Shown: one piece after another, positions 1 to 32,500 of the stretch
How positions within the stretch are numbered: the first letter of the stretch is position 1
Layout of the letters: every line of letters begins with the position of its first letter
Position numbers and translations under genes: made by a program
Notes under the pieces: generated by a model
Told to the model about the DNA's origin: nothing
The model's input: the letters and a program-made list of their open reading frames with translations, nothing else
Databases searched by the model: none
Assembly (NCBI GenBank): GCA_902626605.1
Contig: CACOFZ010000001.1
Location: 1-32,500, forward strand
Reading direction: 5' to 3'
Source of the DNA: an uncultured PS1 clade bacterium
Lineage (GTDB): Bacteria > Pseudomonadota > Alphaproteobacteria > MED-G09
Length of the DNA stretch: 32,500 nucleotides

Positions 1-1038
1 GAAATAAAAAATATTTTTCAAACGCTACCTTTAATGGCAGCTATGTCAATTGAAATACCAAATCCTGGTGATTACAAATCAATGGAGATTACCGGTGTTC
101 CTCTATTAATAACTCGCGATAAAAATGGAGTTGTAAATGCATTTAGAAATGTTTGTACTCATAGAGGAGCAATAATTGCCGAGCCTGGTATAGGAAATAG
201 GAGTAGATTTTCCTGTCCTTATCATGGATGGACTTTTACTAATACTGGAATTTTAATGGGTGTTACTGACAAACAGAAATTTGGTGAATTTGATACTAGC
301 TGCTTTGGCCTTGCCAAATTACCAAGTAAAGAATTAGGTGGAATGATTTTCGTTTCTCTCTCCAAAGATCAAGATATTAATTTTGAAAACTTTTTAGATG
401 GCATGCTTCCTGAAATAGAACATTTTAAACTTAATGATTGGTATTATCATGGATTTAAAGTCATTGAAGGAGCCAATTGGAAAATTGCCTTTGACGGATA
501 TTTAGAGGGATATCATTTTAATACTGCACATAAGGACACTATTGCGACAATGACTATGAATGACATAATGGATTTTACAGCGTTTGGTCCTCACTTAAGA
601 ATAGCATTTGCTTCTACAAACATTGAAGAAATTTATGAATTACCAAAAGATGAATGGTGGAAGAAGGAAGGGAATGGTGTTGATTTTGTTAGAACAATAT
701 TCCCAAATATAGCAATTTCTCTTGGATTAGGTATTGGACAGGTAGCTCAAATTCTTCCAGGCAAAACTCCATATGACAACACAACTGTTCTTCATTACAT
801 TGCACCTCAGCCTCCTCAAAATGATGAAGAATTAGCGGAGCTTGATCAAAATATGGAATTTCTAAGAAATGTGGTTAATGATGAAGATTACTTGCTAGGA
901 ATAGAAATTCAAAAAGGACTTAATTCTCAATCAAATGACACTGTTCTTTTTGGTAGAAATGAAAAAGGAAATCAATTTTTTCACAAGTATGTTGATTACT
1001 ATATCGATGATAGCATCAAAGACCCGCCAAAATTATAA
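1..1038 (+). CDS. Rieske-type ring-hydroxylating oxygenase, large subunit (5' partial)
   Basis: The reading frame is open to the first base of the window. The first in-frame ATG (34) lies only about ten residues before the conserved PNPGDY stretch, so the true start is upstream and the gene is cut. Numbering from base 1, the Rieske [2Fe-2S] ligands are C52-x-H54 and C72-x2-H75. The catalytic domain has the mononuclear-iron histidines in EGYHFNTAH (H172, H177), and an Asp in NDEDY is the likely third ligand. The family uses O2 and electrons from a reductase to hydroxylate or demethylate aromatic or other hydrophobic substrates in the cytoplasm. No reductase or ferredoxin is visible here, so the substrate cannot be assigned. 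A SnoaL-like gene follows after 21 bases, probably in the same operon. Confidence 0.88.
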   Translation, partial: EIKNIFQTLPLMAAMSIEIPNPGDYKSMEITGVPLLITRDKNGVVNAFRNVCTHRGAIIAEPGIGNRSRFSCPYHGWTFTNTGILMGVTDKQKFGEFDTSCFGLAKLPSKELGGMIFVSLSKDQDINFENFLDGMLPEIEHFKLNDWYYHGFKVIEGANWKIAFDGYLEGYHFNTAHKDTIATMTMNDIMDFTAFGPHLRIAFASTNIEEIYELPKDEWWKKEGNGVDFVRTIFPNIAISLGLGIGQVAQILPGKTPYDNTTVLHYIAPQPPQNDEELAELDQNMEFLRNVVNDEDYLLGIEIQKGLNSQSNDTVLFGRNEKGNQFFHKYVDYYIDDSIKDPPKL

Positions 1039-1059
1039 TTAAAATGTTAGGATATCTAA

Positions 1060-1515
1060 ATGAGTAAAGTTGAAAATAATAGAAAAATAATTGAAAAATA
1101 TTACTCATCAATAGCCAGCGGTGATTTTGAGACTGTTATATCCCTTATGCATAAAGATGTAATTTTTCATATTATTGGGGAAACCCCTTATGCAGGTATG
1201 TGGGAAGGAAGGGATAATATATATGGTATTTTAGTTCCCGCCGTAGTTTCAAATTTTAAAGAGGGTAGCGTAAAATTTGCTCAAAAATGGAGTATTATGT
1301 GTGTTGACGAAAAAAGAGCAACTGGTCTTATGAGTGCAAAAGCAGAAACTCATGATGGAAGAAATCTAGATATGACATATTGTCATATTTTAAAATTTAA
1401 TGGCTCTCAAATTGTTGAGGTACATGAATTCTTTGATACAGCACAAGGCGAAAAACTATTTGATAATGATAAATTAAACGGAAATTCCGGTAAATTAGGT
1501 ATAATGAATTTTTAA
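1060..1515 (+). CDS. SnoaL/NTF2-like domain protein
   Basis: This 151-residue protein has the SnoaL/ketosteroid-isomerase-like pattern: an N-terminal helix pair (NNRKIIEKYYSSIASGDFE), then 'LMHKDVIFHI', a GMWEGRDNI segment, and a C-terminal beta sheet ending in VEVHEFFDTAQ. The cone-shaped fold serves isomerases, cyclases, hydrolases and the beta subunits of ring-hydroxylating oxygenases. It follows the Rieske oxygenase gene by 21 bases on the same strand, so it may act on the same substrate or serve as a small partner subunit; that is inference. The ATG at 1060 has only a weak upstream GGAT ribosome site. No signal peptide is present, so it should be cytoplasmic. Confidence 0.75.
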   Translation: MSKVENNRKIIEKYYSSIASGDFETVISLMHKDVIFHIIGETPYAGMWEGRDNIYGILVPAVVSNFKEGSVKFAQKWSIMCVDEKRATGLMSAKAETHDGRNLDMTYCHILKFNGSQIVEVHEFFDTAQGEKLFDNDKLNGNSGKLGIMNF

Positions 1516-1602
1516 AAAATTAGTTTGTATTTATAAAACTAGGTAAATATGATACCGAAAATTAAAAGAGGAGATTTATAAAAAATATCTATTAAATTTT
1601 TT

Positions 1603-1608
1603 TATAAT
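1603..1608 (+). promoter_or_regulatory. possible -10 element upstream of panB
   Basis: A TATAAT hexamer lies 16 bases before the panB ATG. No convincing -35 is visible and no Shine-Dalgarno site lies between it and the ATG. If it is used, the panB transcript would be nearly leaderless. In such AT-rich DNA a TATAAT can occur by chance. Confidence 0.25.
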
Positions 1609-1624
1609 TAAATCTATTTATTAA

Positions 1625-2437
1625 ATGTCTACTCATAATAATAAACCAATAACTATTTCAACATTACGAAAGTTGAAAAAAAATTCTGAAAAATTTAGTT
1701 GTTTGACTGCTTATGAAGCTACTTTAGCTCAAAAAATAAGTGAAGCTGGAGTAGAGGTAATACTCGTTGGTGACAGCCTTGGCATGGTTGTACAAGGCCA
1801 TGATAGTACTCTTCCAGTTACAATGGATCAGTTAATTTATCATCTTGAATGTGTAGCTAGAGGTAATGTTAACTCCCACATTATGGCTGATATGCCATTT
1901 ATGAGTTATTCGACAGATGAATTGGCTTTGGAAAATGCTACAAGATTAATGCAAAATGGAGCTCATTCAGTAAAGATTGAGGGTGGTTCTTGGATATGTA
2001 AAATGACAAGTACTCTCGCTGAGAGAGGTATACCTGTTTGCGCGCATATGGGATTAACCCCACAATCAATTAACAGAATTGGTGGATACTTTGTTCAAGG
2101 AAGAGATACAAAAAAAAGACAAAAACTTATAGAGGAAGCCCAGTCATTAGAAAATGCTGGTGCCGAAATGTTACTTTTAGAATGTGTTCCAAATGATTTA
2201 TCAAAGGAAATTACAAATTTATTAAAAATACCAGTCATTGGAATTGGTGCAGGCCCCGAAACAGATGGTCAAATTATGGTAATACACGACTTACTTGGTA
2301 TTTCTTGTTTAGAAAAACCACCAAAATTTGTAAAAGATTTCCTTAAAAGTTCTTCATCTGTTGAAGTGGCTTTGAATAAATACGTTAAAAGCGTTAAGAC
2401 AAAAAAATTCCCGTCAAGGGCACATACTTTTTATTAA
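1625..2437 (+). CDS. panB: 3-methyl-2-oxobutanoate hydroxymethyltransferase (ketopantoate hydroxymethyltransferase)
   Basis: PanB transfers a hydroxymethyl group from 5,10-methylene-tetrahydrofolate to 2-oxoisovalerate, the first committed step of pantothenate and coenzyme A synthesis in the cytoplasm. The 270 residues match the family length and show its TIM-barrel signatures: SCLTAYEATLA, VGDSLGMVVQGHDSTLPVT (metal-binding Asp near residue 50), ADMPFMSY (second metal Asp), KIEGG, CAHMGLTPQS, LLLECVP (catalytic Glu) and IGIGAGPETDGQIMV. No Shine-Dalgarno site precedes the ATG, but the N-terminus aligns well with the family. panC begins one base after the stop, so the two are in one operon. 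Confidence 0.95.
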   Translation: MSTHNNKPITISTLRKLKKNSEKFSCLTAYEATLAQKISEAGVEVILVGDSLGMVVQGHDSTLPVTMDQLIYHLECVARGNVNSHIMADMPFMSYSTDELALENATRLMQNGAHSVKIEGGSWICKMTSTLAERGIPVCAHMGLTPQSINRIGGYFVQGRDTKKRQKLIEEAQSLENAGAEMLLLECVPNDLSKEITNLLKIPVIGIGAGPETDGQIMVIHDLLGISCLEKPPKFVKDFLKSSSSVEVALNKYVKSVKTKKFPSRAHTFY

Positions 2438-2438
2438 A

Positions 2439-3251
2439 ATGGAAATTATTGATAATGAGAATCAGGCCAAAGAAGTTCTCAAAGATTTTAATGAGACTGT
2501 TCTAGTTCCAACTATGGGTAATTTGCACAAGGGCCATTTAAGTCTTGTAAAAAAAGCTAAACAAGTTGGAAAAACAACTATAGTCTCTATTTATGTTAAT
2601 CCTCTTCAATTTGGAGTTAATGAGGATTTAGACAATTATCCAAGAACTCTAAACGATGATTTATTAAAGCTAGAACAAGCTGGCTGTGATTTTGTTTTCT
2701 GTCCTTCAGACAATATTCTTGAAAATATTCAAAAATATAAAGCTCCTGATATAAGTAAAAAATTATGTGGAAAAAGTAGGCCAAAACACTTTGATGGTGT
2801 TGTTACGATTGTAAGAAAACTTTTTGAGGTATTAAATCCTGATTATGCAATTTTTGGACTTAAAGATTATCAGCAATTTTTAATAATTAAAAAATTTTTT
2901 AAAAAACATAATTTTCAAACTAAAATCTTGGGTGGTCCAATTATAAGAGAGGATGACGGCTTGGCTATGTCATCAAGAAATAACTTATTGACTCCAGAGG
3001 ATAGAAAAATTGCTCCAAAAATTTATGAACAGTTAACCTTAATTAAAAACAATATTAAAAATAAAACACATAGTGAATTAATAATAAATTCTATTGAAGC
3101 TTTTAAAGAAAATAATATTTTTCCAGAATATTTAACAATTCTTAACCCTGAAACTTTAGAAGATGCAAATGAGAGTGACTCATCAGTATTGATTGCTATT
3201 GCAGTAAAATTAGGTAATGTCAGGTTGATTGATAATATTTTGATTAACTAG
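2439..3251 (+). CDS. panC: pantothenate synthetase (pantoate-beta-alanine ligase)
   Basis: PanC joins pantoate and beta-alanine with ATP through a pantoyl-adenylate. It belongs to the HIGH/KMSKS nucleotidyltransferase superfamily. The HIGH-like motif is H30-K-G-H33 within PTMGNLHKGH, followed by SIYVNPLQFG. The central stretch GVVTIVRKLFEVLNPDYAIF and FGLKDYQQ are family signatures, and the KMSKS equivalent is GLAMSSRN. Length (270) is normal for the family. It sits one base after panB and 21 bases before panD, so the whole route from 2-oxoisovalerate plus aspartate to pantothenate is in one run of genes. panE/ilvC for ketopantoate reduction is not in the window. Confidence 0.95.
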   Translation: MEIIDNENQAKEVLKDFNETVLVPTMGNLHKGHLSLVKKAKQVGKTTIVSIYVNPLQFGVNEDLDNYPRTLNDDLLKLEQAGCDFVFCPSDNILENIQKYKAPDISKKLCGKSRPKHFDGVVTIVRKLFEVLNPDYAIFGLKDYQQFLIIKKFFKKHNFQTKILGGPIIREDDGLAMSSRNNLLTPEDRKIAPKIYEQLTLIKNNIKNKTHSELIINSIEAFKENNIFPEYLTILNPETLEDANESDSSVLIAIAVKLGNVRLIDNILIN

Positions 3252-3272
3252 TAAATTTTTTTTGAGGTAAAA

Positions 3273-3653
3273 ATGCAAAAAACTCTATTAAGATCAAAAT
3301 TACACCGTATAAATGTAACCCAAGTTGAATTGGATTATGAGGGTTCTTGTGCTGTTGATACTGACATATTAAGAAAAGGTAATTTACAAGAATATGAAAA
3401 AATTGATATTTATAATGTTACAAATGGTGAGAGATTTTCTACATATTTAATGGCTGCCGAGGCAGGTTCTAAAACAGTATCAATTAATGGAGCAGCAGCG
3501 CATAAAGCCTCACTAAATGATATAATAATAATATGTGCTTATGGTTTATATGACGAAGAGGCTGCATTAATACATAAGCCCACCTTAGTCTACTTCGATG
3601 ATAATAATAATATTAAATCAATTAAAGATGGTATTCCTGAGCAAAAATCATAA
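3273..3653 (+). CDS. panD: aspartate 1-decarboxylase proenzyme
   Basis: PanD makes beta-alanine from aspartate with a pyruvoyl cofactor formed by self-cleavage. The cleavage site falls at the canonical place, Gly24-Ser25 in YEGSC; Ser25 becomes the pyruvoyl group. Other signatures are the N-terminal LLRSKLHRINVTQ, Y58-type NVTNGERF, and INGAAAH. Length 126 is typical. A GAGG ribosome site precedes the ATG. The stop codon overlaps the ATG of the next gene by one base (TAATG), suggesting translational coupling to the metallo-hydrolase that follows. Confidence 0.95.
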   Translation: MQKTLLRSKLHRINVTQVELDYEGSCAVDTDILRKGNLQEYEKIDIYNVTNGERFSTYLMAAEAGSKTVSINGAAAHKASLNDIIIICAYGLYDEEAALIHKPTLVYFDDNNNIKSIKDGIPEQKS

Positions 3654-4651
3654 TGAAGATTTTTCATTTTCTATTTTCACTAATATTACTTTCATCATGT
3701 TCAATTTTTGAAGATGAAGTTTTTAGAAATACTGATAGTAAGGCAATGTTGGAAGATGATATTATTAATGAAAAAAAGTCTCCGCCTTTTAGCTTTTTTA
3801 GAGCTTTACAATCTGTTGAAAGAGATGAGATTGAAATATCAAATGAATATAATAGCATCTCTGAAAAACCACTGGGTTATGCTTCTTGGATCGGTCATTC
3901 ATCTTTTATAATTAATAATTATGATCTAAACATTATTACAGATCCTATTTTTTCAAATAGGGCATCACCATTATCCTTTATAGGACCTAAAAGATTAATT
4001 AAACCAGCAATAGGTTATAAAGATCTTCCAAAAATTGATGTAGTTGTAATTAGCCATAATCATTATGACCACTTAGACTTAGATAGTGTTAAGAAATTAA
4101 ATAGAATTAACCCAGATACAATATTTCTTGTACCTTTAAAACTTAAAAATTGGTTTTTAAATAGAGGCATAAAAAATGTTTTTGAATTTGAATGGTGGCA
4201 ATCAAAAACAATTAAAAATACAACTTTTACATTTGTTCCTGTTCAACATTGGTCTAGACGAGGACTTTTTGATAAGAACAAAAGTTTATGGGGAGGCTGG
4301 TGGATTGAAAATACAAAAACCAAATTGATTCATTTAGGTGATACTGGTTATTCAAAGGATTTTATTGAAATAAATAAAAGATTGGGAAATCCTGATATAG
4401 CATTCATTCCTATAGGCGCATACGAACCAAGAAGGATTATGAAAAAAAGTCATATGAATCCACAAGAGGCATTAGATGCTGCTCTTGACTTAGGTGCAAA
4501 AAAATCCGTTGGAATGCATTGGGGAACATTTATTCTTACAACTGAACCAATTAAGGAACCAAAAATTATTCTCAATGATTTAATTGCAAAAAATAATTTT
4601 GATGATGATTTTTTTGTGACTATTAAACCAGGTAAAATTTATAAATTTTAG
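3653..4651 (+). CDS. MBL-fold metallo-hydrolase lipoprotein, NAPE-PLD/UlaG-like
   Basis: This 332-residue protein starts with a lipoprotein signal peptide: a short hydrophobic core and the lipobox LSSC, with Cys16 as the likely lipidated residue. The rest is a metallo-beta-lactamase fold of the COG2220 type. Visible marks are WIGHSSFII, TDPIFSNRASP, GPKR, the zinc motif H135-N-H-x-D-H140, VPVQHWSRRG, LWGGWWI, HLGDTGY, IGAYEPR and GMHWGTF. These resemble N-acyl-phosphatidylethanolamine phospholipase D relatives, so an esterase or phosphodiesterase acting on lipids or another amphiphile at the membrane is likely; the substrate is unknown. It is coupled to panD by a TAATG overlap, though no pantothenate step needs such an enzyme. 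Confidence 0.85.
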   Translation: MKIFHFLFSLILLSSCSIFEDEVFRNTDSKAMLEDDIINEKKSPPFSFFRALQSVERDEIEISNEYNSISEKPLGYASWIGHSSFIINNYDLNIITDPIFSNRASPLSFIGPKRLIKPAIGYKDLPKIDVVVISHNHYDHLDLDSVKKLNRINPDTIFLVPLKLKNWFLNRGIKNVFEFEWWQSKTIKNTTFTFVPVQHWSRRGLFDKNKSLWGGWWIENTKTKLIHLGDTGYSKDFIEINKRLGNPDIAFIPIGAYEPRRIMKKSHMNPQEALDAALDLGAKKSVGMHWGTFILTTEPIKEPKIILNDLIAKNNFDDDFFVTIKPGKIYKF

Positions 4652-4657
4652 TTAGAA

Positions 4658-4792
4658 CTAAAAAATAATTGATAAAAATTTAGTTAAAATTTTATCAAGA
4701 GAAACAAGAGAGTTTAATCTATTATTTTCAATAAGACTTAACTCTTCTGATAGTTTTGGATCGTTAAAATTTACTATACTTTCTTTAACCAT
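4658..4792 (-). CDS. possible small protein, 44 residues
   Basis: An open frame on the minus strand begins at an ATG (4792) and ends at TAG, reading MVKESIVNFNDPKLSEELSL and ending LTKFLSIIF. I do not recognise it. Its N-terminal half is polar with an acidic stretch and the C-terminal half is an amphipathic or hydrophobic helix. Support: its stop lies six bases from the stop of the convergent hydrolase gene, as for the other convergent pairs in this window, and it would otherwise leave the only large gap. It follows two striking hairpins. Against it: it is short, the DNA is AT-rich, and the ribosome site (AAGG, far upstream) is weak. Confidence 0.35.
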   Translation of the reverse strand: MVKESIVNFNDPKLSEELSLIENNRLNSLVSLDKILTKFLSIIF

Positions 4793-4810
4793 TTTTACTT
4801 AAAACCTTTT

Positions 4811-4859
4811 TTGATAATCCCTTCCTTGAAATAGGAGGGAGGATGGAAGGGATTATCAA
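4811..4859. repeat. perfect 15-bp hairpin with GGA-rich/CCT-rich loop (copy 1)
   Basis: The left arm TTGATAATCCCTTCC (4811-4825) and right arm GGAAGGGATTATCAA (4845-4859) are perfect inverted complements around a 19-base loop (4826-4844) containing AGGAGGGAGGAT. On the minus strand the loop contains ATCCTCCCTCCT. It is the sister of the hairpin at 4894-4941; the arms share AATCCCTTC/GAAGGGATT. No T-run follows directly on either strand, so it is not a normal intrinsic terminator. It could be a structured RNA element or a protein-binding palindrome; the strand is not known. Confidence 0.8.
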
Positions 4860-4893
4860 TACTTTAATCATTTTTTTACTCAACAAATTTTTT

Positions 4894-4941
4894 GGACAAT
4901 CCCTTCAAGGGAATGGGAGGGGGGGAAGGAAGGGATTGTCC
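4894..4941. repeat. perfect 13-bp hairpin with G-tract loop, possible quadruplex (copy 2)
   Basis: The arms GGACAATCCCTTC (4894-4906) and GAAGGGATTGTCC (4929-4941) pair perfectly. The 22-base loop (4907-4928) carries GGG, GGG and a run of seven G. Together with the GGG of the right arm this fits the pattern of four G-tracts of three or more with short spacers, i.e. a possible G-quadruplex on the plus strand. The minus strand is a C/T-only tract over most of the loop. In DNA of roughly 30% GC this is a marked composition island. See the separate finding on compensatory changes relative to copy 1. Confidence 0.8.
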
Positions 4942-4972
4942 GTTATGTTACAACCAATGGGTTGAAACTTAA

Positions 4973-5281
4973 TTATTTAAAATCAGCTCTAAATGCAGTG
5001 TAAGCACCATTTTTACTTTGGATTGACCTAACATCTTCATAAAGAACACAGTAAGCACCATTAGAATTTAAACTGTAAGCTTCACAGCTTGATCTTGTCT
5101 TGCAAGCATTTAAGCAGTTATCAGCAATTCTATATTTTGCAGTTGTTTTGTAAGAAAGAATTTTTCCACCAGTGACTATCACTTCATTTTTGCTATTTGA
5201 AATTTCTGCAAATGCAGGCGAGATAGCAACAAAAACTGAAAGAAATAATCCAGCAATAAAAATATTTTTTAACAAAGACAT
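4973..5281 (-). CDS. small secreted Cys-rich protein, PAN/apple-like
   Basis: The start at 5281 is preferred over the in-frame ATG at 5293 because GGAG sits six bases before it. The product is 102 residues with a clear Sec signal peptide ending in AFA (cleavage after residue 25). The mature part of about 77 residues has four cysteines (56, 60, 66, 78) in the pattern C-x3-C-x5-C-x11-C with EAYSLN and CVLYEDV. This resembles a short PAN/apple-type module, known for binding proteins or carbohydrates outside the cytoplasm; the assignment is tentative. It should reside in the periplasm or on the surface. It is divergent from the LysR gene and followed by the two hairpins. Confidence 0.7.
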   Translation of the reverse strand: MSLLKNIFIAGLFLSVFVAISPAFAEISNSKNEVIVTGGKILSYKTTAKYRIADNCLNACKTRSSCEAYSLNSNGAYCVLYEDVRSIQSKNGAYTAFRADFK

Positions 5282-5293
5282 AATCAACTCCAT

Positions 5294-5413
5294 AATCTTG
5301 ATTAGTGTTATATGACATTATGCTATTATTTATCAAATTAATTATATAAATGTTTACTATTTATTTAATAAATGATAATATATTTATATTATTAATTAAA
5401 AGGTATTTATATT
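5294..5413. promoter_or_regulatory. divergent promoter region, PAN-like gene / LysR gene
   Basis: This very AT-rich spacer must hold promoters for both divergent genes. Two inverted repeats are visible: TAATC-TT-GATTA at 5293-5304, at the leader of the minus-strand gene, and ATAATATA-TT-TATATTAT at 5375-5392, just before the LysR gene. LysR regulators usually bind such dyads in the divergent spacer and repress themselves. In DNA this AT-rich short palindromes are common, so operator status is only a suggestion. AAAGG at 5399-5403 is the ribosome site of the LysR gene. Confidence 0.35.
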
Positions 5414-6439
5414 ATGAATTTATCAAGAATAGATTTAAATCTTCTCCTAGTTTTTACATCAATTTATAATGAAAAAACAATAACTAAAGCAGCTGATAAG
5501 CTTAATTTATCACAATCCGCAGTAAGTAATGCTCTTAACAGATTAAGGTATACACTAGATGATGATTTATTTTTTAGATCATCAGACATGATGAAACCAA
5601 CAAAAAAAGCAGAAGACTTATATTATCCAATTCAAAATGCCCTTGACTCAATTCAGTCATCTCTGAGTGATGAGGAGTTTAATCCTGCAAAATCAGATAG
5701 ACTTTTTAAGTTTTGTTTACCTGATATTGCGGCAGGAAGAATTTTTCCTCAACTTGCACAAGTATTTCAAGAAGAGGCTCCTAATATTCAAGTATCTTCC
5801 GTTTCAACCTCAAAAGGTGATTTAGAAAAATTAAAAAATCAGGAGTTAGATTTTATTATTTCATCTGATGAAGGACTTCGATCTGAATTAAAATCATATT
5901 CCGATGAAAAGTTTGACGAACATTTTAATAGTTTTCTTATTTATAAAGATCGCCCTCTTTGTGTAGGTAGAAAAGGAAATCCTTTTTTTGACAAAAATGG
6001 TGAAATAAGTCTCGAAAATTATACAGCAGCAAATCACGTTCATGTTTCTTATGACGGAACAATTGATAGCCCTGTAAATGATTATTTAAATGATATTGGA
6101 AAAAAAAGAAATATTACCATGTCTGTCAATTATGTATCAGTTGCAAAGGAAATCATTCGTGCCTCAGATTATTTAATAACTTTATCAGGACATCTAGCTT
6201 CATACTTTAACAAAGCTAATAATTTTGTTGTTGCTCCTATGCCCTTTGATACAAATGAATATTCCGTTCGTCTATTTTGGAATAAGCGATCAGAAAATGA
6301 TGCAGCTCATGCATGGATGCTGGGAAATTTATCCAGAATACAGGAAAAGAACTTTGGATTAGATGGTGATAATGTTGATCATTATTACACCGATCCAGAT
6401 AATAGATATTCTGTTGTAGGGTCGAATTCTCAAACTTAG
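5414..6439 (+). CDS. LysR-family transcriptional regulator (NodD-like group)
   Basis: This is a 341-residue LysR-type regulator. Residues 1-65 form the winged helix-turn-helix: the opening MNLSRIDLNLLLVFTSIYNEK, TKAADKLNLSQSAVSNALNRLR, and LDDDLFFRSSDMMKPTKKAEDL. The remainder is the two-lobed effector domain (FKFCLPDIAAGRIFPQL... LDFIISSDEGL... YVSVAKEIIRASDYLITL). The opening 'SRIDLNLL' and 'LFFR' with downstream spacing resemble the NodD/SyrM branch. The effector is unknown. The gene is divergent from the PAN-like protein, its most likely target, and its stop abuts the convergent YkoF-like gene with no spacer. Confidence 0.9.
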   Translation: MNLSRIDLNLLLVFTSIYNEKTITKAADKLNLSQSAVSNALNRLRYTLDDDLFFRSSDMMKPTKKAEDLYYPIQNALDSIQSSLSDEEFNPAKSDRLFKFCLPDIAAGRIFPQLAQVFQEEAPNIQVSSVSTSKGDLEKLKNQELDFIISSDEGLRSELKSYSDEKFDEHFNSFLIYKDRPLCVGRKGNPFFDKNGEISLENYTAANHVHVSYDGTIDSPVNDYLNDIGKKRNITMSVNYVSVAKEIIRASDYLITLSGHLASYFNKANNFVVAPMPFDTNEYSVRLFWNKRSENDAAHAWMLGNLSRIQEKNFGLDGDNVDHYYTDPDNRYSVVGSNSQT

Positions 6440-6688
6440 TTAGATTGCTTGATAATTGGGTAAAAATTTTGTCACAAAAACGGCTTTATTTTTATTGTTT
6501 ACATTCCATTTTATCGAGCTCGATAAAACTTCCATAACAATATCAAAATCCCCATAGATAACTGTGCTAGTTGGAAAAACTTCTAACTTTATATCATTAT
6601 AACTTTTTAAATGTTCAATAAAATTTTCTATAATAGGAAGGTATTTATCTTCTAATGGGTACATTGTAATTTCTATCGATAATTCCAT
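6440..6688 (-). CDS. YkoF/MTH1187-like (DUF77, UPF0045) thiamine-binding-type protein
   Basis: The 82 residues show the DUF77/YkoF-like pattern: an opening strand LSIEITMYPLEDKYLPIIENFIEHL, then KLEVFPTSTVIYGDFDIVMEVLSS, and a closing strand KAVFVTKFLP. Relatives are small ferredoxin-like-fold proteins that form dimers or tetramers; some bind thiamine or a related ligand through the 'TST..YG' region. A role as a vitamin-binding or carrier protein is possible, and no thiamine transport gene is nearby to strengthen it. Length is close to single-domain members. The stop codon is directly adjacent to the LysR stop. Confidence 0.75.
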   Translation of the reverse strand: MELSIEITMYPLEDKYLPIIENFIEHLKSYNDIKLEVFPTSTVIYGDFDIVMEVLSSSIKWNVNNKNKAVFVTKFLPNYQAI

Positions 6689-6790
6689 TTCATACTCGTT
6701 AATTAAATTTAATTTTGATAATTTTATTTTATTTATAATTAAAATAAGTTCTAATATTAATCAATTTATAAAGTATAAAGGGAGCAACAA

Positions 6791-7843
6791 ATGCCTAAAA
6801 AGATATACAAAGTTATTCAATGGTCATCCGGCAATGTTGGTAAAGCATCTATAAGAGGCATTAACAATAGAAGTGATCTTGAGTTAGTAGGGCTTATAGT
6901 TTCTGATAAAAATAAAAATGGTTTAGATGCAGGAACAATAGCGGGTATTAATCCAATTGGTGTCGAAGCTTCTACTGAAATTGAAAAAGTTTTATCTATA
7001 GAAGCTGATTGCGTAAATTATACTCCTCTTGCTTCTTTAAGGTTGGGTGAGGACCCTGACTTAGATAAAAATAATATAATAATGCTTCTAAAAAATGGTT
7101 TTAATGTCGTAACTACCGTTGGTTTCTTATATCCCAAAGCTTTTGGACAAGATTTTGCAAATGAAATTGAGGATGCTTGTATTGTTGGGGGTGTTAGCCT
7201 TCATGGTACAGGTATTGCCCCTGGTTGGTTATCAGATTTAATGCCCTTAACTATGAGTGGGATGTCTGAAGAGGTAAATGAGGTAGTTGTAACGGAGAGT
7301 TCTGAATTTTCATATTATCCTTCTGAGGAAATTGTTTTTGATACAATGTTAATGGGAAAATCTCTTGATCAATATAATCAAGAAGCTGGCCGATATGAAA
7401 ATTGGTTAGGCGGTCTTTTTAAAGAAGCGATATATTTAATTGCTGATGGTATAGGATCAAAAATTATTAATGTAGATGAGAGCATTGATTTAATTACCGC
7501 TGATCAAGATTACAAAATTGCAGCCGGTGTAGTTGAAAAAGGAAAAATTTCCGGTCAAAGAAGAAAGTGGACAGGTAATTGCGAAGATGGAACTAAAATC
7601 ATACAAGAAACAATTTGGAGGGCGCACCCTGATGCAGCGCCTGAGTGGGAAGAGCCAGTTGGTATGCGTGTAGAAGTAAAGGGAAAGCCTAATATGAAAA
7701 TTGATTTTTCCCATGATTGGAATGATGATCCTTTGGTATCGACTGCTTTACATGGTATTCATGCAATACCATTAGTTTGCGAGGCGAGTCCGGGGTTTAA
7801 GTCTTTTTTAGATCTTCCATTAATTTCATCTAAATTTAATTAA
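6791..7843 (+). CDS. DapB-like / 2,4-diaminopentanoate-dehydrogenase-like NAD(P)-dependent oxidoreductase
   Basis: The N-terminus carries a Rossmann fold (YKVIQWSSGNVGKASIRGI, residues about 6-24), followed by DLELVGLIVSD, ADCVNYTPL and NGFNVVTTVG, as in dihydrodipicolinate reductase. The C-terminal half (GTGIAPGWLSDLMPL ... WRAHPDAAPEW ... HAIPLVCEASPGF) matches the family annotated as dihydrodipicolinate-reductase-like or diaminopentanoate dehydrogenase-like, common in actinobacteria and marine proteobacteria. Length (350) is usual for it. It is probably not the lysine-pathway DapB, which is about 270 residues. The substrate is unknown, perhaps an amino compound or a small ketone. GGGAG precedes the ATG at good spacing. 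A small membrane protein gene follows 39 bases downstream. Confidence 0.8.
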   Translation: MPKKIYKVIQWSSGNVGKASIRGINNRSDLELVGLIVSDKNKNGLDAGTIAGINPIGVEASTEIEKVLSIEADCVNYTPLASLRLGEDPDLDKNNIIMLLKNGFNVVTTVGFLYPKAFGQDFANEIEDACIVGGVSLHGTGIAPGWLSDLMPLTMSGMSEEVNEVVVTESSEFSYYPSEEIVFDTMLMGKSLDQYNQEAGRYENWLGGLFKEAIYLIADGIGSKIINVDESIDLITADQDYKIAAGVVEKGKISGQRRKWTGNCEDGTKIIQETIWRAHPDAAPEWEEPVGMRVEVKGKPNMKIDFSHDWNDDPLVSTALHGIHAIPLVCEASPGFKSFLDLPLISSKFN

Positions 7844-7882
7844 AATAGTTTAAAAAACTTAATAAATGTTGCATTATTAATT

Positions 7883-8110
7883 ATGGAAATTTCAAATCTT
7901 ATCTTGGCATTTGGTTTAGGCTTTTTATGGCATGGATTGCAAATTTTTTGGGTTGCTGGATTACCAAGGCAATTAAAGAAAACTAAACCAGAAAATGGTG
8001 AAGTAGATAGTCAACGATCTTTTATGCTTTTTTGGCTGGATCAATATTCTTGGATAGGTTTAACAATTATTGCAATAGGCATTCTTTCTGTGATTAGAGG
8101 TTTGTTATGA
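7883..8110 (+). CDS. small membrane protein of unknown function, 75 residues
   Basis: I do not recognise a family. The product has two predicted membrane segments: residues about 4-27 (ILAFGLGFLWHGLQIFWVAG) and about 52-73 (LDQYSWIGLTIIAIGILSVI), joined by a polar loop rich in Lys, Glu and Gln. The stop overlaps the next ATG in ATGA, so its translation is probably coupled to the MAPEG protein. No Shine-Dalgarno site is visible. It may be a partner or stability subunit of that enzyme; this is inference from coupling only. Confidence 0.65.
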   Translation: MEISNLILAFGLGFLWHGLQIFWVAGLPRQLKKTKPENGEVDSQRSFMLFWLDQYSWIGLTIIAIGILSVIRGLL

Positions 8111-8478
8111 TAACTTTACTTTATGCTGCTATTTTGGGGCTTTTATCGGTATTGCTTGCTAATCAAGTTCTTTATGTTCGCTTAAGAGGAGGTGAAGAAG
8201 AGAAATGGAGGCCCAACGCCACAGAGAGGGCACAGGCAAATTTTGTAGAAAATGTTCCGTTGGCTTTAATTATACTTTTTATTTTTGAGTATTCTTCGTC
8301 ATCTAATGTTTTGATACACATATTTGGAGTACTTCTTGTTTTATTTAGACTTCTTCATGCTTGGGGTATGAGTAAAAATGAAGGTGCCAATTATCCAAGA
8401 TTAATTGGTGCGCAAGGAACCTTTTTACTGATTTCAGTAATGTCTTTTGCTAGTGTTATTTTTTATTTTAATGGTTAG
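8107..8478 (+). CDS. MAPEG-family membrane protein
   Basis: This 123-residue integral membrane protein fits the MAPEG (eicosanoid and glutathione metabolism) family as found in bacteria (YecN-like). It has four predicted membrane helices. The signature follows helix 1: NQVLYVRLRGGEEEKWRP ... RAQANFVENVPLALIIL, then LLHAWGMSKNEG and a final helix. The Arg/Asn/Glu pattern (R..A..NF.EN.P) is the glutathione-binding-type motif. Bacterial members can have glutathione transferase or peroxidase activity; the substrate is unknown. It overlaps the upstream small membrane gene by four bases and overlaps the convergent sixA by 11 bases. Confidence 0.85.
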   Translation: MITLLYAAILGLLSVLLANQVLYVRLRGGEEEKWRPNATERAQANFVENVPLALIILFIFEYSSSSNVLIHIFGVLLVLFRLLHAWGMSKNEGANYPRLIGAQGTFLLISVMSFASVIFYFNG

Positions 8479-8965
8479 TTTTTAAGTCTTTTGGTCGAAT
8501 AAATTTCTCTAGCAGACATTTCTTTGTATCAAAGTCAAACCAATTTTCGTTATCAAAAGAGATAAAACACATAGAACAAGTAGAAAATTCAACCATTAAA
8601 TCTGGATTATTGTTTGTTAGTGACAGTGATAATTCATGAATACCTGGATTATGACCAACGATTAAAATCGTATCTTCGTTATCTGCATTTTTAATTATTG
8701 ATTGCACAATCTTTTCAGGTTCTGCGAGATATAGATTCTCATCTATATTACTTTTTTTTAGAGAAAATAGATCGCTAAATGATTTCAATGTTTCTTGAGC
8801 TCTGCGAGCAGGTGAGGATAAAATAAGATCAGGAGATGAATTGGATAAAAGAAATTCCGACATAATTTTTGACTCTTTTATTCCCCTATCATCGATAGAG
8901 CGATTAAAATCATCGTTACCAATCTCTGCTTGAGCATGTCTCCATAATATAAGTGTTTTTTTCAT
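8468..8965 (-). CDS. sixA: SixA-like phosphohistidine phosphatase
   Basis: This 165-residue histidine phosphatase has the family RH motif at R9-H10 (LILWRHAQAE), then SSPARRAQETL and LIVGHNPGIHELSL with the second catalytic His. SixA removes phosphate from phosphohistidine in histidine-containing phosphotransfer proteins, including in E. coli the nitrogen PTS carrier NPr. It acts in the cytoplasm. Its 5' end faces phoR across 105 bases and its 3' end overlaps the MAPEG gene by 11 bases. Adjacency to a histidine kinase is suggestive, but the partner is not known. Confidence 0.85.
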   Translation of the reverse strand: MKKTLILWRHAQAEIGNDDFNRSIDDRGIKESKIMSEFLLSNSSPDLILSSPARRAQETLKSFSDLFSLKKSNIDENLYLAEPEKIVQSIIKNADNEDTILIVGHNPGIHELSLSLTNNNPDLMVEFSTCSMCFISFDNENWFDFDTKKCLLEKFIRPKDLKTNH

Positions 8966-9070
8966 TTTTCTTATTTTATCACTATAAAATTCATTTGTAT
9001 TAATAATTTCATAAACAATATTTTTACATACAATATTGATTTACTTTTCTTTTTATTCCTATACTTAAAA

Positions 9071-10375
9071 ATGACTGAGAATAATGATCATAAACAATTT
9101 AATCTAAAATTAGTTTTGAAAGAAATAATTCAGCCTAAAGTTCCAACTATAGCTTTAGTAATTTTTTTAAATTTTATATTTTTTTTATTTGGTGTTTTTA
9201 CTTTTTACTCAGCAATCTTCTTCATAATTATCTTTATTGGATTTTTCTTAGCCATATCAAATGAAAAAATAATTTCTTTGGATACAAATCAAAATAATTT
9301 TAATAAAAAAGACAAAGATGAATTAGTTACCGACAATATTAATCAAATTAAAATGATTTTTGATGGTTTTCCTGAATCAGTAATTCTAATTGATGATAAA
9401 GACAATATTATAAATTCAAATGACAAAGCAAATAAACATTTCTTTTCTCAGTTAGAAAATGAAAATATTCTTGGAATGAGAATTCAAAATGTTATTAGAT
9501 CAACATTGCTTTTTGATGCACTAGAATTTTTAAAAAATAATGAAGAGATTACCGTAAAAGAAATTGAAATTATTTTACCCGGTGAAATAGAGAGGACATA
9601 TGATGTTTTTATATCGCAGGTAAAACTATTTTCTCAAGACATAAATAACTATCTTTTGATATTACGTGAAACTACGGATTTGAAAAAAATAATGACATTG
9701 CGTAGCGAATTTATTGCTAATGCAAGTCATGAATTAAAAACACCTATAGCTGTAATAAAAGGTATATCGGAAACCCTCGATAAGTATGGTCAAGACGATA
9801 AAGATTCTTCCAAAGATTTCCTTAAAAAACTTCTTAGTGAGTCAAACAGGGCCCAATCTTTAATTGAGGATTTATTATCGTTAAACCAAGCCGAAATGCG
9901 ACAACATATCCTTCCTGATAAAAGAATTAATCTAATGTCGATTATTGATAATATCTATGATGGGTTAAATGAATTAGCTAAAAAAAATAAAATCAATTTA
10001 ACGAGAGATATAAGAAAAAAGGATTATTATATTTTAGGTGATGAGGATGATATTAGGAGGGCTTTCATTAACTTGATAGAAAATGCCATTAAATACAATA
10101 CTTCTGGCAAAAAGGTTGTCATTCACCTCTCAGATAATAGCGATAAAGTCTTGTTTAAAGTAATTGATGATGGTCCAGGCATATCAAGTATTCATATACC
10201 AAGGCTTACTGAGAGGTTTTACAGAGTTGACCTTGATAGTAGCATAAAAAAAGGTGGAACGGGTCTTGGGCTTTCTATTGTAAAAAATATTATTACTCGT
10301 CATAAGGCCCAACTTGATATTGAGAGTGAATTAGGGAAAGGTTCTTCCTTTTCGATTATTTTTAATAAAGTTTAA
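9071..10375 (+). CDS. phoR: phosphate regulon sensor histidine kinase PhoR
   Basis: The 434-residue protein has two membrane helices (about residues 24-62) with almost no periplasmic part, as in PhoR, a PAS domain (about 90-205), a HisKA dimerization domain with the phosphorylated H220 in NASHELKTP, and a HATPase domain with the N box NLIENAIKYN (334-343), G1 box DDGPGIS (366-372) and G2 box GGTGLGLSIV (395-404). It phosphorylates PhoB under phosphate limitation. The assignment as PhoR rather than another kinase rests on the layout and on the pst-phoU-phoB genes that follow. The porin gene starts about 108 bases downstream with its own Pho box, so phoR is probably transcribed separately. Confidence 0.9.
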   Translation: MTENNDHKQFNLKLVLKEIIQPKVPTIALVIFLNFIFFLFGVFTFYSAIFFIIIFIGFFLAISNEKIISLDTNQNNFNKKDKDELVTDNINQIKMIFDGFPESVILIDDKDNIINSNDKANKHFFSQLENENILGMRIQNVIRSTLLFDALEFLKNNEEITVKEIEIILPGEIERTYDVFISQVKLFSQDINNYLLILRETTDLKKIMTLRSEFIANASHELKTPIAVIKGISETLDKYGQDDKDSSKDFLKKLLSESNRAQSLIEDLLSLNQAEMRQHILPDKRINLMSIIDNIYDGLNELAKKNKINLTRDIRKKDYYILGDEDDIRRAFINLIENAIKYNTSGKKVVIHLSDNSDKVLFKVIDDGPGISSIHIPRLTERFYRVDLDSSIKKGGTGLGLSIVKNIITRHKAQLDIESELGKGSSFSIIFNKV

Positions 10376-10395
10376 ACTATAATTTTTAATATTTT

Positions 10396-10428
10396 ATTTC
10401 ATAAAACTGTCATAAAAGTTCTATATAT
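10396..10428 (+). promoter_or_regulatory. Pho box (PhoB binding repeats) upstream of porin-pst operon
   Basis: Three consecutive 11-base units are visible: ATTTCATAAAA, CTGTCATAAAA and the degenerate GTTCTATATAT. The middle unit contains CTGTCATAAA, identical to the start of the E. coli phoA Pho box. PhoB binds such 11-base direct repeats as tandem dimers in place of a -35 element. TATATT at 10424-10429 is a candidate -10, giving a leader of roughly 50 bases before the GTG of the porin. Confidence 0.65.
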
Positions 10429-10483
10429 TTTTCAAATTAGAAGTGTTTTTTTGTCCCATTATAAATCTATTAAAGGGAAAACT

Positions 10484-11437
10484 GTGAATCGATTAAATTG
10501 TATAACATTTATCTTAATTATGGTTTTATTCGGTATTACAGTTAACACCGATAAAGCTTATGCAAAAAATTCTATTTATGGACGCTTAGATATTGCTTTA
10601 AGCAGTGAGGATACTTCAAGTGGTTCTAACACTGATGTAAAGTCACATGCTTCACGCTTGGGATTTAAGGGTTCACAAACTTTTGATAATGGTGTTGCAG
10701 CTATTTACCAATATGAATTGCAAACTGATCCTATTGATGGCGATCCAACTTTTAAACAAAGAAATAGTTTTGTTGGTTTGCAAGGAGCTTTTGGTAAAGT
10801 TTTTTTAGGTATGCATGATACACCCACAAAAATAGCACAAGGTAATATTGACTTATTCAATGATACTGCAGGTGATATTAAGAATATTTTATGGGGAGAA
10901 AATAGAAGCAAAAAAATTATTCAATGGTCATCTCCAAAAGTGAGAGGATTTACCTTAAATGTTATGGGTATTGTGGAAAAGGCTGATGAAGAAGCCTTTT
11001 CAGTTTCTTTAGATTGGAAAGGTAAGATAGGTGGAAATAAATCACACTTTGCTGTTTCATTTGACTCTGAAGTTCCTCAAAAAGGATATTTTTTCGATAC
11101 AACAAGATTTGCCGCAACTATCCCACTTGGTAAACCTTTAACACTTGGTGTTATTTGGCAGGAGTCAGAAGATACATCTGGGAAATATGATGATGATGGG
11201 TATGTGATATCTTTAAAAATGAAAATGTCTAAAAAGATTACTCTTAAGGCTATGTATGGTGAGTCAGACATGGTTAAAGCAGGAGGAGAGCTTACAGGTA
11301 TCGGCTTTGATTATAAAATTGCTAAACCCTTAAAGGTATACCTGAATTATGTTGATAAATCTTTTAATGACCCATCTAAGGCTGCAGAACATATTATGGC
11401 TGGGATTCAGTACAAATTCAGCTTTGATTTGTTTTAA
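10484..11437 (+). CDS. outer-membrane porin, probably phosphate-starvation induced
   Basis: A GTG at 10484 is chosen: AAAGGG lies six bases upstream, and the product then begins with a clean Sec signal peptide ending KAYA. The longer TTG start at 10451 would put charged residues before it. The mature protein of about 290 residues is a Gram-negative porin: NSIYGRLDIAL, SRLGFKGSQTFDNGVAAIYQYEL, FVGLQGAFGKVFLGMHDTP (loop 3 type), alternating strands, and the terminal IQYKFSFDLF ending in Phe for outer-membrane assembly. The Pho box ahead and pstS 24 bases behind suggest that it supplies phosphate or phosphorylated anions to the periplasm; ion preference cannot be read from sequence. Confidence 0.85.
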   Translation: MNRLNCITFILIMVLFGITVNTDKAYAKNSIYGRLDIALSSEDTSSGSNTDVKSHASRLGFKGSQTFDNGVAAIYQYELQTDPIDGDPTFKQRNSFVGLQGAFGKVFLGMHDTPTKIAQGNIDLFNDTAGDIKNILWGENRSKKIIQWSSPKVRGFTLNVMGIVEKADEEAFSVSLDWKGKIGGNKSHFAVSFDSEVPQKGYFFDTTRFAATIPLGKPLTLGVIWQESEDTSGKYDDDGYVISLKMKMSKKITLKAMYGESDMVKAGGELTGIGFDYKIAKPLKVYLNYVDKSFNDPSKAAEHIMAGIQYKFSFDLF

Positions 11438-11461
11438 TAAATGATGAAAATGGAGAAAAAT

Positions 11462-12511
11462 ATGAAAAACCTATTTAAATCACTTGTTATTATTTTATCA
11501 ATTGCTTTGATCCCTAGCCTACAAGCAAAAGCTGAGGAGCAAATTAGAATTGTAGGATCCTCAACGGTTTTCCCTTTTTCAACAGCTGTTGCAGAGGAAT
11601 TTGGAAGGAAAACTAAATATAAAACACCTATTGTTGAGTCAACTGGTTCAGGCGGCGGTATGAAACTTTTTTGCGCAGGTAATGGAAAACAACATCCTGA
11701 TATTACGAACGCATCGAGGAGAATAAAAAGTAAAGAATTTAAGAAATGTAGTGATGCTGGTATTAAAATAATTGAAATTAAAGTTGGTTATGATGGAATT
11801 GTTTTAGCAAATTCAAAGAAAGCAAATGTGGTTAAACTTTCTACACGTGATATTTATATGGCTCTTGCTGAAAAGGTTCCTGCAAATGAGGATGGATCAG
11901 AGCTACAGGATAATCCATATCAAACATGGAAAGATGTAAACCCTAAGCTACCTAATGTTAAAATAGAAGTTCTTGGTCCTCCTCCAACATCAGGAACAAG
12001 AGATGCATTTGTTGAGCTAGCAATGGATGCTGGCGCGAAGACTTTTCCTGCACTAAAGGAATTGAGAGGAAGTTCTAAAGCTGGAAAGAATAAATTCAAG
12101 AGAATTGCTCGTACCATTCGTGAAGATGGAGCTTTTATTGAAGCAGGTGAGAATGATAATCTTATTATACAAAAGCTTGATCAAAATCCAAATGCTTTAG
12201 GTATATTTGGTTTTAGTTTTCTAGATCAAAATACTGATAAAATCCAGGGATCTATTGTTAATGATGCCGAACCAACTTTCGATAATATTCTTATTGGTGA
12301 TTATCCAATATCAAGATCTTTATTCTTTTATGTAAAAAAGAATCATATAAGAATGAAGCCTTCAATTACTCAATTTGTTAAGGAATTTACAAGTTTAAGT
12401 GCTATGAGTGAGGATGGCTATTTAGTCGAAAAAGGTCTAATTCCATTATCACCAGAAGAATATAAAAAGTATAAAAATGCTGGTAAAAATTTAATTGAAT
12501 TAGAGCTTTGA
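11462..12511 (+). CDS. pstS: phosphate ABC transporter substrate-binding protein
   Basis: The start at 11462 is preferred to the in-frame ATG at 11441 because GGAG (11452-11455) sits six bases ahead and the signal peptide then begins MKNLFKSLVIILS. Cleavage is likely after AKA (residue 24). The mature protein is a PstS: IVGSSTVFPFSTAVAEEF, ESTGSGGGMKLFCAG (phosphate-binding Ser/Gly), GYDGIVLANS, PPTSGTRDAFVEL, and IREDGAFIEAGENDNLI. It binds phosphate in the periplasm and delivers it to PstCA. Length of 349 is normal for the alphaproteobacterial form. It is co-transcribed with the porin (24-base gap). Confidence 0.93.
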   Translation: MKNLFKSLVIILSIALIPSLQAKAEEQIRIVGSSTVFPFSTAVAEEFGRKTKYKTPIVESTGSGGGMKLFCAGNGKQHPDITNASRRIKSKEFKKCSDAGIKIIEIKVGYDGIVLANSKKANVVKLSTRDIYMALAEKVPANEDGSELQDNPYQTWKDVNPKLPNVKIEVLGPPPTSGTRDAFVELAMDAGAKTFPALKELRGSSKAGKNKFKRIARTIREDGAFIEAGENDNLIIQKLDQNPNALGIFGFSFLDQNTDKIQGSIVNDAEPTFDNILIGDYPISRSLFFYVKKNHIRMKPSITQFVKEFTSLSAMSEDGYLVEKGLIPLSPEEYKKYKNAGKNLIELEL

Positions 12512-12534
12512 TAAAAATTAATTTTTTAAATGGT

Positions 12535-12540
12535 GGAGGA
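12535..12540 (+). promoter_or_regulatory. strong Shine-Dalgarno site that decides the pstC start
   Basis: GGAGGA is the best ribosome site near pstC. It lies five bases before the in-frame ATC at 12546 and 35 bases before the first TTG (12576). No ATG, GTG or TTG lies within reach of it in the pstC frame. Confidence 0.6.
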
Positions 12541-12545
12541 TAGAT

Positions 12546-13931
12546 ATCAATACTGATCTTTTAATAAGTTTATCATTGATAATTGTTTCGGGGCTTCTAT
12601 CCTTCACTTTAGCCAAACAAAGAGCAGTATTTTATCTCCAAAATAATGAGCCTTTAAGATCAATGCCAATTTATCATGGCTTATATGTATCTTTATGGTC
12701 GACCTTACTACCTATATTTCTTATTATTTTGCTTCTTTTCTTTAAAGATAGTTATTTAAATTATATTGTTATACCTTTTCTTTCTGAGGAAACTATAGAC
12801 CTAGGAATTGATGAAATTTTATATGTTAAAAGTTTTTTAATAAATAATATTTCAAGTTTAAGCACTCTCATTAGTAGTGGTTTTATCTCTGAAGGTGATG
12901 CAAATCTCCTAGTTGAAAAGTATCAAGAATCTAGAGTTGTTTCCTTCTCTTCTTTAGTTTTACTTTCAATCATTTTAGGTTTTGTGTCATACAAGAAATT
13001 ATCTGTTCGATATGATGCAAGAAGAAGAGTAGAAAGAATCTTAAAATTTATATTCTTTGTTTTTTCAACAATAGCAGTTTTAACTACGGTAGGTATTATC
13101 TTTTCCCTAATCTTTGAAACCTTGAGATTTTTCTCCCAAGTAGGTTTTTTTGATTTTGTTTTTGGTACACATTGGTCTCCACAAACAGCCATTAGGGAGG
13201 ATCAAGTTGGATCATCCGGAAGTTTTGGTTCTATTCCATTATTTACGGGCACGCTTTTAATAACCGCTGTAGCTATGTCGATTGCTGCTCCACTAGGATT
13301 ATATTCTGCTATTTTTCTATCACAATATGCGAAACCTAAAACAAGAGATTTTTTAAAGCCTATTTTAGAAATATTAGCTGGTATTCCAACAGTTGTTTAT
13401 GGTTTTTTTGCAGCTCTAACGGTAGGACCCTTTGTAAGAAGTTGTGGAGAATATATTGGTTTAACTGTTGCCACTGAGTCTGCACTTGCGGCTGGGTTGG
13501 TAATGGGTGTAATGATAATACCTTATGTTTCATCGTTATCTGATGATGTTATGACGGCTGTTCCATTATCTTTAAGAGATGGGTCATTAGCTTTGGGTGC
13601 AACAAAGGCTGAGACAGTAAAAAAAGTTATAATTCCTGCGGCTCTACCAGGTATAGTTAGTGCACTCTTGTTAGCTATTTCTAGGGCAATTGGCGAGACG
13701 ATGATTGTAGTTATGGCAGCAGGACTAGCTGCAAATCTTACCGCAAATCCTTTGTCTGCAGTTACAACAGTTACTGTTCAAATAGTTACTCTATTGGTTG
13801 GAGACCAAGAATTTGACAGTGCAAAAACTTTAGCGGCCTTCGCATTAGGATTGATGCTATTTGTAATAACATTGGCTCTTAACGTGTTTGCTATGATAAT
13901 AGTTCGGAGATATAGAGAGCGATATGAGTAA
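12546..13931 (+). CDS. pstC: phosphate ABC transporter permease PstC, extended form, apparent ATC start
   Basis: The frame is open from 12522. The best ribosome site points at an ATC (12546), giving 461 residues that open (I/M)NTDLLISLSLIIVSG, a plausible family N-terminus. The nearest standard start is a TTG at 12576, which would lose half of the first membrane helix. The long N-terminal part (helices near residues 5-25, 45-65 and 120-140, with KQRAVF and PIYHGLYVSLW) is typical of the alphaproteobacterial long PstC; E. coli PstC has 319 residues. The permease core has EILAGIPTVVYGFFA and the EAA loop LRDGSLALGATKAETVKKVIIP followed by SRAIGETM. It forms the membrane channel with PstA. The end overlaps pstA by eight bases. 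Confidence 0.9.
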   Translation: MNTDLLISLSLIIVSGLLSFTLAKQRAVFYLQNNEPLRSMPIYHGLYVSLWSTLLPIFLIILLLFFKDSYLNYIVIPFLSEETIDLGIDEILYVKSFLINNISSLSTLISSGFISEGDANLLVEKYQESRVVSFSSLVLLSIILGFVSYKKLSVRYDARRRVERILKFIFFVFSTIAVLTTVGIIFSLIFETLRFFSQVGFFDFVFGTHWSPQTAIREDQVGSSGSFGSIPLFTGTLLITAVAMSIAAPLGLYSAIFLSQYAKPKTRDFLKPILEILAGIPTVVYGFFAALTVGPFVRSCGEYIGLTVATESALAAGLVMGVMIIPYVSSLSDDVMTAVPLSLRDGSLALGATKAETVKKVIIPAALPGIVSALLLAISRAIGETMIVVMAAGLAANLTANPLSAVTTVTVQIVTLLVGDQEFDSAKTLAAFALGLMLFVITLALNVFAMIIVRRYRERYE

Positions 13932-15159
13932 GAATTTATCAATAAGACATAGAGCTGAAAAACGTTTTATAGCATATGGATTTATTTCATTAATTTTAGC
14001 TGCAACAATGCTCGCTACAATAATTGGATCTATGATTTATAGATCGATTCCTGCTTACACAAATTATTCAATTGACCTTGAAATAAATATGACGGAAATT
14101 TCTGCAGAGGATGAATTTGAAGATATTAATTTTAGAGGTATTATTCGATCTTCATTATTTTCCTTTTTTCCTGAAGTTGAGAGCCGTTCTGATAAAAGAA
14201 AATTATTTAAATTAATTTCTTCAAGTGCTTCATACACTCTCAGAGATTTCATAATTGAAAATCCTTCCTATATTAATAAGAAATTCTATTTTAATGTTTT
14301 ATTTACCGATGACTCTGATCTTTTTTATAAAGGTTATGTTGATACATCGCTTTCGGAGAGTGAAAGGAGGCTGGATAATCAAGAAGTTGCTTGGCTAAAT
14401 GAATTAAAAAATACAGGTAGAGTAAAAAATAAAATATCAAAAAATTTATTCTTAAATGGAGATAGTAGAGAGCCGGAAGTTGCTGGATTTTGGGGTGCCA
14501 CAATTGGTTCATTAATTACAATATCTGTGACTTTATTGTTAAGTTTTCCTGTCGGAGTCTTAACCGCTATTTACTTAGAAAATTTTGCTGTAAAAAATCG
14601 CATAACAGATTTTATTGAGGTAAATATAAATAATCTTGCAGCTGTTCCATCAATTATATTTGGTTTATTAGGTTTAGCTGTTTTTATTAATTTTTTTGGA
14701 ATGCCAAGATCTATCCCATTGGTAGGAGGTCTTGTGTTATCATTGATGACATTACCAACTATTATTATTGCAACAAGATCATCACTTCAATCTGTCCCTC
14801 CGTCTATAAGAGAGGCAGCACTGGCAATGGGTGCTTCTGAAATGCAGGTTGTTTTTCAACATTTACTCCCTTCTGCTTTACCTGGGATTTTTACTGGAAC
14901 AATTATTGGTTTAGCTCGTGCTTTTGGCGAGTCTGCCCCACTATTATTAATAGGTATGGTTGCGTTTATTGTTGATATACCAGCAACCTTTACTGATCCT
15001 GCAACTGCTCTTCCAGTTCAAATATATATATGGGCCGATAGCCCAGAAAGAGCTTTTGTTGCTAAAACAAGTGCTGCTACTTTAATTCTTATAGGTCTTC
15101 TTATATTAATTAATCTTGCGGCCGTATTATTAAGAAAACGTTATGAAGTTAAATGGTGA
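13924..15159 (+). CDS. pstA: phosphate ABC transporter permease PstA, extended form
   Basis: The 411 residues exceed the E. coli protein (296). The excess is an N-terminal domain of the DUF3333 type after the first membrane helix (about 17-39), mostly periplasmic, to about residue 180. The core then shows [43 protein letters not shown] and the EAA loop [23 protein letters not shown] followed by [15 protein letters not shown]. It pairs with PstC in the inner membrane. Start ATG 13924 overlaps pstC by eight bases, indicating coupling. Confidence 0.93.
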
Positions 15160-15166
15160 TTTGATT

Positions 15167-15961
15167 ATGGATGAACAAAAAGAACAAAATAATATTAGAA
15201 ATAAAAAGTCTTTAATCGAGTGTAGAGGTGTAGACGTTTTTTATGGAGATAAACAAGCTTTATTTGGCATTAATCTTGATATAGGTGAAAAAGAGGTTAC
15301 TTCATTAATTGGCCCTTCTGGTTGTGGAAAGTCTACTTTTCTTAGATGCATTAATAGAATGAATGATGTGATAGAAATATGTAAGGTCGAAGGTAATATT
15401 AAAATTGACAATGAGGATATATATCATCCTGATGTTGATGTTGTTGAATTAAGATCAAGAATAGGAATGGTTTTTCAAAAACCTAATCCTTTTCCTAAAT
15501 CAGTTTACGATAATGTTGCTTATGGGCCAAAACTTCACGGTAGAATCTTGCATAAAGATGATCTTGATGCGAAAGTAGAAAAAAGTCTAGAGAGAGCAGG
15601 TCTTTGGTCTGAGGTCAAAGACAGACTTGGTGAACCAGGCACCAGCCTTTCAGGTGGACAACAGCAACGACTATGTATTGCAAGGGCTATTGCTATTGAC
15701 CCTTCAATTATTTTAATGGATGAACCCTGTTCCGCTTTAGACCCTATTGCAACTGCAAAGATTGAAGAATTGATTGATGAATTAAAAGATAATTTTACAA
15801 TTACAATTGTAACTCATTCTATGCAGCAAGCAGCAAGAGTATCCCAAAGAACGGCTTTTTTCCACCTGGGAAAACTTATAGAAGTTGGTGATACTGAAAA
15901 AATTTTTAGAAGTCCTGATCATGAACAAACAGAAGCTTATGTAACAGGAAGGTATGGATAA
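15167..15961 (+). CDS. pstB: phosphate ABC transporter ATP-binding protein
   Basis: PstB is the ATPase driving phosphate import. Numbered from the ATG at 15167 it has Walker [10 protein letters not shown] (49-57), Q-loop [10 protein letters not shown], signature [14 protein letters not shown], Walker [13 protein letters not shown] and the H-loop [23 protein letters not shown] is diagnostic for PstB. The ATG at 15143, inside the pstA end, would add eight residues and has no better ribosome site; 15167 has a weak GGTG ahead. The length (264) suits the later start. The following phoU starts at the stop codon. Confidence 0.93.
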
Positions 15962-15971
15962 AGGTAATAAA

Positions 15972-16676
15972 ATGGATGATCAACATATAGTAACTTCATT
16001 TGATGAAGAATTAAAAGATTTAACTGATGGTCTTGTTAGTTTAGGTGGTTTAGCTCAAATAGCTCTTAGGAATGTTGAGCAGTCACTGAGAATGAATGAC
16101 CATGATCTTGCTAAGCAGACAATTGAAGCTGACAAGCAAATCAATGCACTTCAATTATCACTAGAAGACAAGACTTTTAACATTTTAGCAAAAAGACAGC
16201 CAATGGCTAACGATTTAAGAATGGTTTTTTCTGCAGTAAAAGTTTCCTTATATTTGGAAAGAATTGGAGATATGTGTAAAGGAGTTTGTAAGCGTATAGT
16301 AAAAGGAGATTTATTAAATGCTAAATCGCCTAAAACTATAGATGCTCTTGTAAATTTAACTAAAAATGTTCAGCAAAGTTTAGATTTAGTTTTAGAAGAT
16401 TATGCTCAAGGCAAAGCACAACATGCTTTGGATGTTTGGAAATCTGATATTAAAATAGATTCATCATATGCAAATATTTTATCTGCCATTTTAGAAGATA
16501 TTAAAGAAAAACCAGAGGCAATTGAAGCTCTTGTCCCATTATTTTTTATTGCTAGATACCTAGAGAGAATTGGTGACCAAGCAACAAACATTGCTGAAGT
16601 AACTCACTTTATAGTTACTGGCGAGACATTGGGCGATGATAGAAAAATGGAAGTTGAGGATGAAACTGTTTTTTAA
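15972..16676 (+). CDS. phoU: phosphate signalling complex protein PhoU
   Basis: PhoU links PstSCAB activity to the PhoR kinase and keeps the regulon off when phosphate is plentiful. The protein has the two three-helix PhoU repeats: FDEELKDLTDGLVSLGGLAQIAL, then metal-cluster segments RQPMANDLRMVFSAVKVSLYLERIGDMCKG and IKEKPEAIEALVPLFFIARYLERIGDQATNIAE (ERIGD in both). The ATG at 15972 is preferred because AAAGG (15960-15964) lies seven bases before it; the ATG at 15954 inside pstB would add six residues. The length is 234. It is cytoplasmic and membrane-associated through its partners. Confidence 0.93.
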   Translation: MDDQHIVTSFDEELKDLTDGLVSLGGLAQIALRNVEQSLRMNDHDLAKQTIEADKQINALQLSLEDKTFNILAKRQPMANDLRMVFSAVKVSLYLERIGDMCKGVCKRIVKGDLLNAKSPKTIDALVNLTKNVQQSLDLVLEDYAQGKAQHALDVWKSDIKIDSSYANILSAILEDIKEKPEAIEALVPLFFIARYLERIGDQATNIAEVTHFIVTGETLGDDRKMEVEDETVF

Positions 16677-16696
16677 TTTTAAAATAAATTTTTAAA

Positions 16697-17401
16697 ATGA
16701 GTAAGCTTACAGATTATAAGATTTTGATAGCCGAAGATGAAGAGAGCTTGGCTATGCTAATTGATTACAACCTTATCAAAAATGGATATAAAACAAAAAT
16801 AGTGAAGGATGGTGATTTTGTTTTATCTGAGTGTGATACCTTCAGTCCTGATTTAATACTCTTGGATTGGATGTTGCCAAATATTTCAGGCATAGAATTA
16901 TGCAGACGTTTAAGAACTCAAAAAAAATATAATAATATTTCTATTATAATGATTACCGCACTTGGAGAGGAAAGCGATAAAATTAGAGGATTAGAAACCG
17001 GCGCTGATGATTATATAACAAAACCATTTTCATTTCCTGAGCTAATTGCAAGAATTGATGCAGTCTTGAGAAGATCTAAGTTTTCTAAAGGACAAAATAT
17101 TATTGAGGTAGGGGATATCTCAATAAATAGAGACGAATACCGTGTCCTTAGAGATGGTATCTCCATAAGCTTAGGTCCTACAGAATTTAAACTATTAAAT
17201 TGCTTGGTCGAACATCCAAATATGGTTTTTAGCAGAGAGAAGTTATTAGATAATGTATGGGGTGTAGACAACATAAATGTAGAAATAAGAACAGTAGATG
17301 TTCATATTGGGCGATTAAGAAAGGCTCTTAGGATTAAAGGAAAAAAAGATCCTATTAGAACAATAAGATCTGCAGGGTATTCAATTGATCAGAGCTCTTA
17401 G
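16697..17401 (+). CDS. phoB: phosphate regulon response regulator PhoB
   Basis: This 234-residue OmpR/PhoB-type response regulator has a receiver domain (about 5-120) with acidic E13/D14, phosphorylated D57 in LILLDWMLP, the conserved Thr in MITA, and K109 in ITKPF. The C-terminal winged helix (about 135-230) has LGPTEFKLLNCLVEHPNMVFSREKLLDNVWG and RTVDVHIGRLRKAL. It should bind the Pho box before the porin gene and activate this operon, giving positive feedback. It is 20 bases from phoU and overlaps the convergent gcrA by four bases at the stop codons. Confidence 0.93.
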   Translation: MSKLTDYKILIAEDEESLAMLIDYNLIKNGYKTKIVKDGDFVLSECDTFSPDLILLDWMLPNISGIELCRRLRTQKKYNNISIIMITALGEESDKIRGLETGADDYITKPFSFPELIARIDAVLRRSKFSKGQNIIEVGDISINRDEYRVLRDGISISLGPTEFKLLNCLVEHPNMVFSREKLLDNVWGVDNINVEIRTVDVHIGRLRKALRIKGKKDPIRTIRSAGYSIDQSS

Positions 17402-17901
17402 TAATTACCTACATTAGTCTTAGTATTTCTTTTTGCGGAAAATTTAACTTTCTTTTTTCTTCGAGTTTCAAGCGGTTGATAAGCAACTTTCGTATGCTCC
17501 TCGCAATAAACAGAACCTTGGATTCTATTTAATCCACAAAATCGAAAATCTTCATCTGAAGGTTCACCAATTGGCCACTTACAAATTTTTTCTGTCAGCA
17601 TTAAAATATTTATAGGACTCCCATCGGAGCTTACTGCTGGCTCAGGTAACGATAGTGGTTTTAAATTATCATTTAACCTATCTTTTGATGAAAAATTCGA
17701 TGAAAAATTTGAAGGTTCTCGATGCCTTATTCTACTTTTTGGCCTTGTTGGGCTTGCTCTTCCAGCTAGTCCAAGTCTGTGAACTTTGCCAATAACTGCA
17801 TTTCTTGTTACATCACCTAATTCTCTAGCTATTTGACTTGCGCTTAGACCTTCACCCCATAATTTTGTAAGAATTTCTACCCTATCATCAGTCCATGCCA
17901 T
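17398..17901 (-). CDS. gcrA: GcrA-type cell-cycle regulator
   Basis: The start at 17901 is preferred because the family begins MAWTDDRVEILTKLW and GGGAG lies eight bases before the ATG; an ATG 19 codons upstream only extends the frame. The N-terminal domain (LWGEGLSASQIARELG, then VTRNAVIGKVHRLGLAGRAS) is a SANT/helix-turn-helix-like DNA-binding domain. The C-terminal part has CKWPIGEP, FCG and YCEEH, a likely zinc site and the sigma-70-binding region. In Caulobacter, GcrA binds RNA polymerase sigma-70 and CcrM-methylated GANTC promoters to drive S-phase genes. CcrM is not in this window. Length 167 is typical. Confidence 0.92.
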   Translation of the reverse strand: MAWTDDRVEILTKLWGEGLSASQIARELGDVTRNAVIGKVHRLGLAGRASPTRPKSRIRHREPSNFSSNFSSKDRLNDNLKPLSLPEPAVSSDGSPINILMLTEKICKWPIGEPSDEDFRFCGLNRIQGSVYCEEHTKVAYQPLETRRKKKVKFSAKRNTKTNVGNY

Positions 17902-18042
17902 TTTAATTTCTCCCAACAAATATAAAACATATGGTATACATTTTTTCAACGTATACAAGATGTAGTTATTAAAAAAGATAAAAAAATTGCATATTTTTAA
18001 GAAATAACTTTATTTATTGTCATTATTGTTCAGAATAAGATC

Positions 18043-18858
18043 ATGTCAGATAATTCTCAATACCAATGGATACCGCCTAGAGACTCCGGTAGAGTTAATT
18101 GGTACGGCTTATGGACTCTATATAAAAAAGAAGTCCAGAGATTTTTTAAAATTTTTTTACAAACTGTTGCCGCTCCAATAGCAACTACCATTTTATTTAT
18201 GGCTATTTTCACTCTGGCTTTAGGGAATTTAAGGCCAGATATTAGAGGTGTTCCCTTTATTGAGTTTTTAGCACCTGGCTTAATAATGATGTCAATTTTA
18301 CAGCAAGCCTTTAATCATACATCTTCTTCATTACTCATATCTAAAATTCAAGGAAATATAGTTGATATACTTATGCCTCCTATATCTGCAGGGGAAATAA
18401 ATGTTGCAATTTCAATGGGTGGTGTTACTAGGGGTATTGTTGTTGCATTAGTTTCTTTACCTTGTATTCATTTTTTATTTGTAGAGTTAAGCATTTTTCA
18501 TACTTGGGCAATAATATACTATTCAGTTTCGGGTTCCTTATTTTTATCATTACTTGGTATAATTACTGGTATTTGGTCGGAAAAATTTGATCACTTAGGA
18601 ACTATAACTAATTTTATTGTTGTGCCTTTATCATTCTTATCAGGGACTTTTTATTCCGTGGATAGAATGCCAGAATTCGCAAGGATATTAATTGACTACA
18701 ATCCGTTCTTTTACATAATTGATGGCTTTCGATACGGCTTTATTGGTTCATCCGATAGTTCCATTTTCTTTGGAGTTATATTTATTCTCATTCTGAATAT
18801 TTCTCTTTGGGTATTAAGTTTATTTCTATTAAAAAAAGGTTGGAGGTTGAAGACTTAG
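18043..18858 (+). CDS. ABC-2 type transporter permease (YadH-like)
   Basis: The 271-residue protein has six predicted membrane helices and the ABC-2 permease layout. A cytoplasmic N-terminus (WYGLWTLYKKEVQRFFK) precedes PIATTILFMAIF. The middle has FLAPGLIMMSILQQAFNHTSSSLL and IVDILMPPISAGEI, and the later part FIVVPLSFLSGTFYSVDRMPEFA and NPFFYIIDGFRYGF, which match the YadH/NodJ-type exporters. It would export a lipid, polysaccharide or drug with an ATPase partner. In many proteobacteria the ATPase (YadG) is adjacent, but here the neighbours are gcrA and argD, so it is an orphan permease in this window. Confidence 0.87.
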   Translation: MSDNSQYQWIPPRDSGRVNWYGLWTLYKKEVQRFFKIFLQTVAAPIATTILFMAIFTLALGNLRPDIRGVPFIEFLAPGLIMMSILQQAFNHTSSSLLISKIQGNIVDILMPPISAGEINVAISMGGVTRGIVVALVSLPCIHFLFVELSIFHTWAIIYYSVSGSLFLSLLGIITGIWSEKFDHLGTITNFIVVPLSFLSGTFYSVDRMPEFARILIDYNPFFYIIDGFRYGFIGSSDSSIFFGVIFILILNISLWVLSLFLLKKGWRLKT

Positions 18859-18911
18859 TTAAAAGATAGTAGTAGAAAAAATTATTTACTTTTTTTAAAT
18901 TCGAGAATGAC

Positions 18912-20081
18912 ATGAATAGTTCAGTTATGAATACTTATAATCGTTATCCAGTTTCTTTTAAGGATGGAAATGGAGCCTGGTTGACGTCTGAAGATAATAG
19001 AAAATTTTTAGATTTTTCTTCTGGTATCGCTGTTAATATTCTTGGTCATAATCATCCTGAGATTAACAAAACTTTTGAAATGCATGCAAATAAAATTTGG
19101 CATGTTTCAAACTTATATAATATTCCTGAACAGGAGTTGCTTGCAAAAAAATTATGTGAATTAAGTTTTGCTGAAAAAGTTTTCTTTTGTAATTCTGGTG
19201 CAGAGGCAGTTGAGGGCGCTATTAAAATAGCGAGAAAATTTCAATCTTTTAATGGCAATCTTGAGAGAAATGAAATTATTACCTTTAAGAATTCTTTTCA
19301 TGGTAGAACTTTAGCAACACTTGCTGCTGCTTCCAATTCACTTCATACAGATGGCTTTAGCCCTATACCCGATGGCTTTGTCAATATACCGATAGACGAA
19401 GATACCTTAAAAGATAGTATTTCAGATAAGACGGCTGGAATTTTAATTGAGCCTGTACAAGGTGAAGGAGGAATAAATCCTGTCTCAAATGAATTTTTAG
19501 TGTTTATAAGAAAATTATGTGATGAGAATAATATTTTGATGATCCTTGACCAAGTACAATGTGGGATGGGTCGAACAGGTAAATTATTTTCTCATGAATG
19601 GTCAGGTATAGAACCAGATATTATTACTCTTGCAAAAGGTTTGGGCGCAGGTTTTCCGATTGGTGCAATATTAGCTTCTGAAGAGGCCTCGAAAGGAATG
19701 CAGCATGGAAGCCATGGTTCGACTTTTGGTGGTAACCCAGTTGGATGTTCAATTGCTCTTAAGGTTTTAGAGCTTATTGAAAAAGAAAAAATATTATCCA
19801 ATGTAGTAAAACTGTCAGAAATCCTAATTAGCGAATTAGAAAAGTTGGTTGAAAAGCATCAGAATAAAATTTCTGGTGTTCGAGGTAAAGGCTTAATGGT
19901 TGGTGTCGTATGTGTTGAAAAGAATTCTGTTATAACTGATCTCGCTTTTCAAAGTGGCTTATTGCTTGTAAATGCTGCTAACAATGTTATCAGATTTTTG
20001 CCTCCTTTGAATATATCTGAAAATGAAGTCATCGAAGCTATAAAAAAATTCGATGAAACATTATCAGATCTAGATATATAG
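18912..20081 (+). CDS. argD: acetylornithine aminotransferase
   Basis: ArgD is a class III PLP-dependent aminotransferase converting N-acetylglutamate semialdehyde and glutamate to N-acetylornithine and 2-oxoglutarate; many also serve as succinyldiaminopimelate aminotransferase in lysine synthesis. The 389 residues contain YPVSFKDGNGAWL, FLDFSSGIAVNILGH, FFCNSGAEAVEGAIKIAR, FHGRTLATLAA, LIEPVQGEGGI, LILDQVQCGMGRTGKLF (cofactor Asp) and ITLAKGLGAGFPIGA with the PLP lysine near residue 242. It lies 13 bases before argF in the argD-argF pair that is common in alphaproteobacteria. Confusion with other class III transaminases is unlikely given argF beside it. Confidence 0.92.
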   Translation: MNSSVMNTYNRYPVSFKDGNGAWLTSEDNRKFLDFSSGIAVNILGHNHPEINKTFEMHANKIWHVSNLYNIPEQELLAKKLCELSFAEKVFFCNSGAEAVEGAIKIARKFQSFNGNLERNEIITFKNSFHGRTLATLAAASNSLHTDGFSPIPDGFVNIPIDEDTLKDSISDKTAGILIEPVQGEGGINPVSNEFLVFIRKLCDENNILMILDQVQCGMGRTGKLFSHEWSGIEPDIITLAKGLGAGFPIGAILASEEASKGMQHGSHGSTFGGNPVGCSIALKVLELIEKEKILSNVVKLSEILISELEKLVEKHQNKISGVRGKGLMVGVVCVEKNSVITDLAFQSGLLLVNAANNVIRFLPPLNISENEVIEAIKKFDETLSDLDI

Positions 20082-20094
20082 GATATGGTTTAAC

Positions 20095-21030
20095 ATGACT
20101 GAAAAAATTCGACATTTTATTGACTTAAATTATTTTTCAAAAAACGATTTTAGAGATCTTCTTAATAGTTGCCATCAAAGAAAAAAGTCGAAGATAAGAA
20201 TTGGTAAAGCTGAAGTTGATGATGATGCTTGCGCAAAAGATAAAATACTTGCCATGATTTTCGAAAAACCATCAACAAGGACTAGATTTTCTTTTGAAAC
20301 TGCTATGTATCAATTGGGCGGTAAATCTATCGTTGTAAATTCAAATGATATGCAATTGAATAGAGGGGAAACAATTTCTGATACAGCCAGAGTATTATCA
20401 AGATATGTCGATATAGTAATGTTAAGAACCAATGAGCATTCCTCTATATTAGATTTCTCTAATTCCTCATCTGTACCTGTAATAAACGGTTTATCAGACC
20501 TTTCTCATCCATGTCAGGTTGTTGCAGATTTAATGACATTTGAAGAAATTTTAGGCCCAATCAAGAGCAAAGTTGTTACTTGGTTCGGCCCAGGAAATAA
20601 TATGACGCACAGTTGGATTCATGCGGCTTCATTACTTGATTTTGAATTGAGAGTGTGTGCACCTAAAGAATATTTACCAAATTTAGAAATTGTTGAAAAA
20701 GCCAGAAGTGATGGCGCTAATATTATAGAAATTGATGACCCTAAAGAAGCGGCCAATGGTTCTCATTGTATTGTAACAGATACTTGGTTTTCAATGGGTG
20801 ATGAGGAAGATAGGTCTAAGAGAGATGTTTTGAGACAATTTCAAGTAACAAATAAATTAATTTCATTGGCTGATGATAATGTCATTTTCCTTCACTGCCT
20901 TCCAGCTCATCGAGGTGAGGAGGTTGAGTCTCAAGTAATTGATGGACCTCATTCATATGTCTGGGACGAAGCTGAAAACAGATTACATGCCCAAAAGGGT
21001 ATAATTGATTGGTGCTTAAAGAGTAATTAA
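20095..21030 (+). CDS. argF: ornithine carbamoyltransferase
   Basis: ArgF makes citrulline from ornithine and carbamoyl phosphate. The 311 residues carry the carbamoyl-phosphate motif STRTR within FEKPSTRTRFSFE (about 58-70), MQLNRGETISDTARVLSRYVD, LSDLSHPCQVVADL, WFGPGNNMTHSW, and the ornithine-loop motif HCLPAHRGEEV (about 266-276) with its conserved Cys. The C-terminal helix EAENRLHAQKGIIDW is standard. AGGA precedes the ATG. The stop lies one base from the stop of the convergent trkH, so no terminator hairpin fits between them. Confidence 0.94.
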   Translation: MTEKIRHFIDLNYFSKNDFRDLLNSCHQRKKSKIRIGKAEVDDDACAKDKILAMIFEKPSTRTRFSFETAMYQLGGKSIVVNSNDMQLNRGETISDTARVLSRYVDIVMLRTNEHSSILDFSNSSSVPVINGLSDLSHPCQVVADLMTFEEILGPIKSKVVTWFGPGNNMTHSWIHAASLLDFELRVCAPKEYLPNLEIVEKARSDGANIIEIDDPKEAANGSHCIVTDTWFSMGDEEDRSKRDVLRQFQVTNKLISLADDNVIFLHCLPAHRGEEVESQVIDGPHSYVWDEAENRLHAQKGIIDWCLKSN

Positions 21031-21031
21031 T

Positions 21032-22489
21032 TTATCTCCAAAATGATTTATTAAAAATTACAATTAATGTGAGGAACTCAAGCCTACCAGCAAGCATTCC
21101 AAAAGATAGTAACCACTTTGCTATTTCAGGAAGCTGACTAAAACTATAAGCTGGACCAATTACTTGGCCGAGCCCAGGTCCAACATTCGATATTGATGTT
21201 GCGGCTGCAGAAAACGAGGTTAAAAGATCTAGTCCTGTGAAACTTAAAAGAACAGATAGAACTATAAAAGTCAGTATAAAAATGAAAAGAAAAGTTATCA
21301 CCGATTGAGTAACTTCAGGGCTCAAATGCTCCCCATTATATCTTTTGTTGACCACTCTGTTAGGACTAATAAGTTTCGAAATCATTTCTTTAGAGTTATT
21401 AAATACTATTTGAAGTCTAAAAATTTTTACACCACAAGTAGTCGAGCCCGCGCAACCACCAATAAAAGTTATAAACAGAAATAGAAGGATTATAGGTGTT
21501 CCCCATCCATTATAGTTAGTGCTTGTAAAACCAGTTCCTGTTAAAATTGATGTAACATTAAAAAATGAATATCTTAAAATATCTGAAAAGGTAAAATTAC
21601 TTGTGAGAATAAGATAAAAAACAACAACTAGGATAGAAATTATCAATGTCTTAAAAAATCCGTGAACTTGTTGATCCTTTATTAAGTCTTTTGGCTTACC
21701 CCTAATTGCCTTCAGATATAAGACGAACGGTAGGCTTGCTAAAATCATAAATAAAATAGTTACTGTTTCAAGATTAACATTATTATAGCTTCCAATAGAG
21801 CCTGATTTAGATGAAAATCCGCCTGTTGCAATTGTAGACATTGCATGAACAACAGAGTCGAAGAATGAAAGACCAGAAAAAATAAAGGCAATAGCGCAGA
21901 TAACGGATAAGGTAATATAAAGAACAGATATTTCTGCAGCTATTCTTGCAGCCTTTGGTAATATTTTTTCTGATGTATCAGAACTTTCTAATCTAAATAA
22001 TTGCATTCCACCGACCCCAAGTCTCGGAAGAATTGATATAGCACTAACAATAATTCCTATTCCGCCTAGCCATTGTAGAATTGCTCTCCAAAGAATTATT
22101 CCTCTTGATGAATTTTCAATATTATTAATTATTGTTGAACCGGTTGTTGTTAGCCCAGAAACTGACTCAAAAAAAGCATCTGTTATACTAAAATTTTGAG
22201 TTGATGTTATGAAGGGTAGTGATGCAAAGATTGATAGAGAAAACCAACTTAATACTACCAACATAAAAGCACTTTTTACCTCAATCTTAATAGTATTCCC
22301 TCTATTCATTAAAATAAAAGACATGCCCATAAAGAAAGTAAAAACACTACTTACAAAAAAACCAGTCCAATTTTTATTTCCTTCGAAGAAATCTAATAGA
22401 CCCGGTATAAGCATGGCAAAAGATAGCCATAAAAGGAAAATACCAATAACTGATACTATTGGCTGTATAATAATAGATGCTGTTTTCAT
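21032..22489 (-). CDS. trkH: Trk-type potassium uptake membrane subunit TrkH
   Basis: This 485-residue TrkH/TrkG protein has four membrane-pore-membrane repeats. The selectivity-filter segments are TTTGST (114-119), ATGGFS (221-226), TGTGFT (317-322) and NVGPGLG (435-441). FGMLAGRLEFLTL near the C-terminus and WRAILQWLGGIGIIV are also typical. It imports potassium across the inner membrane, normally gated by the NAD-binding subunit TrkA, which is not in this window. Its promoter lies in the 108-base divergent spacer shared with dcd. No obvious substitution affects the filter glycines. Confidence 0.93.
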   Translation of the reverse strand: MKTASIIIQPIVSVIGIFLLWLSFAMLIPGLLDFFEGNKNWTGFFVSSVFTFFMGMSFILMNRGNTIKIEVKSAFMLVVLSWFSLSIFASLPFITSTQNFSITDAFFESVSGLTTTGSTIINNIENSSRGIILWRAILQWLGGIGIIVSAISILPRLGVGGMQLFRLESSDTSEKILPKAARIAAEISVLYITLSVICAIAFIFSGLSFFDSVVHAMSTIATGGFSSKSGSIGSYNNVNLETVTILFMILASLPFVLYLKAIRGKPKDLIKDQQVHGFFKTLIISILVVVFYLILTSNFTFSDILRYSFFNVTSILTGTGFTSTNYNGWGTPIILLFLFITFIGGCAGSTTCGVKIFRLQIVFNNSKEMISKLISPNRVVNKRYNGEHLSPEVTQSVITFLFIFILTFIVLSVLLSFTGLDLLTSFSAAATSISNVGPGLGQVIGPAYSFSQLPEIAKWLLSFGMLAGRLEFLTLIVIFNKSFWR

Positions 22490-22597
22490 TTTTTTATTAT
22501 ATACCTATTTAATATCATTATATACGAACTTATGATCTTATATTAGATATAGAAATATATTCTTTTGGATAATTTTTACTTTGAGTAATTTAGTGCT

Positions 22598-23767
22598 ATG
22601 AGCAAAAAAAAATCACCTGACCTATTTTTAGATAATAATTCTGATGAAACTGAGTTTGAGGGCGCGCCAGGTCAGAAGATTTCTCTTTCAGGAATACTTC
22701 CAGGTCAAATAATACGTACTATGATTGAAAATGGCGAGATTTGGTCCCAAGGAAATATTTCTGAGGAACAAATTCAACCTGCAAGTCTTGATTTAAGACT
22801 AAGTGATATAGCTTATAGAATTAGAGCAAGCTTTTTACCTTCCGATGGATCTGTTCAGGAAAAATTAACAGAATTGGCCCTTCATAAAATTGATATTTCA
22901 GACGGAGCTGTTTTGGAGACTGGATGTGTTTATTTAGTTCCTTTAATGGAGGCATTATCACTTCCTGAAAGAATCAAAGCTATCTCCAATCCAAAAAGCT
23001 CAACTGGAAGAGTTGATGTCTTTACTAGATTGATTTGTGATGGCAGTCATGAATTTGATAAAGTTCCAGGAGGATATAAAGGTCATCTTTGGTTGGAAAT
23101 TTCACCAAGAACTTTTCCAGTAATTGTTAGACAGGGTACACGTCTAAATCAAATGAGATTCAGAAGGGGTAACACCAAAAGTTCAGATAAAGAATTAAAA
23201 AAACTTCATACTGAAGATAATATTGTCTTTAATGGAAAGGCAGATATTGCTGAAGGTTTAGCAGTTTCAGTTAACCTTAAAGCCGCTAGCGAAGAAAGTA
23301 TAGTTGGTTACAAAGCTAAAAGACATGCTGGTTTAATAGATTTAGATAAACCAAATAAATATAAAGTAGCTAAGTTTTGGGACCCTGTTTTTATGAGTGA
23401 TGAAAGCAGAATAATTTTGGACCCCGGAGAATTTTATATCCTTGCATCTCATGAGTCTATTGCAGTACCTCCAAGCCATGCCGCTGAGATGGTTCCTTTT
23501 AATCCATCAATTGGAGAATTTAGAGTTCATTATGCAGGTTTTTTTGATCCAGGCTTTGGCCATGGTTCATCAGATGGAGAGGGATCAAAGGCTGTTTTGG
23601 AGGTAAGAGGCTATGATGTACCTTTTATTTTGGAACACAATCAAATAGTTGGAAGGTTAATGTATGAAAAACTCACAGAATTTCCAGAAAAATTCTATGG
23701 ATCATCAATTGGTTCAAATTATCAGAAACAAAATCTTCGATTATCAAAGCATTTCATTCAAGACTAA
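22598..23767 (+). CDS. dcd: 2'-deoxycytidine 5'-triphosphate deaminase, long alphaproteobacterial type
   Basis: The protein converts dCTP to dUTP, feeding thymidylate synthesis. Its 389 residues are about twice the common Dcd length. It matches the long family in which two dUTPase-like domains are fused. The first has LPGQIIRTMIENGEIW, IQPASLDLRLSDIAYRIRASF, SNPKSSTGRVDVFTRLICDG and GHLWLEISPRTFPVIVRQG (about 30-190). The second has ILDPGEFYILASHESIAVPPSHAAEM and HYAGFFDPGFGHGSSDGEG, then LEVRGYDVPFILEHNQIVGRLMYE (about 265-370). No ribosome site is evident before the ATG. It is divergent from trkH and converges with the TerB-like gene over an 18-base gap. Confidence 0.87.
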   Translation: MSKKKSPDLFLDNNSDETEFEGAPGQKISLSGILPGQIIRTMIENGEIWSQGNISEEQIQPASLDLRLSDIAYRIRASFLPSDGSVQEKLTELALHKIDISDGAVLETGCVYLVPLMEALSLPERIKAISNPKSSTGRVDVFTRLICDGSHEFDKVPGGYKGHLWLEISPRTFPVIVRQGTRLNQMRFRRGNTKSSDKELKKLHTEDNIVFNGKADIAEGLAVSVNLKAASEESIVGYKAKRHAGLIDLDKPNKYKVAKFWDPVFMSDESRIILDPGEFYILASHESIAVPPSHAAEMVPFNPSIGEFRVHYAGFFDPGFGHGSSDGEGSKAVLEVRGYDVPFILEHNQIVGRLMYEKLTEFPEKFYGSSIGSNYQKQNLRLSKHFIQD

Positions 23768-23785
23768 ATATATATTATTGTTAAA

Positions 23786-24208
23786 CTATTGTTTAATATC
23801 TTGATATTTAAATTTCATTGTATGTTTTATAGATGATGTTTCAAGATTATCTAATTCAAAAGAATTTTCAAATAACTCAAGCAATCTATGACTTTCTTCG
23901 GTTACCTCAAGGTCTGCCATCATTATTTCAATAGCAATAATATAAGCCGTCTTTTTTAGATTTGAATTATTTTCTAAACTATCATTTATCAGGTCTGTAA
24001 TATTTTCTATATTTGGCTCGGATTTAATGACTTCCAAACTTTCTATAATTTTTTTTGATAAATGATCGTTATTACTGTTTTCAAATACTGGCAAAGTGTT
24101 AAAAAGATATTTAATAACATTTAATTCTTTATCATTGATATCACCAGATATCGCCGCAGATAAAGTCATGGTATAAATTAGACTATCAATGGGATCGAGA
24201 TTATTCAT
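23786..24208 (-). CDS. TerB-like family protein
   Basis: The start is placed at 24208, giving 140 residues opening MNNLDPIDSLIYTMTLSAA, as in alphaproteobacterial TerB-family proteins; the frame extends upstream to 24286 but only within lysS. The all-helical protein has the two TerB-type acidic segments: SGDINDKELNVI and ADLEVTEESHRLLELF. Relatives are often annotated as tellurite-resistance TerB-like, but the molecular function is unknown and metal binding is only inferred. The gene sits next to lysS in many alphaproteobacteria. Its ATG shares a CATG with the lysS ATG on the opposite strand. Confidence 0.75.
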   Translation of the reverse strand: MNNLDPIDSLIYTMTLSAAISGDINDKELNVIKYLFNTLPVFENSNNDHLSKKIIESLEVIKSEPNIENITDLINDSLENNSNLKKTAYIIAIEIMMADLEVTEESHRLLELFENSFELDNLETSSIKHTMKFKYQDIKQ

Positions 24209-25784
24209 GAATAAATCTTTAATAGCTGATGCATTAGAAAGCAAGTCGTGGCCTTTTGAAGAAGCAAAAAAAATTTTAAAGCACATTGGAGATAATAAAA
24301 GAAATATTATTTTCGAAACAGGTTATGGACCTTCAGGATTACCGCATATTGGAACTTTTGGTGAAGTTGCTAGAACTTCAATGGTAAGATTTGCTCTTAA
24401 TGTCTTAAATCCAGATTTAAAGTCAAAAATCATATGTTTTTCTGATGATATGGATGGTTTAAGGAAAGTTCCAGACAATATACCTAATAAAAAAATTTTA
24501 GAGAATAATCTCGAAAAGCCTTTATCAAGTATTCCAGATCCTTATGGAGAGTTTAAAAGTTATGCTGATCACAATAATAACTTATTACGAAATTTTTTAG
24601 ATAGATTTAATTTTGATTATGAGTTTATGAGTGCATCCGAACAATATTTATCCGGAAGATTTGATGAAACATTAATAGATATTTTGAATAATTATGACTC
24701 TATTCAAAATATAATTTTACCTACTCTTGGCGAAGAGAGAAAGAAAACATACTCTCCATTTTTACCGATATGTAAAGAAACTGGAAAAGTTCTCATGGCA
24801 AGTGTTATAGAAATTGATAAAAAAAATAATTCTATACTTTATCTTGATGAGTCTCTTAATAAAGAGGTTGAAACCTCTATCCTATCAGGAAACTGTAAAC
24901 TTCAATGGAAGGTTGATTGGGCTATGCGTTGGATGGCCCTCGGAGTTGATTATGAGATGGCTGGAAAGGATTTAATAGATTCTGTGACTTTGTCAGGAAA
25001 AATTTGTCGAGCACTTAATAGAAAACCACCTGAAGGTTTTAATTATGAACTTTTTTTAGATGAAAAAGGTGAAAAAATCTCTAAGTCTAAAGGTAATGGC
25101 ATCACAATTGATGAATGGCTAAGATATGCTAGTCCTGAAAGTTTGTCATTGTATATGTACCAGAAACCTAGAAGAGCAAAAAAACTCTCTTTTGATGTTA
25201 TTCCAAAAACTGTAGATGAATACCAAACATTTTTGAGTAAATATAATGATCAGACTGATACCGAAAGATTAAATAATCCGGTTTTTCATATACATAATGG
25301 AGATCCCTTAATTTTTGATACACCAATAACATTTTCTCTAATACTCAACTTAGTTAATGCTTCGCAAGCAGATAATAAAGAGACGCTTTGGGGTTTTATC
25401 AAAGGTTATATTGGTGATGTTTCCGAAGATACGAGGATATATATTGATCAACTTCTGGAGCATGCAATTTTCTATTTTAATGATTTTATTCTTCCTACAA
25501 AAAAATATAAGACTCCTAACGATAAAGAGTGTGAGCTATTAAAAAAACTTTTAAATTGTTTAAGAGCTCTAGAGAATGATGTTGATGCAGAGACAATACA
25601 AACTATCTTTTATGATATAGGCAAGGAAGCAAATTATGAAAACCTTAGAGAGTGGTTTTTGGTTCTTTATCAAATTCTCTTAGGTCAAGACCAAGGACCT
25701 AGGTTAGGCTCATTTGTAAAACTCTATGGTCTTGAAAAGACCTGTAATTTAATTGAAAATGCTATATCAAAAAATTTAGCTTAG
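24207..25784 (+). CDS. lysS: lysyl-tRNA synthetase, class I
   Basis: This is the class I enzyme (archaeal-type LysK), which is unrelated to the common class II LysS and is found in alphaproteobacteria and a few other bacteria. Marks are FETGYGPSGLPHIGTFGEVART with the HIGH equivalent at about residues 46-49, CFSDDMDGLRKVPDN, WKVDWAMRWMALGVDYEMAGKDL, FLDEKGEKISKSKGNG (KMSKS loop near 290) and YMYQKPRRAKKL. The ATG at 24207 gives 525 residues and is preferred over 24189 because GAG lies at proper spacing and the extra six residues are not family-like. The 3' end overlaps the convergent methyltransferase gene by nine bases. Confidence 0.93.
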   Translation: MNKSLIADALESKSWPFEEAKKILKHIGDNKRNIIFETGYGPSGLPHIGTFGEVARTSMVRFALNVLNPDLKSKIICFSDDMDGLRKVPDNIPNKKILENNLEKPLSSIPDPYGEFKSYADHNNNLLRNFLDRFNFDYEFMSASEQYLSGRFDETLIDILNNYDSIQNIILPTLGEERKKTYSPFLPICKETGKVLMASVIEIDKKNNSILYLDESLNKEVETSILSGNCKLQWKVDWAMRWMALGVDYEMAGKDLIDSVTLSGKICRALNRKPPEGFNYELFLDEKGEKISKSKGNGITIDEWLRYASPESLSLYMYQKPRRAKKLSFDVIPKTVDEYQTFLSKYNDQTDTERLNNPVFHIHNGDPLIFDTPITFSLILNLVNASQADNKETLWGFIKGYIGDVSEDTRIYIDQLLEHAIFYFNDFILPTKKYKTPNDKECELLKKLLNCLRALENDVDAETIQTIFYDIGKEANYENLREWFLVLYQILLGQDQGPRLGSFVKLYGLEKTCNLIENAISKNLA

Positions 25785-26612
25785 TTCATTTATTGCTTCT
25801 TCAAGATTTTTTTTACCAGACCCAGGAGTTAAGGGTTTAGGTTGATTTTCATCATATTTCCATCCCAATAACCAAGCAATTTCGAATGTTGAATATATTT
25901 TACCGTCTTTGTTAGAAAATCTTTCTTTGTAAATTTCTAAAGTTCTTTCAATTACATCTTTTCGTGAAAAATTTTTTTGTCTTTCATTTAAAATATTAGT
26001 TTCTCCCATTTCTCGAATGTCTGAGAATAATTTTTCTGGATTTTTATAAACAATCTTATGTCTATCTATATCAGCCACTGGTAAGGTGAAATTCGCTCTT
26101 TGCAGCAGACTTGATAAATCATTTAAATCTGCGAAGGGACTAATTTTTGGGCTGGTACCCCCAAGAATTTCTTCTTCTGCACTCATCAGGCAATATCTAA
26201 GCTCTTTAAGTGTATCTCCAGCAAAAAGACAGGCTATAAAAAGGCCATTTGCTTTTAATGACTGATTAATTTGAAATAATGTTCCAGGAATATCATTAAC
26301 AAAGTGGATGTTAAAAAAACTAACTATTAGATCTAAACTATTACCTTTAATAGGTAATAATTCTTCATCTGAAATAATATTAGCTGTTTCTGATTTATAA
26401 ATGTCGGCATGAAAAAGATTTTGAATATTTTTTGATTTAGGAATCTTGATATTTCGAAATCCAAATGTCATTCCATTATTAAATTGATTTTTTATAAGGC
26501 TAATTCTTTCAAATATTTCATAAGAATACTCGTTAAAAAATAGTTTGGATTCTGGTTGAATATTATCCGCCCTTTTTCTTCTGAATTGTTTTAACTTTAG
26601 ATTATGGATCAT
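25776..26612 (-). CDS. methyltransferase-fold protein, BioC/NDUFAF5-like
   Basis: The 278 residues follow the alphaproteobacterial BioC/NDUFAF5-like protein: RKRADNIQPESKLFFNEYSYEIFERISLI, then an acidic 'ISDEELLPIKGNSLDLIVSFFNIHFVNDIPGTLFQINQSLKANGLFIACLFAGDTL', FADLNDLSSLLQRANF and KDVIERTLEIY near the end. The glycine-rich SAM motif I (GxGxG) is missing where it should be (about residues 45-60), as in NDUFAF5-type relatives; human NDUFAF5 hydroxylates an arginine in complex I subunit NDUFS7. A role in complex I assembly is therefore possible, but the biotin-pathway BioC is less likely. Gene order toward grxC, nitrilase and ubiG is conserved in the class. Confidence 0.75.
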   Translation of the reverse strand: MIHNLKLKQFRRKRADNIQPESKLFFNEYSYEIFERISLIKNQFNNGMTFGFRNIKIPKSKNIQNLFHADIYKSETANIISDEELLPIKGNSLDLIVSFFNIHFVNDIPGTLFQINQSLKANGLFIACLFAGDTLKELRYCLMSAEEEILGGTSPKISPFADLNDLSSLLQRANFTLPVADIDRHKIVYKNPEKLFSDIREMGETNILNERQKNFSRKDVIERTLEIYKERFSNKDGKIYSTFEIAWLLGWKYDENQPKPLTPGSGKKNLEEAINELS

Positions 26613-26716
26613 TCTTAATACTCAAAATTATTACTATATTTTATATAAACTTTTTTTATATTAGATTATTGATTTTAATTTATTATATACCATATTAATT
26701 TTGTTGGAGATTGAAT

Positions 26717-26971
26717 TTGAAGATAGATATTTATACTGGTCCTATGTGCCCATATTGTACTAAAGCTAAAGAGCTTCTTGAGCAAAAAAATCTTACTTTT
26801 AATGAACTATACATTGGTGATGATATTAAAATAATGGAAGAAATGCTTGATAGATCAGCAGGAAAAAGAACAGTACCTCAAATTTTTATAAATGATGTTC
26901 ATGTTGGTGGTTATGATGACCTATATGCAATTGATCGCAACGGAGAACTTGATAAATTATTAGAAAGTTAA
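26717..26971 (+). CDS. grxC: glutaredoxin 3 (GrxC)
   Basis: The start is taken as TTG 26717, six bases after GGAGA, giving 84 residues opening MKIDIYTGPMCPYCTKAK. The TTG at 26711 abuts the ribosome site too closely. The redox motif is CPYC in PMCPYCTKAKELL. The rest is a thioredoxin-fold glutaredoxin: cis-proline region RTVPQIFINDVHVGGYDDLYAID. It reduces disulfides or glutathione adducts with glutathione in the cytoplasm. Four bases separate it from the nitrilase-like gene, so it is the first gene of a three-gene operon. Confidence 0.9.
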   Translation: MKIDIYTGPMCPYCTKAKELLEQKNLTFNELYIGDDIKIMEEMLDRSAGKRTVPQIFINDVHVGGYDDLYAIDRNGELDKLLES

Positions 26972-26975
26972 AAAA

Positions 26976-27797
26976 TTGACAAAATTTTCATTAATTCAAT
27001 TAAATACTGGCTGTGACCCTAAAAAATCATTTGAAGTTTTAAAAAAATATATAACTAAAGCCGCTAAAAGTGGAAGTAAATTTGTATGTACTCCAGAAAC
27101 AACCAATATTATGGAAGTAAGAAATTCCGAACTGTTTAAAAAGATATACACTGAAAAAGAAGATATTTATTTGGAAAAAATTTTAGGATTAGCTAAAAAT
27201 CTTAAAATCTGGATAAACCTTGGTTCTTGGATATTAAAAGACACCAAAAATAAAGCTGTAAACAGAACTATTTTGATAAATCCTGATGGATTAATTCATG
27301 CTCGTTATAACAAAATTCATTTGTTTGATGTTGAAATTTCTGAAAAGGAGAAATATTTAGAGAGCAAAACCTATATTTCTGGAAATAAGGCAGTAGTAAC
27401 TAAGACCCCTTTTGGTTCATTAGGCCTCTCGATTTGCTATGATTTAAGATTTCCATATCTTTATAGGGATCTTGCAAGAAATGGTGCTGAAATTATTTTT
27501 GTACCATCAGCATTTACATATGAAACTGGTAAGGTTCACTGGCATTCATTATTAAAGGCAAGAGCAATTGAAACTGGATCATATATCATTGCTCCAGCTC
27601 AAAAAGGTACTCATGAGAATAAGAGAAGAACTTATGGTCATTCCTTAGTAATAGATCCATGGGGAAAAATTATTGCAGAGAAAAAGAGTGGAATTGGAGT
27701 AATGGAGTTTAACATTGACTTAAATAGAGTTAAAAATGCAAGATCAAAAATTCCATCTATACTTGTCAACAAGAAATATAAAATTTCAAGTAATTAA
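26976..27797 (+). CDS. carbon-nitrogen hydrolase, Nit1/Nit2-like
   Basis: The 273-residue nitrilase-superfamily protein has the Glu-Lys-Cys catalytic set: Glu in VCTPETTN, Lys in ARYNKIHLFDV and Cys in LSICYDLRFPYLYR. The pattern SAFTYETGKVHWHSLLKARAIETGSYIIAPAQ and TYGHSLVIDPWGKI fits the Nit1/Nit2 branch, whose members hydrolyse deaminated glutathione or omega-amides. Lying directly after a glutaredoxin gene, glutathione repair is an attractive role, but that is inference. It starts with TTG and has a weak ribosome site, so coupling to grxC is likely. Confidence 0.88.
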   Translation: MTKFSLIQLNTGCDPKKSFEVLKKYITKAAKSGSKFVCTPETTNIMEVRNSELFKKIYTEKEDIYLEKILGLAKNLKIWINLGSWILKDTKNKAVNRTILINPDGLIHARYNKIHLFDVEISEKEKYLESKTYISGNKAVVTKTPFGSLGLSICYDLRFPYLYRDLARNGAEIIFVPSAFTYETGKVHWHSLLKARAIETGSYIIAPAQKGTHENKRRTYGHSLVIDPWGKIIAEKKSGIGVMEFNIDLNRVKNARSKIPSILVNKKYKISSN

Positions 27798-27799
27798 AA

Positions 27800-28219
27800 A
27801 TGATTAAATATAATTTAAAATGCGAAAATAATCATAATTTTGATGCATGGTTCTCTGACTCTTCTAATTTTGAAGAACAGAATAAAAAAAATCTAATTTT
27901 TTGCCCAAAGTGTAATTCAACAAAAATTGAAAAAAATATAATGGCCCCTAATATCGGCTCAAAAAAACAAAGCTACACTAATGCATTAAAAACTGAAAAA
28001 AATTATGAAAAAATTATAAAAAATGTTCGAAAACATGTTGAAAAAAACTTTGAGTATGTTGGTGATAAGTTTGCTGATGAAGCAAGAGCTATACATTATG
28101 GTGAAAAAGAAGAGAGAGAAATTTATGGTGAAACTTCTGTAGAAGAAGCTGTTGATTTAATTGAAGAAGGTGTAAATGTTTCCCCCATACCGGGAGTTGA
28201 TCCAAAACTTAAGAATTAA
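27800..28219 (+). CDS. DUF1178 family protein
   Basis: The 139 residues match DUF1178, a family usually next to the nitrilase gene in alpha- and betaproteobacteria: MIKYNLKCENNHNFDAWFSDSS, a zinc-ribbon-like CPKCNSTKIEKNIMAPNIG, and a C-terminal segment YVGDKFADEARAIHYGEKEEREIYGETS. C..H near the start and CPKC could form one zinc site. The function is unknown. It begins two bases after the nitrilase stop and overlaps the convergent ubiG by 11 bases. Confidence 0.85.
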   Translation: MIKYNLKCENNHNFDAWFSDSSNFEEQNKKNLIFCPKCNSTKIEKNIMAPNIGSKKQSYTNALKTEKNYEKIIKNVRKHVEKNFEYVGDKFADEARAIHYGEKEEREIYGETSVEEAVDLIEEGVNVSPIPGVDPKLKN

Positions 28220-28967
28220 TCTTAGATGACACGCCTAAATAATTTACTGACAAATCTTTAGATCTTTTCCAGCTATCAAAAAGGGGATTATATTTCATAC
28301 CAATAATTTCATCGACTTTTAATCCATTACTTGAGAATAATATTTTTAACTCATCCGGTGTAATAAACTTTGACCAATCATGCGTACCTTTTGGAAGCCA
28401 ACCCAAAATATATTCTACACCTATAATAGCAAGTCCATAAGCTATCAATGTTCTATTTAAGCTAGCAAAAATCATGATTCCATTTGGTGATAGAATTTTA
28501 TTACATGATTTAATAAACAAACTCACATCAGATACATGTTCTATGACCTCCATATTAAGAATCACATCAAATTTTTCATCTTTTTCAGATAATTTTTCTA
28601 TTGTTGAGTGAACATAATTAATTTTAAGACCTTGACTTATGGCGTGAGCAGAGGCTGTTTTAATATTTTTCTCAACAATATCGAGGCCAGTAACATTTGC
28701 TCCTAATTTTGCCATTGGTTCAGATAATAATCCTCCTCCACAACCAATATCTATGAGTTTGATATCTTTAAAAGGTTTTTTTTCATCTTTATCAATATTA
28801 AAGTGATTTATTATTTTCTCACGTATAAAGGCAATTCTAGTGGGGTTAAACCTATGTAAAGTTTTAAACTTTCCTTGAGGATCCCACCATTCTTCGGCCA
28901 GCTTTGCAAATTTTTCATGCTCAACTGGGTCAATTGTTGTTTTCTTATTTTTTATATCTTTGTTCAC
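28209..28967 (-). CDS. ubiG: ubiquinone biosynthesis O-methyltransferase UbiG
   Basis: UbiG methylates the two hydroxyls formed on the ubiquinone ring, using SAM, at the membrane face. Marks are DPVEHEKFAKLAEEWWDPQGKFKTLHRFNPTR, motif I LIDIGCGGGLLSEPMAKLGANVTGLD, NMEVIEHVSD, SLNRTLIAYGLAIIGVEYILGWLPKGTHDW and KFITPDEL. Length 252 is typical. The start is GTG at 28967, with GGAGC nine bases upstream on the minus strand. It is divergent from lysC and its 3' end overlaps DUF1178. Confidence 0.93.
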   Translation of the reverse strand: MNKDIKNKKTTIDPVEHEKFAKLAEEWWDPQGKFKTLHRFNPTRIAFIREKIINHFNIDKDEKKPFKDIKLIDIGCGGGLLSEPMAKLGANVTGLDIVEKNIKTASAHAISQGLKINYVHSTIEKLSEKDEKFDVILNMEVIEHVSDVSLFIKSCNKILSPNGIMIFASLNRTLIAYGLAIIGVEYILGWLPKGTHDWSKFITPDELKILFSSNGLKVDEIIGMKYNPLFDSWKRSKDLSVNYLGVSSKINS

Positions 28968-29082
28968 TATTACTTGCTCCTTACTCGGCTATACACTATC
29001 TATGTCCCACACCCAATAAGAAATTTTAAATTTATTATATTTTTTTGGGATTTTCAGGTATTTAGTTATCTTGGAGTGATAA

Positions 29083-30318
29083 ATGTCTAGAATAGTGATG
29101 AAATTTGGTGGAACATCTGTTGGAAGTATCGAACGAATAAATCATGTTGCTGAAATTGTTCGTTCAGAGGTTGATTCACAAAATCAAGTTGTTGTTGTTC
29201 TATCTGCTATGGCAGGAGAAACAGATAGATTAGTAAATCTTACAAAGGAACTTTCAAAAGATTTTCCAGTTTCAGAATATGACGTTGTTATTTCGAGCGG
29301 TGAACAAGTAAGTGTCGGTGCATTATCTGGCTTATTAAATTCTTCTGGGATTAAATCTAAGTCATTGCTTGGCTGGCAAGTTCCAATTGTAACAAGCACA
29401 GACCATAAGTCAGCTCGTATCGAGGCTATATCCTCAGAGATTATACTAAAGCTTTTGGATGAAAATAATGTTGTCATAATACCTGGATTTCAAGGAATAA
29501 GTGTTGATGGAAGAATTACTACTTTAGGTCGAGGCGGATCAGATACCTCTGCTGTTGCAATAGCTGCTTCAATAGATGCTGATTTTTGTGATATCTATAC
29601 TGATGTTGATGGGGTTTATACGACTGATCCTAATAAAGTTCCAAATGCTAAAAGACTTGATAAGATATCCTATGAAGAAATGCTAGAAATGGCTTCCTTG
29701 GGTGCTAAAGTATTGCAAACAAGGTCAGTTGAAACAGCTATGAACAATGATGTCTTTTTAAGAGTTCTATCGAGTTTTTCAGATACTGGTAAAAACAAAA
29801 AAGGTACATTAGTATGTTCTGAGGATAGAATTTCTGATAAAAAAATAGTAACCGGTGTTGCAGCATCAACTAATGACGCCAAATTAACGCTTACAGGAAT
29901 TAGAGACAAGCCTGGTGTTGCTGCTGAAATTTTAGGTATCCTTGCTGAAAATAATATTAATGTTGATATGATTGTGCAAAATATTTCTAATGATAGAAAA
30001 ACAACTGATCTAACTTATACAGTCCCAAAAGATGAAGTTGATAATGCGAAACAATTAATGGATCTACTCTCAAAAAATTTATCTTATGAGAATTTGATTG
30101 TAGATTCTAATATTGCAAAAATTTCTATAGTTGGTGTTGGCATGAGAAGTAATGCTGGAGTTGCAAGCCAGATGTTTGATGTATTGTCAAAGAATAATAT
30201 TAATATTGACGTTATCTCAACATCAGAGATTAAAATTTCAGTTTTAATTAATAAAGATTTAACTGAAAAAGCACTCAATACATTGCATGAACATTTTGAG
30301 TTGGGAAATACTAAATAA
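29083..30318 (+). CDS. lysC: aspartate kinase
   Basis: LysC phosphorylates aspartate, the first step toward lysine, threonine, methionine and diaminopimelate. The kinase domain has KFGGTS (7-12), SAMAGETDRL, SSGEQVS, GFQGIS and TTLGRGGSDTSAVAIAA with the ADP-binding DVDGVYTTDPNKV. Two C-terminal ACT domains (about 265-335 and 345-405: LTGIRDKPGVAAEILGILAENNINVD and VGVGMRSNAGVASQMFDVL) should bind lysine or threonine for feedback. The 411 residues match the alphaproteobacterial form. GGAG lies six bases before the ATG. Confidence 0.95.
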   Translation: MSRIVMKFGGTSVGSIERINHVAEIVRSEVDSQNQVVVVLSAMAGETDRLVNLTKELSKDFPVSEYDVVISSGEQVSVGALSGLLNSSGIKSKSLLGWQVPIVTSTDHKSARIEAISSEIILKLLDENNVVIIPGFQGISVDGRITTLGRGGSDTSAVAIAASIDADFCDIYTDVDGVYTTDPNKVPNAKRLDKISYEEMLEMASLGAKVLQTRSVETAMNNDVFLRVLSSFSDTGKNKKGTLVCSEDRISDKKIVTGVAASTNDAKLTLTGIRDKPGVAAEILGILAENNINVDMIVQNISNDRKTTDLTYTVPKDEVDNAKQLMDLLSKNLSYENLIVDSNIAKISIVGVGMRSNAGVASQMFDVLSKNNINIDVISTSEIKISVLINKDLTEKALNTLHEHFELGNTK

Positions 30319-30346
30319 ATTTTTTTAATTTTAGTAAGAGTTATTG

Positions 30347-31453
30347 ATGGAAAAATATTATTGGCGAAATATTGAAAGAAGAGAGAGCAATAGCATTAAA
30401 GTTGGCTCTTTAACTGTAGGTGGCAATTCTCCTATATCTGTTCAATCCATGACCAATACAAAAACATCGGATGCAAACAAGACAATCTTTCAAGTAAAAG
30501 AACTTGAGTCTGCAGGTGCGGATTTAGTTAGAATTTCTTGCCCAGATAAAGACTCAACTAATTCTCTGAAGGAAATAATAAAAAATATAAATATTCCAAT
30601 CATTGCCGATATTCATTTTCATTATAAAAGGGCGATAGAAGCTGCAGAAGCTGGGGCCTCTTGTTTAAGAATAAACCCCGGTAATATAGGGAGTATTGAT
30701 AGGGTTAAAGAGGTTGTTAAGGCCGCTAAAGATTTTGGATGCTCTATTAGAATAGGTGTAAACGCTGGCTCGTTGGAAAAAGAAATTTTAGAAAAATACG
30801 GTAGCCCATGCCCAGAGGCAATGGTTGAAAGCGCTTTAATGCATGAAAAAATTTTAAAAGATCTGGATTTTAATGAATATAAAATATCCGTTAAGGCTTC
30901 CGATGTTTTGTTGACAGTTGAGGCTTACAAACAATTAGCGAAAGCTACAAAAGCTCCTTTGCACCTCGGTGTAACTGAAGCCGGTGGATTGATGACTGGG
31001 TCTATTAAATCATCTATAGGTATTGGACAACTATTAATGATGGGAATAGGTGATACAATAAGAGTATCTCTTTCAGCAGATCCAGTTGAAGAGGTAAAGG
31101 TTGGTTTTAATATCCTTAAGAGTTTAGGTCTAAGATATAGAGGTGTTACGATAATTTCTTGTCCTTCTTGTGCTCGACAAGGTTTTGAAGTTATTGAAAC
31201 AGTTAAAACTCTTGAAGATAAATTATCTCATATTACAGAGTCTATTACACTATCTGTAATAGGATGTGTAGTTAATGGACCAGGAGAAGCATTGTATACT
31301 GATGTCGGATTTACAGGGGGCGGTAATAATAATGGAATGATTTATCTAAATGGAAAACAATTATCAAAAACAGATAATAAAGAGATGATTGAAAAGATTG
31401 TTCAATATGTCGAGGAAAAAGCATATAAAATTGCTAATGAGCAAAAATTATGA
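30347..31453 (+). CDS. ispG: 4-hydroxy-3-methylbut-2-en-1-yl diphosphate synthase (flavodoxin/ferredoxin)
   Basis: IspG reduces methylerythritol cyclodiphosphate in the non-mevalonate isoprenoid pathway and uses a [4Fe-4S] cluster. Cluster cysteines are C272 and C275 in [13 protein letters not shown] and C307 in [12 protein letters not shown]. The TIM-barrel half has [52 protein letters not shown], and HLGVTEAGG. The ATG at 30347 is chosen over the TTG one codon earlier; AAGAG sits at good distance. Length 368 is normal. Its stop overlaps the prfA ATG as ATGA. Confidence 0.95.
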
Positions 31454-32500
31454 CTTCGATTCCGGAGGATAAACTTGACGGTATTATTTTAAAAGGTAAG
31501 GAATTAGAAGATCAACTTGGTCAAGAAAATACTTCAGAAAAATTTGTCAAATTATCAAAAGAATACTCAGAAATTCAGCCTCTTTATAATGCTTCAATGG
31601 AGTGGAAAGAATCTTCAAAAGAAATAGCTGATCTAAAAAATATTATTGAAGATGAGTCAAATGATAATGATATGAAAGATCTTGCAACTCAAGAGCTTGG
31701 AATCTTAGAGGAGAAAATTTTAAAATTAAGTAATGATATTAAATTATTACTTTTGCCTAAAGATAAAGCAGACTCAAGTGATGTGATTCTAGAAATAAGG
31801 GCAGGCACCGGTGGGGACGAAGCTGCATTATTTGCTGGTGATTTATATAGAATGTATCAGAGGTTTTCGGATATTAATGGTTGGAAAACTGAAGTGATTT
31901 CTATATCTGATGGAGATGTGGGTGGTTTTAAAGAAGTGATTATATCAATTGCAGGTAATGGAGTTTTCTCAAAACTTAAGTTTGAGTCTGGAGTTCATAG
32001 AGTACAAAGAGTTCCAACAACTGAGTCTAGTGGTCGTGTTCATACATCGGCAGCTACTGTTGCTGTCTTACCTGAACCAGAAGATGTTGATATTCAGATA
32101 GAAGAAAAAGATATTAGAGTTGATGTATTCAGAGCCAGTGGTCCTGGAGGACAGTCAGTTAATACAACTGATAGTGCTGTAAGAATTACACATTTACCTT
32201 CGGGCCTTGTTGTTACACAACAGGATGAAAAATCACAACATAAGAATAGAGCAAAAGCTATGAAAGTTTTAAGAGCTAGGCTTTATGAAGAAGAGAGATC
32301 TAAACAGCAGCAGGAAAGAGCTGCTGATCGAAGTTCGCAAGTTGGATCAGGTGACAGGTCAGAAAGAATTCGTACATATAATTTTCCTCAAGGTAGAGTT
32401 ACAGACCATAGGATTACACTTACCCTTCATAAGTTGGATACAATACTTGAAGGACAAGATCTAAAATTACTAATAGAAGCTCTTACATCCGAGGAAAAAA
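31450..32500 (+). CDS. prfA: peptide chain release factor 1 (3' partial)
   Basis: The frame runs from the ATG overlapping the ispG stop to the end of the window, 350 residues without stop; E. coli RF1 has 360, so only about ten residues are missing. The codon-discriminating PxT motif is P189-T-T in [10 protein letters not shown], and the peptide-release motif is G233-G234-Q235 in [38 protein letters not shown] and [13 protein letters not shown] are also class-I release factor signatures. PxT rather than the RF2 SPF motif makes it RF1, reading UAA and UAG. Confidence 0.96.

Follow-up and report, generated by a model that had tools for sequence, protein, structure and literature searches.

A hairpin RNA, probably regulatory, between a leader ORF and a small ORF in PS1/OCS116-clade Alphaproteobacteria

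Introduction

Hairpin RNAs with C-rich loops have been described from several Alphaproteobacteria, and the small RNAs (sRNAs) whose hairpins carry anti-Shine-Dalgarno loops, namely NfeR1/alpha-r14, SmelA075/099, CcsR and the 'cuckoo' RNAs, appear by analogy to be the closest functional counterparts of the element treated here. NfeR1/alpha-r14 and SmelA075/SmelA099 of Sinorhizobium, of the 'cuckoo RNA' family, are composed of tandem hairpins that vary in number; in RNAs of the NfeR1 type the C-rich loops of anti-Shine-Dalgarno type are kept and the stems diverge, and NfeR1 is activated by the LysR-type regulator LsrB (PMC3927594, PMC10746234). General background on LysR-type regulators of sRNAs is also available (PMC12595884, PMC7486931). 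In Rhodobacter sphaeroides, the four tandem RNAs CcsR1-4 share one operon with the gene for the small protein CcaF1 (PMC10253847). GsrN of Caulobacter is a sigma-T-dependent sRNA with its own terminator, and its best-conserved part is a C-rich hairpin loop that pairs with G-rich sites in mRNAs (PMC5869019). Two further systems link a leader ORF to the control of a downstream gene: the cutF-cutO locus of Rhodobacter capsulatus, where an exported leader ORF is followed by an intercistronic stem-loop and the controlled ORF (PMC9973294), and the DUF1127-uORF, a precedent for leader-coupled control (PMC12218461).

The DNA analysed here, referred to as the window, is a stretch of 32,500 nucleotides from a genome of 1.29 Mb that is AT-rich by reading, and its lineage can be inferred to be that of the marine PS1/OCS116 Alphaproteobacteria. 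A previous sequence-only reading of the window had singled out two neighboring hairpins whose stems differ by matched changes. None of the open-licence papers listed for noncoding RNA of the OCS116/PS1 clade (20 of 822 and 10 of 19,986) gave an account of this element.

Organization of the locus

The hairpins are part of a small array with a constant order, as in all 15 genomes with a hairpin a divergent LysR gene is followed by a leader ORF, the hairpin or hairpins, and a short ORF (sORF). The LysR-family regulator occupies positions 5414 to 6439 of the plus strand (Pfam HTH_1 and LysR_substrate) and shows 49-52% identity to its counterparts in the other two genera; its best NCBIfam resemblances, BsrA and LeuO, are both below cut-off. 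Between it and the leader lies an intergenic region (5294 to 5413) that, from the gene layout, is the likely promoter region, and promoter-like sites over 4500-5500 show no excess (six found, 6.5 expected).

The leader ORF (4973 to 5281, minus strand) has a signal-peptide-like start and a PAN-like C-terminal part. It encodes 102 amino acids from the start that is common to the relatives, or 106 from an ATG at 5293, and its PAN match in the window barely reaches, or slightly passes, the Pfam cut-off (E 0.0002). Leader lengths vary considerably, with 101-102 amino acids in six genomes, 53, 58 and 43 in G001, G003 and G007, respectively, 25 in the five genomes of genus g2, and 34 in the genome of genus g3; the PAN part is missing from the leader in G001, G003, G007, the five g2 genomes and g3. 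A signal-peptide-like N-terminus was judged by eye to be present in 15 of 15 genomes.

The unannotated sORF (4658 to 4792, minus strand) encodes 44 amino acids and starts 18 nt after the proximal hairpin. Wherever the hairpin occurs (15 genomes), a counterpart of 44-53 amino acids is found; the sORF has no Pfam or NCBIfam match, and three of the sORFs tested have no Pfam hit at E values up to 10. The ratio of nonsynonymous to synonymous change (pN/pS), examined in g1 and g2 with the single g3 genome left out, is 0.40 in g1 and 0.06 in g2 for the sORF and 0.15 and 0.11 for the signal-peptide part of the leader, against 0.84 to 4.64 for shifted-frame controls (one control was undefined, having zero synonymous changes). 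By this measure, both the signal-peptide part of the leader and the sORF are evidently under coding constraint. The hairpins had been said to fill the only gap above 300 bases in the window; the gap stands when ORFs of at least 80 amino acids are counted (4652-4972), but it is not empty, as the conserved 44-amino-acid ORF lies inside it. The gene beyond the sORF varies: in the window it is a convergent gene with a metallo-beta-lactamase fold, and in G013 and G017 it is a same-strand gene that we take from its look to be SMP-30-like.

The hairpins in the window

Hairpin h1, the sORF-proximal copy, spans positions 4811 to 4859 on the minus strand, with arms at 4811-4825 and 4845-4859; all 15 of its 15 stem positions are paired, and the 19 nt between the arms include CCUCCCUCC. 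Hairpin h2, the ancestral-type copy, spans 4894 to 4941 on the same strand, with arms at 4894-4906 and 4929-4941, a stem paired at 13 of 13 positions, and a C-rich 22-nt loop, CUUCCCCCCCUCCCAUUCCCUU; 14 further genomes have hairpins at this locus. The initial description of the pair is borne out by the coordinates: h1 and h2 are separated by a spacer of 34 nt (4860 to 4893), their arms have AATCCCTTC/GAAGGGATT in common, and, counted outward from AATCCC, copy 1 has T-A at both the first and the fourth pair, where copy 2 has C-G and G-C, respectively.

The predicted minus-strand fold of the region consists of h1, h2 and a small hairpin at about 4951-4964. Minus-strand folding is better than that of dinucleotide shuffles (z = -4.46, with none of 200 as good); for the plus strand, z is -2.22 and three of 200 are as good. 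The small hairpin, CAACC-CAUU-GGUUG (4951 to 4964, minus strand), was recognized from the fold and by comparison and lies just 3′ of the leader stop. In G006, G007 and G009 its place is taken by stems of the CGAUC/GAUCG type, and CAACC/GGUUG can be read by eye in five genomes where the script picked an overlapping G-U stem. The start of the first core stem lies 24-66 nt downstream of the leader stop codon (the window has 31), and in each of the 15 genomes the distance from the end of the last core stem to the sORF start is 11-25 nt. At its 3′ side on the minus strand, the stem is followed by an A-rich linker or A-run, not a T-run. The earlier remark that the hairpins are not plain terminators agrees with the absence of a T-tract after h1 and h2 on both strands and with a count of zero terminator-like sites over 4500-5500. 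Separately, an AT-rich inverted repeat at 4669-4698 overlaps the 3′ end of the sORF and is followed by a minus-strand T-run; it is a possible weak terminator that was not scored as one.

Covariation and strand

A first alignment of 13 hairpin units, all from genus g1, was the basis of covariance model R1, in which h1 scores 63.8 bits, being part of the model by construction. Among these g1 units, 9 of 14 stem pairs show changes on both sides, and none of 500 shuffles is as high. A larger alignment comprises 19 units, 16 of them distinct; here both-sided changes are found in 10 of 14 pairs and 97.3% of 224 cells are paired, against a shuffled mean of 4.8 pairs and a maximum of 4 for slid stems, and none of 500 shuffles reaches either value, all of these counts being made without tree correction. 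Pair 9-53 is U-A, not C-G, in h1 of the window, in G007b and in genus g2, such that this change recurs. The covariation that had been proposed as a check is thus far above the shuffled and slid controls, which carry no tree correction either.

Watson-Crick pairs account for 243 of the 266 cells (19 rows, some identical) when these are read on the minus strand; the remainder are 17 G-U pairs, 2 A-C and 4 other mismatches. A G-U pair is tolerated in RNA, and the opposite strand shows A-C at the same place. The preponderance of G-U (17) over A-C (2) on the minus strand therefore suggests that selection acts on minus-strand RNA, and the minus strand is also the strand of both flanking small ORFs. 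The antisense unit has the lower fold energy in 10 of 19 units, so that energy alone picks no strand. Selection on an RNA fold or on a strict palindrome had been offered as the explanation of the matched changes, and the G-U bias favors the former, as minus-strand RNA, over a DNA palindrome. As shown by comparison of the genomes, the hairpins are a selected RNA structure, most likely of the minus strand, located between the leader ORF and the sORF, beside the divergent LysR gene, and it is likely that they represent a working regulatory RNA element hitherto undescribed.

Distribution

Of the 10 genomes of the genus, eight, the window's own among them, gave the locus in a DNA search; G007, which was not caught by this search, contains three tandem copies. 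The 18 family genomes scanned with R1 make up the entire order sampled and fall into genera labelled g1, g2 and g3. At E values up to 0.05, R1 has matches in 15 of the 18, which places homologous hairpins in 14 of the 17 genomes other than the window's own; no match at this threshold was obtained in G002, G011 and G014 (79, 82 and 62% complete, respectively). Outside the genus on which it was trained, R1 matches five g2 genomes (E 2e-9 to 2.6e-8) and the g3 genome (0.0036), all at the same locus as in g1. Each matching genome has one strong locus (150 candidates scored per genome with R1), and this locus carries one, two or three copies, with stem pairing intact in every copy: 12 of 15 genomes have a single hairpin and three have several.

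Alignment of the LysR protein against named genomes gave 18 loci, 15 at 44-96% identity and three distant ones at 26-29%. The 15 closer loci are titled PS1-clade, OCS116, MED-G09, 'Rhodobiaceae', 'Hyphomicrobiales' or plain 'Alphaproteobacteria'. A hairpin was found with model R2 in 14 of them, and the fifteenth, L205, starts within the LysR gene; among the three distant loci, L207 had no match to R2. With stricter filters, R2 matched eight of 385 genomes of the class, five from the PS1 family and three weak (L212-L214, E 0.001-0.008). From the roughly 900 nt examined around each, which is limited evidence, the weak matches are taken to be due to chance: the loop of L212 is not C-rich, L213 is a GC-rich CT repeat, with a C-rich loop nonetheless, and L214 has CCCCC in its loop but a T-run 3′ of the stem, as in a terminator. 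Within this comparison, the element was found only in Alphaproteobacteria of the PS1/OCS116 clade.

Several marine viral contigs (L010-L014 and others) have hairpins with AATCCCTTC arms that are not related to the element. Matches of this kind number at least 118, at least 69 of them with a loop of 15 nt (for example TTACCTATTTAGGAA), and in the 25 matches listed the loops differ from those of the element; they were set aside as candidates.

Origin of the tandem pair

The start-to-start offset of h1 and h2 is 82-83 bp, and the spacer between them resembles the sORF start region of G001. Aligned with the segment from hairpin to sORF start of that genome, the spacer scores 40, a value reached by none of 2000 shuffles; the match to the window's own sORF start is weaker (37 of 2000 shuffles as good), and the corresponding comparisons with G003, G005 and G004 are unremarkable (683, 113 and 223 of 2000 shuffles, respectively). 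It is likely that h1 and the spacer arose by a local tandem duplication of about 82 bp that took in the sORF start, and the spacer is probably a relic of the hairpin-to-sORF-start segment copied along with h1. Stems of the h2 type are present in G001, G003 and G005, which marks h1 as probably the changed copy, and h1 has kept perfect pairing through two double substitutions. The sequence-only reading had set selection against simple duplication plus drift; preservation of the stem by compensatory change is upheld, but duplication itself probably did take place. The spacers in G006 and G007 are only 11-12 nt long and so point to separate duplications.

The loop and known RNA families

The loops of the 19 units are 19-25 nt long, C-rich and almost without G, and CCUCC occurs in 17 of them. 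Between g1 and g2, identity is 0.78 in the loop core and 0.56 in the stem, as measured in a MAFFT alignment with author-chosen columns (26-36 for the loop core). The loop resembles, by analogy, the anti-Shine-Dalgarno loops of alphaproteobacterial sRNAs, and the canonical loop motif of these, CCUCCUCCC, is present in none of the 19 units. Searches of Rfam 15 at the gathering score gave no matches in the window, and hits obtained with 4640-5000 and with three relatives' loci were all below the gathering score. For DUF1127 (PF06568), none of the 18 family genomes has a hit over the cut-off, and there are two weak hits below it. As CCUCCUCCC and a DUF1127 protein over the cut-off are both missing, the element is not filed as a member of either the cuckoo/alpha-r14 or the CcaF1-CcsR group.

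Possible partners of the loop were considered within the locus and beyond. Within the locus, predicted pairing between the loop and the start region of either the leader or the sORF does not clearly exceed that of shuffles. The pattern TGGGAGG(2-10)ATG has 200 sites in 18 genomes against 97 for a reversed control, an excess that general Shine-Dalgarno usage could explain. Of 30 sampled TGGGAGG sites, five are at plausible gene starts, and three of those are one ortholog. Named by eye, the genes at these starts are presumably CoA-transferase-like (three copies), enoyl-CoA-hydratase-like (one) and oxidoreductase-like (one).

Proposed mechanism and alternatives

The preferred reading, which is given a probability of roughly 0.45, is that the locus would specify one LysR-controlled transcript whose anti-Shine-Dalgarno-like hairpin loops pair in trans with ribosome-binding sites, by analogy with the sRNAs introduced above. 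Leader, hairpins and sORF would be transcribed together as one LysR-controlled unit, in which the hairpins would present an exposed loop, with CCCUCCCA as its core, that resembles the anti-Shine-Dalgarno sequence of 16S rRNA. Other mRNAs would be the partners of this loop, which would pair with their G-rich ribosome-binding sites, either from within its own mRNA or as an sRNA once RNase cutting has freed the module, and extra tandem copies would multiply it, as in the NfeR1 or CcsR RNAs. The stems would serve to keep the loop open and the RNA protected, so that stem letters would be free to change as long as they stay paired and loop letters would have to be retained. Weighed against trans pairing are the predominance of single-hairpin genomes (12 of 15) and a place, 11-25 nt before the sORF, that suits a role in cis too.

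Such a cis role is possible, if less probable. The hairpins would then act as an intercistronic stabilizer that protects or defines the 5′ end of a processed sORF mRNA, perhaps with a protein bound to the loop and with no target in trans. The near-constant distance to the sORF start in all 15 genomes and the A-rich linker 3′ of the stem speak for this, as do the stability of the stems (about -21 to -24 kcal/mol in 18 units, the exception among the 19 being that of G017 at -8.3) and, by reading, the mostly weak Shine-Dalgarno sequences before the sORF. A plain stabilizer, however, leaves unexplained both that the loop is conserved above the stem and that added copies are kept.

The trans-pairing reading can be extended, more doubtfully, to a scheme in which translation or export of the leader would set the number of anti-Shine-Dalgarno-like loops released from a small mRNA that unites an obligatory secretion leader, an expandable array of hairpins with C-rich loops, and a microprotein, with the copy number tuned by duplication and kept by compensation. 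If true, this would be a novel regulatory device of streamlined marine Alphaproteobacteria for retuning translation.

An improbable alternative is a switch of the CutF/CutO or uORF-attenuator kind, in which formation of the small hairpin and the main hairpins, and hence expression of the sORF, would depend on whether the signal-peptide leader is translated or exported. It would account for the retention of the signal-peptide-like start in all 15 genomes even where the PAN part is gone, for the strong coding constraint on this part, and for the position of the small hairpin, which in the window begins 8 nt after the leader stop; CutF (PMC9973294) and the DUF1127-uORF (PMC12218461) are precedents. 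The main hairpin, however, lies 24-66 nt past the stop, beyond the reach of a terminating ribosome, the minimum-energy fold of 4786-4976 (window only) leaves the sORF start region unpaired, and no competing structure was found.

It is very improbable that the element works as DNA, with a G-quadruplex on the plus strand and a cruciform from the palindrome serving replication, recombination or protein binding. The loop complement on the plus strand does have several G-runs, for example GGGAATGGGAGGGGGGG, but a DNA palindrome needs Watson-Crick pairs, against which stand the 17 G-U and 2 A-C on one strand, and its constant position, flanked on both sides by ORFs that show coding constraint, also argues against it. 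A bidirectional intrinsic terminator or a dispersed repeat of the REP/MITE type, suggested by a gap that convergent genes flank in the window, is rejected: terminators on either strand by the missing T-tracts after h1 and h2, the zero count of terminator-like sites and the same-strand, not convergent, next large gene in G013 (g2) and G017 (g3), and dispersed repeats by the single strong locus per matching genome.

Comparison with known systems

The element, a structured RNA that is well supported and unmatched in Rfam, adjoins two small ORFs, one of them with no family match at all, in an ocean lineage that has received little study. It also offers an example of matched changes preserving a stem that had probably been duplicated. 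Its layout is like that of cutF-cutO in that a leader ORF is followed by a stem-loop and an ORF, the leader here being only signal-peptide-like by eye. The cutF-cutO stem hides the Shine-Dalgarno sequence of the next gene, whereas the fold predicted here leaves the sORF start clear of the stem, and conservation is stronger in the loop. With GsrN the element shares a C-rich, well-conserved loop, but no terminator of its own is seen. As in CcsR/CcaF1, a hairpin RNA is tied to a small-protein gene; the partner there is a DUF1127 protein, in contrast to an sORF without a Pfam or NCBIfam match, and the hairpins here precede the sORF. The resemblance to NfeR1 and SmelA075/099 extends to similar loops on divergent stems, a varying number of hairpins and a link to a LysR-type regulator. 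Unlike those RNAs, the loops (19-25 nt) have the core CCCUCCCA and a second C-run in place of CCUCCUCCC, and the element sits between two ORFs at one locus per genome, as a single hairpin in 12 of 15. These likenesses suggest that hairpins with C-rich loops, a strategy of rhizobia and Rhodobacter, are also employed, perhaps with an independent origin, by small marine genomes that gave no DUF1127 hit over the cut-off.
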